A DNA stretch of 64,000 bases from Rhodococcoides kroppenstedtii (GTDB taxonomy: Bacteria; Actinomycetota; Actinomycetes; Mycobacteriales; Mycobacteriaceae). Below the pieces are notes generated by a model that saw nothing but the letters and a program-made list of their open reading frames with translations, was not told the origin of the DNA and ran no database searches. Both the position numbers and the translations under genes were made by a program. The DNA lies in the NCBI RefSeq assembly GCF_900111805.1, contig NZ_FOJN01000006.1, positions 1 through 64,000 of the forward strand, read 5' to 3'. Below are positions 1-64,000 of the stretch, piece by piece (the first letter of the stretch is position 1; the number at the start of each line of letters is the position of its first letter).

Positions 1-995
1 GAACTCCTCTGGATGTGCAGCGGGCATGGCTCGGACTCCTCTCCTGCAGCAGCAACGCTACAGATCAGGTGTCCGGAGAACCGGGTCAAGCTCCTTTCGT
101 AGAACGTGGTCGTTTCGCGTAGCTGTGCGACCAACGACGCCACACCGTAAAAGGCACCGGTATGGAGTTCGTTCCACCGACCGAGCAGCTGCTCGACATC
201 GTCGACGTCGGACAATCGAAAATTGATTCGACGTCGACTGCGCTCGTCCAGGACGGTGTTCTCCTCCGGGAGGTCGTCCGCGCTCCACCATTCATAGCGG
301 TCACTAATGCCGGAGGAGCCGGCCGTCTCATAAAACGCGATGGCGCGGACACCTGTGGGCCGGTGCATCGCGATCGTGACGAGGTCGGAGAGGCGGCGCG
401 AGATAGCAAGGTGGTCGTCGACTGAGAGACGCTCGATGCTTGATACGAAGATGATGTTCTTGAACCGGCCGGGAACGGCCATATCGTCGCGAGTGAAGCT
501 GCTCTGGCCGGAATAGCTGGAATAGCTGCTGACCGTGACTTGGACTGCGCCGTAGGACGCAGTACGGGGCAGCGGATCGGGAACGGTGAAGGAAGTCCCG
601 CCGCCGGGCGGGTGCGAAATCATCGGGTCGAACTCGGCTGTCCAGAACGTCAAGTAGTCCAGTTCGATCACCGCCTCGGCGAAAGCCAGAGCGTTCCTAT
701 CGGCCACGTGGTTCTGTCCGATCACTACGCCGTCACCCTCGATTGTCTGGCGACGGTGATCTTCGCCGTTGCGAACGATGCCGCTCTCAGCTGTAACGTA
801 CGCGCCGAAAATCGAGACGGCTCGACCGCCCGAACTGCCATGCACGGTGACTGAGTCGCGCGAGAAGCCCAGTAGTTCACCGCCGAGATCAAGCCGTGGC
901 TCGGCGTCATCGCCGAGCGTGAGAACCCCGTACACGGTGCGGTCTGCTGCGTCTGCCGCCCACCACTGACCATGCAATTGCTGTGTCGTCGACAT
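1..995 (-). CDS. ApeA-like protein, partial (runs off left edge)
   Basis: This minus-strand frame opens with an ATG at 995 and stays open for about 331 codons to the window edge, so the C-terminus is missing. The N-terminus reads MSTTQQLHGQWWAADAADRT and continues with a GVLTLGDD strand, a VHGSSGGRAVSIF segment and VVIGQNHV. This pattern (G-x-WW, then a G-x-L-T strand, then HG-x-x-x-G-x-x-V) resembles the N-terminal domain of ApeA-type proteins, which are HEPN-containing abortive-infection factors against phage. The HEPN catalytic part would lie outside the window, so nuclease function cannot be confirmed. A TANNNT hexamer six bases upstream supports the start. The neighbours are a broken hsdR and a GTPase pair, which fits a defence tract. 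The family call is from memory of the domain pattern. The reading frame is firm; the family is moderately sure. Confidence 0.6.
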   Translation of the reverse strand, partial: MSTTQQLHGQWWAADAADRTVYGVLTLGDDAEPRLDLGGELLGFSRDSVTVHGSSGGRAVSIFGAYVTAESGIVRNGEDHRRQTIEGDGVVIGQNHVADRNALAFAEAVIELDYLTFWTAEFDPMISHPPGGGTSFTVPDPLPRTASYGAVQVTVSSYSSYSGQSSFTRDDMAVPGRFKNIIFVSSIERLSVDDHLAISRRLSDLVTIAMHRPTGVRAIAFYETAGSSGISDRYEWWSADDLPEENTVLDERSRRRINFRLSDVDDVEQLLGRWNELHTGAFYGVASLVAQLRETTTFYERSLTRFSGHLICSVAAAGEESEPCPLHIQRS

Positions 996-1001
996 GCGCC
1001 G

Positions 1002-1007
1002 AGGTTA
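1002..1007 (-). promoter_or_regulatory. -10 hexamer of a probable leaderless promoter for the ApeA-like gene
   Basis: TAACCT lies on the minus strand six bases before the ATG at 995. It matches TANNNT, and the spacing puts the transcript start at or next to the A of the start codon. There is no Shine-Dalgarno sequence between them. Confidence 0.4.
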
Positions 1008-1523
1008 GGTCAAAAGTCCCGCCGCGGCGCGACACGATCGCAAAATAGTCCGCAGTTCGGGCGACTGGAGCATCGAGGTGTGTGCGCCATGAAGCTGATC
1101 GACGACGAGACGGACCGCGTGACGGTTCAGTCGACCGGGCCGGCGGCCCGAAACCGTGTTAGGCACCGTGACGGCCGCGAGGTGAGGCCCTTGCAACCGA
1201 TACAGAACACTCTTGCCTCCGACGGAACGGAGACAGGTAGTACGCCCCTAGCGATTGCAATCTGGGTAGCGTAAGCTTGAACAGCGTTTATGTCATAATA
1301 AATATGATCGGCTATTTAAATATGTTGTGCAACAGCGGGTTTGGCGTTGGCCCGGCCGGATCACCGCCACGCCGGTTCTTGGTGAGTCGCAGCAGGCCGC
1401 ATCACGCGGCCCCGGCTCCTTCCAGGCGTGTGACGGTGCCCGATACCGATATTGAGGGTGAACAGGAGAGTTAACTGACGCAGGACGGTTCGTTCGACGG
1501 AACTGCGGACCGCAACCGTCCGC
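1008..1523. other. Intergenic stretch with an AT-rich patch, no convincing gene
   Basis: About 0.5 kb without an ORF that looks coding. It contains a sharply AT-rich patch at roughly 1270-1335 (runs such as TCATAATAAATATG and CTATTTAAATATG) in an otherwise GC-rich chromosome. Short ORFs here, for example from 1089, have arbitrary composition. The patch may be a promoter region or foreign DNA brought in with the flanking defence-like genes. Confidence 0.5.
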
Positions 1524-1757
1524 TCACAGACTCGGATTACTGACCTCTACGGCCATGGTGGAGTCGAGCTCGACGTCGAAAGTCTCGCCGCCATAGTCCG
1601 CTTTGATAACCAGACGTACCTTCGATTGTCCGTATGGGTTGGTTTGCTCCACCGACAGTAGCGTTCCGCTCTTGTCCCAGCTCACGGTCACTCTTTTGCC
1701 GATGTAAAGGTCGGGTTCGTAGAAAATTTGAGACGCGCTGGGCAGGTTGGAAAACAT
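1524..1757 (-). CDS. Small hypothetical protein (77 aa)
   Basis: The 77-residue product is not recognised. It begins MFSNLPSASQIFYEPDLYIG and has alternating hydrophobic and charged residues (KRVTVSWD, KVRLVIKADYGGETFDVELD) that suggest a small beta-sheet domain. There is no signal peptide, membrane segment or cysteine cluster. It lies between the ApeA-like gene and the hsdR remnant, in the same orientation as the former. Codon use is mixed and less GC-biased than in the core genes, as expected for accessory DNA. An overlapping minus-strand frame continues upstream but looks non-coding. It may be a genuine accessory gene or a remnant. Confidence 0.4.
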   Translation of the reverse strand: MFSNLPSASQIFYEPDLYIGKRVTVSWDKSGTLLSVEQTNPYGQSKVRLVIKADYGGETFDVELDSTMAVEVSNPSL

Positions 1758-1855
1758 AACGAATCAGGTTGTCCCCTCGAAGTCGATGCCTGTCGCGCAG
1801 TCACCTGCTGCGGTGTCTGGTAGCAGAACAGTACGCTTGTCCGTGCGGCAGCAAT

Positions 1856-2876
1856 TACACCCCGTACAAGACGGCTTTCCGCGTGGCGCACAACGGCATC
1901 AGCTACACCAGCGACGACACCATCGCTGTCACCACCGACGGCACCGATGCCGACCTGGTGGACCGATCCGCCGCGGTGAAATTGGTGATGAACTGGGTCA
2001 AGCTGCACCCCACCAACATCGCGCAGAAAGTCGCGATCATCGTCGAGCACTTCCGCGAGAACGTCGCGTGGCGTCTCGACGGCCACGCGAAAGCGATAGT
2101 TGTCCCAGCTCACGCAAGGCGACCGTCCGCTACAAGCTCGGCTTCGACAAGTACGTCACCGAGCACAGCTACTCCGACGTCGCGGCACTCGTCGCATTCT
2201 CCGGCGAGGTGACCGATACCGAGTCGGGTACAAACGATCCATTCACCGAGACCACGATGAACCCCGGCCTGAAGGGCCGGGATCTGAGGGATGCGCTCGC
2301 GACGGACGAGTTCCAGGTGATGCTGGTGGCCAACAAATTTCAGACCGGTTTCGATCAGCCCAAGCTGGTTGCGATGTACGTCGACAAGAAGCTCGGCGGC
2401 GTCCAAGCGGTGCAGACGCTCTCGCGCCTCAATCGCACCTTCGCTCCGCTGAAGGATCAGACGTTCGTGCTGGACTTCGCCAACGAAGTGTCCGACGTCG
2501 TCGAGTCGTTCTCCCCGTATTACGAGGTGACGACTCTCGCCGACCTCACCGATGCGAACATCGTGCACAACACCGAACGCAAGCTCGCGGTCCTCGGCAT
2601 CTACGAGGGGTCGGAGGTCGACGGTCTGGTCGTCGACTACCTGGCGAAGAAGGGCAACAGCGCCCTCGAAAAGTGGATCGCGCCCGCCGCGCAGCGCTAC
2701 ACCGTGCGGATGCAGGAAGCGGCCGACGCATCCGACAAGGTCGCGATGGACGAGCTGACCATGTTCCGTAAGGACGCCGGCACCTACGTCCGTCAGTACG
2801 AGTTCTTGTCGCAGCTCTTCGACTACGAGAGCCCATGGCTCGAGAAGCTGGCGATCTACCTGAAACTGCTGATCGT
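1856..2876 (+). pseudogene. hsdR: Decayed type I restriction endonuclease subunit R (hsdR fragment)
   Basis: Two plus-strand frames together encode the middle and helicase C-terminal part of a type I restriction R subunit. The first frame carries TPYKTAFRVAHNGISYTSDD and NIAQKVAIIVEHFRENVAWR. The second carries ALVAFSGEVTD, MLVANKFQTGFDQPKLVAMY and VQTLSRLNRT, the last two being typical of helicase motifs V and VI in HsdR. The frame changes near 2105, where VVTSSRK would be expected; loss of a single base explains it. The N-terminal nuclease and first RecA-like domain are absent, and similarity stops near 2875, leaving the C-terminus missing as well. No hsdM or hsdS lies nearby. This is a dead remnant of a restriction system, made of about 340 codons of a protein normally close to 1000 residues. 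Confidence 0.85.
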
Positions 2877-3032
2877 TGGCGGCGAAGCACGGACACCCCG
2901 CGAGAACAACCGACCCACACGACGAACCGAGTCGGTGACGCCGTACCCGGTTGCATTGCCATTTCAGAGTCGACCAGTTCTCAGCACCGTCAACGTCGGT
3001 CGTGGCGGCCAAGAGCTAAGCGGCGATCTGCT

Positions 3033-3428
3033 TCACTGTGGGTGTCCTTCGTTGAACGCTTCGTTGCTCAGATCCGGTGGGGTCGAGGCGTCCCACACGC
3101 TCGCGTACACCTCGGACACCAGTGGCCACACCTTGCGCAGGCCGTCGTCGACGGACTCGACCGCCGCGGCGAGGTCGCCGTACAAGACGAACTCGTGGGG
3201 AATGACGCGCCCTGCCGAATCGCGACGCCCGAGGGGATCCGAAATACGCAACGCGACGCAACCGTCGTGTCGTCGCCACGCCGTCGGTTCGTCGCGAAGG
3301 TCGCCGAAAGCGCGTTCATAGTCCGGCAACGGATCGCTTAATCCTGCGTCGAAGAGGAACCGGTAGCCCCAGTTTCGGCCTCGCGTGGCCCACATCATGC
3401 TTCCGAGATCTCCCAGTCGGGCGGTCAT
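3033..3428 (-). CDS. Small partner protein of the GTPase gene (131 aa)
   Basis: The function is not recognised. The 131-residue product starts MTARLGDLGSMMWATRGRNW, has a central CVALRISDPLGRRDSAGRVI segment, and ends in acidic and polar residues. It has no membrane segment or signal peptide. Its ATG overlaps the stop codon of the upstream GTPase frame (ATGA at 3425-3428), so the two were almost certainly translated together. The pairing of a P-loop GTPase with a small companion resembles GTPase-centred conflict loci known from comparative genomics of bacteria. That link is an inference from gene order, not from a recognised domain. Confidence 0.6.
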   Translation of the reverse strand: MTARLGDLGSMMWATRGRNWGYRFLFDAGLSDPLPDYERAFGDLRDEPTAWRRHDGCVALRISDPLGRRDSAGRVIPHEFVLYGDLAAAVESVDDGLRKVWPLVSEVYASVWDASTPPDLSNEAFNEGHPQ

Positions 3429-4595
3429 TTGGGATTCCTGATTACTTTGTCGTCGACGCCTTGCTCGAGGTCGCTTTTGAACTGCGTCAGGGTTGCGCGC
3501 AGGTAGTCGTTCTGTGCGCGAGCCTGCTCGTGCATTTCCTTGAGCTTCGGCCCCGCCAACTGCGCTGCTGTCGTAAGGATCGGCAGTGCCTTGTCCACTT
3601 TCGGCATCCGGGCAAGCAACTTCTCGATCGGCGCGAACTTGCCGCCCGCGAGGCCGGCAGCCAGCAGTTCGGCGCCGTCTGCGAGTGACTTCAGGACCCT
3701 GACGGAGATGTCAAACTTTTGGTGCCACTGCACTCGGCGTTGCAGCGGCAGGATGGATGCCACAGGCAGAATCAGGTCGAGACCGATGCGATGCGTCAAG
3801 TCGATGCCGACTGTTTGCTCGCCACCGAGCTTGCGTTCGAACTTGGCGGACGACAGCAGCATGAAGTCCTCGCCGATCGACAGTGCCTCGGGCGTATCGA
3901 TCAGATCGGCGACGGTCGATCGGAAGTGCTCGATGTCCTCTGCTGCGTTGAGGATGACCAGATCACGAAAGGTGTCGACGTCCCAATCCGGGAACAGATC
4001 GGCTTTCGACAACGCCAGAATCCAGATCCGCGGGAACTCGATGATGGGCCCGTCCTCGAGCAGGTCGTCCTTTAGCTGAAGGAGCCCGTGGCGGAAAGCG
4101 AACATCAGCGACTTGAGGTACTTGTGCTCCTCCCCTCGGTGGTTTAACAATTTCTGTCCATCCACCAACAGGATTGCGACATCGGACCGAAGCAGCGAAC
4201 GGAAGTTGTCGATGCGCCGATCTCTCTCGAGAGGGCTATTGGGTTCGGTTCCGAACCATTCACCGGGGTAGTCGTGCCACGCGAGTCGGAGGACGTCGAA
4301 GGGCCGATTCTTCGCAGCGGCGTTCTCGCCGCCTTTTAGTTTGACCGAAAAGTAATAGGTGATGGCCTGAAATCGGTTTGGTAGCGGCGTCTCCGCTTTG
4401 ACGCGCATGCCCAGGTAGTTCTTGTAGAGCCGGCCCGCCTGACCTGCGTCATCGGCCACGAAGGTCCCACAGGTCGTTCGTGTAGGACCCTTCCTGCGTC
4501 GGACCGAAGAACGACGACACAAGGACGGTCTTGCCCGATCCCGCCTCGCCAAAGACGGCGATGTGCTGCTCTCGGACTTTCGGGAATTTGGCCAC
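3425..4595 (-). pseudogene. P-loop GTPase-like protein, interrupted by a one-base frameshift
   Basis: Reading from a GTG at 4595 gives MAKFPKVREQHIAVFGEAGS followed by GKT, a clear P-loop (GEAGSGKT, residues 16-23). That frame stops shortly after YTNDLWDL. The remaining part continues in another frame from VADDAGQAGRLYKNYLGM. Removing one base of the AA at 4461-4462 (one T in CTT on the coding strand) restores a single frame of about 389 codons. Further GTPase hallmarks follow: WHDYPGEW in the DxxG position, LSKAD as the NKxD-like base-recognition motif, and SSAKF as a G5-like loop. The C-terminal third is helical and may pack against the small protein encoded downstream. The frameshift may be real decay or a sequencing error. 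The protein looks like a TRAFAC-type GTPase of an accessory or conflict system; its role is unknown. Confidence 0.65.
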
Positions 4596-4840
4596 GCGGA
4601 GACGCTATCGGACGTCACCTCATAGGGAGAGTGGGCGGCCGCCCTTCCGGACGGCACCCACGGCTTCACTGACTCCGACTGCGGCGCGGCCAGGTGCGAT
4701 GTCGTCGACAGATGACCCTGCCGCCCACCGGGAAGGGGCACCGCCCGTCGGGGCGCCGCTCGTTTCGTTGGCGCGCTCACGCGCAGCGCCGTGCCACGGT
4801 CCGTCGTCGGGCCGACCGCAGGACCGGCGCGGGCGCCGAG

Positions 4841-4870
4841 TTATCCACACTGTCCACAGAAGCATCCACA
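4841..4870 (+). promoter_or_regulatory. Cluster of three DnaA-box-like 9-mers
   Basis: TTATCCACA (4841-4849) is a perfect match to the classical DnaA box. It is followed by CTGTCCACA (4850-4858) and GCATCCACA (4862-4870), which share the TCCACA core in the same orientation. The start-to-start spacing is 9 and then 12 bases. The surroundings do not look like oriC: dnaA and dnaN are absent and the flanks are GC-rich. A DnaA-titrating or DnaA-regulated site is possible, and chance is not excluded. Confidence 0.4.
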
Positions 4871-4955
4871 GAAACCGACCTGAAACCCGTTCCGTCCTGG
4901 ATTCCGGACGGAGGAACGCCCCGGCGCTTCGTGCGCCGTCCAACCCGACGTCTCC

Positions 4956-4961
4956 TACAGT
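4956..4961 (+). promoter_or_regulatory. -10 hexamer of a probable leaderless promoter
   Basis: TACAGT lies six bases before the ATG at 4968 and matches TANNNT. No Shine-Dalgarno sequence is present, so transcription probably starts at the start codon. Confidence 0.4.
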
Positions 4962-4967
4962 CGAGGC

Positions 4968-5894
4968 ATGGACCTCCGCATCTTCACCGAACCGCAGCAG
5001 GGCGCGACCTACGACGACCTCCTCCGGGTCGCCCGCGCGTCGGAAGACCTCGGATTCGATGCGTTCTTCCGGTCGGATCACTACCTCCCGATGAACGTCG
5101 ACGGTCGCCCCGGGCCCACCGACGCCTGGGTCACCCTGGCCGGGCTGGCCCGCGAGACGTCGACCATCCGCCTGGGGACGCTGGTCACCTCGGCGACCTT
5201 CCGCTACCCGGGCCCCCTCGCGGTGTCCGTCGCGCAGGTCGACGCGATGAGCGGTGGCCGCGTCGAACTCGGGCTCGGCGCCGGGTGGTACGCCGAGGAG
5301 CACGCGGCGGGCGCGATTCCGTTCCCGCCGGTCGGCGAGCGTTTCGATCGCTTCGAGGACACCCTGGCCATCGTGACCGGCATGTGGGCCACGCCGGAGG
5401 GCGGGACCTTCGACCACCAGGGACACCACTTCTCGGTCACCGGGTCGCCCGGACTGCCGAAGCCCGCGCAGGACTCGGTGCCGATCGTCATCGGCGGCGG
5501 CGGGAAGAAGCGGACGCCGGCGTTGGCCGCGCGCTACGCCAGCGAGTTCAACCTGCCCTTCGCCGACGCCGAGACCACGGCCACGCAGTTCGACCGCGTC
5601 CGGGCGGCCTGCGCCGAGGCCGGGCGCGACCCGTCGTCGATGACCTTCTCCAACGCCCTCGTCCTGTGCTGCGGGTCGTCCGATGCCGAGGTGGCCCGAC
5701 GGGCCGGGGCGATCGGACGCGAGGTCGACGAGGTGTTCCGCAACGGTGCGGCCGGATCACCTGATCAGGTGGTGGACACCCTCGGACGGTTCGCCGAACT
5801 CGGCTCGACCCGCGTCTACCTGCAGGTGCTCGACCTCCACGACCTCGATCACCTGGCGCTGGTGGCCGAGCAGGTCATGCCGCAGGTGGCGTGA
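4968..5894 (+). CDS. LLM-class F420-dependent oxidoreductase
   Basis: This 308-residue protein belongs to the luciferase-like monooxygenase fold. Family members in mycobacteria-like organisms use the deazaflavin F420 for hydride transfer. The N-terminus MDLRIFTEPQQGATYDDLLR and the segments LGFDAFFRSDHY, IRLGTLVTSATFRYPG and GRVELGLGAGWYAEEH are typical, including the non-prolyl-cis-peptide region after the TLVTS strand. IVIGGGGKKRTPALAARYA is the usual phosphate-binding C-terminal segment. The length is normal for the family. Its 3' end overlaps the convergent acyltransferase gene by 20 bases. The substrate cannot be told from the sequence, and FMN instead of F420 is possible. Confidence 0.85.
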   Translation: MDLRIFTEPQQGATYDDLLRVARASEDLGFDAFFRSDHYLPMNVDGRPGPTDAWVTLAGLARETSTIRLGTLVTSATFRYPGPLAVSVAQVDAMSGGRVELGLGAGWYAEEHAAGAIPFPPVGERFDRFEDTLAIVTGMWATPEGGTFDHQGHHFSVTGSPGLPKPAQDSVPIVIGGGGKKRTPALAARYASEFNLPFADAETTATQFDRVRAACAEAGRDPSSMTFSNALVLCCGSSDAEVARRAGAIGREVDEVFRNGAAGSPDQVVDTLGRFAELGSTRVYLQVLDLHDLDHLALVAEQVMPQVA

Positions 5895-7032
5895 CCTTCG
5901 GATCCGCGGCGGGCGTCCCGCTGCCGGCGAAGCGCTTGGCGATCCACGCCGAGGCGGGCGTTTCGACGTAGCGGTACACCACGTCGGACAGGATGCCGAC
6001 GACGAGAGCGAAGACGGCGACGGCGGCGGTGGCGCCGAGGTGCGGCTCCACCCACTCGTAGATCCGATAGAGCACCAGCGTGTGCACCAGATAGATGGTG
6101 TAGCTGCGCGTCGCCAACCAGTGCACGACGCGGCTGCGGCCGAACGCGGTGTCGGTCGGCGCGACGAGCACGACCGCGACGATGAGGACCAGCACCGTCC
6201 ACAGGTGGCCGCGTTGGCCGACGTGAAACGCGTCGACGGTCATCGCGAACTGGATGACGGCGAACTGCGCCAGTGCCGCGCCGACCAGAACGCGCCACGA
6301 CGCGATCCGCACGAACGCGAAGTAGGCGATCTGACCGAGGAAGACCGTCGGCAGCGTCGCGGCGACCTTGTCGAGCATCGGGATCGTCCAGTCGTAGGGC
6401 ACCAGGTCCGTGTAGAGCAGGACCAGCCAGCACAGCGCGGCGCCGAGGGTCGGCACCAGAACCGGTCGCGTCATGAGAAGACGACGCAGCGCGACCGCGT
6501 AGCCGTAGAACACGAACTGCACGATCAGCGTCCAGGTGACGCCGAGGACCACCACTTCGGGACGCAGGAAGAACCCGCCGAGCACGAAACTCATCGCGGC
6601 TTCGGCGTTACTGATCCCGACGGTCTGGGAGAACATGCCGTTCACCCCGAGTCGAACCAGCACGACGGCCGCGAGGATCGACAACCAGAACACCGGGAGC
6701 AGGCGCGCCGCGCGACCCACCAGGAACGAGCGCGGCGAGTTCCGCGCCACCGACGCCGTCGACACCAGGCCGGTCAGCATCATGAAGAACGCCACCCCGA
6801 CGAACGAGAGGTGGTGATTGAGCCCGCCGACGTCGATCAGGGTCGCGGTGACGGCGTCGATGACCCACCAGGTCCCGCCCACGTCGTCGACCAGGTAGTA
6901 CGAGATGTGGGAGTACACGACGGCAAGGACCGCGACCGCGCGCAGCACGTTCAGGCCGGGGAACCGCACGCTCCGCAGACCGGCGGCGCGCGCGGGGGCG
7001 GCCACCTCGTCGGAGTCGCGAGCCGGGGACAT
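5875..7032 (-). CDS. Acyltransferase family 3 integral membrane protein (OafA-like)
   Basis: The product is a polytopic membrane protein of about 385 residues with roughly ten hydrophobic helices. The opening helix contains LNVLRAVAVLAVVYSH, the conserved N-terminal motif of the acyltransferase-3 family. In this family a histidine in that region takes part in O-acylation of cell-surface glycans or lipids. The C-terminus after the last helix is short and soluble (SAWIAKRFAGSG), with no SGNH domain. The start at 7032 (MSPARDSDEV) keeps a short cytosolic tail before the first helix; an ATG at 7059 is an alternative. In a mycolate-bearing actinobacterium a likely role is acetylation or succinylation of an envelope polysaccharide or glycolipid. 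No glycosyltransferase lies nearby to name the target. Confidence 0.8.
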   Translation of the reverse strand: MSPARDSDEVAAPARAAGLRSVRFPGLNVLRAVAVLAVVYSHISYYLVDDVGGTWWVIDAVTATLIDVGGLNHHLSFVGVAFFMMLTGLVSTASVARNSPRSFLVGRAARLLPVFWLSILAAVVLVRLGVNGMFSQTVGISNAEAAMSFVLGGFFLRPEVVVLGVTWTLIVQFVFYGYAVALRRLLMTRPVLVPTLGAALCWLVLLYTDLVPYDWTIPMLDKVAATLPTVFLGQIAYFAFVRIASWRVLVGAALAQFAVIQFAMTVDAFHVGQRGHLWTVLVLIVAVVLVAPTDTAFGRSRVVHWLATRSYTIYLVHTLVLYRIYEWVEPHLGATAAVAVFALVVGILSDVVYRYVETPASAWIAKRFAGSGTPAADPKVTPPAA

Positions 7033-7252
7033 AGCACCCGATCGTAAGGTTCCGTTCATGTGTGGGTCGAATTCGCCGACGTGCGACGCAGCCACGTGGT
7101 ATCGGGCCGTCGGGTGCGCGGGCCGGTGCGAGGTGTACGAATGACGGGGTCAGGGTAGGCCAGACCCCGACGGGTCCGTCCGATCGACGGGCCGAAACCC
7201 CATCGTCGGCTCCGACGTGCGAGTCGACGGACAGCATGAGAAGGGAACATTC

Positions 7253-7876
7253 GTGTCCGAGTACACATTGCCCGACCTCGACTACGACTACGCCGCTCTG
7301 GAGCCCCACATCTCGGGCGAGATCAACGAGCTGCATCACTCGAAGCACCACGCCACCTACGTCGCCGGCGTGAACACCGCCCTCGAGAAGCTGGCCGACG
7401 CCCGCGACAAGGAGGATCACGGCTCGATCTTCCTGCTCGAGAAGAACCTGGCCTTCCACCTCGGCGGCCACGTGAACCACTCCATCTGGTGGAAGAACCT
7501 CTCCCCCAACGGTGGCGACAAGCCCGAGGGCGAGCTCGCCGCGGCGATCGACGACCAGTTCGGCTCGTTCGACAAGTTCCGTGCGCAGTTCACCGCGGCC
7601 GCCAACGGCCTGCAGGGATCCGGCTGGGCCGTCCTCGGTTGGGACACTCTCGGCAAGAAGCTGCTCACGTTCCAGCTGTACGACCAGCAGGCCAACGTGC
7701 CGCTCGGCATCATCCCGCTGCTGCAGGTCGACATGTGGGAGCACGCCTTCTACCTGCAGTACAAGAACGTCAAGGCCGACTACGTGAAGGCGTTCTGGAA
7801 CGTCGTCAACTGGGCCGACGTCCAGCAGCGCTTCGCCGCCGCCACCTCGCAGACCTCGGGCCTGATCTTCCCCTGA
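7253..7876 (+). CDS. sodA: Superoxide dismutase (Mn/Fe)
   Basis: A 207-residue Mn/Fe-type superoxide dismutase that converts superoxide to hydrogen peroxide and oxygen. It begins [20 protein letters not shown] and carries the metal-ligand regions [13 protein letters not shown] (first His), [10 protein letters not shown] (second His) and [12 protein letters not shown] (Asp and His). [11 protein letters not shown] is the conserved core strand. The GTG at 7253 was chosen because AGAAGGGAAC lies just upstream and because this gives the family's usual N-terminus; an upstream in-frame GTG at 7217 would add residues not seen in the family. A hairpin follows the stop. Metal preference (Mn or Fe) cannot be settled by eye. 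Confidence 0.96.
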
Positions 7877-7906
7877 TCGTGCCCCGGCCCCGTGAGGGGT
7901 CACTCG

Positions 7907-7940
7907 GAACGCCGTCCTCGCCCGCGCGGGGGCGGCGTTC
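7907..7940 (+). terminator. Hairpin terminator after sodA
   Basis: GAACGCCG (7907-7914) pairs with CGGCGTTC (7933-7940), with additional GC-rich pairing inside. It begins 30 bases after the sodA stop codon. There is no long U-tract, as is common for actinobacterial terminators. Confidence 0.55.
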
Positions 7941-8038
7941 TCGCGTGCGAGGGCCCAGCCCGCGCCTGGCACTCGATCCCTCTTGTGTGCCAGATGGGGC
8001 GCGTGGTGTTCTTCCCTCCCCGGACCGGAGGTGCAGTC

Positions 8039-8569
8039 ATGGACGTACATCGCGGACCCATCGCCGTCGCGCCGTTCCAGGCAGGCGGGACGCTGCGCGG
8101 CTTCGTGGTCTCGGGCCGATGGCCCGACACCACCAAGGAGTGGGCGCAACTGCTCGCCTTCACCGTGCGGGTGGCGTCGACACCCGGCCTGCTCGGCACC
8201 ACGACCGTGTTCGGCGTTCGCGAGGAACTGCCCGACGATCCCGCCGAGGGCACCGTGGGCCTCGTCGTCGCCGAGGGACCGGTGGTCGGCGACGCCGCGG
8301 TCACCCCGGAACGCTTCGCCCACCACTCGCCCGCCGCGCTGATGATGCTGCATCCGCCGTCGGAAACCATGCCCACGCTGCCCGAATGCGCCGGCGCCGC
8401 CTCCGGGTGCGTGCTGCTGCCCGGCCTGCCGCACCTCGGGCTCGACCATCGCGCGGCCTGGGTGGAGGCCGAGGCCGACGGCACGGTGACCTCGCTCATC
8501 AGCCGCGTCGGGCTCGACCCCGGCAGCGATCCCGACACCGCCGTCCTGGCAATGCTGCTGGCCGCCTGA
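8039..8569 (+). CDS. Conserved hypothetical protein (176 aa)
   Basis: The product is not recognised. It starts MDVHRGPIAVAPFQAGGTLR, behind a good ribosome site (GGAGGTGCAGTC). It reads as one soluble alpha/beta domain with the segments LLAFTVRVASTPGLLGTTTVF and LGLDHRAAWVEAEADGTVTS. There are no membrane helices, signal peptide or metal-binding cysteine clusters. It lies between sodA and an acyl-CoA dehydrogenase gene with normal spacing on the same strand. Codon use matches the core genome, so it is probably a vertically inherited lineage gene. No function is proposed. Confidence 0.7.
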   Translation: MDVHRGPIAVAPFQAGGTLRGFVVSGRWPDTTKEWAQLLAFTVRVASTPGLLGTTTVFGVREELPDDPAEGTVGLVVAEGPVVGDAAVTPERFAHHSPAALMMLHPPSETMPTLPECAGAASGCVLLPGLPHLGLDHRAAWVEAEADGTVTSLISRVGLDPGSDPDTAVLAMLLAA

Positions 8570-8627
8570 CCCGGTCGGAGCCGGCGGATACAGTCGAGGT
8601 CACACGCTCCCGCCGAAAGGATCTCCG

Positions 8628-9803
8628 ATGATCGACACCCGCGCCGCCCTCGATCTCGCCGGGATCGACGACCTGCTCTCCGCCGACGAGAAGGCGGTGC
8701 GCGACTCGGTGCGGTCCCTGTGCGAACGCCGCGTGGAGCCCTACGTCGGCGACTGGTTCGAACGCGGGGAGATCGACGACATCCGCGGGTTGGCGAAGGA
8801 GCTCGGCGCCCTCGGCGTGCTCGGCATGCACCTCACGGGGTACGGCTGCGCCGGCATGAGCGCGACGGAGTACGGACTGGCCTGCCTCGAACTGGAAGCG
8901 ACGGACTCCGGGCTGCGGTCGCTGGTCTCGGTCCAGGGATCGCTCGCGATGTACTCGATCTGGAAGTACGGCTCCGAGGAGCAGAAGACCGAGTGGCTCC
9001 CGCGCCTGGCCGCCGGCGAGGCACTCGGCTGCTTCGGCCTCACTGAGCCCGACGCCGGATCGGACCCGTCGTCGATGCTGACGCGGGCCCGTCGGGACGG
9101 CGACGACTGGATTATCGACGGACGCAAGATGTGGATCACCAACGGCAGCGTCGCCGACGTGGCCGTGGTGTGGGCGAAGACCGACGACGGCGTGAACGGC
9201 TTCGTCGTTCCGACGTCGACGCCGGGCTTCTCCGCCCCCCGCATCGAGCACAAGATGTCGCTGCGCGCGTCGGTGACCAGCGAACTGGTGCTCGAGGGAG
9301 TGCGGCTGCCGGCCTCGGCGGTGCTCCCCGAGGCGCGCGGGCTCAAGGCTCCGCTGGGGGCGCTCAACGAGGCGCGGTACGGCATCGTCTGGGGCTCGCT
9401 CGGTGCGGCGCGATCGTCCCTGCAGGCGGCGCTGAGCTACGCCTCCGAGCGCACCCAGTTCGGCCGGCCCCTCTCCGGGTTCCAGCTGACCCAGCAGAAG
9501 CTCGTGGACATGAACCTCGAGCTGACGAAGGGGCTGCTGCTCGCGCTGCACCTCGGCCGCCGCAAGGACGCGGGCACCCTGCGCACCGAGGAGATCAGCC
9601 TGGGCAAGCTCAACAACGTCCGCGAGGCGCTCGACATCTGCCGCACGTCCCGCACGATTCTGGGCGCCAACGGAATCTCGCTCGAGTATCCGGTGATCCG
9701 CCACATGAACAACCTCGAGTCGGTGCTCACCTACGAGGGCACCGTCGAGATGCACACCCTCATCCTGGGACAGGCGATGACCGGGGAGAACGCGTTCCGC
9801 TGA
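8628..9803 (+). CDS. Acyl-CoA dehydrogenase, glutaryl-CoA dehydrogenase-like
   Basis: This 391-residue flavoprotein has the full acyl-CoA dehydrogenase fold. FGLTEPDAGSDPSSM and WITNGSVADVAVVWAK form the FAD and substrate region. NEARYGIVWGSLGAA and YEGTVEMHTLILGQAMTG at the C-terminus are characteristic of the glutaryl-CoA dehydrogenase branch, with the catalytic Glu in YEGT. Glutaryl-CoA dehydrogenase oxidises and decarboxylates glutaryl-CoA to crotonyl-CoA in lysine and tryptophan breakdown. The ATG at 8628 follows GAAAGGATCTCCG. If the branch assignment is right, it could connect with the lysine genes at 23.7-26.7 kb, but it is not in their operon. A generic short-chain acyl-CoA dehydrogenase is the alternative. 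Confidence 0.85.
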   Translation: MIDTRAALDLAGIDDLLSADEKAVRDSVRSLCERRVEPYVGDWFERGEIDDIRGLAKELGALGVLGMHLTGYGCAGMSATEYGLACLELEATDSGLRSLVSVQGSLAMYSIWKYGSEEQKTEWLPRLAAGEALGCFGLTEPDAGSDPSSMLTRARRDGDDWIIDGRKMWITNGSVADVAVVWAKTDDGVNGFVVPTSTPGFSAPRIEHKMSLRASVTSELVLEGVRLPASAVLPEARGLKAPLGALNEARYGIVWGSLGAARSSLQAALSYASERTQFGRPLSGFQLTQQKLVDMNLELTKGLLLALHLGRRKDAGTLRTEEISLGKLNNVREALDICRTSRTILGANGISLEYPVIRHMNNLESVLTYEGTVEMHTLILGQAMTGENAFR

Positions 9804-9899
9804 CGGGCCGCCGGAGCGCCGCGCGGCGGGGTCCGACACGGTTTTCTTCGGCCCGCCGAACTGCAATTTCGGAAGTTGCACACTCCTGACCAGCACTTT

Positions 9900-10045
9900 A
9901 GCGTGGTGGGCAGCGAAGGGGAGTAGCCCCCAATCGTCGAGTCGACATACTGGCGCGGCGCCCGTACGGGCCGCTCCCGGCTCGGCGAACCGGCCGTCCG
10001 GCGGGTGGGCGAGACCTTCGGTCCGATGACCGTACGGCGCCGCAC
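9900..10045 (+). ncRNA. yybP-ykoY family riboswitch (Mn2+ sensor)
   Basis: The leader of the TMEM165-like gene has the conserved blocks of the yybP-ykoY RNA in order: GGGGAGTAGC (9919-9928), then GTCGACATACTGG (9941-9953), then GGCGAGACCTTCGG (10008-10021) before the transporter gene. In this RNA class the GGGGAGUAG and ACUGG internal-loop strands meet the GCGAGACC strand to bind Mn2+, and the class typically controls manganese exporters such as TMEM165/GDT1 proteins. The gene downstream is exactly of that type. The outer boundaries are approximate because the P1 stem was not folded computationally. Confidence 0.8.
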
Positions 10046-10046
10046 C

Positions 10047-10063
10047 CCGGCGCCGAGCGCCGG
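10047..10063 (+). promoter_or_regulatory. GC-rich hairpin between riboswitch and gene (possible expression platform)
   Basis: CCGGCGC and GCGCCGG form a 7-bp stem with a 3-base CGA loop, placed just after the aptamer and 50 bases before the GTG start. No U-tract follows, so a Rho-type or translational switch is more likely than a simple intrinsic terminator. Confidence 0.4.
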
Positions 10064-10112
10064 CCGATCTCTCCCCTCGCGGAGGCCGACGCGCCTGCCC
10101 ACGGAGGTATCA

Positions 10113-10814
10113 GTGCTCGCCGCCCTGCTGCTCAGTTTCGGCGTCATCTTCGTCGCCGAGCTCGGTGACAAGTCCCAGCTGATGGCGATGACGTTCGCCC
10201 TCAAGTACCGCTGGTGGGTCGTCATCGGCGGCATCACCCTCGCCACCACCGTCGTGCACCTGGTGTCCGTGGCCGTCGGTCACTCCCTCGGCGTCGCGCT
10301 GCCCACCCACCTCATCGGCATCGTCGGCGGCGTCGCGTTCCTCGTGTTCGGCCTGTGGACCCTGCGCGGGGACAGCCTCGACGAGGAGGAGAAGAGCAAG
10401 GCCGACCGCGTCACCAAGTCCGCGTTCATCGCCGTCGCGTCCGCGTTCTTCCTCGCCGAGCTCGGCGACAAGACCATGCTCGCCACCGTCACGCTCGCCT
10501 CCGACAACGACTGGGTGGGCGTCTGGATCGGCTCGACCCTCGGCATGGTCGCCGCCGACGCGCTGGCCATCGTCGTCGGCGCCACGCTGGGCAAGCGCCT
10601 CCCGGAGCGGCTCATCACGCTCGGCGCCGCCACCCTGTTCTTCGTCTTCGGTGTCTGGCTGATCCTCGAGGGCGTCTTCCCGACGTCGTCCATCGGCATC
10701 GTCGGCGCCGTGGTGGTGCTGGCCGTGGGCAGCGCGCTCACCACCTGGCGGATGCGCAAGCCCGCCCCGGCGGCTGTGGAGTCGGAGGAGTCGGCCCCGT
10801 CCGGTTCCCGCTGA
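10113..10814 (+). CDS. TMEM165/GDT1 family transporter (probable Mn2+ exporter)
   Basis: A 233-residue membrane protein with two homologous halves. Each half carries the family signature E-x-G-D-K-[ST]: FVAELGDKSQLMAMT near residue 17 and FLAELGDKTMLATVT in the second half. Six hydrophobic helices are visible, with a charged loop between the halves (DSLDEEEKSKADR). These proteins export Mn2+ or Ca2+ in exchange for protons. The GTG at 10113 follows ACGGAGGTATCA and gives the usual N-terminus; any earlier start would lie inside the riboswitch. The yybP-ykoY leader implies induction by high manganese. The gene ends inside an inverted repeat shared with the convergent deaminase gene. Confidence 0.92.
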   Translation: MLAALLLSFGVIFVAELGDKSQLMAMTFALKYRWWVVIGGITLATTVVHLVSVAVGHSLGVALPTHLIGIVGGVAFLVFGLWTLRGDSLDEEEKSKADRVTKSAFIAVASAFFLAELGDKTMLATVTLASDNDWVGVWIGSTLGMVAADALAIVVGATLGKRLPERLITLGAATLFFVFGVWLILEGVFPTSSIGIVGAVVVLAVGSALTTWRMRKPAPAAVESEESAPSGSR

Positions 10815-10872
10815 CGCTGCCCGCGTTCACGGACGGTGCACCGTCAGCAGACGTAGGAACCGTCAGCGGGAA
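10805..10872. terminator. Inverted repeat across two convergent gene ends
   Basis: TTCCCGCTGACG (10805-10816) is the exact complement of CGTCAGCGGGAA (10861-10872), and a 14-bp palindrome GACGGTGCACCGTC sits between them (10832-10845). The arms cover the last codons and stops of both convergent genes, which fits a bidirectional terminator. Confidence 0.5.
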
Positions 10873-11342
10873 GCGCCCTGGCCGTGCAGCTCCCGCATCA
10901 CGGGGACCAACTCGTCGGCCGGACCGTCCACCTCCAGGCCCGGGGCGACCTGCTGGATCGACAGCGGCGTCACCGGCGCGGCGGGCACTCCCCACTCGCG
11001 CTGCCAGGCCCCGAGCTGCGCTCCCGACACCGCGTAGACGATGCGCCCCAGCCCCACCCAGGCGTGCGCGGCCGAGCACATCGCGCAGTGTTCCCCCGAG
11101 GTGTAGACGGTCGAGGCGGCGCGCTCGGCCGGCGTCAGGTGGTCCGTCGCCCACTGCGTGATGGTGAACTCGGGATGCAGGGTGCGGTTGCCGCCGCTCA
11201 CCCGGTTCCGGTCCTCGAACAGCACCGTGCCGTCGGCACCGACCAGGACGGAGCCGAACGGCTCGTCGCCGGCGTCGAGCGCCTCCCGGGCCAGGGCGAC
11301 ACAGCGGCGCAGGAGGACCAGATCGTCGGCAGTCGGGGTCAT
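10863..11342 (-). CDS. Nucleoside/nucleobase deaminase (CDA fold, Zn-dependent)
   Basis: A 159-residue member of the cytidine deaminase-like family. The zinc site is visible as HPE (TLHPEFTITQW, replacing the usual HAE) and HCAMC (TSGEHCAMCSAAHAW). Such proteins hydrolyse the exocyclic amine of a purine or pyrimidine; the HPE variant is also known in guanine deaminase-like members. The C-terminus (APGLEVDGPADELVPVMREL) resembles that subgroup. The start MTPTADDLVLLRRCV at 11342 was chosen because it matches the family N-terminus; an upstream ATG at 11375 would add residues that do not fit. The substrate is not certain. Guanine, cytosine or an adenosine-type base are all possible. Confidence 0.85.
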   Translation of the reverse strand: MTPTADDLVLLRRCVALAREALDAGDEPFGSVLVGADGTVLFEDRNRVSGGNRTLHPEFTITQWATDHLTPAERAASTVYTSGEHCAMCSAAHAWVGLGRIVYAVSGAQLGAWQREWGVPAAPVTPLSIQQVAPGLEVDGPADELVPVMRELHGQGASR

Positions 11343-11429
11343 GACCCGAGTGTGCCCCAACCGACTAGGGTGCATTTCGGTAAGTCGTCACTAACTCGGG
11401 TGGCGGCTGCACGACGAGAGGACCGACTC

Positions 11430-12197
11430 ATGGAGATGGCAGGATCCGCAGCACTGGTCACCGGCGGCGCATCGGGACTGGGTGCCGCCACCGCGAAGCG
11501 CTTCGCCGAGAACGGGGTCACCGTCTTCGGTCTGGACCTGCAGTCCTCCATCGACAAGGCCGGCGACTCCGTGCCCGACGGCGTCACGCTGATCGCCGCG
11601 GACGTCACCAGCGACGAGGAGGTCCGCGCGGCCCTGAAGACCATCGGCGAGGCCGGAGTACCGCTGCGCATCGTCGTCAACTGCGCCGGTGTGGGCTGGG
11701 CGGGCCGCATCCTGTCGAAGAAGGGTGCGCACGATCTCGAGCTGTTCCGCACCGTCATCACCATCAACCTGCTCGGCACGTTCAACGTCATGCGTCTGGC
11801 CGCCGAGCACATGCAGTCCCTCCCCACCGTCGACGACGCCGGTCAGCGCGGCGTGGTCATCAACACCGCGTCGGTCGCGGCGTTCGAGGGCCAGATCGGC
11901 CAGATCGCCTACTCCGCGTCCAAGGGCGGCGTGCACGGCATGACCGTTCCGGCGGCACGTGACCTCGCGCAGGTCGGTATCCGCGTCAACACCATCGCCC
12001 CCGGCATCGTGGACACCCCGATGCTCGCCGGCGTCACCGAGGAGTACCGCCACGGCCTCGAGGCCGGTGTGCCCTTCCCGTCGCGCCTGGCCCAGCCGAC
12101 CGAATACGCGCAGCTGGCGCAGATGATCGTCGAGCACGATTACCTCAACGGCGAGACCATCCGCATGGACGGCGCGCTGCGTATGGCCCCGCGCTGA
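11430..12197 (+). CDS. SDR-family 3-hydroxyacyl-CoA dehydrogenase type 2-like
   Basis: A 255-residue short-chain dehydrogenase. The NAD-binding motif is TGGASGLG near the N-terminus, NCAGVGWAG follows beta-4, and the catalytic triad is Ser in NTASVAAFEG and YSASKGG. The GQIGQIAYSASKGGVHGMTV segment and the ending NGETIRMDGALRMAPR are typical of the HSD17B10 / 3-hydroxy-2-methylbutyryl-CoA dehydrogenase subgroup, which acts in beta-oxidation-like steps of branched or short acyl-CoAs. The ATG at 11430 is in the family position. It stands alone between a divergent deaminase and a convergent nuclease gene. The exact acyl-CoA substrate is not fixed by sequence. Confidence 0.88.
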   Translation: MEMAGSAALVTGGASGLGAATAKRFAENGVTVFGLDLQSSIDKAGDSVPDGVTLIAADVTSDEEVRAALKTIGEAGVPLRIVVNCAGVGWAGRILSKKGAHDLELFRTVITINLLGTFNVMRLAAEHMQSLPTVDDAGQRGVVINTASVAAFEGQIGQIAYSASKGGVHGMTVPAARDLAQVGIRVNTIAPGIVDTPMLAGVTEEYRHGLEAGVPFPSRLAQPTEYAQLAQMIVEHDYLNGETIRMDGALRMAPR

Positions 12198-12260
12198 TCT
12201 TCTCGGAAAGTTTTCGCGCCGCCACCCATCCATGGGTGCCGTAGGCCCGAAGACACCCTG

Positions 12261-12307
12261 AGGCGTCCCCTCGCTGCCGACCCCCGACTCGCAGCGAGAG
12301 GGCGCCT
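12261..12307. terminator. Hairpin terminator between convergent genes
   Basis: CTCGCTGC (12270-12277) pairs with GCAGCGAG (12291-12298). The outer AGGCG (12261-12265) and CGCCT (12303-12307) extend the stem. It lies between the SDR and nuclease genes and probably serves both. Confidence 0.6.
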
Positions 12308-12329
12308 CTCTCGTGTTCGGGGGTCCCAC

Positions 12330-13949
12330 TCAGCGGTACGCGCGGGCCAAATCCGCCGCCGTCGGGAGCCGGAGCACGTCCTCGCCGGCCATCCACACCC
12401 GCAGCGCGTGGGTGGCGCGGACGTCGTCCTCGTTGTACTCGAGCAGGCGCTCGCGCTGGGAGAGGTCCGTCGTGATCAAGGCGCCGTCGGATTCGGGCGC
12501 ATCGTCGTACCCGACGGCCGCGCGGTACCAGGCCATCGACGCCTCGCCGCCCGCCTCGTCGTCGCGCCAGGTGAACCCGGCGACGGGCGCCACCTTCTTC
12601 AGACCCTTGCCGTCCGGACAGACGAAGTTCTGAGACACCGCGATGTACATGTCGACCCACTCCGGGCCGTCGATGAACTCCCGCACCTGCGCCTCGGTGG
12701 GCACGCCGTCCATCCCGGCGAATCGACGCGCGGACCCGATCAGCCACTTGTCCTCCGCGGCGCGGGAGTAGCAGTAGGCGGCGAAGGTCCGGCCCGACTC
12801 GTGCGCCTCCGCGCGGACGCCCATGAGCCACGTCCAGAACTCGGCGAACGAGCGGGCCTCGTCCATGGTCGGCACCGGCTCCCACGTGGTGAACGCCCGG
12901 TACCGCGGGGCGGATCCGTCCCGCCGGTCGAGCAGCGTCCCCCACATGTACGCGCCGTGCTCCTGGTAGCTCTCCATGTCGACGTCCACCTCGACATCGG
13001 CGCGCTGCACCGCGACGGTCTCCGTACGCCGCACCAACGGGGCCTGCGCCAACCACGCCTGCGCGACGACGACGGCTTCCGCGAAATCCCCGTGCGGCCA
13101 CTCCTCGGGCGGGGCGTCGGAGGTCCACGCGGCGAGCTCGTCGATGGTGCGAATCCCCGCGGCGTACAACGCGTCCGCTCGTGACCCCGCGGCGACGAGG
13201 CTGACGTCACGCGTCCGGCGCAGCGTCTCCCCGCACTCGGACCACCACGGACAGGACCGGCACTCGGACACCTTGACCGGCGCGGTGACCGCCTCCCCAC
13301 GCGCGATCGCGAGACGGTCGGCGAACCGCGCGTCGTACGTGGGGCCGACGGCGAGCAGATCGTGCACCAGGATCACGTCCCCGCCGAAGCCGATCGCACC
13401 GCCGACGGCGGACCTCCCGTCCTGGCCGAGGGAGGCGAGCAGGCGGTGCACGTGGACCGCGCCGAGCTGGTCCCGAAGCTGCGGACGGACCTTCCGCGCC
13501 ACGTCGACATCGGGCTCCCACCGACCGAACGGGCTGGTCATGGCCCCGGAACCGGGGTCGGTGACCTTGTGGTTGACCACCAGCACCGGGATGTACCCCC
13601 CGGCGGGATCCGCGATCAGCAGATCGCAGCGGCCGCGCCGGCCTGCCTCGGCGTCGTCGGCGAACGTGGCGTTCCAGACGTACCGGGCCCCGTCCTCCAG
13701 CGCCCGCGTGGTCCGCCGTACCCGCTCGGCATGCGACAACTCCGACGGGACGACCACCCAGCCCACGGGATCGGCCGCCATCAGCGCGTCCTTGACCACC
13801 AGCCGGTGCACCGCGGCCGCTTCCCGCCGCATCTGCACCCCCGTGTCCTCCGGCACGTCGGCGATCAGGGACCGGTACGCGGTGTCGAGGTACACGCGGT
13901 GACGGCACCGCGTCAGCGTGGCGGCGTCGATCATGGCGGAAGGGGACAC
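12330..13949 (-). CDS. TM0106-family RecB-like putative nuclease
   Basis: A protein of about 539 residues. The middle part has a RecB-type Cys-containing nuclease region with KVSECRSCPWWSECGETLRR, an Fe-S-like cysteine set. The C-terminal part has an RNase H-like exonuclease domain with EFWTWLMG and the late LEYNEDDVRATHAL motif (YNxDD). This architecture matches the TM0106 family of putative RecB-family nucleases, whose cellular role is poorly defined and which are thought to act in nucleic-acid repair. The GTG at 13949 is supported by a TACGCT hexamer six bases upstream; an ATG at 13934 (MIDAATLTRCRHRVYLD) is an alternative. It sits alone, convergent with the SDR gene. Confidence 0.85.
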   Translation of the reverse strand: MSPSAMIDAATLTRCRHRVYLDTAYRSLIADVPEDTGVQMRREAAAVHRLVVKDALMAADPVGWVVVPSELSHAERVRRTTRALEDGARYVWNATFADDAEAGRRGRCDLLIADPAGGYIPVLVVNHKVTDPGSGAMTSPFGRWEPDVDVARKVRPQLRDQLGAVHVHRLLASLGQDGRSAVGGAIGFGGDVILVHDLLAVGPTYDARFADRLAIARGEAVTAPVKVSECRSCPWWSECGETLRRTRDVSLVAAGSRADALYAAGIRTIDELAAWTSDAPPEEWPHGDFAEAVVVAQAWLAQAPLVRRTETVAVQRADVEVDVDMESYQEHGAYMWGTLLDRRDGSAPRYRAFTTWEPVPTMDEARSFAEFWTWLMGVRAEAHESGRTFAAYCYSRAAEDKWLIGSARRFAGMDGVPTEAQVREFIDGPEWVDMYIAVSQNFVCPDGKGLKKVAPVAGFTWRDDEAGGEASMAWYRAAVGYDDAPESDGALITTDLSQRERLLEYNEDDVRATHALRVWMAGEDVLRLPTAADLARAYR

Positions 13950-13955
13950 TCTCGC

Positions 13956-13961
13956 AGCGTA
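13956..13961 (-). promoter_or_regulatory. -10 hexamer of a probable leaderless promoter
   Basis: TACGCT on the minus strand lies six bases before the GTG at 13949 and matches TANNNT. This spacing supports the GTG as start and a leaderless mRNA. Confidence 0.4.
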
Positions 13962-14076
13962 GATCCACCCGCCGACACGGCAGTCCGGACCGATAGGCTG
14001 GGCTGCACGAGGCGCCGTCGGGGCGCCGCAGGTGGGCGCCCGGCGCGCCGTCGGACACGAAGGGGCAGGATCGACC

Positions 14077-14727
14077 ATGGGTCTGCTGACGAAGAAGTCA
14101 CGACGCGCCACTCGGAAGGCCACCCGTAAAGCGGAGGCGAAGGCCCTCCGGCACAAGGCCGGACTGGAAGCGAAGTACTCCGCCCGCAACGAGCGCAAGC
14201 ATCTGAAGAAGCTGGCCAAGAACGACGCCAAGGCGCTCGCGAGCCAGCAGAAGACCGACGAGGCCTACCGCAAGGCCCTCGCCGCTCGCGAACAGCGCGC
14301 CCGCGAGGGCAAGGTCAACCCGGCCAAGGTGCGCAAGTGGGTCGGCATCGGCCGCGTGCTCGCGCCCGTGCTCGTCCCCATCGCCTACCGCGCGGCGACG
14401 GCCGTGCGTTCGCAGCTCGATCAGTCCCGCGCGGCGCGCCTGGGTGTCGACGTCAAGGAACTCGGCCAGTACACCGGGCACGGCGCCAAGCTGAGCGCCC
14501 GCATCGTCGGCGCCGAGAAGTCGCTGAAGGAACTCGAGACCACCCACCGCGACACCGAGACCGGCCGCTTCGTCGAGGCGTCCCGCGCCCGGCTGTCCGA
14601 CCTCACCACCGCCGTGCACGCGGCCGAGCAGATGCCGCCCAAGCGGCGCAGCCTCGCCCACGGCGCCATCTCCGACGAGATCGACGGCATCGAAGCCGAC
14701 ATCCTCGCGCGCCTCGGCGTCCGCTAG
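14077..14727 (+). CDS. DUF6474-like basic protein (216 aa)
   Basis: The first third is strongly basic and helical (MGLLTKKSRRATRKATRKAE, then KHLKKLAKNDAKALASQQK) and looks like a coiled coil or nucleic-acid or membrane-surface binder. A mildly hydrophobic stretch, VGIGRVLAPVLVPIAYRAAT, follows and could be a membrane anchor. The C-terminal third is helical and ends DEIDGIEADILARLGVR. This layout resembles the DUF6474 family of Mycobacteriales, whose function is unknown. The ATG at 14077 follows AGGGGCAGGATCGACC. It lies directly before the copper cluster with an 8-base gap to the next gene, so it may be co-transcribed, though a role in copper handling is not implied. Confidence 0.65.
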   Translation: MGLLTKKSRRATRKATRKAEAKALRHKAGLEAKYSARNERKHLKKLAKNDAKALASQQKTDEAYRKALAAREQRAREGKVNPAKVRKWVGIGRVLAPVLVPIAYRAATAVRSQLDQSRAARLGVDVKELGQYTGHGAKLSARIVGAEKSLKELETTHRDTETGRFVEASRARLSDLTTAVHAAEQMPPKRRSLAHGAISDEIDGIEADILARLGVR

Positions 14728-14734
14728 GACCGCT

Positions 14735-15232
14735 GTGACCGAGCGACGACGCGCGTTCCGGGGGGCCGCCGTCGGCGCCCTCACCGGGGCCCTCGCCGTC
14801 GCCGCCCACGCCACCGCCGACGGCGGGACGCCCGACTCCACGTCTCTGACCCTCGTGGCCCTGGTGTCCGTCGGGCTCGGGCTCACGGCGTCGACCGTCG
14901 GGACCCGGCGCGACGGTCGGATCCCCATCGCCGGCTGGCTCTCCGCCGGTCAGGTGATCGCCCACCTCGTCCTGGTGCTGGCCACGGGGCACGCTCACCC
15001 GGTCGGTGCCCCCATGCTGGCGGCGCACGCGGCGGCGGTCGTGGTCGGTGCCGTCCTCGTCGCGTCGGCGGAACGCCTGGCCGCCGTGGCGGGCTCGGTG
15101 CTGCGGGCCATCCGCTTCGTGCCGCTGGTTCCGGCCCCGGCCGGGAGCCCGCCGCTCACCGGCCACCTCTCCGCCGTCGTTCCCGTACCCCTGCTGCCCG
15201 CTCTCTCGAGGCGCGGACCGCCGAGCGCCTGA
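14735..15232 (+). CDS. Small polytopic membrane protein next to the copper genes (165 aa)
   Basis: A protein with about four hydrophobic helices (AAVGALTGALAVAAHATA, LTLVALVSVGLGLTAS, LSAGQVIAHLVLVLATGHAH and MLAAHAAAVVVGAVLVA). Several histidines lie at helix ends, including LATGHAHPVGAPMLAAHAAA. The GTG start is 8 bases after the upstream stop, and the ycnI-like gene begins 42 bases after its stop. Such small histidine-bearing membrane proteins are often found beside YcnI and CopC genes in actinobacteria. The position suggests a part in copper uptake or delivery, but no known domain was recognised. Confidence 0.7.
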   Translation: MTERRRAFRGAAVGALTGALAVAAHATADGGTPDSTSLTLVALVSVGLGLTASTVGTRRDGRIPIAGWLSAGQVIAHLVLVLATGHAHPVGAPMLAAHAAAVVVGAVLVASAERLAAVAGSVLRAIRFVPLVPAPAGSPPLTGHLSAVVPVPLLPALSRRGPPSA

Positions 15233-15274
15233 CGCTCCCGGTCCTTTCCCTTCCTCACCCAGAGAGACAACCTC

Positions 15275-15955
15275 ATGAATCGCACTGTCACGCGTGCCCT
15301 CGGCACGGGTGCCCTGTCCGCCGCCGCGATGATCGCCGCCGCGGGCGTCGCCTCCGCTCACGTCACCGTCGTCGCTCCCGGCGCGGCGCAGGGCGGGTAC
15401 ACCGTCCTCACCGTCCGGGTGCCCACGGAGTCCGACACCGCGTCGACGACGTCGGTGACGGTCGACCTTCCGAACCTCACGTCCGCGCGCACCGAGCCCA
15501 TGCCGGGCTGGACCGCCACCGTGGAGCGCTCCGCGGACGACAAGGCCACCGGCGTCACGTGGACGGCCGACCCCGGCAACCCCGGCGTCGGACCGGGCCA
15601 GTTCCAGCAGTTCGTCCTGTCCGCCGGCCCGCTGCCGGACGAAGACACGGTGTCCTTCCCGGCGCGACAGACCTACAGCGACGGGCAGGTCGTCGCGTGG
15701 GATCAACCCGCCACCGACGGCGCCGAGCCCGAATACCCGGCGCCCACACTGGAACTCGCCGCCGCGAGTGCCGACGAGCACGCCGGTCACGGTGGGCATT
15801 CCGCCGCCGCGTCCGACACCGCGACGACCACGGCCGCCGCGGAATCGTCGTCGTCCGACGACACCGCGCTGTGGGTGGCGGGCGTCGCCCTGGTGCTCGG
15901 TGCGCTCGGCGCGGCGCTCGGACTCGGCAGCGTGCTGCGGGGTCGACGCTCGTGA
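15275..15955 (+). CDS. YcnI-family (DUF1775) copper-binding protein
   Basis: A 226-residue secreted or membrane-anchored protein. The signal peptide is followed by AHVTVVAPGAAQGGYTVLTV, placing a histidine at the mature N-terminus as in YcnI. A later Trp-containing segment (GWTATVERSADDKATGVTW) matches the family. The family binds Cu(II) with a histidine brace outside the membrane. A His-rich stretch (DEHAGHGGHS) precedes a C-terminal helix LWVAGVALVLGALGAALGLG that anchors it. It overlaps the copC-like gene by four bases (GTGA), so the two are translationally coupled. Confidence 0.9.
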   Translation: MNRTVTRALGTGALSAAAMIAAAGVASAHVTVVAPGAAQGGYTVLTVRVPTESDTASTTSVTVDLPNLTSARTEPMPGWTATVERSADDKATGVTWTADPGNPGVGPGQFQQFVLSAGPLPDEDTVSFPARQTYSDGQVVAWDQPATDGAEPEYPAPTLELAAASADEHAGHGGHSAAASDTATTTAAAESSSSDDTALWVAGVALVLGALGAALGLGSVLRGRRS

Positions 15956-16455
15956 GTCGGATCCGCACGGTGCTGCTTCTCCTCGCCGCGCTGCTGTTCG
16001 TCGGAATGCCCACGGCGGCTGCGCATTCCGTGGTGGTCGGGAGTTCGCCGGAGAACGAGAGCTCGGTCGACGCCGGTCCCGCGACCGCGTCGGTGACGTT
16101 CAACGAGGCGGTGCAGGAGCAGTTCGCCTCCCTCACCGTCGTCGGGCCGGACGGCAATCTGTGGTCCGAGGGCGACCCGCGGGTCGAGGGTCCGACGGTG
16201 ACCGTCGACCTGCGCGAGCTCGGCCCGGCCGGGACGTACACCATCGCGTACCGCGTCACCTCGGCCGACGGCCATCCGGTAAGCGGCACGCGCACGTTCG
16301 AGTTGACGACGGCCGGAGCGGGCACCCCCGGTCCCGCCGCGAACGCGTCGGCGTCGTCCGAGTCGGGGGGCGGAATCCCGTTGTGGCCGTTCCTCGTCGC
16401 GGCGGGCGTGGTATTCGTCGGCGCGCTCGGATTCTCGCTCCGCTCGCGTCGGTGA
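15952..16455 (+). CDS. copC: CopC-domain copper resistance protein
   Basis: A 167-residue protein with a signal peptide ending near TAAAH, followed by HSVVVGSSPENESSVDAGP, the N-terminal Cu-binding His and the SxPxxxxxV pattern of CopC. VTFNEAVQEQFASLTV and SADGHPVSGTRTFEL supply the later conserved Asp-x-His ligands. A C-terminal helix (LWPFLVAAGVVFVGALGFSL) anchors it. CopC binds copper in the periplasm-like space and hands it to CopD. It is coupled to the YcnI gene by a GTGA overlap and is followed 7 bases later by copD. Confidence 0.92.
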   Translation: MSRIRTVLLLLAALLFVGMPTAAAHSVVVGSSPENESSVDAGPATASVTFNEAVQEQFASLTVVGPDGNLWSEGDPRVEGPTVTVDLRELGPAGTYTIAYRVTSADGHPVSGTRTFELTTAGAGTPGPAANASASSESGGGIPLWPFLVAAGVVFVGALGFSLRSRR

Positions 16456-16462
16456 CGCGAGC

Positions 16463-17416
16463 ATGACGGGAGCCGGGACGACGGAGGGCGCCCGCGAGCG
16501 GTGGTTGCCTCTCGCCGTCGTCCCGGCTGCCGCGCTCGGCGTTCTGGTGGCGGTGATCCTCGCGCGAGGGGAGACCGATCCGCCGGACAGCGGCCTGCGC
16601 GCGGTGGCCGATCTCGCCGCCGCGACCACCCTCGGTCTGGGCGTGGTGCTGCTCGTCGGCGCCACCTCCCGGCACGTCGACGACGCCCGTGCATGGCGGG
16701 CCGTGGTGGTCACCGCCGCGACGTGGTGCGTCACCGAGGCGGCGTTGCTCCTGCTCGGCGCGGCGCGGTCGCAGGGCGTCGTCGCGTCGGACCTCACGAC
16801 GGCCGGATTCGCGGACTATCTCGGCGGCGTCGTCGGGGGTCGGCTCGGAGCGGCCGTCGTCCTGATCACCGCTCTGCTCGCGGCGGGGGCCGTCGCGGTG
16901 GTGCGGACCGGCGCCGACGTTTCGGGGGTGCTCGTGGTGGTGCCCGTGGGCGTCGCCGTGGTGATGCGCCCCATCACGGGCCATCTCGGGCAGCAGGCGT
17001 TCGGGGCACCGATGATCGCCCTGCACGTGCTGGCCGCCTCCGTCTGGCTGGGCGTGCTGCTGGCCCTCGCCCTCACCCTGCAGAGTCGGGGCGGATGGGC
17101 GGAGATGCTGCCGCTCTACTCGCGGTCCGCCGGATGGTGCGTGGGCATCGTCGTGATCACCGGGGTGGTCGCCGCCGCCGGTCGACTCGGCTCGGTGTCC
17201 GCGTTGGTGGCCGACGGCTACGGGCGGCTGGTCCTGGCCAAGGCCGCACTGGCGGTCCTGCTGGTCGCGGGCGGGTGGTGGCGTCGTCGCACCTGGGTGG
17301 CCACGATCGGCGATCACCGAACGCCGGCCCCGGTGTCGGTGCGCCGCGCGGTGGCCGAGTGCGCGCTCATGGCCGTGGCCTTCGGAGTCGCCTCGACCCT
17401 GGCGACCACGGGCTGA
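16463..17416 (+). CDS. copD: CopD-family copper transport membrane protein
   Basis: A 317-residue integral membrane protein with about eight helices, including WLPLAVVPAAALGVLVAVIL and MIALHVLAASVWLGVLLALA. The latter region, with HVLAASVWLG, is the typical CopD signature containing a histidine in a helix. The ending includes LVLAKAALAVLLVAGG. CopD is thought to move copper across the inner membrane in partnership with CopC. With YcnI and CopC it completes a standard actinobacterial copper acquisition set. No CsoR or CueR repressor and no copper ATPase lies in the window. Confidence 0.88.
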   Translation: MTGAGTTEGARERWLPLAVVPAAALGVLVAVILARGETDPPDSGLRAVADLAAATTLGLGVVLLVGATSRHVDDARAWRAVVVTAATWCVTEAALLLLGAARSQGVVASDLTTAGFADYLGGVVGGRLGAAVVLITALLAAGAVAVVRTGADVSGVLVVVPVGVAVVMRPITGHLGQQAFGAPMIALHVLAASVWLGVLLALALTLQSRGGWAEMLPLYSRSAGWCVGIVVITGVVAAAGRLGSVSALVADGYGRLVLAKAALAVLLVAGGWWRRRTWVATIGDHRTPAPVSVRRAVAECALMAVAFGVASTLATTG

Positions 17417-17442
17417 CCCCGGCCGAGACGAGCGCGAACGCG

Positions 17443-18471
17443 TCAGGCGCGCGCGGGTTCCGGCGACGGCTCCGCGCTGGGCAGCAGCCGCACGAGCACG
17501 TCGGACAGGGTGATCACACCGAGCACCGCCCCGCCGCCGTCCCGCACCACCGCGAGGTGGTTGCGCGTCGAGCGCATCTCGGCCAACGCCGTGTACACGG
17601 TGCGGTCGGCCGCGAGCTCGAACGCCGGACGCACGAACTCCTCGATCGGCCGAGTGTCCTCCGCCTGCAACGTGTCTCGCACGTGCACCACGCCCACGAC
17701 GTCGTCCTGCGAGCGCACCAGGATCCGTAGGTGACCCGTTCGGAGCGACGCGGCACGGACGTCCGCGACCGTGGCACCGACGGACACCGCGGTGGGGTCA
17801 CCGCCGCGCAGCAGGTCCGCGACCGTGAGGCTTTCGAGCTCGAGCGCCCGGGTGATCTGGTCCGAATACTCTCGGTTCAGCGACCCCACGCTCACGGAGT
17901 GAGCAACCAATTGCGCCAGATCGTCGGGGTTCTGACCCGACACCACCTGATTGGCCGGCTCCACGCCCGCCTTGACCAGCAGCCAGTTCGCCATGTTGTT
18001 CAGCGACACCAGGATCGGGCGGGTGAACCACATGAAGACGCGCATCGGCACCGCCAACAGCGTGGCCGAGCGCTCGGGGTGCGCGATGGCCCAGGACTTC
18101 GGGGCCATCTCACCCACCACCAGGTGCAGGAACGTGATGATCACCAGCGCGAACACGAACCCCAGCACGTCCGCCGCCCAGTAGGGCAGGCCGGTCGAGG
18201 TGAACAGCGGCCGCAGCCAGTAGTGCACCGTCGGCTTGGAGAACGCACCGAGAGCCAACGCGCACAGCGTGATGCCGAGCTGCGAACCGGCCAGCAGCAC
18301 CGTCAGTTCCGCCGAGCTGCGCAGCGCGGCGCGGGCCGAGCGGCTGGTGGCGGCCGCGTCCTCGAGCCGGTGACGCTTGGCCGCCAGCAGCGCGAACTCG
18401 ACGGCCACGAAGAACGCGCTGAGCGCGACGAGCGCCGTGGTGACCACGAGGAATACCAAGGGATTGCTCAT
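17443..18471 (-). CDS. CNNM/HlyC-family membrane protein with CBS pair, lacking the C-terminal CorC domain
   Basis: A 342-residue protein with an N-terminal DUF21 (CNNM) membrane domain. Helices such as FLVVTTALVALSAFFVAVEFALL and FVFALVIITFLHLVVGEMAPKSWA are visible, the latter bearing the VVGEMxPKxWAI signature. A CBS pair follows (SLTVADLLRGGDPTAVS, then VITLSDVLVRLLPSAEP). It ends after the second CBS motif, so the CorC_HlyC domain present in its partner is missing. The family is linked to Mg2+ or other divalent cation transport. Its ATG overlaps the stop of the upstream paralogue by four bases. Confidence 0.9.
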   Translation of the reverse strand: MSNPLVFLVVTTALVALSAFFVAVEFALLAAKRHRLEDAAATSRSARAALRSSAELTVLLAGSQLGITLCALALGAFSKPTVHYWLRPLFTSTGLPYWAADVLGFVFALVIITFLHLVVGEMAPKSWAIAHPERSATLLAVPMRVFMWFTRPILVSLNNMANWLLVKAGVEPANQVVSGQNPDDLAQLVAHSVSVGSLNREYSDQITRALELESLTVADLLRGGDPTAVSVGATVADVRAASLRTGHLRILVRSQDDVVGVVHVRDTLQAEDTRPIEEFVRPAFELAADRTVYTALAEMRSTRNHLAVVRDGGGAVLGVITLSDVLVRLLPSAEPSPEPARA

Positions 18472-19868
18472 CGGTTGTGCTCCGTTCCGGCCGCCGGGGC
18501 CGCGACCTCGTCGGCGTCGCGCTCCCCGAGCTCGAGCGTCACCTGCGACGGCACGTGGTTGTCGATGTCGCGCACCGTGGCCACGAGGTACCGGCTCACC
18601 GGCTCGTCGTCACCGGCCAGCTCACCGTGATCCATGGGCAGGTCGATCTCGACGGTGTCGCCCACCTCCGGCAAGGACCCGTACTCGGCGATCACCAGAC
18701 CGGCGACCGTCTCGTAGTCGCCGGACGGCAGATCGCGGCCCAGTGACCGCTCCACCTCGTCGAGGTGGACGTCGCCGGCCACGGTCCACACGCCGTCGGC
18801 GTCCTGAACGGGGTCGACGGACAGCTCGTCGTCGTGCTCGTCGGTGATCTCGCCGACCAGTTCCTCGGCCAGATCCTCGATGGTGACGACGCCGGTGAAG
18901 GAACCGTATTCGTCCACCACGCACGCCATCTGGTTCTTCGACGTCCGCAGCTCACCCATCGCATCGGGCAGCAGCTGCGATTCCGGCAGCACCAGCGCGG
19001 GCCTGACCAGCTCGGTCACCGGCGTGTGTGCCGGCAGGTCGGTCTGCATCACGTCACGCAGGTGTACGACGCCGAGGATGGAGTCGTCCGCAGCCATCAC
19101 CGGGTACCGCGAGTGCTCGACACTCATCAGCGCCCGGACCTCGGCGATCGTCGCGTCGTCCCGCACGGTGGCGACGCGGGACCGCGGGATCATCGCGTGG
19201 CCCGCAGTGCGCGTCGGGAAATCGAGGATCCGGTCCAGCAGCGTGGAGAGCTCCTCCGGGAGATCGCCGGTGTCGCGGCTCTCGGCCACGATGTGCTCGA
19301 GGTCGCGGGCCGTCGCGGAGTGCTCCACGTCGTGCACCGGCTCGATCTTCAGCGCGCGCAACAGAGCGTTCGACGACGCGTCGAAGATGCGGATGAGCCA
19401 CCCGAAGAGCTTGAGGTAGATCGTCGTCGACAGCGAGAGCCAGCGGGCGACCGGTTCCGGACGGGCGATCGAGTAGTTCTTCGGGAACAGCTCGCCGAAG
19501 AGCATCTGGACGAACGTCGAGACCACCAGGGCCGTGACCGCGCCGACGGCGATGCCGATTCCGGCCGGCACCCCGACGCCGCCGAGCAGCGTGCCCAGCG
19601 ACTGTCCGATCAGGGGCTCGGCGAAGTTGCCGACCAGCAGGGCCGTGACGGTGATGCCGAGTTGGGCGCCCGAGAGCATGAACGACGTCCGCCGGGTCAC
19701 ACCCAGCGTGCGGGCGGCCGTGGCGTCACCGGCCTTGGCGCGGGCCTCGAGCCGGGACCGGTCCACGGTCATGTACGAGAATTCCTGCGCCACGAAGTAG
19801 CCCGTGGCGACAGTGATGCCGACGACCACGACGATGCCCAGCAGCAGGGTCAGGAAAGCTTCGATCAT
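18468..19868 (-). CDS. CNNM/CorC-HlyC family cation transporter-like protein
   Basis: A 466-residue protein with a DUF21 membrane domain (MIEAFLTLLLGIVVVVGITV and FVQMLFGELFPKNYSIARPE, with the GELxPK motif), a CBS pair (AGHAMIPRSRVATV and GVVTIEDLAEELVGEITDEH) and a C-terminal CorC_HlyC domain (VAGLVIAEYGSLPEVGD). It is the full-length version of the gene it overlaps downstream. A gene pair of this kind is common in Mycobacteriales and is thought to form one transport or regulatory unit for Mg2+ or Co2+. The acidic loop DEHDDELSVDPVQD is a normal feature of the family. Confidence 0.92.
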   Translation of the reverse strand: MIEAFLTLLLGIVVVVGITVATGYFVAQEFSYMTVDRSRLEARAKAGDATAARTLGVTRRTSFMLSGAQLGITVTALLVGNFAEPLIGQSLGTLLGGVGVPAGIGIAVGAVTALVVSTFVQMLFGELFPKNYSIARPEPVARWLSLSTTIYLKLFGWLIRIFDASSNALLRALKIEPVHDVEHSATARDLEHIVAESRDTGDLPEELSTLLDRILDFPTRTAGHAMIPRSRVATVRDDATIAEVRALMSVEHSRYPVMAADDSILGVVHLRDVMQTDLPAHTPVTELVRPALVLPESQLLPDAMGELRTSKNQMACVVDEYGSFTGVVTIEDLAEELVGEITDEHDDELSVDPVQDADGVWTVAGDVHLDEVERSLGRDLPSGDYETVAGLVIAEYGSLPEVGDTVEIDLPMDHGELAGDDEPVSRYLVATVRDIDNHVPSQVTLELGERDADEVAAPAAGTEHNR

Positions 19869-20013
19869 GTGCCGGTCACCTCCCTGGTCGTATCCGTCGA
19901 TACGCGGGGAGCCGTGACCGGCCCGGGTCTGTCGCTGTCCATTCGTCCTCTGTCGGTTCGGGTGTTTCGCCCGAATCTACCGGATGCCCGCGCCGCAGGC
20001 ACAGCGCGGAACG

Positions 20014-21564
20014 TCAGCGTCCGGGGTAGTACTTCATGGCTCGGATGAACACCGGCAGCGCCTTCGCCCACAGCTTCGGCGGGAGACGCCGACCACCGAG
20101 GTTGATCAGACGCGTGGTCGAAACCGTCTGCGACTCGGTGAACTTGAGGATGCCGTCGACACCGTGGCGGCGGCCCACACCGGAGACGCCCATGCCGCCC
20201 ATCGGGGCGCCCGTGCTGCCCCAGGTCGGCGCGTAGCCCTCGTCGACGTTGACCGTGCCGGCACGCAGGCGCGCGGCGATGGCCTCGCCCTCGGCCTTGG
20301 TCCGTGCCCACACGCTGGCGTTGAGGCCGTACTCGGTGGCGTTGGCGCGCTCGACGGCCTCGTCGACACTGTCGACGGGATAGATCGAGACCAGCGGGCC
20401 GAACGTCTCGGTGGCGGCGCACTCCATGTCGTCGGTGACGTCGGTCAGCACGGTCGGCTCGTAGAACATCGGTCCGATGTCCGGCCGCGCGCGGCCGCCC
20501 GCGAGCACCGTCGCGCCCTTGACCTTGGCGTCGTCGACGTGGTTCGAGATGGCCTTGACCTGGTCCTCGGAGATGAGGCTGCCCATCTCGACGCCGAACT
20601 CGTACGTCGCGGCCAGCGTCATCCTCTTCACACGCTCGGCGAACGCGGCCGTGAACTTGTCCGCGATGGCCTTCTCGACGTAGACGCGCTCGATCGAGAT
20701 GCACAGCTGGCCGGAGTTGGAGAAGCAGGCGCGCACGGCGGCGTCGACCACCTCGGGGATCTTGACACCCTTGGTGACGACCATCGCGTTCTTGCCGCCC
20801 AGCTCCGCGGAGAAGCCGATGAGCCGGCGGCCGGTCTGCTCGGCGAGCAGCTGGCCCGTCGCGGTCGATCCCGTGAACATGAGGTAGTCGGTGGTGTCGA
20901 CGATCGCGGTGCCGACCACCGAGCCCGGTCCGGGCACGACGGCGAACAGGTCCCGCGGCAGACCGGCCTGATACAGCAGCTCCACGCAGGCCAGGGCGCA
21001 GTACGGCGTCTGGCTGTCGGGCTTGAGCACCACGCCGTTGCCGGCGAGCAGCGCGGGGATGGCGTCGGACACCGCGAGCGTCATGGGGTAGTTCCACGGC
21101 GAGATGATGCCGATGACGCCCTTGGGCTGATAGTTGATGCGCGTCTTGGTCAGCACCGGGAGCATGCCGGGCACCCGCTTGCTCTTCAGCAGGTCGGCTG
21201 CGGTGCGCGCGTAGTGCCGCGACGTCATCGCGATGTCGAGCACTTCCTCCTGGGCCGCGGACCGCGACTTGCCCGTCTCCGCCTGTGCCATGTCGATGAG
21301 CGACGCGCGATGCTTCAGCACCAGGTCCCGGTACTTGTGGAAGACCTTGGCCCGTTCCGAGACCGGCGTGGCGGCCCACGCCTTCTGGGCGGCGCGCACG
21401 GTCTCGACGGCGGCCAGGACGTCGTCCCGAGTGCCCACCGGAACGGTCGCCATCTCGCGTCCGGTGAAGACCTCGACGACCGGCCGGGTCTCGCGACCTG
21501 CGGCGACGTCGACGGAAGCAAGGGCGACCAGGCGGTCGAAGGTGGCGGCGGTCGGCGCAGGCAT
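20014..21564 (-). CDS. gabD2: Succinate-semialdehyde dehydrogenase GabD2
   Basis: A 516-residue NAD(P)-dependent aldehyde dehydrogenase. It begins MPAPTAATFDRLVALASVDV and has WNYPMTLAVSDAIPALLAGN at the cofactor fold, FTGSTATGQ, ELGGKNAMVV with the general base Glu, and the catalytic Cys in NSGQLCISIERVYV. The motif order and the C-terminal MKYYPGR ending fit the GabD2 branch, which oxidises succinate semialdehyde to succinate. The start at 21564 has GGGGAGAACG just upstream; the longer frame to 21648 lacks this. It is divergent from a TipA-like regulator, with a palindrome in between. Confidence 0.92.
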   Translation of the reverse strand: MPAPTAATFDRLVALASVDVAAGRETRPVVEVFTGREMATVPVGTRDDVLAAVETVRAAQKAWAATPVSERAKVFHKYRDLVLKHRASLIDMAQAETGKSRSAAQEEVLDIAMTSRHYARTAADLLKSKRVPGMLPVLTKTRINYQPKGVIGIISPWNYPMTLAVSDAIPALLAGNGVVLKPDSQTPYCALACVELLYQAGLPRDLFAVVPGPGSVVGTAIVDTTDYLMFTGSTATGQLLAEQTGRRLIGFSAELGGKNAMVVTKGVKIPEVVDAAVRACFSNSGQLCISIERVYVEKAIADKFTAAFAERVKRMTLAATYEFGVEMGSLISEDQVKAISNHVDDAKVKGATVLAGGRARPDIGPMFYEPTVLTDVTDDMECAATETFGPLVSIYPVDSVDEAVERANATEYGLNASVWARTKAEGEAIAARLRAGTVNVDEGYAPTWGSTGAPMGGMGVSGVGRRHGVDGILKFTESQTVSTTRLINLGGRRLPPKLWAKALPVFIRAMKYYPGR

Positions 21565-21625
21565 CGTTCTCCCCGGGAGACTCGGTTCACGGCTCACGTC
21601 GAGCTGTGTGTGACGGGCGTTGACA

Positions 21626-21644
21626 AGTACCGGACCACGGTACT
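21626..21644. promoter_or_regulatory. 19-bp palindrome in the gabD2/merR divergent region
   Basis: AGTACCG (21626-21632) and CGGTACT (21638-21644) are perfect inverted arms around GACCA. TTGACA (21620-21625) touches its left edge as a possible -35 for the regulator gene. This is a good candidate operator for the MerR/TipA-like protein encoded to the right. The -10 element was not identified with confidence. Confidence 0.5.
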
Positions 21645-21726
21645 CCACCAGTGCGTCACGTCACAGCCCCGAACCGGGTGCCGCGGACGATACGGCCTTG
21701 ACCCTCACGCGACGGGAGGAATCACA

Positions 21727-22512
21727 GTGAGCAGCGTGAACGATGCACACGGACACCGCACCGTCGGCGCGGTCGCCCGACTCGCCGATGTCAGTGTCCG
21801 CACGCTCCACCATTACGACGCGGTGGGGTTGGTGGTGCCGTCGGGCCGGACGGGCGCGGGCTACCGCACCTATTCGGACGACGACGTCGAGCGGCTCTTC
21901 GCCGTGCTCGCCTACCGCGAGCTCGGGTTTCCGCTGGACGAGATCAGGACGATTCTCGACGATCCGGACGCGGATGCCCTCACGCATCTGCGGCGTCAAC
22001 GGGACCTGCTTGCCGAGCGCATCGATCACCTGCACGCGATGGCGACCGCCGTCGACACACTGATCGAGGAGAGAACCATGGGAAACGAGGTCACACCCGA
22101 GCAGTTGCGCGAGATCTGGGGCGACGACTGGACGGGTGAAAAGTACGAGGACGAGGCCCGCGAGCGGTGGGGGGACACGGACGCGTGGGCGCAGAGCCGC
22201 GAGCGCACCGCGCGGTTCACCGCCGAGGACTGGACGGCCGTGAAGGTCGAGTCCGAGACGCTGGAGGCGGACCTCGCGGCGGCGATGGCCGCGGGGGTCC
22301 GGCCGGGCGACCCCGCCGCGAACGCCCTGGCCGAACGCCACCGGCTGTCCATCGACCGGTTCTACGACTGCGACCACGCGATGCAGGTGTGCGTATCGGC
22401 CATGTACGTCACCGACGAGCGGTTCCGCGCGCACTACGACGAGCGGGCCGAGGGTCTGGCGCAGTGGTTGGTGGACGTGATCGCCGCGAACGCGGCCGAG
22501 CACGGCGGGTAA
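21727..22512 (+). CDS. MerR-family regulator with TipAS ligand-binding domain
   Basis: A 261-residue transcription factor. The N-terminal MerR helix-turn-helix reads RTVGAVARLADVSVRTLHHY and continues with GYRTYSDDDVERLFAVL. A dimerisation helix (LRRQRDLLAERIDHLHAMAT) leads into a C-terminal TipAS domain (REIWGDDWTGEKYEDEAR, RERWGDTDAW, then RFYDCDHAMQVCVSAMYV). TipA proteins bind thiopeptide-like antibiotics in that domain and activate their own promoters. The GTG at 21727 follows GGGAGGAATCAC. The cognate ligand here is unknown. Its target may include the divergent gabD2 or its own gene. An internal start at 22078 could give the TipAS domain alone. Confidence 0.9.
   Translation: MSSVNDAHGHRTVGAVARLADVSVRTLHHYDAVGLVVPSGRTGAGYRTYSDDDVERLFAVLAYRELGFPLDEIRTILDDPDADALTHLRRQRDLLAERIDHLHAMATAVDTLIEERTMGNEVTPEQLREIWGDDWTGEKYEDEARERWGDTDAWAQSRERTARFTAEDWTAVKVESETLEADLAAAMAAGVRPGDPAANALAERHRLSIDRFYDCDHAMQVCVSAMYVTDERFRAHYDERAEGLAQWLVDVIAANAAEHGG
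22066..22080 (+). promoter_or_regulatory. Internal ribosome site and ATG for a TipAS-only form
   Basis: GAGGAGAG (22066-22073) stands five bases before an in-frame ATG (22078-22080). It would start a protein beginning MGNEVTPEQLREIWGDDW. This is the position where Streptomyces TipA makes its short ligand-binding form. Confidence 0.5.
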
Positions 22513-22551
22513 GCGCGCGGGATTGCTGCTCCCGGTGCGTCCTCGGTAGGC

Positions 22552-22591
22552 GGGATCCTGCTCCTCGACGGCGCGAGGAGAGCAGGAATCC
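22552..22591. terminator. Hairpin terminator between convergent genes
   Basis: A stem formed by GGATCCTGCTCCTCG and CGAGGAGAGCAGGAATCC, with one mismatch and bulge, encloses a short ACGGCG loop. It lies between the TipA-like gene and the small DUF6480-like gene on the opposite strand. Confidence 0.55.
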
Positions 22592-22600
22592 TGCGCCGCG

Positions 22601-22825
22601 CTACCCGAAGAATCCGGCGATGCGCCCGATCAGGCCGAGGGCCACGAGCACGACGATGATGCCGACGACGGCCAGAAAGATGACGGCCGGGGTTCGGGTG
22701 CGTTGCGGCGGTTCGTGATTGGGTCCGCCCGCGGACGTGGAAACGGGTGGGGTGTCGCCGGGGGCGACTCCCCCGCCCTTCTCCAGTCCTGCGACTTCGG
22801 TGGGCTCGGGGTTCTGGCCGGACAT
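22601..22825 (-). CDS. DUF6480-like small membrane protein
   Basis: A 74-residue protein beginning [20 protein letters not shown]. It has a proline-rich segment ([12 protein letters not shown]) and one C-terminal helix ([20 protein letters not shown]). The N-P-x-P … L-x-x-G-G-G-V … G-x-T-P-P pattern is typical of the DUF6480 family of actinobacterial single-span proteins, whose function is unknown. The start at 22825 was chosen for its strong ribosome site (GGAGGAGAATCACCG). The longer frame to 22888 lacks one. Confidence 0.7.
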
Positions 22826-22963
22826 CGGTGATTCTCCTCCGGGCTGTCGGCGCGTTCCGTCGCCGCTGCTTTCCTGACTCGTTGTCATCGGTCACGTATT
22901 CCCCCGCTGCGGCAGGTCCAACCGAGCGACACGTCTCACACCCGAGCCCACACCCGGCCGCCC

Positions 22964-22969
22964 TATCCT
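22964..22969 (+). promoter_or_regulatory. -10 hexamer of a probable leaderless promoter
   Basis: TATCCT lies eight bases before the ATG at 22978 and matches TANNNT. No Shine-Dalgarno sequence is seen between them. Confidence 0.45.
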
Positions 22970-22977
22970 GTGCAGCC

Positions 22978-23472
22978 ATGAGCACCTTCATCGCCACGGC
23001 CGATCTGGCCGACGCCATCGGTCCGGACATCCGCAGCTGCGACACCCAGTTCCGCCAGCTCGGCGCCGTCACGGAGTTCTGCGGTCCGATCACCACGATC
23101 CGGTGCTTCCAGGACAACCTGCTGGTGAAGCAGACCCTGTCGGAGCCGGGTCACGGGGGCGTCCTCGTGGTCGACGGTGACGCGTCGATCCACACGGCCC
23201 TGGTGGGCGACATCATCGCCGGCCGCGGCGTCGAGAACGGGTGGGCGGGCGTGATCGTCCACGGCGCGGTCCGCGACTCCGCCATCCTGCGCACGCTGTC
23301 CATCGGGGTGAAGGCCCTCGGCACCAACCCCCGCAAGAGCACGCAGACGGGATCGGGCGAGAAGAACGTGCCCGTCGAGATCGGCGGGGTCACGTTCACG
23401 CCCGGCGAGTTCGTCTACAGCGACGACGACGGTGTGGTCGTCACCGCGGAACCGCTGCCGGCACAGGACTGA
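22978..23472 (+). CDS. RraA-like protein / 4-hydroxy-4-methyl-2-oxoglutarate aldolase family
   Basis: A 164-residue protein of the RraA fold. The segments [34 protein letters not shown] and [17 protein letters not shown] are conserved in the family. Many members with the R-D pair are metal-dependent HMG or oxaloacetate aldolases rather than true inhibitors of RNase E. The [17 protein letters not shown] region and [13 protein letters not shown] complete the fold. It stands alone and is probably leaderless. Enzyme versus RNase E regulator cannot be separated by reading; the aldolase or decarboxylase role is favoured in actinobacteria. Confidence 0.88.
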
Positions 23473-23490
23473 CGGTCGGGGCGGTGACGG

Positions 23491-23703
23491 TCACTCGGCG
23501 ATGACGCGCGCGGACTGCCCGCCGACGGTCACGACGTCGTCGACGCGCAGTTGGCGTCCGCGCCGCGTCTCCACCTCGCCGTTGACCTGGACCGACCCGT
23601 CGGCGATCACCGCCTTGGCCTCCGACCCGGAGTCGATGAGGTTCGCGAGTTTGAGGAACTGTCCGAGGCGGATGACCTCGTCGCGAATCGGGATGTCCAT
23701 CAT
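23491..23703 (-). CDS. S4-domain RNA-binding protein (YaaA-like)
   Basis: A 70-residue protein that is essentially one S4 domain: IRLGQFLKLANLIDSGSEAK, then VIADGSVQVNGEVETRRGRQ. Stand-alone S4 proteins bind structured RNA, usually rRNA or tRNA. Its start overlaps the stop of the upstream aldehyde dehydrogenase gene by four bases (ATGATG context at 23700-23703), so it is probably translated from that mRNA. The functional link to lysine catabolism is not obvious. Confidence 0.85.
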   Translation of the reverse strand: MMDIPIRDEVIRLGQFLKLANLIDSGSEAKAVIADGSVQVNGEVETRRGRQLRVDDVVTVGGQSARVIAE

Positions 23704-25280
23704 CGAGCGGAGCCTGCGGAGCGAGCGGGGGACTCGAAGGTCACCCCCTGGGCGAGAGGAAGCTCCGAGCTGTAGTTGACGGTGTTGGTGGTGCGGCGCA
23801 TGTAGGCCTTCCAGGCGTCGGAGCCGGACTCGCGCCCGCCACCGGTCTCCTTCTCGCCGCCGAAGGCCCCACCGATCTCGGCGCCGGACGGCCCGATGTT
23901 GACGTTCGCGATGCCACAGTCCGATCCGGACGGCGACAGGAAGCGTTCCGCCTCGCGCAGGTCGGTGGTGAAGATCGACGACGACAGGCCCTGCGGGACG
24001 TCGTTGTGGACGGCGATGGCGTCGCCGAGGTCGGTGTAGGTCACGACGTACAGGATGGGCCCGAAGGTTTCCCGCCGCATCACCGCGGTCTGCGCCGGCA
24101 TGCGGACGACGGCCGGGCGCACATAGACGCCGCCGGCGGCGCCATCGGCGCTGCCGACGCCGGGGCCGTCGACGCGCTCGCCTCCCGTCACGACGATTCC
24201 GCCGTCCGCACGGGCCTCGTCGAGGGCGGCGGCGAACGCCGTGTACGCGTCCTCGTCGATCAGGGGTCCGACGAGGGTGTCCGGGTCGAGCGGGGAGCCG
24301 ATGGGCAGCGTCGCGTACGCGGCTGCGAGGCGATCCACGAGGTCGTCGGCCACCGATTCGTGCACGATCGCCCGGCGCAGCGACGTGCAGCGTTGGCCCG
24401 CCGTACCGACCGCGGAGAACACGATTCCGCGGACCGTGAGGTCGAGATCCGCACTGGGACAGACGATCGCGGCATTGTTGCCGCCGAGTTCGAGGAGAAC
24501 CCGGCCGAAGCGCGCGGCGACGCGGGGCGCGACCTCGCGGCCCATGCGGGTGGAGCCGGTGGCCGAGACGAGCGCGACGCGCAGATCGTCGACCAGCGCC
24601 TCCCCGGCGTCCCGCTCACCGAGGACGAGCTGGGTGACGGGGAGGTCGACGCCGGCACGTCGGGCAGCCTCGTCGGCGAGGGCCTGCACCGCGATCGCGG
24701 TGACGGGCGTCTTCTCGGACGGCTTCCACACCACGGTGTCCCCGGCGACCAGGGCGAGCACGGTGTTCCACGACCACACCGCCACCGGGAAGTTGAAGGC
24801 CGTGATCACGGCGACCACGCCCAGCGGGTGCCACTGTTCCATCATGCGGTGGCCGGGTCGCTCCGTCGCGATGGTCGACCCGTGCAGTTGGCGGGACAGG
24901 CCCACCCCGAAATCGCAGATGTCGATCATCTCCTGGACCTCGCCGAGGCCTTCGCTGACGATCTTGCCGGCCTCGATGCTGACGAGCTCGCCCAGCGCGG
25001 ACTTGTGCTCGCGCAACAATTCTCCGAGTTCGCGCACCACCGCTCCGCGCACCGGGGCGGGAACCGTCGACCACTCGGCGAACGCCGACGCCGCGGCCGT
25101 GACGGCCTCCTCGGCGGTCACGGTGACAGGCACGAGTCCCAGCGTCTCCCCCGTCACGGGGCTGCGCGCGGCCCGGGCCTCGCCGGAGTTCGGCGCAGAC
25201 GGCAGAAGCGGCTCGGCGCCGAGAGAGCGTAGAAGCTCGGAGGTGCGGTCGGCCAGGCCGGCGGTGGTCGTGGCGGTCAT
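23700..25280 (-). CDS. L-piperideine-6-carboxylate / aminoadipate semialdehyde dehydrogenase (ALDH7-type)
   Basis: A 526-residue aldehyde dehydrogenase of the ALDH7 (antiquitin, AMADH) branch. FNFPVAVWSWNTVLALVAGD, SATGSTRMGREVAPRVAARF, ELGGNNAAIV and GTAGQRCTSLRRAIVHESV carry the cofactor, base and catalytic Cys positions. GAEIGGAFGGEKETGGGRES is the signature loop of the ALDH7 group. It oxidises the cyclised semialdehyde produced by lysine 6-aminotransferase to 2-aminoadipate. Its gene is divergent from lat, which supports the assignment. The start at 25280 (MTATTTAGLADR) has GAGGGAGAC upstream. The S4 protein gene overlaps its 3' end. Confidence 0.9.
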   Translation of the reverse strand: MTATTTAGLADRTSELLRSLGAEPLLPSAPNSGEARAARSPVTGETLGLVPVTVTAEEAVTAAASAFAEWSTVPAPVRGAVVRELGELLREHKSALGELVSIEAGKIVSEGLGEVQEMIDICDFGVGLSRQLHGSTIATERPGHRMMEQWHPLGVVAVITAFNFPVAVWSWNTVLALVAGDTVVWKPSEKTPVTAIAVQALADEAARRAGVDLPVTQLVLGERDAGEALVDDLRVALVSATGSTRMGREVAPRVAARFGRVLLELGGNNAAIVCPSADLDLTVRGIVFSAVGTAGQRCTSLRRAIVHESVADDLVDRLAAAYATLPIGSPLDPDTLVGPLIDEDAYTAFAAALDEARADGGIVVTGGERVDGPGVGSADGAAGGVYVRPAVVRMPAQTAVMRRETFGPILYVVTYTDLGDAIAVHNDVPQGLSSSIFTTDLREAERFLSPSGSDCGIANVNIGPSGAEIGGAFGGEKETGGGRESGSDAWKAYMRRTTNTVNYSSELPLAQGVTFESPARSAGSAR

Positions 25281-25303
25281 ATGTCGAGTCTCCCTCATGG
25301 CCA

Positions 25304-25348
25304 TGTCAGGATATTTTCCGTTTTAGTACCGTCTTGACAGGATTTTAT
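25304..25348. promoter_or_regulatory. Direct repeats in the lat/dehydrogenase divergent promoter
   Basis: TGTCAGGATATTTT (25304-25317) and TGACAGGATTTTAT (25335-25348) are direct repeats 31 bases apart, close to three helical turns. They lie in a markedly AT-rich 85-base intergenic region and are candidates for a shared regulator binding site. Lrp-type control is plausible because the lat gene of Mycobacterium is paired with an lrp gene, but no lrp gene is in this window. Confidence 0.45.
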
Positions 25349-25352
25349 CGCA

Positions 25353-25358
25353 TAGACT
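25353..25358 (+). promoter_or_regulatory. -10 hexamer of a probable leaderless lat promoter
   Basis: TAGACT lies seven bases before the ATG at 25366 and matches TANNNT. No ribosome site precedes the ATG. TTGACA at 25334-25339 is too close (13 bases) to be its -35 in a standard promoter. Confidence 0.45.
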
Positions 25359-25365
25359 GACCTTC

Positions 25366-26706
25366 ATGACCCGGGTACTGCCGCCTCCGGCCCCTCAGAG
25401 TGCGCTGTCCGTCCACGACAGCCTGGCCCGTCACCTGCTCGTCGACGGCTTCGATCTGGTGCTCGATCTGCAGCGATCACGCGGCGCCACGCTCGTCGAC
25501 GAACGCGACGGGGCGACGTACCTCGACATGTTCACGTTCTTCGCCTCGAACGCCCTGGGCATGAACCACCCGGCGCTGACCGAGGACGAGCAGTTCCGCG
25601 ACGACCTCCTCGCCGCCGCGTTGCACAAGCCGAGCAATTCCGACGTCTACACCGAACCGATGGCGCGTTTCGTCGACACCTTCGCCCGCGTCCTCGGCAT
25701 CCCGGAACTGCCGCACCTGTTCTTCGTGGAGGGCGGCGCGCTCGCCGTGGAGAACGCACTCAAGGTCGCCTTCGACTGGAAGAGTCGGCGGAACGAGGAG
25801 GCGGGGCGCGATCCCCGGCTCGGCACCCGAATCCTGCACCTGGAGCACGCCTTCCACGGCAGGTCGGGGTACACACTGTCGCTCACCAACACCGATCCGA
25901 TCAAGGTGGCGCGCTTCCCCGCGTTCGACTGGCCGCGCATTCCCTCCGCCTACGTCCGAGACGGCGCGGACATGGACGCGCTCGAGGGCCGGTCCCTCGC
26001 GGCCGCGCGCGAGCACTTCGACCGTCACCCCCACGACATCGCCGCCCTCGTCCTCGAGCCGATCCAGGGCGAGGGCGGCGATCACCACTTCCGGCCGGCG
26101 TACCTCCGCGCCCTGCAGGATCTCTGTCACGAGTACGACGCCCTGGTCGTCGTCGACGAGGTCCAGACAGGCGTCGGCATCACCGGAACCGCCTGGGCGC
26201 ACACGCAACTCGGCCTCGAGCCCGACGTCGTGGCGTTCGGCAAGAAGACCCAGGTCTGCGGCATCATGGCGGGCCGCCGAGTCGACCTGGTGCGCGACAA
26301 CGTCTTTCGTGTCGGATCCCGCATCAACTCGACGTGGGGCGGCGGGTTGGCCGACATGGTGCGCGCGCGGCGCATCCTCGAGGTGATCGAGCGGGACGGC
26401 CTCGTCGAGTGTGCCGCGCAGCTGGGCGAGGTCCTGGGCGATGAGCTCTCGACGCTGGCCGTGCGTCATCCCGTGGTGTCCGAGGTGCGCGGTCGCGGCC
26501 TCATGAGGGCGATCTCGTTGCCCGACACCGAGACCAGGGACGCCGTCGTCACCGACCTGCGCGAGCGCGAACACGTCCTCATGCTCGGCTGCGGCTCGCG
26601 GAGCATTCGATTCCGCCCGGCCCTCACCGTCACCGAGGGCGAGCTCCGCGGCGCCGTCGACGCCCTGGACCGCGTTCTCTCGGAGCAGCACACCCGGCAC
26701 CCCTGA
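25366..26706 (+). CDS. lat: L-lysine 6-aminotransferase
   Basis: A 446-residue class III PLP aminotransferase. Key segments are [34 protein letters not shown] (substrate and PLP phosphate), [26 protein letters not shown] (Asp to the PLP pyridine) and [14 protein letters not shown] (PLP lysine). [17 protein letters not shown] is typical of lysine 6-aminotransferases of mycobacteria and beta-lactam producers. The enzyme converts lysine to aminoadipate semialdehyde, with 2-oxoglutarate as acceptor. It is divergent from the next enzyme of the pathway and runs into bioA with only two bases between stop and GTG. Confidence 0.94.
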
Positions 26707-26708
26707 CC

Positions 26709-28085
26709 GTGCGGGACGCGCATCGGTGTGTGACCGTGGGTCCGGTGACGCCCACTGCGCCTCCCACCACGACGACGCCGCCCACCCTCGCCGACGACCA
26801 CGTCTCCGACATCGACGCCCGGCACGTCTGGCACCCGTACAGCGGGTTCGACGTGCCCGGCCGCCCCGTCGCCCGTCCGTGGGTCGTGCGGGAAGCGTCC
26901 GGCGTCCGCCTCCATCTCGCCGACGGCCGCTCCCTTATCGACGGCATGAGTTCCTGGTGGGCGGCGGTGCACGGCTACCGCCACCCGGTGCTGGATGCGG
27001 CGGTCACGGACCAGCTCGGCCGCATGAGCCACGTGATGTTCGGCGGTCTGACACACGAGCCCGCAGCACGGTTGGCCGAGCTCCTCGTGACCGTCACCCC
27101 CGACGGCCTGGACCGCGTGTTCTTCTGCGACTCCGGTTCCGTCTCCGTCGAGGTGGCCGTCAAGATGTGCCTGCAGTACTGGCGTGCCCGCGGTCGGCCG
27201 GAGAAACGGCGGCTGCTGACGTGGCGGGGTGGGTACCACGGCGACACGTTCACCCCGATGAGCGTGTGCGATCCCGAGGGTGGGATGCACGCGGCGTGGT
27301 CGGGCGTGCTGACCGAACAGATCTTCGTCAACGCTCCACCACCCCACCGCGACGACACCTACGCCGACCTTCTCACTCGCGCCGTCCACGACCGCCGTGA
27401 CGAGATCGCCGCGGTGATCGTCGAACCCGTGGTGCAGGGCGCGGGCAGCATGAGGTTCCACGACCCGTCGTACCTCGCCACGCTCCGACGGGCCTGCGAC
27501 GACGCCGGCGTCCTGCTGATCTTCGACGAGATCGCCACCGGATTCGGCCGGACGGGGACACTGTTCGCGGCCGACGCGGCCGGCGTGACTCCCGACGTCC
27601 TGTGCGTCGGCAAGGCTCTCACCGGCGGGTACCTGTCCCTGGCCGCGACGCTGTGCACCGCCGAGGTGGCGACGACGATCAGCGCGGGCCCGGCCGGCGG
27701 CCTGATGCACGGGCCGACGTTCATGGCCAACCCGCTCGCGTGCGCGGTGGCGGTCGCATCCACCGAGCTGCTGCTGAGCCGTGACTGGCGGTCGGAGGTG
27801 GCGCTCGTGGAATCGGAGCTGCGGACCGGGCTCGAACCCGCGCTCGCCCTCGCCGGGGTGCGCGACGTCCGGGTACAGGGTGCCATCGCGGTCGTCGAGA
27901 TGGAGACGGCCGTCGACGTCGGGCGGGCTGCCGCGGCCGCTGCCGCGGACGGGGTGTGGCTGCGGCCGTTCCGCAACCTGGTGTACGCGATGCCGGCGTA
28001 CGTCTGCACGCGCGCCGAGGTCCGGGCGATCGCCGACGCGATGGTGCGGGCAGCGGCGGTGGAATCGGAGGCTGCGGAGAGCTGA
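26709..28085 (+). CDS. bioA: Adenosylmethionine-8-amino-7-oxononanoate aminotransferase
   Basis: A class III PLP aminotransferase of about 450 residues that makes 7,8-diaminopelargonate from KAPA in biotin synthesis. [38 protein letters not shown] (SSWW motif), [52 protein letters not shown] and [15 protein letters not shown] (PLP lysine) are BioA hallmarks. The first possible start is GTG 26709; GTG 26745 ([11 protein letters not shown]) is equally plausible. It follows lat immediately and is separated from bioF by a palindromic operator, so it may be read from the lat promoter. The amino donor in BioA is S-adenosylmethionine; whether lysine is involved here is an open question. Confidence 0.93.
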
Positions 28086-28096
28086 CCCGGACAGGC

Positions 28097-28115
28097 ACTT
28101 GAACAGTGTTCAAGT
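28097..28115. promoter_or_regulatory. Perfect 19-bp palindrome, BioQ-type operator
   Basis: ACTTGAACA-G-TGTTCAAGT is a perfect inverted repeat with 9-base arms and one central base. It contains TGAAC-N3-GTTCA, which matches the known palindromic operator of BioQ (TetR family) in Mycobacteriales and Corynebacteriales biotin genes. It overlaps the -35 of the bioF promoter, so a bound repressor would block it. Confidence 0.75.
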
Positions 28116-28128
28116 CGGTGCGTAAGCT
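28099..28128 (+). promoter_or_regulatory. bioF promoter (-35 TTGAAC, -10 TAAGCT), probably leaderless
   Basis: TTGAAC (28099-28104) and TAAGCT (28123-28128) are spaced 18 bases. The -10 is eight bases before the GTG at 28137, so the transcript should begin at or near the start codon. The -35 lies inside the palindromic operator. Confidence 0.55.
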
Positions 28129-28136
28129 GCGTCGAC

Positions 28137-29285
28137 GTGACCGCTTCCGTACACACCTCCACGGCGCTGTCGTGGTTGGACGGCGACGCGCAGCGCCGAC
28201 GCGATGCCGGTCTGCAACGCGTGATCCGGCCGCGGACGGACACCACGGCGCTCCTCGACGTCGCGTCGAACGACTATCTGGGGCTTGCCCACCACCCGGC
28301 GGTGCGCGCCGGCGCCCATGCCGCGATCGACGGGTGGGGGTGCGGAAGCACGGGCTCACGGTTGGTGACGGGAACGACCACCGATCACGAGGCCCTCGAG
28401 GACGAGCTCGCCGAGTTCGTCGGCGCCCGGTCCGGGTTGGTGTTCTCCAGCGGTTACACGGCCAATCTCGGCGCGGTGACCGCACTGGCCGGCGCCGGGT
28501 CGCTGATCGTCTCGGACGCCCTCGTCCACGCCTCGATCGTCGACGCCGCCCGGCTGTCCCGCGCGCGGGTCAGCGTGGCTCCGCACCGGGACGTCGCCGC
28601 GGTGGTCGACGCGCTCGCGAGCAGGAGCGAAGCCAGGGCACTCGTGGTCGTCGATTCGGTGTTCAGCGCCGACGGCGACCTCGCCCCCCTGCGGGAGTTG
28701 TACGCCGCCGCTCGACGGTTCGGCGCCGTCCTCCTCGTCGACGAGGCGCACGGCCTCGGGGTTCGCGGCCGAGGCGGCCGCGGCCTCGTCGAGGAATGCG
28801 GCCTGGCCGGCGCTCCCGACCTGGTGGTGACCGCGACGCTCTCGAAGGCCCTGGGCTCCCAGGGCGGCGTGGTCCTCGCCGAACCTGCTGTGCGCGAGCA
28901 CCTTCTGCACGCCGCGCGGACTTTCGTCTTCGACACCGCACTGGCACCCGCCGCCGTCGGCGCCGCGCGCGCCGCCCTCCGCGTCCTGCGTGCGGAACCC
29001 GACCGGGCGCACGCCGTGCTGCGCCACGCCGACCGTCTGGCCCGCGCCCTCGGTCGGAGCGAGGTGCCCGAGTCCGCCGTCGTTCCCGTCGTGCTCGGTG
29101 ATCCCGATGCCGCCGTGCGCGCGGCCGAGCGCTGCCGGGCGAACGGAGTGCTGGTCGGCTGCTTTCGCCCGCCGTCCGTTCCGCGGGGTGAGTCGCGATT
29201 GCGCCTGACCGCACGCGCCGACCTCACGGACGACGACATCGCCACGGTGGGGGACGTCGTCACGTCGGCGATCGCGGCCGTATGA
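28137..29285 (+). CDS. bioF: 8-amino-7-oxononanoate synthase
   Basis: A 382-residue PLP enzyme that condenses pimeloyl-ACP or pimeloyl-CoA with alanine. Typical segments are [68 protein letters not shown] (DEAH motif) and [15 protein letters not shown] (PLP lysine). The length is normal. It is preceded by the BioQ-type operator and overlaps bioD by four bases (ATGA), giving a tight bioF-bioD-bioB unit. Confidence 0.95.
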
Positions 29286-30001
29286 CCGTCATCGTGGTGA
29301 CCGGCACCTCGACCGACGTGGGGAAGACCGTGGTGACCGCCGCCGTCGCCGTCGGATACGAGCGAGCGGGCGCGAGCGTCGCGGTGTGCAAGCCGGCCCA
29401 GACGGGGGTGGCCGCCGACGAGGACGGCGATCTCGCCGTCGTCGCCCGACTGTCGGACCCGCAGCGCCGCAGAGAGTATCGAGAATGCGCCCGCTACCCC
29501 GACCCCCTGGCACCCTCGGTCGCCGCCCGTCGCTCCGGACTTGCATTCGTCACTGTCGCGGAGATCGTGGACGCGGTCGACGATCTCCGGTCGCGCTCCG
29601 ACGTCGTGCTGGTGGAAGGCGCGGGCGGAGTGGCGGTCCCGTTCGACGACGTCGGCACCACCCTGCTGGACGTCGTGACCGCGCTGACGGCGTCGGTCGT
29701 CGTCGTCACCCACCCCGGCCTGGGCGCGCTGAACCACGCCGCACTCACCGTCGGTGCTGTGCGACAACGGGATTCGTGCCTCCTCGGTCTCGTCCTCGGA
29801 TCGTGGCCCGACGCGCCGGATCTCGCGGCCGCCACCAATCGAACGGAGCTACCGGCGGTCACGGGCGTGCCGATCATCGGCGCGGTGCCGTGCGGCGCCG
29901 GCACCCTCGACGCCGCGATGTTCGTCGACCGTGCGCCCGACTGGATCGACCGCTCGTTCCTGCCCCTCGATCCCACCCCCGACCTCAGGAGTGCCCCGTG
30001 A
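29282..30001 (+). CDS. bioD: Dethiobiotin synthetase
   Basis: A 239-residue P-loop enzyme that makes dethiobiotin from diaminopelargonate, CO2 and ATP. The P-loop is [15 protein letters not shown] at the N-terminus. Further motifs are [15 protein letters not shown] and [13 protein letters not shown], the latter a conserved substrate and Mg region. [19 protein letters not shown] is the usual switch-like strand. Its stop overlaps the bioB GTG (GTGA), so translation of the two is coupled. Confidence 0.95.
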
Positions 30002-30990
30002 CCATCCTCGACGACGTCGACCGCATCGTGCTGCAGAACGGTGACCCACTCACCGCTGAGCAGGTTCTGGCCGTGCTCGAACTCCCCGACGAGGCCGTGG
30101 CCGACGCGCTCGACCTCGCGCATCGCGTCCGATTGCGCTGGTGTGGCGAGGAAGTCGAGGTCGAGAGCATCATCAGCGTCAAGACCGGTGGGTGCCCGGA
30201 GGACTGTCACTTCTGCTCGCAGTCCGGGTTGTTCGCCTCCCCGGTACGCGCGGCGCGCCTCGACATTCCCCAGCTCGTGGCAGCGGCCAAGGACACCGCC
30301 CGCTCCGGCGCGAGCGAGTTCTGCATCGTCGCCGCGGTCCGCGGACCCGACGCGCGCCTGATGGACCAGATCCGACTCGGCATCGACGCGATCCGCGCCG
30401 AGGTCGACATCGACATCGCCTGTTCCCTCGGCATGCTCACTCGCGACCAGGCGGCGACGTTGGCGGGCTGGGGCGTGCACCGCTACAACCACAATCTCGA
30501 GACGGCGCGGTCCTACTTTCCGCAGGTGGTGACCACGCACACCTGGGAGGAGCGGGTGCAGACCCTGCGGCTGGTCTCCGAGTTCGGCATGCAGGTGTGC
30601 TGCGGCGGCATTCTGGGGATGGGCGAAAGTCTGCGCCAGCGAGCGGAATTCGCAGTGGAACTGGCCGCCGTGGCGCCGCACGAGGTGCCGCTGAACTTCT
30701 TCGACCCCCGTCCGGGCACCCCGTTCGCCCATCTCGACGTCCTGCCCGCGGTGGACGCCCTGCGCGCGATCGCCGCCTTCCGCTTCGCCCTGCCGCGCAC
30801 GGTCCTCCGCTACGCCGGCGGTCGGGAGATCACCCTGGGCGATCTCGGTGCACGACAAGGCATTCTGGGTGGAATCAACGCGATCATCGTCGGCAACTAC
30901 CTGACCACGCTGGGTCGACCGGTCGCGTCGGACCTCGACATGCTGAAGGACCTGTCGATGCCGGTGAAGGCGCTCGATGCCGCGATCTGA
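29998..30990 (+). CDS. bioB: Biotin synthase (radical SAM)
   Basis: A 330-residue radical SAM enzyme that inserts sulfur into dethiobiotin. The [4Fe-4S] motif is [12 protein letters not shown] (Cys 66, 70 and 73). Cysteines of the second cluster are seen in [19 protein letters not shown] and [26 protein letters not shown] is also conserved. The GTG at 29998 overlaps the bioD stop. The 3' end overlaps bsaP by 14 bases, so the auxiliary protein is made from the same mRNA. Confidence 0.96.
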
Positions 30991-31165
30991 GACCGCTCGC
31001 TTCGATCACCGGACCGGCGCATCCGTCGGTGCAGAGACGGTGAGGGCGCCGCTCGGGTACGAGCCACCGCGGTTCTGCGCGCTGTGCGGTCGGCGCATGG
31101 TGGTGCAGGTCTTCCCGACGGGGTGGACGGCGGCGTGCTCGCGACACCCGCTGCTCCGGGGTTGA
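30977..31165 (+). CDS. bsaP: Biotin synthase auxiliary protein
   Basis: A 62-residue protein starting [20 protein letters not shown]. It carries three cysteines in [15 protein letters not shown] and TAACSRHP (Cys 34, 37 and 54), after a PPRF motif. This is the pattern of the actinobacterial BsaP family, reported as a small Fe-S protein that helps BioB carry out repeated turnovers by servicing its auxiliary iron-sulfur cluster. The gene begins inside bioB in another frame, which is its usual position. It completes a bioA-bioF-bioD-bioB-bsaP set. Confidence 0.85.
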
Positions 31166-31212
31166 CCCCGACATCCTGTGACCACCCGTCACAGGAATCG
31201 TTCGGGCCCGTC

Positions 31213-31218
31213 TACGAT
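31213..31218 (+). promoter_or_regulatory. -10 hexamer of a probable leaderless promoter
   Basis: TACGAT lies eight bases before the ATG at 31227 and matches TANNNT. No Shine-Dalgarno sequence is present. Confidence 0.45.
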
Positions 31219-31226
31219 CACCAGCC

Positions 31227-32018
31227 ATGACGCTGAAGTACGACGTGGCCGGTCGCGGCCCCACCCTCGTCCTGGTCCACGGTGTGGTCCATCGTCGCCA
31301 GGCGTGGGACGCCGTACTGGACCGGCTCACTCCGCACCGGCGCGTCATCACCGTCGATCTGCCCGGCCACGGAGAGTCGGACCCCCTGCCCGAGGACGGG
31401 GAGGACGCGATCGAGTACATGGTGTCGGAACTCATCGCCTTCGTGCGCGAGGTGGAGGAGCCCGGTCAGCAGGTGCACATCGCGGGCAATTCCCTGGGTG
31501 GCTACCTCTCGCTCGTCCTCGCCGCCCACGGCGAGGTGGCGTCCGCGACGGCGCTGTCCCCCGCCGGGTTCTTCCTGGGTCACGCCGATCAGGCGCGCAC
31601 CATCAACACCTTCAAGGCGATCCGGCAGGTCGCCCGCGCCTTCGGCGATCGTGCCCCGGCCGCCATGCGGTACCGCGCCGTGCGCTACCCGTCGCTGCTG
31701 CCGTTCTTCGCCCACCCGTCGCGCGTGGCGTACGAGGCGGCGGTACACGACGTGCACTCCCTCACGACGAATCCCATGATCGACGCGGGCATCGAGGCCG
31801 ACTTCGCGTTCCCGCAGGCGACGGAACCGCTCGTCCCGGTCACCGTCGCGTGGGGCACGCGAGACCTGATCCTTCCGTACTACCAGTCACGACGCGTGCG
31901 GTCGGTGTTCCCGAACGCCACGGTGATCCCCGTGCCCGGCGTGGGCCACGTTCCGATGACGGACAACCCCGCGCTGATCGCGTCGATTCTGTTGGCGGGC
32001 AGCGAACTACCGGCCTGA
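31227..32018 (+). CDS. Alpha/beta hydrolase
   Basis: A 263-residue alpha/beta-hydrolase. The oxyanion region is VLVHGVVHRRQAW, the nucleophile elbow is IAGNSLGGYLSL (G-N-S-L-G-G), the acid is in VTVAWGTRDLILPYY, and the catalytic His is in VPGVGHVPMTDNPAL. The DLPGHGESDPLP strand is typical. The family includes esterases, C-C hydrolases and lipases. The substrate is not evident. It stands downstream of the biotin genes but has its own promoter, so a role in pimeloyl precursor release (like BioH) is only a possibility. Confidence 0.88.
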   Translation: MTLKYDVAGRGPTLVLVHGVVHRRQAWDAVLDRLTPHRRVITVDLPGHGESDPLPEDGEDAIEYMVSELIAFVREVEEPGQQVHIAGNSLGGYLSLVLAAHGEVASATALSPAGFFLGHADQARTINTFKAIRQVARAFGDRAPAAMRYRAVRYPSLLPFFAHPSRVAYEAAVHDVHSLTTNPMIDAGIEADFAFPQATEPLVPVTVAWGTRDLILPYYQSRRVRSVFPNATVIPVPGVGHVPMTDNPALIASILLAGSELPA

Positions 32019-32055
32019 GCGCGCTACCGGGTCGACGTACCCGGGGCTCAGGCCG
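32011..32055. terminator. Nested hairpin spanning both convergent stop codons
   Basis: CGGCCTGAGC (32011-32020) pairs with GCTCAGGCCG (32046-32055), and CCGGGT (32027-32032) pairs with ACCCGG (32039-32044) inside. The stops of the hydrolase gene (32018) and of the nitronate monooxygenase gene (32048) lie within the outer arms. It probably ends transcription from both sides. Confidence 0.65.
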
Positions 32056-33085
32056 TCTCCATCTCCGCCACCACGCGGCGCACGATGTCCGCGGCGGGTG
32101 CCGCGGTGACGGCCCGCCAGCCGGTCCCGGCCCACAGGTTGGGGACGTCGGCGCGGCCGGCCTTGGTGGCGGCGGTCCGTAGCGGCCCCGTCAGCGCGTT
32201 GACCTCCGGATAGCCCGCGGGTGCCGACGCCGTGTGCGACGCTGCGAACTCGTTCTCGAGTCCGCGGGCGGGGCGGCCGGAGAAGGACCGCGTGACGACT
32301 GTCCGCGAGTAGGTCCGGTCGAGCAGCGCGCGGCGGTGCACGGCGGACGTGCCGGCCTCGTCGGCGCAGAGGAACGCGGTTCCCATCTGCGCGGCGACCG
32401 CGCCGAGACCCAGCGCTGCTACCACACCGGAGCCGTCCATGATGCCGCCCGCGGCGATGAGCGGGACATCGACGGACAACCCGACGGCCACGAGCAACGA
32501 CGGCAGGGACATGGCCTCGCCGCCGCGGGGCGACGTCGGATCGTCGGCGAACACGCCGCGATGACCGCCCGCCTCGCTGCCCTGCACCACCAGCAGGTCC
32601 GCGCCGTCCTCGGCCGCCATCTCGGCTTCGGCGACCGACGTGACGGTGCCGATCATCAGCGCACCGATGTCGTGCACCCGGCGGGTCAACTCGCGACCGG
32701 GACGCCCGAACGTCACCGATACCGCGGCGGGACGGTGACGAAGGACGATCTCGATCTTCTCCTCGATCGCGTCGTCGCCGTGGACGGCCTCGCCCGGGGT
32801 CACGCCGAGTTCGGCCGCGAGCGGTTCCAGACCGCGGCGGTAGTCGGCGAGCGCGGCCTCGGACGCGATGCGCGCGGACGGCAGGAAGAGGTTGACACCC
32901 CAGGGCCCGTCGGTCGAACGTTCCAGCTCGGTCAGGTTCGCCTCGAGCGCGTCCGGGGTGGAGATCGCGCCCGCGAGCATGCCGAGGCCGCCGGCCGAGC
33001 TGACCGCCGCGGCGAGCGCGGGAGTGGAGGGTCCGCCCGCCATCGGGGCGCAGACGACGGGTAGGGACGCGGGATAGACGGCCAT
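32048..33085 (-). CDS. Nitronate monooxygenase-like FMN enzyme
   Basis: A 345-residue TIM-barrel flavoenzyme. VCAPMAGGPSTPALAAAVSS at the N-terminus and GGLGMLAGAI are the FMN-binding start of the family. VQGSEAGGHRG contains the active-site His region, followed by PLIAAGGIMDGSGVVAALGL and GAVAAQMGTAFLCADEAG. Members oxidise alkyl nitronates such as propionate-3-nitronate, or act as enoyl reductase-like enzymes. The start at 33085 is supported by a TACCCT hexamer seven bases upstream. It convergently meets the alpha/beta hydrolase gene through a shared hairpin. The physiological substrate is not known. Confidence 0.9.
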   Translation of the reverse strand: MAVYPASLPVVCAPMAGGPSTPALAAAVSSAGGLGMLAGAISTPDALEANLTELERSTDGPWGVNLFLPSARIASEAALADYRRGLEPLAAELGVTPGEAVHGDDAIEEKIEIVLRHRPAAVSVTFGRPGRELTRRVHDIGALMIGTVTSVAEAEMAAEDGADLLVVQGSEAGGHRGVFADDPTSPRGGEAMSLPSLLVAVGLSVDVPLIAAGGIMDGSGVVAALGLGAVAAQMGTAFLCADEAGTSAVHRRALLDRTYSRTVVTRSFSGRPARGLENEFAASHTASAPAGYPEVNALTGPLRTAATKAGRADVPNLWAGTGWRAVTAAPAADIVRRVVAEMETA

Positions 33086-33092
33086 GGGACCA

Positions 33093-33098
33093 AGGGTA
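33093..33098 (-). promoter_or_regulatory. -10 hexamer of a probable leaderless promoter
   Basis: TACCCT on the minus strand lies seven bases before the ATG at 33085 and matches TANNNT. Confidence 0.4.
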
Positions 33099-33459
33099 TC
33101 GACGTGAAGCGGGTGGGTCAGGTGTCACAGGAGCACGTTCGCAGTTGCGCAGGTTCCGGTCACCCTCACCGGTTGCAGCCCGTGCAGGTGGCGGGAACCC
33201 GTGCACCCAACGAGAACCCGCGCGGGTGGCGGAACGCTGCGCAGATCGCGGTGCGCTGCGCAGCCGGGCGGTGCCCCGGCCCCCACAACCTGCCGGACCC
33301 CGAAGCAGGTTCACAGCAACCCGGGTTACACCCCGACCTGCGTAGATCACCGGCCGCAGCCGACACCGACCCCGCCCACTGGGACGGGAACCGACGACAA
33401 GTCGGCTTTCTCGGGACGAAGCACCACCGATGCCGGTTATCATCGTCGTCGCAGTGAGA
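33099..33459. other. Intergenic region before the GGDEF gene
   Basis: No gene is recognised in these 361 bases. They contain short repeats, for example CGCTGCGCAG occurring twice around 33236-33263, and the pair CCGTGCAGG and CCCGTGCACC around 33178-33210. None of the core motifs of known c-di-GMP, c-di-AMP or cobalamin riboswitches was found by eye. The region may hold a promoter and a structured leader for the downstream gene. Confidence 0.4.
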
Positions 33460-34818
33460 ATGACGGCGTCGGGGCCGTACCGAATCCGGGAGTACACCCA
33501 TGCACGTCGACCCCTGTTCCACGCCGCGGCGATCGTCCCCCACGTGAGCCCGTCCGACCATCGGCAGCGTTCCGCCACGCCCCCGCAGGACCTCCGCGGT
33601 CGTCGGGGTCGGCGCGGTGAGCCGCATCCCTGGCAGGGCCCGGGACGCCACTCCTCGCCGGAGCAGCGCGCGGCCGACGCCCGACGGGGTCGTCGCGCCG
33701 CTGCCTTCGGCGGCCGCATCGCGACGGGACCGGTCGCCGTCTTCCGTCGCTGGTTGACCACCCCACACGACTTCGACTGGATCTTCGTCCACCGCTCGAC
33801 CCGGCCACTGCACGGTCTGATCAAGGGCGTCGTGGTGTTCGGGGTCGGACTCAACGCGCTCGTGTCGATGCTCATGCTCGGCTCGCCCTACGGACCGTCG
33901 GGAACCGCCGAGGTCACCTGGGTGATGATCGTGTTCGCTGCGCAGATCTCGGTGATCGCGTGGGTGATCTTCGCGCCCACCCCGACCAAGAAGGCGCAGT
34001 TCCTGGGACTGCTGCTGTTCGGAGATCTGGGCATCACCTCGGTGATCCTCCTGGACACACCGACCAGCGCCCTGATCGGCACGTTCCTCTTCGCCCTCAA
34101 CGGTGCCCTCTGCACGTTCTTCCTCAGCGCGCGCATCCTGCTCGCGCACCTCGCTTTCGTGAACGTCGTCATCGCCTGGATCGGGCTGCAGGCGTATCTG
34201 CAGGGACTCTGGGGCGTCAACGACGCGGTGGCGGCCGTGCTGGTCGCGAGCGGCTCCGTCAGCGGCGTTCCCGTGTTCGCCCACATCGCCTGGTCGCTGG
34301 TGTCGGCGGATGCCCGCGCGTCGGAGTTCGACGAACTCACCGGCGTCGCCAACCGTCGGGGCCTGCAGAACGCGGTCGACGAGTTGTGGGACGTCGCTCG
34401 CTCGCGCGGGGTGTCCGTCGCGGTCCTGCTCGTCGACATCGACCGGTTCAAGGCCGTGAACGACCGCTACGGCCACGACCACGGTGATGCCGTCATCAAG
34501 ACCGTCGCCTCCCGGCTCCACGCGCTGCTCGGTTCTCGCGGCATCCTGGCCCGCACCGGAGGCGAGGAGTTCGTCGGCGTCGTCGTCGACACGGACGGCG
34601 ACCTCCCCGACCTCGTGAATCGCGTCACCGCGACGGTCCACGAGCCCACCGACGACGTTCCCGTGACGGCCAGTGTCGGCGTCGCCGTCATGACGCCCGA
34701 TTCACCGTCGTGGCAGGTCGGACCGGCCGCGATCACCCGCGCGACCCGCGCGGCGGACTCCATGATGTATCGGGCGAAGGCCGCCGGCGGCGACCGTGTG
34801 CTCACGACGCGGGTCTGA
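33460..34818 (+). CDS. Membrane-anchored GGDEF diguanylate cyclase
   Basis: The C-terminal part is a GGDEF domain: FDELTGVANRRGLQNAV, VLLVDIDRFKAVNDRYGHDH, then the active-site variant RTGGEEFVGV (GGEEF) and a SVGVAV strand, ending ADSMMYRAKAAGGDRVLTTR. Before it lie about six hydrophobic helices (GLIKGVVVFGVGLNALVSML, then VTWVMIVFAAQISVIAWVIF). GGEEF is compatible with active cyclase, so the protein probably makes c-di-GMP in response to a membrane signal. The start is uncertain: ATG 33460, ATG 33430 and GTG 33544 are all possible, and the first 80 residues are low-complexity basic sequence. No inhibitory I-site RxxD is obvious ahead of the GGEEF motif. Confidence 0.85.
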   Translation: MTASGPYRIREYTHARRPLFHAAAIVPHVSPSDHRQRSATPPQDLRGRRGRRGEPHPWQGPGRHSSPEQRAADARRGRRAAAFGGRIATGPVAVFRRWLTTPHDFDWIFVHRSTRPLHGLIKGVVVFGVGLNALVSMLMLGSPYGPSGTAEVTWVMIVFAAQISVIAWVIFAPTPTKKAQFLGLLLFGDLGITSVILLDTPTSALIGTFLFALNGALCTFFLSARILLAHLAFVNVVIAWIGLQAYLQGLWGVNDAVAAVLVASGSVSGVPVFAHIAWSLVSADARASEFDELTGVANRRGLQNAVDELWDVARSRGVSVAVLLVDIDRFKAVNDRYGHDHGDAVIKTVASRLHALLGSRGILARTGGEEFVGVVVDTDGDLPDLVNRVTATVHEPTDDVPVTASVGVAVMTPDSPSWQVGPAAITRATRAADSMMYRAKAAGGDRVLTTRV

Positions 34819-34841
34819 CGGACCGGGCAGACTCGATTCCC

Positions 34842-35123
34842 ATGACTTCCGTGTTCCATGGCCTCGTCGCGATGAATTCGCTCTTCGCGGCGTCGGCGTG
34901 GTGCCTCGCTCGCCCCACGCGCCTGTCCGCGGCCGCGACCGCCGTCGCGTCCGTGGGGTGGCTGTTCTTCAACGGTCCGATCGAAGGACGCGTCCTGGTC
35001 GTGTTCTCCCCCCAGCACGGCATCACCGAGTCCGACCTGCTGTCGGTGGTCGGCGTCGCGATCGCGGCGACCGGGTGGTGGCGGTGGAGACGCGCGAGGG
35101 ACCGCGCGTCCTCCTCCCGCTGA
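34842..35123 (+). CDS. Small membrane protein (93 aa), hypothetical
   Basis: The product, [20 protein letters not shown] onwards, has about three hydrophobic helices ([29 protein letters not shown] and [17 protein letters not shown]) and a basic tail ([11 protein letters not shown]). It is not recognised. It lies 23 bases after the GGDEF gene and 55 bases before lysX on the same strand, so it may be co-transcribed with either. Codon use matches the neighbours. Confidence 0.6.
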
Positions 35124-35178
35124 CCAGGGCGCACGCACAATCCGCGCGCGAACTGCGTGGACGGCGCATAGTGTTCCC

Positions 35179-38100
35179 ATGTCGATCCAGGAACATCCGC
35201 GCCCGACGGCGCCGTCGGCGACGCGAGAGGTGCCGTCCGACACGCCGTCGCAGAGTGGTCGAGCCGCGGGCCGACCCGCACGTCGGTCCGGTACCTCGAC
35301 GGAATTCCGCCACGAGGTCCCGCACTATCTCGGCCTGGCGGTCGGGATCTACTCGGCGGTGGTCTTCCTGTGGTCGCTCTCGCCCGCCCTGCGCGCGCTC
35401 ACGCACCACCCCCGCGAGTGGCTCGACGACTACGTCCTCGACGCGCCGGACACCAGCCTCTCCTTCGCCCTCGTCGTCGCCCTGCTGGCGGCGGCGCTGT
35501 CGACTCGCAAGCGGGTCGCGTGGTGGATCGCGACGGTGTACGTGGCGGCGTCGATCGTGGTCAACGCGCTGATCCTCGTCGACGATCCTGGCACCCCGGG
35601 GGCCTGGATCGGCGGTGCGCTGCAGCTCGCCGCGCTGGCGCTGCTCCTGTGGTCCCGCCGCGAGTTCGACACCCGGGTGCGGCCGGGCGCGGTGTGGAAG
35701 GCCCTCGGCGTGCTGCTCCTCGGCCTCACCGTCGGCGTGATCGCGGGCTGGGGACTTCTCGAGGCGTTCCCCGGGTCCCTCGATCGCAGCGAGACGATCT
35801 TCTGGTCGCTCAACCGCGTCGCCGGGCTCGCGGTGATCGACAACGAGCAGTTCGACGGACGTCCCCACGGCTTCGTGAACTTCCTGCTCGGCCTGTTCGC
35901 GTTCCTGGCTCTCGCCGCGGCGGTGCTGACGTTGTTCCGGTCGCAGCGAGCGGTCAACGCGCTCACCGGCACCGACGAGTCCGCCCTCCGCGGTCTCGTG
36001 GCCGCCTCCCCCGACGACTCCCTGGCGTACTTCGCCACCCGCCGGGACAAGGCCGTCGTCTTCGCGCCGTCGGGACGAGCGGCGGTGACTTACCGAGTGG
36101 AGATCGGGGTGTGCCTGGCCAGCGGTGATCCCGTCGGCGTCCGCTCGGCGTGGCCGCAGGCCATCGAGGCCTGGCTCGACCTGGCGTCGCGGTACGGCTG
36201 GTCGCCGGCGGTGATGGGGGCGAGCGAGGCCGGCGCCGCGGCCTACCGAGCGGCGGGGCTCGGCGTCCTCGAGCTGGGCGACGAGGCCGTGCTGCAGACC
36301 CGCTCCTTCGGGCTCGGCGGCCCCGACATGCGTCCCGTTCGGCAGGCGGTCACCCGCGCGAAGGCGAAGGGCGTGTCCGTCCGGATCCGACGGCACCGGG
36401 ACATCGGTGCCGACGAGTGGCCCGCCATCGAGAAACGTGCCGACGACTGGCGGGACACCGAGACCGAACGCGGGTTCTCGATGGCCCTCGGCCGACTCGG
36501 TGATCCGCTGGACGGCGACTGCCTGCTGGTGGAGGCGATCCACGACGAGACCGGCAATGTGGGCGGCGGCGGGGTGGGGGGAACCGTCGTCGGCATGCTC
36601 TCGCTCGTGCCGTGGGGGCCGGCGGCCGCGTCGCTGGATCTGATGCGTCGCGCACGGACCGCGCCGAACGGCACCGTGGAGTTGATGGTCGCGGAGCTCG
36701 CCACGCGCTCCGACACGGTGGGCATCACCAAGATCTCGTTGAACTTCGCGGTGTTCCGATCCGTCTTCGAGGAAGGCGATCGACTCGGCGCCGGACCGGT
36801 GCTGCGCCTGTGGCGAGCCGTGCTGGTGTTTTTCTCCCGGTGGTGGCAGCTCGAGGCGCTGTACCGGTCGAACCTCAAGTACCAGCCGGAATGGGTGCCG
36901 AGGTACCTCTGCTTCGGGGACGGACGCGACCTGCCGAAGGTGGGCACCGCGTCCGCGATCGCGGAGGGCTTCCTCAGCCTGCCGGGCCGACGCGGCATCA
37001 CCGATCCCGGTGGCCGCGGCGTCGTCGACCACACCGGCACCCACACCGCGGTGCCGGCTGCGGTCGCCGCGCACGGGCTGCTGCACGCCGACGGCAGCGA
37101 GCCGGACGGACTGGTGACCGCGACGGGCCCCGAGCGCCGCCGACCCGAACAGGTCCGCGTCCGCCTGGCCAAGTTCGATCGGCTGGAAGCCGAGGGCGTC
37201 GATCCGTACCCCGTCGCGTACCCGCCGACGCACACCGTCGCGGAGGCGACGGCGTCCCCCGACGGCACGACGGTCCGCGTGTCCGGCCGCATCCTGCGCA
37301 TCCGCGACTACGGCGGTGTGGTGTTCTGCCTGTTGCGCGACTGGAGCGGGGACCTGCAGCTCCTCCTCGAGCGCGACCGCGTCGGGACGGAGCTGTTGTC
37401 ACGCTTCGCCACCGACGTCGATCTCGGCGACCTCGTCTCGTGCAGTGGCACCCTCGGCCGATCGCGTGCCGGAGCTCAGGCGCTGCTGGTGTCCGACTGG
37501 CGGATGAACGGCAAGTCACTGCACCCGTTGCCGGACAAGTACCGCGGCCTGACGGACCCCGAGGCGCGGGTGCGGCAGCGCTACGTCGACATGGCGATCA
37601 ACCCGCAGGCGCGGGAGCTGATGCGGGCGCGCAGCGCGATCGTGACGTCGCTGCGCGACACCCTGGGCGGCCGCGGCTTCCTCGAGGTGGAGACCCCGAT
37701 CCTCCAGCAGGTGCACGGCGGCGCCAACGCGGCGCCGTTCCTCACCCACATCAACGCGTACAACCTCGATCTGTACCTGCGCATCGCGCCGGAGCTCTAC
37801 CTCAAGCGCCTCTGTGTCGGCGGCATGGAGAAGGTCTTCGAAATCGGCCGGGTGTTCCGCAACGAGGGCGCGGACTTCAAGCACAACCCGGAGTTCACGA
37901 TCCTCGAGGCCTACGAGGCACACAGTGACTACGAGCGCTGCATGGTGCTGTGCCGCGAACTCATCCAGAAAGCCGCGGTGGCCGCGCACGGCCGCGAGGT
38001 CATCCACCGACCGGACGAGAACGGCACGCTCGTCGAGATCGACATCTCGGGTGAGTGGCCGGTCAAGACCATGCACGGCGCCGTCGCCGAGAAGATCGGG

Positions 38101-38601
38101 GCGGACGTCTCCCCCGCGACCCCGCTCGCCGAGCTGCAGCGGCTCTGCGACCTGCACGGTGTGCCGTACCAGTCCACGTGGGACGCCGGCGCGGTCGCGC
38201 AGGAGATGTACGAGCACCTGGTGGAGGACTTCACCGAGTTCCCGACGTTCTACACCGACTTCCCGACGTCGATGTCGCCGCTGACGAGGCCGCACCGGTC
38301 GATCCCGGGCGTCGCCGAGAAGTGGGACCTGGTGGCGTGGGGCGTGGAACTCGGCACCGCGTACAGCGAGCTGACCGACCCCGTCGACCAGCGACGACGG
38401 CTCACCGAGCAGTCCATGCTGGCGGCGGGCGGCGACCCCGAGGCCATGGAACTCGACGAGGACTTCCTCCAGGCTCTCGAGCACGGTATGCCGCCGACGG
38501 GCGGCCTGGGCATGGGTGTCGACCGCGTGGTCATGCTCATCACCGGTGGCAGCATCCGCGAAACACTGGCCTTCCCGCTGGCGAAGCCGCGCGGAGAATG
38601 A
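35179..38601 (+). CDS. lysX: Bifunctional lysylphosphatidylglycerol synthetase / lysyl-tRNA synthetase LysX
   Basis: A 1140-residue fusion. The N-terminal part has about six membrane helices ([20 protein letters not shown] and similar). The central MprF-like transferase domain reads [20 protein letters not shown], and [13 protein letters not shown] is followed by [20 protein letters not shown]. The C-terminal part is a class II lysyl-tRNA synthetase: an OB fold ([20 protein letters not shown]), motif 2 ([20 protein letters not shown]) and motif 3 ([16 protein letters not shown]). The protein makes lysyl-tRNA and transfers lysine to phosphatidylglycerol, giving resistance to cationic peptides and low pH. 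The length is close to mycobacterial LysX. It overlaps the next gene by four bases. Confidence 0.95.
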
Positions 38602-39497
38602 CGACGGGCGGAGCGTCGGTCACTGTTTCACATGAAACCGTCACCGTGCTCGGGAGCGCGGTCCACGTGGCGCGGGTGCACGGCGACTCCGCGCCGGTGG
38701 TGCTCTGCGGCGGGCTCGGCAGTTCCTGGCACGACTGGGTGGACGTGCTCACCCTCCTCGGCGACGCCGGGTGCAGCGCGTTCGCTCTCGATCGCCCCGG
38801 CTTCGGGGACAGCGAGCCACGACCGGGAGACGTCCCCACCGTCGCCGGCGAGGCCCGCCGCATCGTCGCGGTGCTCGATGCGCTGGGACTGACGCGGCCG
38901 GCCGTGCTGGTCGGTCACTCCATGGCCGGGTTCTACGTCGAGGGCGCCGCGCGCCTCGAGCCGGACCGCGTCGGCGGCCTCGTCCTGCTCGACTCGAGCG
39001 TCGAGAAGTCTCCGGGCGCCCTGATACCCCGCCGCCTGCGCATGCCCGCGGCGCGCGCCCTCGCCCGCACGTCCTCGGCGGTGGGGCTGCAAGCGCTGGG
39101 CGCCGACGCCGTGCGCCACCTGGTGGTCCGGGCGGTCCCACCGGACGGCTACCCGCCCGAACGCATCGACGAGCTTCGCCGCCTCTACCGCGAACCCGCC
39201 TACCTCGAAGCCGCGACGGTCGAGTACTTCGCCTACGCCGATCTCGCCGTCGAACTGAACCGACTGCGGCGAGCCACTCCCCGGCCGGACGTGCCCGTCG
39301 TGGTCGCCGCCGCCCACACCTCCCACCGGACCCCTTGGGGCGCGCGATGGATCAGGAAGCAGCGGCGGCTCGCGTCGTATCTCGGGGGACGGTTCGTCGT
39401 CGTCTCGCCCTCGCACCATCACGTGATGATCGACCAGCCGGCGGTGGTGGCCCGAACCGTCGACGCGGTGCTGCGGGACGCTTCCGGCCGGGCATAG
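38598..39497 (+). CDS. Alpha/beta hydrolase coupled to lysX
   Basis: A 299-residue alpha/beta hydrolase. The oxyanion region is [32 protein letters not shown] follows, the nucleophile elbow is [17 protein letters not shown] (GHSMAG), and the catalytic His lies near [18 protein letters not shown]. Its ATG overlaps the lysX stop (ATGA at 38598-38601), so it is co-translated. A lipid-ester substrate is plausible given the partner: a hydrolase could remove lysyl groups or modify envelope lipids. That is inference from gene order only. The start context and length fit. Confidence 0.85.
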
Positions 39498-39739
39498 TCC
39501 GGAAACCGGAAAAAGCGGACATTTCTGTGCCACGTCCACACAGAGAGCGCTCCGGTTGGGACCGACGACGGAGATCCCGTGAGAACGCGGTAGAAAACTC
39601 GCTCGAACACGAACATCACGCGAACTCCATGTGAACACGACGGCATTTCGTGCATTGTTTTCGTTCCGACCGAACCGTACGTTTGTGATCGACGACTCGA
39701 AAAATTGCGGGGTCGGGAATTGTCCGGAAGATCGAATAC

Positions 39740-40465
39740 ATGACGTCCCCGTACTCGATCGACCGAGAAACCGCCGTCGGCGCCGAAGCGCGGCTGTCCT
39801 GGATCCTCGCCGGGGTCGCCGGGATGCTCGGCGCGGTGGCCTTCCTGCATTCCGCGGGGTACTTCGTCACCTTCATGACGGGCAACACCGAACGCGCCGT
39901 GGTCGGCTGGTTCGGTCACCCCCAGGGCAAGGAAGTCGCGCCTGGCGCAACACCTTTCGTGGCCCTGACGCTCATCATCGCATTCGTGGCCGGCGTCGTC
40001 CTCGCCTCGTTCTGCCGTCGTCGCTACTGGGACAATCACCCGCACGGTGCCACCGTGGTCACCACGATCGCGTTGGCCCTAGCCGGGATCATCGACATCG
40101 CCGTGTCCGGATGGTCGTCGGCGGACGTCAATTTCTACCCGATTCTTCTGGTCGCATTCGCACTCGGCGCTCTGAACACGGCATTCACCAAGAAAGAAGA
40201 GACGTACATCCCGCTGAGTTACGTTACCGGCACCGTCGTGAAGCTCGGCCAGGGAATCGAACGGCACCTGACCGGCGGCGGGACCAAGTACGACTGGCTC
40301 TGCTATCTGCTGCTGCTCGGGTCCTTCTCCCTCGGCGGCGCGGTGGGCGCGGCCGTGGGCGTGCTCATCACCGGTCCGCAGGTGCTCCTGCTCGCCGCCC
40401 TGCTCAGCTTCGGGGCCACGATCTTCACCTTCACCCACACCGAACGGCGCACGGTGTTCGGCTGA
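39740..40465 (+). CDS. DUF1275 (YoaK-like) membrane protein
   Basis: A 241-residue integral membrane protein with about six helices. AFLHSAGYFVTFMTGNTERA is the signature of the DUF1275 family (the F-x-T-G-N motif). ALALAGIIDIAVSGWSS, FPILLVAFALGALNTAF and VTGTVVKLGQGIERHLTGG are further typical pieces. Its function is unknown; homologues are found near stress and transport genes. The start at 39740 is the family position. The 240 bases upstream are less GC-rich than average and contain no gene. Confidence 0.85.
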   Translation: MTSPYSIDRETAVGAEARLSWILAGVAGMLGAVAFLHSAGYFVTFMTGNTERAVVGWFGHPQGKEVAPGATPFVALTLIIAFVAGVVLASFCRRRYWDNHPHGATVVTTIALALAGIIDIAVSGWSSADVNFYPILLVAFALGALNTAFTKKEETYIPLSYVTGTVVKLGQGIERHLTGGGTKYDWLCYLLLLGSFSLGGAVGAAVGVLITGPQVLLLAALLSFGATIFTFTHTERRTVFG

Positions 40466-40466
40466 T

Positions 40467-40500
40467 CCGGTCTCACAGCAGGACCGGTCTCACAGCAGGG
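40467..40500. repeat. 17-bp tandem duplication
   Basis: CCGGTCTCACAGCAGG is repeated in tandem as two 17-base units (40467-40483 and 40484-40500) that differ only at the last base. It begins two bases after the DUF1275 stop codon. Confidence 0.75.
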
Positions 40501-40685
40501 CCGATGTGGTCGCAGGATCGAATCCGTTGCAGTACTGACGATTCGTCGATTCCGAACGCGATTGACAGCGCCGCACCCCCAAACCGACGATTCCGTCGAC
40601 AACAGGGGGCCCGCTGCGTGACCACCTTCGATGTGAAGGGTGTCGGGCACCGCCCCGACCACCCACCGGCTCTTCGGAGAGGTTC

Positions 40686-42359
40686 ATGAGCGACGGCGAC
40701 AACACCCGGTCCTCGACCACGGACGATGTGGACGTCTTGATCGTCGGACTCGGACCCACCGGTGCGACGGCAGCGAATCTATTGGGACGAGCGGGAATTC
40801 GCACGATGGTCGTGGAGCGCGACATCGACATCTATCCCCGCCAGCGAGCGATCGCCTCCGACGAGGATGCCCACCGGATCTGGCAGGGACTCGGCCTCTT
40901 CGATCGGATGCTCGAGACCATGTCCACCGACGTTCGCGTGCATCTGCGGCACCGCGACCGCACCTTCCTGACCACCTACTCCGCGAAGAGCTACGATCAG
41001 GGCGTCCCGGGCATGGCGTTCTATCACCAGCCGGAGCTGGAACGCATTCTTCGCGAGGGCATCTCCCGCTTTCCCTGTGTCACCGTGGCCGCGGGCCTGG
41101 ACGCGGTGGGGATCACCCAGGACGCCGAGGGCGTCGAGGTCACGTTGCGACCGGTGGACGGGGGCGGCGAGCGGACCGTGCGCGCCCGGTACGTGATCGA
41201 TGCGGACGGCGGATCGAGCCCGGTGCGCAAGATGCTCGGTATCGCACTGCCCGGCAGGCACATTCAGGAGCAGTGGTTCGACATCCAACTGCGCGCCTGG
41301 TACGACCTGCCCACCGAGGCGCCACTGGACTTCACCTTCTTGTCCGACCCCTATCGACCGGGTGTCGACTGCCCGTGTCCGATGGGCTACCACCGCATCG
41401 AGTTCCGCGTCAACGAGGGTGAGACGATCGACTACTTGCAGTCCGAGGCGGGTCTCCGGGCCCTGTTGGCCGAGCGCGGAATCGATTACGACCGGGTCGA
41501 GATCCACCGCAGCTGGGCGTACACCTTCCACATCCGCCAAGCCGAGCACTGGAGTCGAGGCCGCGTGTTCCTCGCGGGCGACGCCGCCCACATCATGCCC
41601 CCGTTCGCCGGCCAAGGCGTGTCGTCGGGAGTCCGCGACGTCGCCAACCTGTGCTGGAAGCTCGACGCCGTCATCACCGGGGACGCCGACCCGGCGCTGC
41701 TGGAAACCTACGAGCCCGAGCGGCGTCCGAACGTCGTCGCCCTGACCAGATTCTCCCTGCGTATCGGCCGCATCGTGATGCTGCGGAACCCCACTGCGGC
41801 TCGGGTGCGGGACGCGATGTTCCTCGCGGCGTCGAGGACCCCGGGCTTGCGGTCCTGGCTGTCGCGGATGGGCATCAAACCGATGTACGCACTCGGCACC
41901 CGTCGCGGGTTCTTCACCGAAAACCCCGGCCGCGGAAGCCTGGCCGGAGCCTTCGTCAAGCAGCCGTGGGTGGTGGTGTCGGGCTCGACACCGGTTCGCC
42001 TGGACACCCTGACGGGCGGCCGCTGGACCTGGATCGGCTTCCCGGACGCGCCGATACCCCCTGCCCTGGCTCGCGCCGGCGTCGCGGAGATCGTGCTGGA
42101 ACCCGCGTCCGCTCTGGCGACGCATCGCGTGCCGACCGGTCACGTGGTCGACGGCGAAGGCATCCTCGAGCGGCAGTTCCGCCGCGCCGGCGCGGCGGGC
42201 GTGCTCGTGCGCCCGGACGGGTTCGTCTTCGGCAGCGACCGTGAGCTCACAGCGTCCGATCACGACCGCGTCGCGCGCGTAGTTGTCGCCGCGACCGCGG
42301 GAGATTCCACCCACCAGGCACCGACACTGCTTGCAACCGACGGGACCGCCGCATCATGA
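40686..42359 (+). CDS. FAD-dependent aromatic monooxygenase (MhpA/TfdB type)
   Basis: A 557-residue flavin hydroxylase. The Rossmann start is VDVLIVGLGPTGATAANLLG; DADGGSSPVRKMLGI gives the family DG motif; GRVFLAGDAAHIMPPFAGQG is the GD motif that binds the FAD ribitol. The order and length fit the MhpA/PheA/TfdB group, which adds hydroxyl groups to phenolic rings or polyketide-like aromatics using NAD(P)H and O2. GGAGAGGTTC precedes the ATG. It is convergent with the reductase-P450 pair. A phenolic acid such as a hydroxyphenylpropionate is one possible substrate, but the exact one is unknown. Confidence 0.88.
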   Translation: MSDGDNTRSSTTDDVDVLIVGLGPTGATAANLLGRAGIRTMVVERDIDIYPRQRAIASDEDAHRIWQGLGLFDRMLETMSTDVRVHLRHRDRTFLTTYSAKSYDQGVPGMAFYHQPELERILREGISRFPCVTVAAGLDAVGITQDAEGVEVTLRPVDGGGERTVRARYVIDADGGSSPVRKMLGIALPGRHIQEQWFDIQLRAWYDLPTEAPLDFTFLSDPYRPGVDCPCPMGYHRIEFRVNEGETIDYLQSEAGLRALLAERGIDYDRVEIHRSWAYTFHIRQAEHWSRGRVFLAGDAAHIMPPFAGQGVSSGVRDVANLCWKLDAVITGDADPALLETYEPERRPNVVALTRFSLRIGRIVMLRNPTAARVRDAMFLAASRTPGLRSWLSRMGIKPMYALGTRRGFFTENPGRGSLAGAFVKQPWVVVSGSTPVRLDTLTGGRWTWIGFPDAPIPPALARAGVAEIVLEPASALATHRVPTGHVVDGEGILERQFRRAGAAGVLVRPDGFVFGSDRELTASDHDRVARVVVAATAGDSTHQAPTLLATDGTAAS

Positions 42360-42560
42360 CGCTTCTTCTCTCATCCGACTCCGACGCGGCGCAGTGGGGT
42401 GACCGCGTGACGGCACTGGTCGGTTACGGCCGCGCCGCCATCGGGATCGCGCAAGCGTCCACGAGGTCCGGTGCTGCGGTGGAATAGGTCTGCGAGAGGT
42501 CGGCCACTCGTCGGGGCGCCCGCACTGCGAGGCCACGACGTCGACGTCGAGTGAACGAGG

Positions 42561-43709
42561 TCAGATCGACGTGGCCATGCGCCGCAGGAGGCCGACCGCT
42601 TTCCTGATCCCATAGGCCACGACGGTCTTTCGTCCGTCGTCATGGCGCCATTCGAGGAGTGCGGACCCGTCCTCGACCGATCCTTCGAGCACCGTGGGCG
42701 CGCCGGCGAGAGGCAGGGGTCCGACCACCTTGATCGCCAGACCGGCCACCTCCGTCCAGAAGTAGTCGTCCGTCGGTTCGCACCGCGGCGCAACTCCCAG
42801 AGCCGACGCCGCCGCGACCTTGCCCTGCGCGATCGCGTTGGACCAGAACGGACTTCGGCCCGGCGCGCCGTCCTCCTCACGGAAGCAGGTGACGTCCCCG
42901 GCGGCGTAGATGCCGGGCAGCGAGGTGGCACACCGTGTGTCGATGCGGATGCCGGACCGGTCGGCGAGTCCGGTGCCGGCCAGCCAGTCCGTGCCGGGCA
43001 CCTCGCCGGCGCACGTGACCACCAGATCGGCCGTCAGCACGTCGCCGTCGATCCGGACCCCCTCCACCGGATCGCCGACGAGCTCCACCGGAGAGCCGGC
43101 CCGCCGGAACACCACCGAGCGCTCCGTCGCCCGCGCGAGGATCGCCTCGGACAGGAACGGCCCGAGCAGGCGCTGCAACGGCGGGTCGACGTCGACCACC
43201 GTGGTCGGCACCCCGTGCGCCACGCAGGCACTGGCCACCTCCATTCCGAGGAAGCCTCCTCCCACGACGATCGCGGATTGCGCGGCGGCGATACGTTCCC
43301 GCACCGAGGCGGCGTCGGCGAGGGTGCGGACCACGTTCTCGCCGCTCTGCCCAGGGGCCGCGAGCCGGCGAGCGTCCGCACCGGTCGCCACGATCAGAAC
43401 GTCGAAGGACACGGACTCATTACGGTCGATCGTGACCACGCGAGCGTCGGGGTCGAGACCGACCGCGCGGGCGGCGATCGTCGTCACCGACAGGTCGGAC
43501 AGATCCCACCGGTCCGACGACTCGACCCCCTCCGCGAGAACACGTTTCGACAGCGGAGGTCGTGCGTAGGCACCGTCCGGGTCGCCGGCGATCATCGTGA
43601 TGCGCCCGTCGTGACCGAGCGCCCGCAGTTCGCGCACGGCGGTGCAACCGGCGATCGAGTCGCCGACGATCACGATGTGCCGGTTCGTCGCGGCAGCGTC
43701 GATCGTCAC
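42561..43709 (-). CDS. FAD-dependent ferredoxin reductase (rhodocoxin/putidaredoxin reductase type)
   Basis: A 382-residue FAD- and NAD(P)H-binding oxidoreductase. HIVIVGDSIAGCTAVRELRA is the FAD motif, VGGGFLGMEVASACVAHG the NADH motif, and PGIYAAGDVTCFREEDG the late FAD-binding GD motif. RPPLSKRVLAEG is the conserved early segment of ferredoxin reductases. It would pass electrons to a small ferredoxin that feeds a P450. The GTG at 43709 overlaps the P450 stop (GTGA), so the two genes are co-translated. No ferredoxin is present in this cluster. Confidence 0.9.
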   Translation of the reverse strand: MTIDAAATNRHIVIVGDSIAGCTAVRELRALGHDGRITMIAGDPDGAYARPPLSKRVLAEGVESSDRWDLSDLSVTTIAARAVGLDPDARVVTIDRNESVSFDVLIVATGADARRLAAPGQSGENVVRTLADAASVRERIAAAQSAIVVGGGFLGMEVASACVAHGVPTTVVDVDPPLQRLLGPFLSEAILARATERSVVFRRAGSPVELVGDPVEGVRIDGDVLTADLVVTCAGEVPGTDWLAGTGLADRSGIRIDTRCATSLPGIYAAGDVTCFREEDGAPGRSPFWSNAIAQGKVAAASALGVAPRCEPTDDYFWTEVAGLAIKVVGPLPLAGAPTVLEGSVEDGSALLEWRHDDGRKTVVAYGIRKAVGLLRRMATSI

Positions 43710-44902
43710 GATGCGGTCCCCTCTGCGGCGACCAGTCTCAGGGGGAGCCGGTCGAATCGATGGATCACGTTGTTGACGGCGTAGGACGCGGGTCCGGCCG
43801 GCTCGATGCGCTCGACCCGCGTCGCGAGAACCTCGAGGATCGTCCGGGTCTCCAGTCGCGCGAGCCCTTGGCCGGCGCAGCCGTGAACTCCGGATCCGAA
43901 TCCGAGTTGGGCCGAGGCATCCCGGGTGATGTCGAACTCGTCGGGGTCCTGCCACTGCCGACGATCGCGGTTCGCGGAGGCGTAGAGCACCAGCACGCGC
44001 GCGTTCCGGGGAACGGTGACCCCGCCGACCTCGACGTCCCTCGCGGCGCGGCGGGAGAACGCGCGCAGCGGGGAGGTGTATCGCACGACCTCGTTGACGG
44101 CGTTCGGGAGCAGGCCGGGATCCTGCCGCACCGCCTGCCACTGGTCGGGATGGCGGGAGAAGAGATGCAGCGCACCGGAAATGGCGCCGATGGTCGTGTC
44201 CAGCGACGGCGCGAGGTAGTCGATCATCAGGGCGGGGCACTGCGAGCGCTCGATCCTGTTCTCGTCCGCGGCGGCGAGGACGTCGGCACCCATGCTGCCG
44301 GGCAGCACCGACCGCTCACGAACGACGCGGCGCGAGAAGGCCATCATCTCGGCGGAGGCCTTCGCCGACCCGAGGGCGTGCCGATTGAACGGGCCGAGTG
44401 CGTCGAACGTCGCGCCCGCCCACCGCAGCAGATTCTCGCGCCCGTCCTTCGGCCACCCCACCAGATCGGGCACGATCGACGTCGGGAGCGCGGTGGCGAG
44501 ATCCTCCACGCCGTCGACCCACTGTTTCGCGATCGCGGCGTCGACGATCCGTTCGGCCTCGTCCTGCACGGCCCGCCCCATCGTCCGCAGGGCTTTCGGG
44601 GTCAGGCGATGCGCCAGAACCGAGCGCTTGAGGGCGTGCTCGTCGCCGTCGCTGTTCAACGTCGTTCCTCGGCCCAGGCGGTTCGCCAGCGGGTTCAGCG
44701 CGACACCGTCGCCCGAGACGAACGTCTCGTCGTCGAGCAGCACCTGCTTGCACTCGGCGTACCGGGCGACGGCGTACACCTTCTGTTTCGTGAGCCACAC
44801 CACCGGACCGAGCTCCCGCAGCTCCGCGTAATGCGGATAGGGGTCGAGAATCGCTGCGGTGGAATAGATGTCGGCCCCGTAGCGGGGAACGGTGATGCTC
44901 AT
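43706..44902 (-). CDS. Cytochrome P450, CYP199-like
   Basis: A 398-residue soluble class I P450. FGSGVHGCAGQGLARLETR is the heme-Cys loop (F-x-x-G-x-H-x-C-x-G). NEVVRYTSPLRAFSRRAARD contains the ExxR-like helix region, and LAPSLDTTIGAISGA is the I-helix with Asp-Thr as the proton-delivery pair. DPYPHYAELRELGPVVWLTK, GRENLLRWAGATFDALGPFN and SANRDRRQWQDPDEFDITRD closely resemble CYP199-type enzymes that oxidise or demethylate aromatic acids such as 4-methoxybenzoate. The start MSITVPRYGADIY at 44902 has AGGAGAG upstream. The partner reductase is coupled to it. The subfamily name is by resemblance, not by alignment score. Confidence 0.88.
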   Translation of the reverse strand: MSITVPRYGADIYSTAAILDPYPHYAELRELGPVVWLTKQKVYAVARYAECKQVLLDDETFVSGDGVALNPLANRLGRGTTLNSDGDEHALKRSVLAHRLTPKALRTMGRAVQDEAERIVDAAIAKQWVDGVEDLATALPTSIVPDLVGWPKDGRENLLRWAGATFDALGPFNRHALGSAKASAEMMAFSRRVVRERSVLPGSMGADVLAAADENRIERSQCPALMIDYLAPSLDTTIGAISGALHLFSRHPDQWQAVRQDPGLLPNAVNEVVRYTSPLRAFSRRAARDVEVGGVTVPRNARVLVLYASANRDRRQWQDPDEFDITRDASAQLGFGSGVHGCAGQGLARLETRTILEVLATRVERIEPAGPASYAVNNVIHRFDRLPLRLVAAEGTAS

Positions 44903-45042
44903 CTCGGCGCTGCTCTCCTGGGGCCCGTGACGTTTTCTGACGATATCGTCACCTATGACAACTTCGACAGTCAAGGGTCGGTCGATCTCCCGAGCACAAA
45001 GACCGCACGGACTCGGTCGCCCCCGTGACGCGCCCTGGCACC

Positions 45043-45855
45043 ATGGCGTCGGTGAAGCGCACCGTCTCGGCCGCCCTCGAGGTCACCGTCACCGATCCGA
45101 CGAGTCTCGAGTTCCAGATCGCCGCCGCCCGCGTCCCCGGCCTGGTCATCGACGAGCAGTTGACGTTCGAACTCGACGGCCGCGCCCTCGCACCGGTGGA
45201 GATCACCGCGGAGCACGGCAGCCGCATCCACGGCTTCGACTGCGATCGCGGCCACCTCAGCGTCCGCTACCGCGCGACGGTCGACGGTCACGCCGAGCCG
45301 CCGGACGTCGTCGATCGGGACCTGTCGGTGTACCTGCGCCCGTCGCGCTACGCCGAGTCGGACACGCTGACCGGTTTCGCCGCACGGGAATTCGGCCACC
45401 TGCGGTCCGACGGCGAGGTCCTCGCCGCCGTGACGACCTGGGTCGCTCGGCGGCTGCGGTACGTGCCCGGCAGCAGCGACCCGATCGACGGCGCGTCGGA
45501 CACGCTCCTCGCCGGGGCCGGCGTCTGTCGCGACTACACCCACCTCGTCGTGGCTCTGCTCCGGGCGCGGCAGATCCCCGCCCGCCTCGTCGCCGTGTAC
45601 GCGCCGGGGTGCGACCCCATGGACTTCCACGCCGTCGCCGAGGCCTGCGTCGACGGGGTGTGGCGCGTCGTCGACGCGACCCGCCTCGCCCCCCGGCAGT
45701 CGCTGGTCCGTATCGCCACGGGCCGCGACGCCGCGGACACCGCCTTCCTGGACAACCATGACGGCTATCTCACCCTCGACCGGTTGGACGTCCTCGCCGT
45801 CGTGGACGGCGACCTCCCCGTCGACGACGTCACCCGCGAGGTCTCGATTTCCTGA
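45043..45855 (+). CDS. Transglutaminase-like cysteine protease-fold protein
   Basis: A 270-residue protein with an N-terminal beta domain (TVSAALEVTVTDPTSLEFQI) and a C-terminal transglutaminase-like core. The catalytic residues are visible: Cys in GAGVCRDYTHLVVALL, His in MDFHAVAEACVDGVW and Asp in VVDATRLAPRQ. Bacterial members of this family are usually cysteine proteases or amidases; cross-linking is rarely shown. The ATG at 45043 was chosen; a GTG at 45025 adds six residues. It is divergent from the P450 gene and lies upstream of the MmcQ/YjbR gene. Confidence 0.88.
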   Translation: MASVKRTVSAALEVTVTDPTSLEFQIAAARVPGLVIDEQLTFELDGRALAPVEITAEHGSRIHGFDCDRGHLSVRYRATVDGHAEPPDVVDRDLSVYLRPSRYAESDTLTGFAAREFGHLRSDGEVLAAVTTWVARRLRYVPGSSDPIDGASDTLLAGAGVCRDYTHLVVALLRARQIPARLVAVYAPGCDPMDFHAVAEACVDGVWRVVDATRLAPRQSLVRIATGRDAADTAFLDNHDGYLTLDRLDVLAVVDGDLPVDDVTREVSIS

Positions 45856-45866
45856 CCCGGCAGGGC

Positions 45867-45872
45867 TACCTT
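45867..45872 (+). promoter_or_regulatory. -10 hexamer of a probable leaderless promoter
   Basis: TACCTT lies eight bases before the ATG at 45881 and matches TANNNT. Confidence 0.4.
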
Positions 45873-45880
45873 CTGCTGGC

Positions 45881-46277
45881 ATGGCCCACCCCGTGCGGTT
45901 CGACGACGACGACGCGTTGCTGCGACGTGTGCGGGAGCTGGCGCTGGGGTTCCCGGGGGCCGCGGAGAAGGTGAGCCACGGGCGGCCGCAGTTCTTCACC
46001 ACGAAGACGTTCGCCGTGTACGGGGCGACGGTGAAAGGCGACCACCACTCGACGCGGTGGTCACGCTCCCTCCAGTTCCTCCCCGACCCCGACGAACACG
46101 ACGCCCTGGTGGGCGACACCCGGTTCTTCGTTCCCGCGTACTGGGCCGGCCGGATGGCTCGGCCTAGACCTCACCGTCGACGAGCCCGACTGGGACGAGG
46201 TCCGCGAACTGATCGACATGTCGTACCGACGCACGGCCACGAGGCGGCTGGTCGCCGAGCTCGACGCCCGCTCGTGA
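45881..46277 (+). pseudogene. MmcQ/YjbR-family protein with a frameshift
   Basis: The first frame reads MAHPVRFDDDDALLRRVREL, then FPGAAEKVSHGRPQFFTTKT, typical of the MmcQ/YjbR (DUF419) DNA-binding-like fold. It goes astray after FVPAYW. The true C-terminus, GWLGLDLTVDEPDWDEVREL, continues in another frame and ends at the TGA at 46275-46277. The expected AYVGPAGW needs two more G bases near 46140-46147, so a two-base deletion in a G-rich run explains the break. Restoring it gives a normal protein of about 132 residues. It may be a true mutation or a sequencing slip. Confidence 0.8.
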
Positions 46278-46290
46278 CAGCATCGACCCC

Positions 46291-46911
46291 GTGCAGCTGC
46301 TCCTGATCCGTCACGCGCTTCCGCTCTCGTCCACCGACGGAGCCGACCCGGATCTGTCCGATCTCGGCCGGGACCAGGCCGCCCGCCTCCCCGACGCCCT
46401 CGCGCCGCACGGCATCGTCCGCATCGTGTCGAGCCCCCAGCGCCGCGCTCTCGATACCGCCGCGCCGCTCGCGGCCGCGCGCGGACTGGACGTCGACGTC
46501 CGGGACGGTCTGGCCGAGTACGACCGCGACCACGCCGGTTACCTGCCCATCGAGCAGGCCCGCGAGCGGTTCCCCGAGCAGTACGCACGCATCAAGGCCG
46601 GGTATCTGCCCGACGGTGTGGACGCGGACGCGTTCGCCGGCCGCGTCGAGGACGCGCTCGCCCGGGTGATCGGCGAGACCGACCCCGACGCGTCCGTCGC
46701 CGTCGTCGCGCACGGCGGCGTCGTCAACGCCGTGCTGCATCGCCTCCTCGGCACCGCCACGCCCCTGACGTTCCCGATCGACTACTGCTCGATCACCCGC
46801 GTGCTCGTCTCACGGAGCGGTCACCGCACCGTCGCGTCGGTCAACGAGACCCAGCACGTGCTGGACCTGCTTCCCCGGTACCGGATGCGATCCTCATCGA
46901 CTTCTCAATGA
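46291..46911 (+). CDS. Histidine phosphatase family protein
   Basis: A 206-residue phosphoglycerate mutase-like phosphatase. The phospho-accepting His is in LLIRHALPLSSTDGAD (RHA motif), the Arg in IVSSPQRRALDTAAPL, and the second catalytic His in [18 protein letters not shown]. The GTG at 46291 gives the RH motif at the normal position close to the N-terminus. Members dephosphorylate small phospho-metabolites or phosphoproteins. The substrate is unknown. Confidence 0.9.
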   Translation: MQLLLIRHALPLSSTDGADPDLSDLGRDQAARLPDALAPHGIVRIVSSPQRRALDTAAPLAAARGLDVDVRDGLAEYDRDHAGYLPIEQARERFPEQYARIKAGYLPDGVDADAFAGRVEDALARVIGETDPDASVAVVAHGGVVNAVLHRLLGTATPLTFPIDYCSITRVLVSRSGHRTVASVNETQHVLDLLPRYRMRSSSTSQ

Positions 46912-47005
46912 GCCTGCTCGAGGGCTGTTTTCGGCGTTGCGCAGCCCTCCGCGCGTCCGCGTGTGTCCGAGGGTGTCCGCGGCGCCCGTTAGCCTGAGCC
47001 CTACT

Positions 47006-48580
47006 ATGTCTGCTCCCTCCGCGCACGGCGCGCCGCGGTCCGGCCCGCTCGCCGTCCTGTCCCGGCCTCTCGTGGCGCTCCTCGCGATCGTCCTCCCGCT
47101 GCTGATCGCCGGCGGATACGCCGTGGCCAGCGGGCACGACGTCGATCCCGTCGCGTCCTCGAGCACGTCCACCACCGATGCGGCGGGCGGCGAGGGCGGC
47201 GACGATGCCGCCGCGCAGCCCGGAGCGGACCCGCTCGCGAAGACGCGCTCGGCGCTGACCCAGACCCAGCTCCCGCTCAGCCTCCTCTCGGGCGGACTGA
47301 CCCAGCTCACCGACGGTGCGCCGCTGCTGTCGGGCGGGGTGAACCAGCTCTCCGACGGGCTGGGGCAGGCCCGCGACGGTGCGCAGCAGCTCGCCGACGG
47401 CAACGGCCAGCTCGCCGGTGGTCTCGGTCAGCTCCAGGGCGGCGTCGTCCAACTCGGCGACGGGGCCACGCAGATCAGCGGCGGAGTGAACCAACTGACG
47501 ACGCCCCTGCTCGCCCTCGGCGAGAAGCAGGCGTCCGCCACGGCGGCCATCGCCGACGTCGCGAACCGCATCGAAACGCTGAACAACCCGATCACCACCG
47601 ACGCCGCGCGCCAGCTGCGGGAGCTGATCGACACCCTGAACGCCCAGGGCCTCGGCCCCGACACGGTCTCGCAGATCAACCAGCTGCGCGACGGTGCCGA
47701 ACTGCTCGCCTACCAGTTGAGCGACCCGTCCAGCGAGTTCGTCACCGGCGTCGCCACGGCGGTCGACGGCTCGAACCAGCTGGCCACCGGCTCGGCGCAG
47801 CTGCGTGACGGTCTCGTCCAGCTCGACGACGGCGGCCGCCAGCTCCGTGCGGGCACCGACCAGCTGTCCTCCGGCATCGAACCCATCGAGGGCGTGGTGA
47901 CCAGCCTGCAGAACGGCGTGCGCAACGCCACGACGTCGCTGCCCGGCGCCACCAACGTCACCGCGACCACCACGACGTCCGACGACGGCACCGTCTCCAC
48001 CACCGTCGTCGCCTCGAGCCGGGACACCACCACGTACTACGTCATCGCGGCACTCGTCGCGGTGGCCGCCGTCGCCGCGGTGAGCCTGCTGCGCCGTCTC
48101 CGACCGGGCGCCCGCGTGGTTCCGGTGGTGGCCGTCGTCGCCATCGCCGCGGCCGCCTCGCTCGTCTACTGGGTGGTCGGCGACGGCCGGTCCGTCGGGA
48201 CCCTCGTCGGCGGCGTCGCCTTCCTGCTGCTGGCCTCGGCGGCCTTCGTCGCGGCCGCCGGAGCGGTGCAGATGGCGTTCGGCCGCGTCGTGGGGCAGTC
48301 GGTGAACCTCGTGGCGCTGCTGGTCCAGCTCGCGGTGGCCGGCGCGGCACTCGTCGCCGCCCCCGACAGCCCGGTCTTCGGCCGCCTCGCCTCGTTCACG
48401 CCCGTCGGATGGCTCGCCACCGGCCTCGACCGCATCGGAGCCGACGCGATGGACGCCACCGGCTGGCTCGCCGTCGTCGTCACGGTGGCGCTGCTCGGAG
48501 TCGCCGGCATCGTCTGGTCCGTCGTGGCCCGGTCGCACCCGGGCGGAACCGTCGACGACCGGGCGTACGCGGGAGCCTGA
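47006..48580 (+). CDS. YhgE/Pip-like membrane protein with LxxG heptad repeats
   Basis: A 524-residue protein. One N-terminal helix (ALLAIVLPLLIAGGYAVASG) is followed by an Ala/Ser/Thr-rich acidic linker. A long exported region built of LxxG-type heptads comes next (GLTQLTDGAPLLSGGVNQLS, then DGAQQLADGNGQLAGGLGQL, and again around residues 265-300). The C-terminal part has about five helices (YYVIAALVAVAAVAAVSLLR and later). This is the layout of YhgE/Pip and EsaA-like proteins, some of which are phage receptors or type VII secretion accessories. The short N-terminal linker and the lack of the usual ABC-2-like start set it slightly apart. It stands alone; no ESX genes are nearby. Confidence 0.8.
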   Translation: MSAPSAHGAPRSGPLAVLSRPLVALLAIVLPLLIAGGYAVASGHDVDPVASSSTSTTDAAGGEGGDDAAAQPGADPLAKTRSALTQTQLPLSLLSGGLTQLTDGAPLLSGGVNQLSDGLGQARDGAQQLADGNGQLAGGLGQLQGGVVQLGDGATQISGGVNQLTTPLLALGEKQASATAAIADVANRIETLNNPITTDAARQLRELIDTLNAQGLGPDTVSQINQLRDGAELLAYQLSDPSSEFVTGVATAVDGSNQLATGSAQLRDGLVQLDDGGRQLRAGTDQLSSGIEPIEGVVTSLQNGVRNATTSLPGATNVTATTTTSDDGTVSTTVVASSRDTTTYYVIAALVAVAAVAAVSLLRRLRPGARVVPVVAVVAIAAAASLVYWVVGDGRSVGTLVGGVAFLLLASAAFVAAAGAVQMAFGRVVGQSVNLVALLVQLAVAGAALVAAPDSPVFGRLASFTPVGWLATGLDRIGADAMDATGWLAVVVTVALLGVAGIVWSVVARSHPGGTVDDRAYAGA

Positions 48581-48615
48581 GCGTCCCGATCGGGCCGACC
48601 CTGGACGGTGGGGGG

Positions 48616-49494
48616 TCAGGCGGGCGGGGCGAACGCGTCGATCACCGACGCCATGTCGTCCGATCCATGGCCTCGCTCGCTCGCGTCGGCGAACGCCGAT
48701 CGCACCGCGCCGAGGAGACGTCCCGCGCCGGTGTTCCTGCCGTCGGCGTCCGTCGCGTCGGTGGCGTCGATCATGAGGTCGAGATCCTTGACCACGCCGT
48801 CCACGCCGAACGACGGGGCGAACTCGCGGTCGATCATCGCGGTGCCCTTGAGCTGGGTGTAGGGCGCGCCGATCGGACCGCCGTCGAGTGCTTCGAGGAA
48901 CAGCGCCGGGTCCACGCCGAGGTGCCGCGCGATCGCCACGGACTGCGCGGTGGCGGCCGTCAGCGTCGCGACCATCGCATTGCACGCGAGTTTGAGGGCG
49001 CTGGCCGCACCGGGCTCGGTCCCCGCCGACACCGTCTTCACGGCGATGGCCTCCACGACGGGCCGCACGGTCTGGAGGAGCGAGTCGGGGCCGGAGATCA
49101 GCGCGGTGAGCTCGCCCTGCTCGGCCGGGGCCTTGGTGCCCAGAACGGGCGCGTCCAGCGTCGCGACGCCATGCCGGGCGGCCAGGTCGGCCAACCGCAC
49201 GGCTCCCGCCGGCCCGACGGTGGCGCTCTGCATCCACACCGCGCCGTCGCGCACCGCGGGGAGGAAGGCGTCCGCGGCGTCGGCGGTGGCCGCCTCGTCG
49301 TACAGCATCGTGACGACCACGTCGGCGTCGCGCACGCAGTCCGCCGGGTCGGTGGACCCCCGCGCCCCGGAATTCACGAGATCCGTCGTGCGCTCCGCGG
49401 TACGGTTCCAGACGGACACGTCGTGGCCCGCCCGCAGGATCGACGCGGCCATGCCCGCGCCCATGGTGCCGGTTCCGATCACTGCCACTCGCAC
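48616..49494 (-). CDS. NAD(P)-dependent beta-hydroxyacid dehydrogenase family protein
   Basis: A 292-residue 3-hydroxyisobutyrate dehydrogenase-like oxidoreductase. The Rossmann motif is VAVIGTGTMGAGMAASILRA, the substrate segment is DAPVLGTKAPAEQGELTALI, and the catalytic Lys lies in GAASALKLACNAMVATLTAA (the K-x-x-x-N pattern). Family members oxidise 3-hydroxyisobutyrate, 6-phosphogluconate-like or tartronate semialdehyde substrates, and some reduce imines. The GTG start at 49494 follows GGGAGGTCGCAC. It is divergent from the MFS gene. The substrate is not determined. Confidence 0.9.
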   Translation of the reverse strand: MRVAVIGTGTMGAGMAASILRAGHDVSVWNRTAERTTDLVNSGARGSTDPADCVRDADVVVTMLYDEAATADAADAFLPAVRDGAVWMQSATVGPAGAVRLADLAARHGVATLDAPVLGTKAPAEQGELTALISGPDSLLQTVRPVVEAIAVKTVSAGTEPGAASALKLACNAMVATLTAATAQSVAIARHLGVDPALFLEALDGGPIGAPYTQLKGTAMIDREFAPSFGVDGVVKDLDLMIDATDATDADGRNTGAGRLLGAVRSAFADASERGHGSDDMASVIDAFAPPA

Positions 49495-49597
49495 GTGCGA
49501 CCTCCCTCACCATGACGACGACGCATTTCGTCCCGCCCGTGCCGGTGTGTTCCCATCGAGGGTCGAGATCAATCGTGACTAACGGTAAGGACCGCGC

Positions 49598-51130
49598 ATG
49601 ACCAGCCCACACGCCGCTGCATCACCCCGAGCCGGGCTTCGGGAGTGGGTGGGGCTGGCCGTTCTGGTCATGCCCATCCTGGTGGTGTCGATGGACATGT
49701 CGGTCCTCTATCTCGCCCTGCCGTCGCTCACCGTCGACCTCCAGCCGAGCAGCGCCGAACAGCTGTGGATCCTCGACATCTACAGCTTCATGCTGGCCGG
49801 CCTCCTGGTGACCATGGGCTCGCTCGGCGACCGCATCGGCACCCGGCGCCTGCTCATGATCGGATCGGTCGTCTTCGGCGTCGCCTCCGTGCTGGCCGCG
49901 TTCTCGCAGAACCCCGAATCGCTCATCGCCTCCCGCGTGTCGCTGGGTATCGGCGGCGCCACCCTCGCGCCGTCGACGCTGTCCCTGCTGCGCAAGCTGT
50001 TCGTCGACCCGGTGCAGCGCGGCATGGCCGTCGGCGTGTGGACGGCCGGGTTCGCCGGCGGCGGATCCTTCGGGCCCGTGGTCGCCGGATTTCTGCTCGA
50101 GCACTTCTGGTGGGGGTCGGTGTTCCTGATCAACCTGCCGATCATGGCCCTGCTGCTCGTCGCGGCGCCGCTGATCCTGCCCGAGGCGAAGAACCCCGAC
50201 CCCGGCCGCTTCGACCTGCTCGCCGTCGCGGGATCGATCGTGACCATGCTGGCCCTCGTCTTCGCTCTCAAGCACACCGCACAGGACGGCGTCGACTGGC
50301 AGGCCGGTGCCGCCCTGATGGTCGCCGCCGCCGTCGGCACGTGGTTCGTCCGTCGTCAGCGGGCGAGCACCCACCCGATCATCGACTTCCCGCTCTTCCG
50401 CAATCCCGCGTTCTCCGTCGCCGTCATCGTGATCCTGGTGTCCGTCTTCGTCATCGCCGGGTTCAACCTGCTGCTCTCGCAGTTCCTGCAGCTCGTCATG
50501 GGCTTCAGCACCCTCGAGGCCGGACTGTGGTCGTTGATCCCGGCCGTCGCGACCGCGGTCGCCTCCCTCACGGCGCCGTTCGTCATGAAGCGGCGGCACC
50601 CGTCGGTGATCCTGCTCGGGTCCATCTGTGTCGCGGCCGTGGGCGCGGCCGTGGTCGGCCTCGTCGGGCTGCCGGGGTCGGTGACCACCGGGGCCGCTCT
50701 GGCCGTGCTGTTGTGCGGCATGGTGATCGCCTCGCTCGGCGTCGGAACGGGCACCACGCTCGGCTCGGACCGCGTGCTGGCCACCGCTGCACCGGAGAAG
50801 GCCGGGGCTGCGGGCGCCGTCTCCGAGACCGGCGCCGAACTCGGCGGCGCCCTGGGTATCGCCGTACTCGGATCGATCAACCTCGCCACCTACCGCCTGG
50901 CCCTCGGCGGCGACGTACCGCCGGACAGCACGCTCGCCGGTGTGCTGTCGGACCCGACCACCGGCCCCACCGTGGCCGACCGCGCCCGTGAGGCGTACGT
51001 GGACGGCATGGTCGCCGCGGCCGGGGCGACCGTCGGGATGCTGGTGGTCGCGGGTCTGGCGTCGGCCTACCTGTTCCGCCGAGCGGCTCGGACCGCCGCG
51101 GCCGAACCCGAGCGCCTGCCCGCAGCCTGA
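49598..51130 (+). CDS. MFS transporter, DHA2 (EmrB/QacA) type
   Basis: A 510-residue exporter with fourteen hydrophobic helices. VVSMDMSVLYLALPSLTVDL near the N-terminus, SLGDRIGTRRLLMIGSVVFG (loop 2-3 motif A) and SRVSLGIGGATLAPSTLSLL are hallmarks of the DHA2 drug:H+ antiporter group. GVWTAGFAGGGSFGPVVAGF is the antiporter-type motif C region. It is likely to export organic cations, dyes or antibiotics. The start at 49598 has AAGGA upstream. No local TetR or MarR regulator gene is seen, so control is unclear. Confidence 0.92.
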   Translation: MTSPHAAASPRAGLREWVGLAVLVMPILVVSMDMSVLYLALPSLTVDLQPSSAEQLWILDIYSFMLAGLLVTMGSLGDRIGTRRLLMIGSVVFGVASVLAAFSQNPESLIASRVSLGIGGATLAPSTLSLLRKLFVDPVQRGMAVGVWTAGFAGGGSFGPVVAGFLLEHFWWGSVFLINLPIMALLLVAAPLILPEAKNPDPGRFDLLAVAGSIVTMLALVFALKHTAQDGVDWQAGAALMVAAAVGTWFVRRQRASTHPIIDFPLFRNPAFSVAVIVILVSVFVIAGFNLLLSQFLQLVMGFSTLEAGLWSLIPAVATAVASLTAPFVMKRRHPSVILLGSICVAAVGAAVVGLVGLPGSVTTGAALAVLLCGMVIASLGVGTGTTLGSDRVLATAAPEKAGAAGAVSETGAELGGALGIAVLGSINLATYRLALGGDVPPDSTLAGVLSDPTTGPTVADRAREAYVDGMVAAAGATVGMLVVAGLASAYLFRRAARTAAAEPERLPAA

Positions 51131-51135
51131 CCCCC

Positions 51136-51209
51136 GCGAGTTTCCCCACACGATCGGCGCCCGTTCCGCGGATTCGCGGTCCCCGGCGCGATCGTGTGGG
51201 AGAACTCGC
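51136..51209. repeat. Long inverted repeat / hairpin after the MFS gene
   Basis: GCGAGTT (51136-51142) and CCCACACGATCG (51145-51156) pair with AACTCGC (51203-51209) and CGATCGTGTGGG (51189-51200), extended by GCGCC/GGCGC inside. The total stem exceeds 20 base pairs with a two-base mismatch. It begins six bases after the MFS stop and could be a terminator or a palindromic intergenic element. Confidence 0.75.
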
Positions 51210-51228
51210 ACCGAACACCCGGACACAC

Positions 51229-51268
51229 GTCAGCACCCCCTCCCATGACGACGGGAGGGGGTGCTGAC
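51229..51268. terminator. Perfect 16-bp hairpin terminator between MFS gene and gltD
   Basis: GTCAGCACCCCCTCCC (51229-51244) pairs perfectly with GGGAGGGGGTGCTGAC (51253-51268) around an 8-base ATGACGAC loop. It lies 11 bases from the gltD stop on the minus strand and probably terminates gltBD, and possibly transcription from the other side. Confidence 0.8.
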
Positions 51269-51279
51269 GGTGGTTCTCG

Positions 51280-52746
51280 CTAGCGCTGCGCCATCTGCGT
51301 CGGCGTGATCGGCGCCGGCAGGGCGGTCTTGCCCATGAGGAAGCTGTCCACCGCGGAGGCGGCGGAACGGCCCTCGGCAATGGCCCACACGATCAAGGAC
51401 TGGCCGCGGCCCATGTCACCGGCCACGAACACGCCCTCGACGTTGGTGTTCCACTTGTCCGTGCGGGCGACGTTGCCGCGCTCGTTGAGGTTCACACCGA
51501 GGTCGGTGAGCAGACCGGGCTTCTCCGGACCGGTGAAGCCCATCGCGAGCAACACCAGGTCGGCCTCGAGGTGGAAGTCGGACCCCTCCACCTTGTGGAA
51601 GCGACCGTCCTTGAACTCGACCTCGTGCGCGTCGAGCCCGGTGACGATGCCGTTCTCGCCGGTGAACTTCTCGGTGTTGACCGAGAACACCCGCTCGCCA
51701 CCCTCCTCGTGAGCCGAGGACACGCGGTACACCAACGGGTACGTCGGCCACGGCGTGGAGTCGGCACGCTCCTCGGGCGGGCGCGGCATGATCTCGAACT
51801 GGTGGACGCTGGCCGCACCCTGACGGTGCGACGTGCCCAGGCAGTCCGCGCCGGTGTCGCCGCCGCCGATGATGACGACCTTCTTGCCCCGCGCGGTGAT
51901 CGGCGGCTGGCCGTTGGCGTCGGTGACGGCATCGCCGAGCTGCACCCGGTTGGCCCACGGCAGGAACTCCATGGCCTGGTGGATGCCGCCGTACTCGCGG
52001 CCGGGCACCTCCAGATCACGGGCCTTGGTGGCACCGCCGGAGAGGACGACGGCGTCGAACTGCGCCCGCAGGTCCGCGGCCGTGATATCGACACCGACGT
52101 TCACGCCGGTGCGGAAGATGGTGCCCTCGGCCTCCATCTGCGCGATGCGGCGATCGATGTGCCGCTTCTCCATCTTGAACTCGGGGATGCCGTAGCGGAG
52201 CAGACCGCCGATGCGGTCGGCGCGCTCGAAGACCGTGACCGTGTGACCGGCCCGCGTGAGCTGCTGCGCCGCAGCGAGTCCCGCCGGACCCGAGCCGACC
52301 ACAGCCACCGTCTTGCCGGTGAGGTACGTCGGGTAGACGGGCTGGACCCAACCCTCGTCGAAGGCGCGGTCGATGATCTCGACCTCGACCTGCTTGATGG
52401 TCACCGGATCCTGGTTGATGCCCAGGACGCACGACGCCTCGCACGGCGCCGGGCACAACCGTCCGGTGAACTCCGGGAAGTTGTTCGTGGCGTGCAGGCG
52501 GTCGATGGACTCGCGCCACCGGTCCTTGTACACCAGGTCGTTCCACTCGGGAATGAGGTTCCCCAGCGGACACCCGTTGTGGCAGAACGGGATACCGCAG
52601 TCCATGCAGCGGCTGGCCTGCGTCCGCAGCGTGTCCGTCGAGAAGTCCTCGTAGACCTCTTTCCAGTCCATGAGTCGCAGGTCGACGGGACGGCGCTTCG
52701 GCAGTTCCCTGGACGTGTTCTTCAGAAATCCCTGCGGGTCACCCAC
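51280..52746 (-). CDS. gltD: Glutamate synthase small subunit
   Basis: A 488-residue iron-sulfur flavoprotein that passes electrons from NADPH to the large subunit of glutamate synthase. The N-terminal cysteine set is [19 protein letters not shown] with [15 protein letters not shown] after it, forming two [4Fe-4S] clusters. [17 protein letters not shown] is the FAD motif, [17 protein letters not shown] the NADPH motif, and [20 protein letters not shown] the late FAD motif. The start overlaps the gltB stop by eight bases. The length is standard. Confidence 0.96.
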
Positions 52747-55700
52747 GAGCTGCCTCCATGATCGCCTCGTCCACGTCGGCGCCGTTCTTCTCGGCTTCCG
52801 AAATGGCGAGCAGTACCTTCTTGTAATCCCGCGGCATCACCTTCACGAAGTGATTCACCTGCTGCGACCAATCGGCGAGGATGCGCTCCGCGACCTCGGA
52901 TCCGGTCTGGTCGCGGTGGCGGGTGACCGCGTCCTTGAGCCACGCGAACTCGTCGCCTTCGAGGGCTTCGATGTCCACCAGCTCGGTGTTCAAGTTGGCC
53001 TCGAAGGTCGAGTTCGGATCGAACACGAACGCCACGCCGCCGGACATGCCGGCACCGAAGTTGCGGCCGGTCTCGCCGAGAATGACCACCTTGCCACCGG
53101 TCATGTACTCGCAGCCGTGGTCACCCACACCCTCGACGACGGCGGTGGCGCCGGAGTTGCGCACCGCGAACCGCTCGCCGACGACACCGCGAATCAGCGC
53201 CTCGCCCTCGGTGGCCCCGAAGAGAATGACGTTGCCGGCGATGATGTTGTTCTCCGCGACGAAGTCCGGGTTGGCGTCGCGCGACGGGCGCACGACGATC
53301 CGTCCGCCCGACAGACCCTTGCCGACGAAGTCGTTGGCGTCACCCTCGAGGCGCAGCGTCATGCCCTTCGGCACGAACGCACCGAAGCTGTTGCCGGCGG
53401 ACCCGGTGAAGGTGATGTCGATGGTGTCGTCGGGCAGGCCGTCGGCACCGTACTTCTTGGTCAGCTCGTGGCCGAGCATCGTGCCCACCGTGCGGTTGAC
53501 GTTGGTGATCCGCGTGGTGAACTGCACCTTCTCGCCCGAGTCCAGGGCCTCCCGGCTCTGGGTGATGAGCTGCTGGTCCAGCGCCTTGTCCAGCGAATGA
53601 TCCTGGGTGCCCGTGCAGTACAGGTCCTGGTTCATGAACGCCGACTCGGGCTGGTCCAGGATCGGCGACAGGTCGAGCTTCGACGCCTTCCAGTGCTCCT
53701 TGGCCGCGGTGGTGTCGAGCAGGCCGACCTGACCGACGGCCTCGTCCAGCGTGCGGAAGCCGAACTCCGCCAGGTACTCCCGGACCTCCTCGGCGATGTA
53801 GAGGAAGAAGTTCTCGACGAACTCCGGCTGGCCCGCGAACCGCTTGCGCAGCACCGGGTTCTGCGTGGCGACGCCCACCGGGCAGGTGTCGAGGTGGCAG
53901 ACGCGCATCATGATGCAGCCCGAGACCACCAGCGGGGCGGTGGCGAAACCGAACTCCTCGCCGCCGAGCAGGGCGGCAACCATGACGTCGCGGCCGGTCT
54001 TGAGCTGGCCGTCCACCTGCACCACGATGCGATCGCGAAGTCCGTTGAGCAGCAACGTCTGCTGGGTCTCGGCCAGGCCGAGCTCCCACGGCGCACCCGC
54101 ATGCTTGACGGAGGTGAGCGGCGTCGCGCCCGTACCGCCGTCGTGGCCCGAGATGAGGACGACGTCCGCGTGAGCCTTCGACACGCCGGCGGCGACCGTG
54201 CCCACGCCGATCTCGGAGACGAGCTTGACGTGGATGCGTGCCGACGGGTTCGCGTTCTTCAGGTCGTGGATCAGCTGCGCGAGATCCTCGATCGAGTAGA
54301 TGTCGTGGTGCGGGGGCGGCGAGATCAGACCCACGCCCGGCGTGGAGTGCCTGACCTCGGCCACCCACGGGTACACCTTGTGCGCCGGAAGCTGGCCGCC
54401 CTCACCGGGCTTGGCTCCCTGCGCCATCTTGATCTGGATGTCGGTGCAGTTGGTCAGGTAGTTCGAGGTGACGCCGAAACGGCCCGACGCGACCTGCTTG
54501 ATCGCCGACCGCCGCGAGTCGCCGTTCTCGTCCGGCGTGAAACGCGCGACGTCCTCGCCGCCCTCGCCGGAGTTCGACCGACCGCCGAGGCGGTTCATCG
54601 CGATGGCGAGCGTCTCGTGAGCCTCGGCGGAGATCGATCCGTAGCTCATCGCACCGGTGGAGAAGCGCTTGACGATCTCGCGCGCCGACTCGACTTCCTC
54701 GAGGGGAATCGGGGTCCGACCCTCGGTACGGAAGCGGAACAACCCGCGCAGCGACGCCAGTCGCTCCGACTGGTCGTCCACCATCTGCGTGTATTCCTTG
54801 AACACGCGGTACTGACCGGTGCGCGTCGCGTGCTGGAGCTTGAACACGGTGTCCGGGTTGAACAGGTGGTACTCGCCCTCGCGACGCCACTGGTATTCGC
54901 CACCCGTCTCGAGCTCGCGATGGGCGCGCTCGAACTTGTTGTCCAGGTAAGCAATACCGTGGCGTGCCGCCACGTCGGCGGCGATCTGGTCGAGGTCGAT
55001 GCCGCCGAGCGGCGAGGTGACACCGTGGAAGTACTCGTCGACCAGGTCCTGCGACAGACCGATGACCTGGAAGAGCTGCGCACCGGTGTACGACGCGAGC
55101 GTGGAGATGCCCATCTTCGACATCACCTTGAGCACACCCTTGCCGGCGGCCTTGATGTAGTTGCGCACGGCGGCGTCGTACTCGACGCCCTGCAGGTTGC
55201 CGCGCTCGATCATGTCCTCGATGGACTCGAACGCCATGTACGGATTGACCGCGGCCGCACCGAATCCGACGAGCGTGGCCATGTGGTGCACCTCGCGGGC
55301 GTCACCGGCCTCGACGATCAGACCGACCTTGGTGCGCGTCTTCTCGCGCACCAGGTGATGGTGGACCGCCGAGGTGAGCAGCAGCGACGGGATCGGCGCC
55401 AGCTTCTCGTTGGACTCGCGGTCCGAGAGGATCACGATGCGGGCGCCCCCGGCGATGGCCGCGGACACCTGCGCACGGATGATCTCGAGCGAACGACGCA
55501 GTCCCTCACCGCCTTCCGCGACCGGATAGAGGCCGCGGACGACGACCGAGCGCAGCTCGTCGAGGTTGCCGTCGTCGTTGATGTGGACGAGCTTGGCCAG
55601 CTCGTCGTTGTGCAGGATCGGCGAGTTGAGCACGATCTGGCGGCATGCCTCGGCGGTGGGCTGCAACAGATCCCGTTCCGGACCGATGGTGCCACCGAGG

Positions 55701-57340
55701 CTGGTCACCACTTCCTCGCGGATGGCATCCAGCGGCGGGTTGGTCACCTGCGCGAAGAGCTGCGAAAAGTAGTCGAAGAGCATGCGGGGGCGAGCCGAGA
55801 GCACCGCGACGGGCGTGTCGGTGCCCATCGAACCGATGGCCTCGGCACCCGTCTTCGCCATGGGAGCGAGGAGAACGTTCAGCTCCTCGGTGGTGTAGCC
55901 GAAGATCTGCTGACGGATGAGCACGCGATCGTGCGACATGTGCACGTGCGGCCGCTCGGGCAGCTCGTCGACCGTGAGCAGCCCCTGGTCCAGCCACTCC
56001 TGGTACGGGTGTTCCGCCGCGAGTTCGTCCTTGATCTCGTCGTCGCTGACGATGCGGCCCTGCGCGGTGTCCACGAGGAACATGCGGCCGGGCTGCAGAC
56101 GGACCTTCTTCACGATGCGCGACGGCTCGATGTCGAGCACGCCGACCTCGGACGCCATGACGACCAGGCCGTCGTCGGTGACCCACAGTCGCGAGGGACG
56201 CAGGCCGTTGCGGTCGAGCACGGCGCCGATGACGGTGCCGTCGGTGAAGCACACCGATGCGGGGCCGTCCCACGGCTCCATCAGCGTCGAGTGGAACTGG
56301 TAGAACGCCCGACGGGCGGGGTCCATGGTCTCGTGATGCTCCCAGGCCTCCGGGATCATCATGAGCACCGCGTGCGGCAGGCTGCGGCCACCCAGGTGCA
56401 GGAACTCGAGCACCTCGTCGAACCGCGCGGTGTCGGAGGCGCCGCGCGTGCACACGGGGAAGATCGCGTCGAGCTTCTCCCGGCCGCCGAAGGCGTCCGA
56501 GTCGATCAGCGCCTCCCGCGCGCGCATCCAGTTCTCGTTGCCGGTGACGGTGTTGATCTCACCGTTGTGCGCGACACGACGGAACGGGTGCGCGAGCGGC
56601 CACGAGGGGAACGTGTTGGTGGAGAAGCGGGAGTGCACCAGACCCAGGGCGCTCTCGACGCGCTCGTCCTGCAGGTCGAGGTAGAAACCCTTGAGCTGCG
56701 GCGTCGTCAGCATGCCCTTGTAGACGATCGTCGACGGGGACAGCGACGGGAAGTAGACCGTCTCGCGGCCGGGACCGTCCTTGCCCGGGCCCTCGGTCCC
56801 GAGCTCGTGCTCGACGCGCTTGCGGGCGACGAATGCCCGGCGCTCGAGGTCGAGCCCGGTGAGCGACCGATCCGGTGCGGCGACGAAGATCTGCCGGAAC
56901 GTCGGCATCGCGTCGCGGGCCAGCGCGCCGAGCGACGTGTCGTCGGTCTCGAGCGTGCGCCACCCCAGGACCTCGAGGCCCTCCTCGACGACGATGCGCT
57001 CGACGCCCTCGACCGCCTCCTGCACCGCGGCGCGCGCCTGCGGGAGGAAGGCGATACCGGTGGCGTAGGCACCCTCGGCGGGCAGCTCGAAGTCCACGAC
57101 GGCGCGGTAGAACGCGTCGGGCACCTGGATCAGGATGCCGGCGCCGTCACCGGTGTTGGGCTCGGCGCCGGCCGCGCCGCGGTGTTCGAGATTGACCAGT
57201 GCGGTGATCGCCTTGTCGACGATGTCGCGGCTGCGACGGCCGTACATGTCGACGACGAACGCGACGCCACAGGAGTCGTGTTCGTGGGCGGGGTCGTAGA
57301 GGCCCTGTGCTGCTGGGTACCGGTGACCGGGAATCTGCAT
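52739..57340 (-). CDS. gltB: Glutamate synthase large subunit
   Basis: A 1533-residue enzyme that combines glutamine and 2-oxoglutarate to give two glutamates. The N-terminal Ntn glutaminase domain has its nucleophile Cys at residue 24 ([20 protein letters not shown]). The FMN synthase domain carries [20 protein letters not shown] and [20 protein letters not shown]. The 3Fe-4S motif is [20 protein letters not shown]. The C-terminal glycine-rich beta-helix includes [17 protein letters not shown]. The ATG at 57340 was chosen because GTGAGGCAAGACACC precedes it and it gives a short propeptide; a longer in-frame ORF reaches 57484 without family similarity. It is the first gene of gltBD. Confidence 0.97.
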
Positions 57341-57970
57341 GGTGTCTTGCCTCACTGCGAGTCGAGCCAGAATCCGCGTCGTCGTCCTGGACTCCTCCGG
57401 CACGCTCGTCGAGACGAGAGGGAGCGCACGAGGCGATCGGGAGCCGCCGCGGGGCGGTTCGAGAGCGGGTTCGCCGTTGAACACACACTCGGATCGGGCT
57501 GTCGGCCGGCGCGAACGCCCCGCTCGATGATGGTGCTCGAGCAGCGCGCCGAACGCTCGGCCGGGTGTTTCCGGGCAGGGGGGAGTGCTTGTGGGTCCAC
57601 CCCGCGAGGAAAACGATAGGTCAGCACCCCGACGAATTCACAAACAAGGGTTACCTTCACGGCCCTCACCTGCGACGACGTCGAAAGCTACGACGGTACG
57701 TGGGCCGCCGGGCGTCGTTGCACGGCGTCGTGACCATTCGGTCCACCCGCCGACGTGGGCGGTCCGGGTGGCCGACCCGGTCTGCACGGCCCGGGAATCG
57801 GGCGAATGCGGACACGGTCACGCAACACCGACGATACCGGGACGACACGCAGCGCAACAGAGAGAAGAGCGCCACAACGCAGAGCGAACGAGAGCAACCG
57901 AGAACGGGACCGCCGGATACACCCGGAAACGACTGCTGGCCGCAGCGATGAGAATCAGCTACGGCCAGCG
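57341..57970 (-). promoter_or_regulatory. Long gltB leader and promoter region, no gene recognised
   Basis: About 630 bases lie between gltB and the tRNA gene. On the minus strand TTGTGA (57638-57643) and TATCGT (57613-57618), spaced 19 bases, are a weak promoter candidate, which would leave a 5' untranslated region of roughly 270 bases. No known riboswitch or GlnR-type repeat was clearly seen. Long ORFs here are composition artefacts. Confidence 0.35.
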
Positions 57971-58056
57971 TGGTGGGCGAAGGGGGACTTGAACCCCCAC
58001 GTCCCGAAGGACACTGGCACCTGAAGCCAGCGCGTCTGCCATTCCGCCACTCGCCC
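57971..58056 (-). tRNA. tRNA-Leu (anticodon CAG), CCA encoded
   Basis: On the minus strand the 86-base molecule begins GGGCGAGTGGCGGAATGGCA and ends CCCCTTCGCCCACCA. The anticodon stem-loop is CTGGC-TTCAGGT-GCCAG, giving anticodon CAG for leucine CUG codons. A long variable arm (TGTCCTTCGGGACG) makes it a type II tRNA, and the T-arm GGGGGTTCAAGTCCCCC is canonical. The 3' CCA is encoded in the DNA. Confidence 0.97.
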
Positions 58057-58286
58057 GAGCGACCCGAGAACGGTAGCACGGCCGTCGTCGCGGGCCGAAA
58101 TCGCCGGGAGCCGCGGCGGTCCGACCGGACCGTTCGCCCGTTTCTCGGGGTCGCGGCCGGGTCGACCGACGGATTCCGGCGTATAGCATGAATGTGCTGT
58201 CCCGGACCGCCGGGACACGCAGCCGTGTCCGAAGCACAGCCGTGACCGAGAAGCAATCGGCCCGAGCACGATCGAGGGAGGGTGAC

Positions 58287-59909
58287 GTGGGAGTGGTTCA
58301 GCGGTTCGAGCGGAAGCTGCAGAGCGCCGTCGGCGACGCCTTCGCGCGCGTGTTCGGCGGCGGCGTGGTGCCGGCGGAGGTCGAGGCAGCGCTGCGGCAG
58401 GAGGCCCTGAGCGGTGTGCGCACCCTCGACGGTGGTCACGTGCTCGCACCCAACGACTTCGTCATCACCATCAGCCCGGCCGATCACGATCGCCTCGCGT
58501 CCGATCAGGATCTGACCACGCGCGCCTTCTCCCGGCACCTGCAGGACTACATCACCGAGCAGGGGTGGCAGACGTACGGCACCGTCGCCGTGCATTTCGA
58601 GGCCGCACCGATTCTCCACACCGGCCAGTTCCGCACCGCCGGCCGCGTGAACCCGGATGCGGGGACCGACCACGGCCCCGCCGCCGACGCACGTCAGACT
58701 CGAGACCGACCCCACCGCCCCACCCCGTCGACATCAGGAGCCGTCTCCATGACTCAGAATCCCGGGAATCGCACCGAGGGCGACGAGCCCGACCGCGAGG
58801 CCGGATCCGTCACCCACGGCCCACGCAACGGCAGCGCCTACCCGGGCGAGACCGCGTCGGGCGTGGAGTCGGAGAACCGCGTTCGCCCGCCGGCCGGCTA
58901 CCCCGGTCGGCCCGCGGCGGATGCGCGTCCCCGCGGTGGCGTTCAGCCTCCACACGGCGCACCGGGTCCGGAACGCGGCGATCGCGGCGGTCACGAACAG
59001 GGTGCCTACGACCAGGGCGGCTACGAGCGGGATCCGCGCGGTTACCGGCCGGGCGGGTACGAGCAGGGCGGATACCCGCCGCCACGCGGTCACGAGCAGG
59101 GCGGCTACGACCAGCGCGGCTACGAGCACGGTGGCTACGACCAGCGCGGCTACGAGCACGGTGGCTACGACCAGCGCGGCTACGAGCAGGGCGGCTACGA
59201 GCAGGGCGGCTACGGTCGTCCGGGTCCCGATCCTCGCCCGTACGGCCGGCCCGATCAGGGTTACGGCCAGCAGGGTTACGGCCAGCAGGGTTACGGCCAG
59301 CAGGGCTACCGGCAGGACTACGGACAGGACTACGGACAGCAGGGCTACGGGCAGGACTACGGCCGGCCCGACTACGGACAGCAGGGGTACGGCCGGCAGG
59401 GTTACGGGCAGGACCACGGCCGGCCCGACTACGACCGGCAGGGTTACGGCCCGGGCTACGGCCGGCCCGACACCGACGACCGCGACTGGGACCGGCAGGC
59501 GTACGACCGGCCGGGGCAAGACCAGCGTGCGTACGGCGCCGCCTACGACGCACCCGCCGCGGACGAGGGTCCGTCGACGCAGGGATACCGGGCTCCCGAC
59601 CTGCACGACGCCCCCGCCGGGACCGCTACGGCGACCCTGTCGCTCGAGGACGGCAGCGGCCGGCAGTTCCAGTTGCGCGACGGGGCCAACATCGTCGGCC
59701 GCGGTCAGGACGCCCACTTCCGCCTGCCCGACACCGGGGTGTCGCGTCGCCACTTCGAGGTGCGCTGGGACGGTCGCGTGGCGACGTTGTCCGATCTCGG
59801 TTCCACCAACGGCACCACCGTCAACGGTTCGCCGGTGCAGGACTGGCAGCTCGCGGACGGCGACGTCGTGCGGGCCGGTCACTCCGAGATCCTGGTGCGC
59901 ATCGTCTGA
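58287..59909 (+). CDS. fhaA: FHA-domain protein FhaA with DUF3662 and a Gly/Tyr/Gln-rich linker
   Basis: A 540-residue cytoplasmic signalling protein. Residues 1-125 are the DUF3662 domain ([20 protein letters not shown], then [18 protein letters not shown]). A long low-complexity linker runs to about residue 440. The last 95 residues form an FHA domain ([44 protein letters not shown]). FHA domains bind phosphothreonine made by PknA and PknB; in mycobacteria FhaA links this to the lipid II flippase MviN and to peptidoglycan synthesis. The GTG at 58287 has GAGGGAGGGTGAC upstream; the longer frame to 58188 lacks support. It heads the fhaA-fhaB-pstP-rodA-pbpA cluster. Confidence 0.95.
59103..59310 (+). 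repeat. In-frame tandem repeats in the fhaA linker
   Basis: A 30-base unit (GGCTACGACCAGCGCGGCTA plus ten more bases) occurs about three times from 59103 to 59192, encoding [11 protein letters not shown] 15-base unit (CAGGGTTACGGCCAG) then occurs about three times around 59256-59310, encoding QGYGQ. Diverged copies continue to about 59500. Such repeats can change length by slippage. Confidence 0.85.
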
Positions 59910-60103
59910 TCCGGTGCACGGGGAACGCCACCGCGTCGCGGTGCGCGTGTGACCTCGCTGTCACCCCCTGCCCCTATGATGCTGCGAGATGGCACACGTG
60001 ACGCGTGCGCCGGAACGTCCGTGTCGGCGCATTGCCGTCGACGTCGCCCGCGCCGACGGCACACCGTCGGCCGACCTACCGGTGGAACGAGGAGGTGATC
60101 GCT

Positions 60104-60565
60104 GTGCAAGGACTCGTTCTGCAACTCACGCGTGCGGGTTTCCTGGTGGTGCTGTGGCTGTTCGTCTGGGCAGTCCTGCGCACCCTGCGCTCGGACATCT
60201 ACGCCGCGTCCGGACTCCGCGTTCCCCCCCGGTCGCGGAAGACACCGGTCTCCCTGCCGGGCCGTAAGCAGAAGGTGGCCAAGTACCTGGTGGTCACTCA
60301 GGGCTCGCTCGCCGGTACCCGCATCACCCTCGGCACGCAGCCGGTGCTCATGGGGCGGGCGGACGATTCCACGCTGGTCCTGACGGACGACTACGCGTCC
60401 ACGCGCCACGCCCGTCTGTCGCCGCGCGGGAGCGACTGGTACGTCGAGGATCTCGGATCGACCAACGGCACGTACCTGGACCGCGTGAAGGTGACGACGG
60501 CCGTGCGGGTACCGCTGGGAACGCCCGTCCGCGTGGGCAAGACCGTGATCGAGTTGCGCCCGTGA
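60104..60565 (+). CDS. fhaB: FHA-domain membrane protein FhaB (FipA)
   Basis: A 153-residue protein with one N-terminal membrane helix (AGFLVVLWLFVWAVLRTLRS) and a C-terminal FHA domain ([51 protein letters not shown]). It binds phosphothreonine targets of PknA/PknB and, in mycobacteria, is tied to FtsZ and FtsQ under stress. The GTG at 60104 follows GGAGGTGATC. Its stop overlaps the pstP start (GTGA at 60562-60565). Confidence 0.95.
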   Translation: MQGLVLQLTRAGFLVVLWLFVWAVLRTLRSDIYAASGLRVPPRSRKTPVSLPGRKQKVAKYLVVTQGSLAGTRITLGTQPVLMGRADDSTLVLTDDYASTRHARLSPRGSDWYVEDLGSTNGTYLDRVKVTTAVRVPLGTPVRVGKTVIELRP

Positions 60566-62139
60566 CCCTCGTTCTCCGCTACGCCGCACGCAGCGACCGG
60601 GGCCTCGTACGGTCCAACAACGAGGACTCGGTGTACGCCGGCGCGCGCCTGCTGGCCCTGGCCGACGGCATGGGCGGCCACGCCGCGGGCGAGGTCGCCT
60701 CGCAGCTGATGATCGCCGCGCTGGCGCATCTCGACGACGACGAGCCCGGCGACGATCTGCTGGGCAAGCTCGAGCGAGCGACTCGCGAGGGCAACGCCAC
60801 CATTGCCGAGCAGGTCGAGGAGGACCCCGAACTCGACGGGATGGGCACCACCCTGACCGCGATCCTGTTCGGCGGACGCAAGATCGGTCTGGTCCACATC
60901 GGCGACTCGCGGGCGTACCTGTTGCGGGACGACGAGCTGACCCAGATCACTCGGGACGACACCTTCGTCCAGTCGCTCGTCGACGAGGGTCGCATCACCG
61001 CCGAGCAGGCCCACTCGCACCCGCAGCGCTCGCTCATCATGCGGGCGTTGACCGGTAACGAGATCGAGCCCACGCTGACCGTCCGTGAGGCTCGCGCGGG
61101 CGACCGCTACCTCCTGTGCTCGGACGGTCTGTCCGACGTGGTGAGCAGCAAGACCATCGCGGACACCCTGCGCGAGGGCGAGAACGACGTGTGCGCCGAC
61201 CGGCTGATCGAGCTCGCGCTGCGCAGTGGCGGGCCGGACAACGTCACTGTCGTCGTCGCCGACGTCATCGACCTCGACTACGGCCAGTCGCACCCGATTC
61301 TCGCCGGCGCGGCGTCGATGGACGACGACGAGGACGCGCCGCCGCCCAACACCGCCGCCGGTCGCGCAGCGGCCATGCGCCCCCCGCGATCGACGCCGAA
61401 GCGGGTCGCGCCGGCCCCGCCGCCGGAACCGGAGAAGAAGTCGCACAAGCTCCGGTGGATCCTGACATCGGTCGCGCTGGTGGCACTGCTCGCCGCCGGC
61501 GCCATCGTGGGCTGGTCACTGCTGCAACGCAATTACTACGTCGGGACGGACGACGGACGGGTCGCAGTCATGCGCGGCGTGCCCGGTTCCGTGCTGGGGT
61601 ACTCGCTCCAGACCGTGGACCTGGTCGGCTGCGTGCGCGAGTCGCCCACCGAATCGTCGTCCTCGGCCACCACCACGACGGCCCCGACGACGACGGCCGC
61701 TCCGGTGCCCGGTGCCGCCGCCCCCACGGAACCGGCACCGACCGGCGAACCCACGCCCACACCCACGCCGGAACCCGAGCCGGAGCCGGCGACCGTCGAA
61801 CTTCGGTCGCCGTCCGATGCGGGCGACTGCCGCATCCTCGGTGTGGACGATCTGCAGCCGTCGGCCCGCGAGCAGGTGCGGTCCGGACTGCCGTCCGGCA
61901 CGCTGGAGGACGCGCGTTCCCAGGTCACCCGCCTGGTGTCGACGGACCTGCTGCCGGTGTGCGAGGAATCGCCCACGACCTCCCCCGTCCCTACCCCCAC
62001 CACGACCGACGTTCCGGCGCCGGCCCCGGGTGACCCGGCGGCCCCGCCCACGGAGAGCGCACCGCCCACGGAGACGGTCACGCCCACGCCGACCCCCACC
62101 CCCGTGGTGGGCCAGACGTGCCGGGTGGGCACTCGATGA
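60562..62139 (+). CDS. pstP: PP2C-family Ser/Thr phosphatase PstP
   Basis: A 525-residue membrane phosphatase. The cytosolic PP2C domain (residues 1-235) shows the metal-binding and catalytic motifs RSNNEDSVYAGARLLALADG, ADGMGGHAAGEVAS, HIGDSRAYLLRDDELTQITR, LLCSDGLSDVVSS and GGPDNVTVVVADVID. A single helix (LRWILTSVALVALLAAGAIV, about residue 300) is followed by a Thr/Pro-rich external part. It removes phosphate from PknA, PknB and their targets. The external part ends in low-complexity TPTPTPTP stretches. The stop overlaps the rodA start by four bases (ATGA). Confidence 0.96.
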   Translation: MTLVLRYAARSDRGLVRSNNEDSVYAGARLLALADGMGGHAAGEVASQLMIAALAHLDDDEPGDDLLGKLERATREGNATIAEQVEEDPELDGMGTTLTAILFGGRKIGLVHIGDSRAYLLRDDELTQITRDDTFVQSLVDEGRITAEQAHSHPQRSLIMRALTGNEIEPTLTVREARAGDRYLLCSDGLSDVVSSKTIADTLREGENDVCADRLIELALRSGGPDNVTVVVADVIDLDYGQSHPILAGAASMDDDEDAPPPNTAAGRAAAMRPPRSTPKRVAPAPPPEPEKKSHKLRWILTSVALVALLAAGAIVGWSLLQRNYYVGTDDGRVAVMRGVPGSVLGYSLQTVDLVGCVRESPTESSSSATTTTAPTTTAAPVPGAAAPTEPAPTGEPTPTPTPEPEPEPATVELRSPSDAGDCRILGVDDLQPSAREQVRSGLPSGTLEDARSQVTRLVSTDLLPVCEESPTTSPVPTPTTTDVPAPAPGDPAAPPTESAPPTETVTPTPTPTPVVGQTCRVGTR

Positions 62140-63593
62140 CGGCACCCTCGCAGTCCTCGCCGTCCTTCCCCAGCCCTCCCGGTGGATTCGCGCCGGCACC
62201 GCCGCAGTCCACGCGGCGTGGTGTCGAGGCCGCACTCCTCGCGGCGGCGACGTTGATCACCACGCTGTCCTTCGTGCTGGTCGAGGCCAGCCAAGAGCAG
62301 GCCGTGACCTGGGACCTGGCGAAGTACGGTCTGGCGTACCTCGCGATGTTCGTCGTCGCCCACGCCGCGGTGCGTCGGTTCGCCACCCATGCCGATCCGC
62401 TGCTGTTGCCCATCGTGGCGCTGCTCAACGGTCTCGGCCTGGTGCTCATCCACCGACTCGACCTCGCCGCGGAGGAATCCGCGCGGTACCTCGGCACGGA
62501 TGCGCCGTCACCGGACGCGAACCAGCAGGTCCTGTGGACGGCCCTCGGTATCGCGTGCTTCGTCGCGGTGCTGGTCCTCGTCCGCGACTACCGCACCCTC
62601 GCGCGCTACGGCTACACCCTCGGCCTCGGCGGCCTGCTCTTCCTGGCGCTGCCCGCCGTCCTGCCGGCTTCTCTCTCGGAGGTCAACGGGTCCAAGATCT
62701 GGATCCGGCTGCCCGGCTTCAGCATTCAGCCCGGTGAGTTCGCCAAGATCGCGCTGTTGATCTTCTTCGCCTCCGTCCTGGTGGCCAAACGTGAGCTCTT
62801 CACGACCGCCGGCAAGCACGTGTTGGGCATGGATCTGCCCCGAGCGCGCGATCTCGGTCCGATCGTGGTCGCCTGGATCGTCTCCATCGGGGTCCTCGTG
62901 TTCCAGAAGGACCTCGGCACGTCGTTGCTCATCTACTCGACGGTGCTGGTGATGATCTACATCGCCACCGAGCGCGTCGGGTGGATCGTCGTGGGGTTGA
63001 CGCTGCTGCTGGCAGGATTCGTGCTCGCCTACAACACCTTCGGGCACGTGAAGATCCGTACGGACACCTGGCTCGACCCGTTCGCGGACTACAACGACAC
63101 CGGGTACCAGATCTCGCAGTCGCTGTTCGGTCTCGCCACCGGGGGCATGGGCGGCACCGGTCTCGGCAGCGGTCGCCCGTCGCAGGTGCCGTTCGCCAAC
63201 ACCGACTTCATCATCGCCACCGTCGGCGAGGAGCTGGGCCTGATCGGGCTCGCCGCCGTGCTCATGCTGTACCTGTTGTTCGTCCTGCGCGGCGTCCGCA
63301 CCGCCCTGGCCGTGCGCGACAGCTTCGGCAAGCTGCTCGCGGCCGGACTGTCCGTCATCATCGCCGTGCAGCTGTTCGTCGTGGTGGGCGGGGTGACCAA
63401 GCTGATCCCGCTGACCGGTCTCACCACCCCCTTCATGTCCTACGGAGGCTCGTCCCTGCTCGCCAACTACGTTCTCGTGGCCCTGCTGATCAAGATCTCC
63501 GACGCTGCCCGCGCGCCCGTCGTTCCGCAGAAGCGCGGACCGGCCGGCCCGCAGATCGGTGACGCACCCACCCAGGTGGTGAAGCGCCCGTGA
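62136..63593 (+). CDS. rodA: FtsW/RodA/SpoVE-family peptidoglycan glycosyltransferase RodA
   Basis: A 485-residue SEDS polymerase with about ten to twelve helices. LVLIHRLDLAAEESARYLGT, WIRLPGFSIQPGEFAKIALL (the conserved PxEF/K region), VFQKDLGTSLLIYSTVLVMI, ISQSLFGLATGGMGGTGLGS and LIPLTGLTTPFMSYGGSSLL (the P-F-x-S-Y-G-G-S signature) are all present. With its class B PBP partner PbpA it makes peptidoglycan for elongation. The N-terminal 40 residues are proline-rich and cytosolic. It overlaps pbpA by four bases (GTGA). Confidence 0.96.
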   Translation: MTAPSQSSPSFPSPPGGFAPAPPQSTRRGVEAALLAAATLITTLSFVLVEASQEQAVTWDLAKYGLAYLAMFVVAHAAVRRFATHADPLLLPIVALLNGLGLVLIHRLDLAAEESARYLGTDAPSPDANQQVLWTALGIACFVAVLVLVRDYRTLARYGYTLGLGGLLFLALPAVLPASLSEVNGSKIWIRLPGFSIQPGEFAKIALLIFFASVLVAKRELFTTAGKHVLGMDLPRARDLGPIVVAWIVSIGVLVFQKDLGTSLLIYSTVLVMIYIATERVGWIVVGLTLLLAGFVLAYNTFGHVKIRTDTWLDPFADYNDTGYQISQSLFGLATGGMGGTGLGSGRPSQVPFANTDFIIATVGEELGLIGLAAVLMLYLLFVLRGVRTALAVRDSFGKLLAAGLSVIIAVQLFVVVGGVTKLIPLTGLTTPFMSYGGSSLLANYVLVALLIKISDAARAPVVPQKRGPAGPQIGDAPTQVVKRP

Positions 63594-64000
63594 ACACACC
63601 CCTGCGCCGCGTCGCGATCGGCATCATGGCCATGGTCGTCGTGCTGCTCGCCAACGCCACCTACGTCCAGGTGATCAAGGCCGACGATCTCCGGACCGAT
63701 CCGCGGAACTCGCGTGTTCTGTTGGACGAGTACGCCCGTCAACGCGGACAGATCTCGAGCGGCGGCCAGGTCCTGGCCGCGTCCGTCGCGACGGACGATC
63801 GGTACAAGTACCTGCGGACCTACCCGTCCAACCCCGCAGCGCCGTCGAGCGCACTGGCCAACGCGCCGGTCACCGGCTTCTACTCGATGCTCTACTCGAG
63901 CACGGGGCTCGAGCGGGCGGAGGACCCCATCCTCAACGGGTCGGACAACCGGCTGTTCGGCAAACGGTTCTTCGACCTGCTGGCCGGCCGCGACCCCCGC
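63590..64000 (+). CDS. pbpA: Penicillin-binding protein PbpA, 5' part
   Basis: The GTG at 63590 overlaps the rodA stop. The visible 137 residues start MNTPLRRVAIGIMAMVVVLL with the membrane anchor, continue with YVQVIKADDLRTDPRNSRVL and RQRGQISSGGQVLAASVATD, and match the N-terminal pedestal of class B PBPs of the PbpA group (the RGQI motif). The transpeptidase domain lies beyond the window. pknA and pknB normally follow in this operon. Confidence 0.95.
   Translation, partial: MNTPLRRVAIGIMAMVVVLLANATYVQVIKADDLRTDPRNSRVLLDEYARQRGQISSGGQVLAASVATDDRYKYLRTYPSNPAAPSSALANAPVTGFYSMLYSSTGLERAEDPILNGSDNRLFGKRFFDLLAGRDPR

Follow-up and report, generated by a model that had tools for sequence, protein, structure and literature searches.

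We read the minus-strand sequence at 96–995 of the window (the whole stretch analysed, 64,000 nucleotides, whose position 1 is base 1 of contig C9) as the first 300 codons of an ApeA gene that was cut at 94/95 by an insertion sequence (IS) of the IS3 family, and assign this reading a probability of roughly 0.85. Since the HEPN RNase-type half of the protein was not found in the assembled genome, what is left of this antiphage gene is likely dead. The ApeA fragment is real, the gene is truncated and it is a further member of an already known family; what remains at this variable site of the chromosome is an unremarkable ruin of a defence gene.

The ApeA fragment and the insertion sequence

Features at the left edge of the window:
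1..94, minus strand: terminus of an IS3-family IS (left inverted repeat plus the bases that follow), with the transposase reading leftwards; the contig ends inside it
95..995, minus strand: 5' part of the ApeA-family gene, 300 whole codons (96–995) plus base 1 of codon 301
174..974, minus strand: ApeA_NTD1 domain (PF18862), profile positions 3–271 of 271

The open frame at 3..995 on the minus strand comprises 331 codons, starts with ATG and meets no stop before the left window edge, as the sequence-only reading had described it, but only codons 1–300 and the first base of codon 301 are ApeA sequence. The same reading had recognized an ApeA N-terminal domain by eye, and rightly so: hmmscan of the 331-codon frame returned ApeA_NTD1 (PF18862) at residues 8–274 with an E value of 4.7e-16 and 59.5 bits (cut-off 25.5) as the sole Pfam family above cut-off. 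Across 14 control genomes, the profile gave no match at E 0.001 and one match, below cut-off, at E 10. The frame also matches the PADLOC candidate system PDC-S58 (PDLC05048, E 4.2e-11), as do the relatives P0004, P0007 and P0009, but it covers only the first part of that profile (positions 4–273 of 461). No NCBIfam family matched the frame up to E 10.

The gene does not merely run off the left edge, as had been proposed. As the window begins with base 1 of C9, the contig provides no sequence for the leftward extension that had been suggested. Window positions 1–94 are identified as an IS terminus by the point at which its copies diverge, by the transposase that one of these copies enters and by the annotation of plasmid records. 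The first 94–99 bases of the window recur at the start of C18 and at the ends of C15 and C21, and a 95% copy lies inside C18, at C18:180117. Placed side by side, the copies agree up to window position 94 and diverge from base 95, the C9 and C18 copies agreeing by chance for two extra bases. The internal C18 copy runs into an orfA-like frame, in which HTH_Tnp_1 narrowly misses its cut-off (23.4 against 24.1 bits), and then into an orfB where HTH_21 and rve both exceed theirs; a transposase with HTH and rve domains is thus present in this 95% copy, and the window copy is unassembled beyond its 94 bases. Several plasmid records with similar sequence are annotated as IS3 family transposase. An interruption of the frame, the outcome that the sequence-only reading had itself named as counting against it, is therefore found within the window, where the IS cuts the gene after codon 300.

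Terminal inverted repeats (GGAGCTTGACCCGGTT...CCGGACA) are present at the left and right ends of the IS, and over 25 bases the left end in the window and the right end on C13 are identical at 23 positions. Five left ends, one of them that of the 95% copy, were located in the genome, along with four right ends (on C7, C12, C13 and C23). Target-site duplications of IS3-family elements are short, 3–5 bases, and duplications of 4 bases flank two other copies of this IS (AAGA, C15/C23; GTTC, C21/C12). For the copy in the window none was found, its flank reading GAAA versus CATC, AATT, AAGA and GTTC at the four right ends. The element thus resembles the IS3 family in its 25-base terminal repeats, in the HTH_21 and rve domains of the C18 copy and in the annotation of the plasmid records, but differs in that the window copy is assembled for 94 bases and its flank is not duplicated at any of the right ends located.

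Residues 301–331, the last 31 of the open frame, are IS DNA read in the frame of the gene, codon 301 being composed of one gene base and two IS bases. In principle, an assembly artefact could have wrongly joined an IS end to an intact ApeA gene, as contig ends, where this junction is situated, are prone to errors. We regard this as highly improbable: the cut coincides exactly with the IS terminus common to the other copies, the HEPN half was not found elsewhere in the assembled genome, and the same junction residues occur on a second contig of 48,426 bp, on which the same protein stops six residues after residue 300 (...FYERSLTRF) and which is taken as the same junction in another assembly. 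The truncated gene illustrates an annotation trap: a frame that reaches the contig edge with a clean defence domain can be taken for an intact gene, although it lacks the effector half and ends in residues read from transposon DNA.

The missing HEPN half

Sequence searches retrieved P0003 (321 aa, 72% identity over 64% of the query; source contig 1,332 bases), P0004 (428 aa, 47% identity), P0005 (251 aa, 50% over 74%) and P0006 (188 aa, 51% over 48%); further relatives are P0007 (421 aa, Rhodococcus sp. GG48), P0008 (428 aa) and P0009 (428 aa, Nocardia sp. NPDC046473). P0003, P0004, P0007, P0008 and P0009 display both ApeA_NTD1 and HEPN_Apea (PF18739) above cut-off, as well as an Rx4H motif (RNHLAH; RNALAH in P0009) located 58–60 residues beyond the cut. 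In the AlphaFold model of P0007 (mean pLDDT 78.2), the position of the cut corresponds to the predicted start of a helix at 299–317, and the motif, residues 358–363, ends a predicted helix at 347–363. The gene in the window agrees with ApeA (PF18862 plus PF18739) in its complete ApeA_NTD1 and in its close relatives of 421–428 aa, which carry both domains, but is itself devoid of the HEPN half and the Rx4H motif.

The genome assembly consists of 4,082,826 bases in 30 contigs, with completeness given as 100%. HEPN_Apea had no match in it at E 1, a threshold at which the control genomes yielded three matches, all below cut-off. A search with P0004 found C9:72–995 as the single place, with no 3' half and hence no half bearing an Rx4-6H motif, and PF18862 likewise matched at this one place alone. 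The proposal that the protein is a HEPN-type factor accordingly holds for the relatives, which have HEPN_Apea with Rx4H, but not for the gene as assembled here. Two candidate explanations were rejected. An uncut ApeA gene is ruled out by the IS terminus at the contig end and by the lack of a HEPN half in the assembly. Location of the missing half at one of the IS right ends (C7, C12, C13, C23) was likewise discarded; three-frame translation of the first 150 flank bases revealed nothing like HEPN, and P0004 had no second place in the genome. The domain was called correctly; the evidence does not support a working antiphage gene, and the frame at 3..995 is most likely a remnant.

Comparison with two genomes of the same genus, G001 and G002, places DNA on the far side of the IS. 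A search covering 8 of the 37 genus genomes found the protein encoded at window 4968–5894 in these two at 98% identity. Besides a 40-base border repeat, alignment of the window's first 12 kb starts at 4787 (G001) or 4735 (G002), and the G001 DNA just before this point matches contig C13 of our genome (C13:6109–16000, 89%), which begins with an IS right end (C13:1–95). The simplest reading of this synteny would be the order core, about 6 kb of accessory DNA (C13), IS, 4.7 kb of accessory DNA (window), core, with a loss of DNA on either side of the IS. We infer the C9–IS–C13 join from synteny; it is not assembled, and a full IS copy was not seen at the site. The right end on C7 is equally unpaired and could not be placed in the two sister genomes compared. 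On C13, a 5' frame of about 173 residues (C13:96–613, in L053, minus strand) runs into the IS right end; it has no Pfam and no PADLOC match.

Given that C13 is placed beyond the IS by synteny, that a frame is cut there too and that the flanks lack a target-site duplication, the loss of the HEPN half is probably due to a deletion at the IS. The alternative is a simple insertion, in which the HEPN half survives just past the IS on an unassembled piece and the gene is interrupted rather than deleted. The assembly is split into 30 contigs with breaks at IS copies, short pieces may be lost, and a short contig with the HEPN half could be missing. The stated completeness of 100%, the position of C13 beyond the IS without HEPN-coding DNA and the failure of the two flanks to form a target-site duplication nevertheless make simple insertion unlikely.

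PMC3710099 describes the ApeA family and an ApeA-NTD1 of 'mostly beta strands' that is fused to HEPN. PMC7699616 names ApeA among the HEPN defence systems from Gao et al., and in PMC10952713 it appears in a table of HEPN systems with its mechanism entered as 'N/A'; HEPN domains are presented in PMC13405049 as minimal RNases that act as homodimers, and PMC11706625 includes a section on gene neighbourhoods. Within the literature collection searched, no paper was found that combined ApeA, anti-phage activity and Rhodococcus. The uncut gene would have encoded about 425 residues, and its product presumably acted in the manner of other ApeA proteins: a beta-rich N-terminal part would likely sense a phage-caused signal, and the HEPN part would likely cut RNA, upon which the infected cell would stop. 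After arrival of the IS, a deletion from the IS end or recombination between two IS copies probably took out the HEPN half, and with it the 3' end of the second frame, now on C13. The remnant would produce, at most, the N-terminal part with a short IS-read tail and without a catalytic centre. As the predicted RNA-cutting part was not found here, no defence activity is expected.

An accessory tract at a variable site

Further features of the tract:
1861..2936, plus strand: hsdR remnant (type I restriction R subunit), with T1R_D3-like and REase_I matches; ends approximate
3425..4575, minus strand: GTPase-like gene, DO-GTPase2 at 18.3 bits, below the cut-off of 27
4780..4821, no strand: right border of the accessory tract, GTGCCACGGTCCG, common with the far border on C13
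Places of this border sequence: window 4780–4821; L053:6108–6149; L049 about 15679–15710; L050 about 4081–4120 and 12266–12301

The sequence-only reading had placed the gene among other defence remnants. The hsdR piece bears this out, with a T1R_D3-like match in one frame and an upstream stretch that, by eye, continues in another; the GTPase-like frame supports it weakly, its match lying below cut-off. This second gene looks broken, because a P-loop-like stretch (EAGSGKT, about 4530–4570) was seen by eye in a different frame from the GTPase-like match.

The border sequence is found at both tract borders in our genome and in G002, and also in the site of G001, which is empty; in G002 the site holds about 8 kb including an AIPR (E 2e-29)/AbiU-like (E 3e-23) gene. 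The same chromosomal site is thus empty in one sister species, occupied by an AIPR/AbiU-like gene in another and by an ApeA ruin here, and the distribution of the border sequence suggests that an integrating element has made repeated use of this site. It has the appearance of an integration site with changing defence cargo. C13 and G002 have about 1.6 kb beside the border in common, and C13 also carries an AlbA_2 gene and a DUF6338 gene, neither of which has a PADLOC match. Beyond the tract, the nearest named relatives of the acyltransferase at 5875–7095 are Rhodococcus proteins, the first at 75% identity, and the host is likely a Rhodococcus.

ApeA genes in the genus and family

PF18862 occurs at nine places in 5 of the 37 genus genomes, our own included. 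At three of the other eight places (L025, L028, L031), HEPN_Apea lies beside it above cut-off; at L030 it scores 18.9 bits, below cut-off, with an RNSMAH motif, L027 and L029 have an RNxxAH motif (RNTMAH and RNDLAH) without a Pfam HEPN match, and L026 has neither. The gene at L023 (1444–2616), one of three ApeA_NTD1 genes in G009, matches HEPN positions 2–49 of 136, the first third of the profile, below cut-off. An IS3-type orfB remnant (rve_3) is located at L023:3515–3790, about 0.9 kb beyond this truncated gene. L023 and L026, frames without a clear HEPN motif, were omitted from the nine genus places in alignment A2; alignments A5 and A6 contained 7 and 9 sequences, respectively. With the A3 profile, 8 of 401 family genomes match at E 1e-10, the best outside our own genome reaching 4e-14. 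Close relatives are scarce and patchily distributed, a pattern to be expected of mobile defence genes. The analysis also points to a small actinobacterial ApeA subfamily with P0004, P0007, P0008 and P0009 as two-domain members.

In R. erythropolis pRhX5 (L022:703–1984) and in a plasmid of Rhodococcus sp. USK10 (L057:2992–4445), ApeA is divided between two frames that overlap, and the position of the split differs between the two plasmids. P0005, the short pRhX5 form of 251 aa, represents 26 member sequences on 130 contigs and so is no one-off.

Conceivably, the HEPN-less fragment is still produced and serves as a decoy or as a sponge for the signal. It has kept its start codon and whole N-terminal domain in a frame open into the IS, and the HEPN part is lost or separated in other Rhodococcus ApeA genes too. 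We nevertheless consider this very unlikely, as no second ApeA_NTD1 gene for the fragment to regulate was found in the genome, the adjoining hsdR and GTPase-like frames look broken as well, and uncut ApeA genes are kept in several genus-mates. A broader version, to which we give equally little credence, would have Rhodococcus ApeA genes repeatedly losing or uncoupling HEPN only, the free sensor domain being retained not as junk but for a role as signal sponge or safety lock. The cases behind it are the IS cut described here, the truncation at L023 near an IS3-type remnant and the two-frame forms of pRhX5 and USK10, in all of which the sensor domain is whole or nearly so. A dead remnant remains our preferred reading of the gene in the window.

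On R. pyridinivorans p_4-4_B (L058:1299–3401), a DnaQ-like 3'-5' exonuclease gene is located 30 bases upstream of a two-domain ApeA gene; among 11 plasmid records with the exonuclease, 5 have no P0007 match. Since deoxydinucleotides reportedly activate ApeA, according to the title of a preprint, an exonuclease as partner would be a lead.
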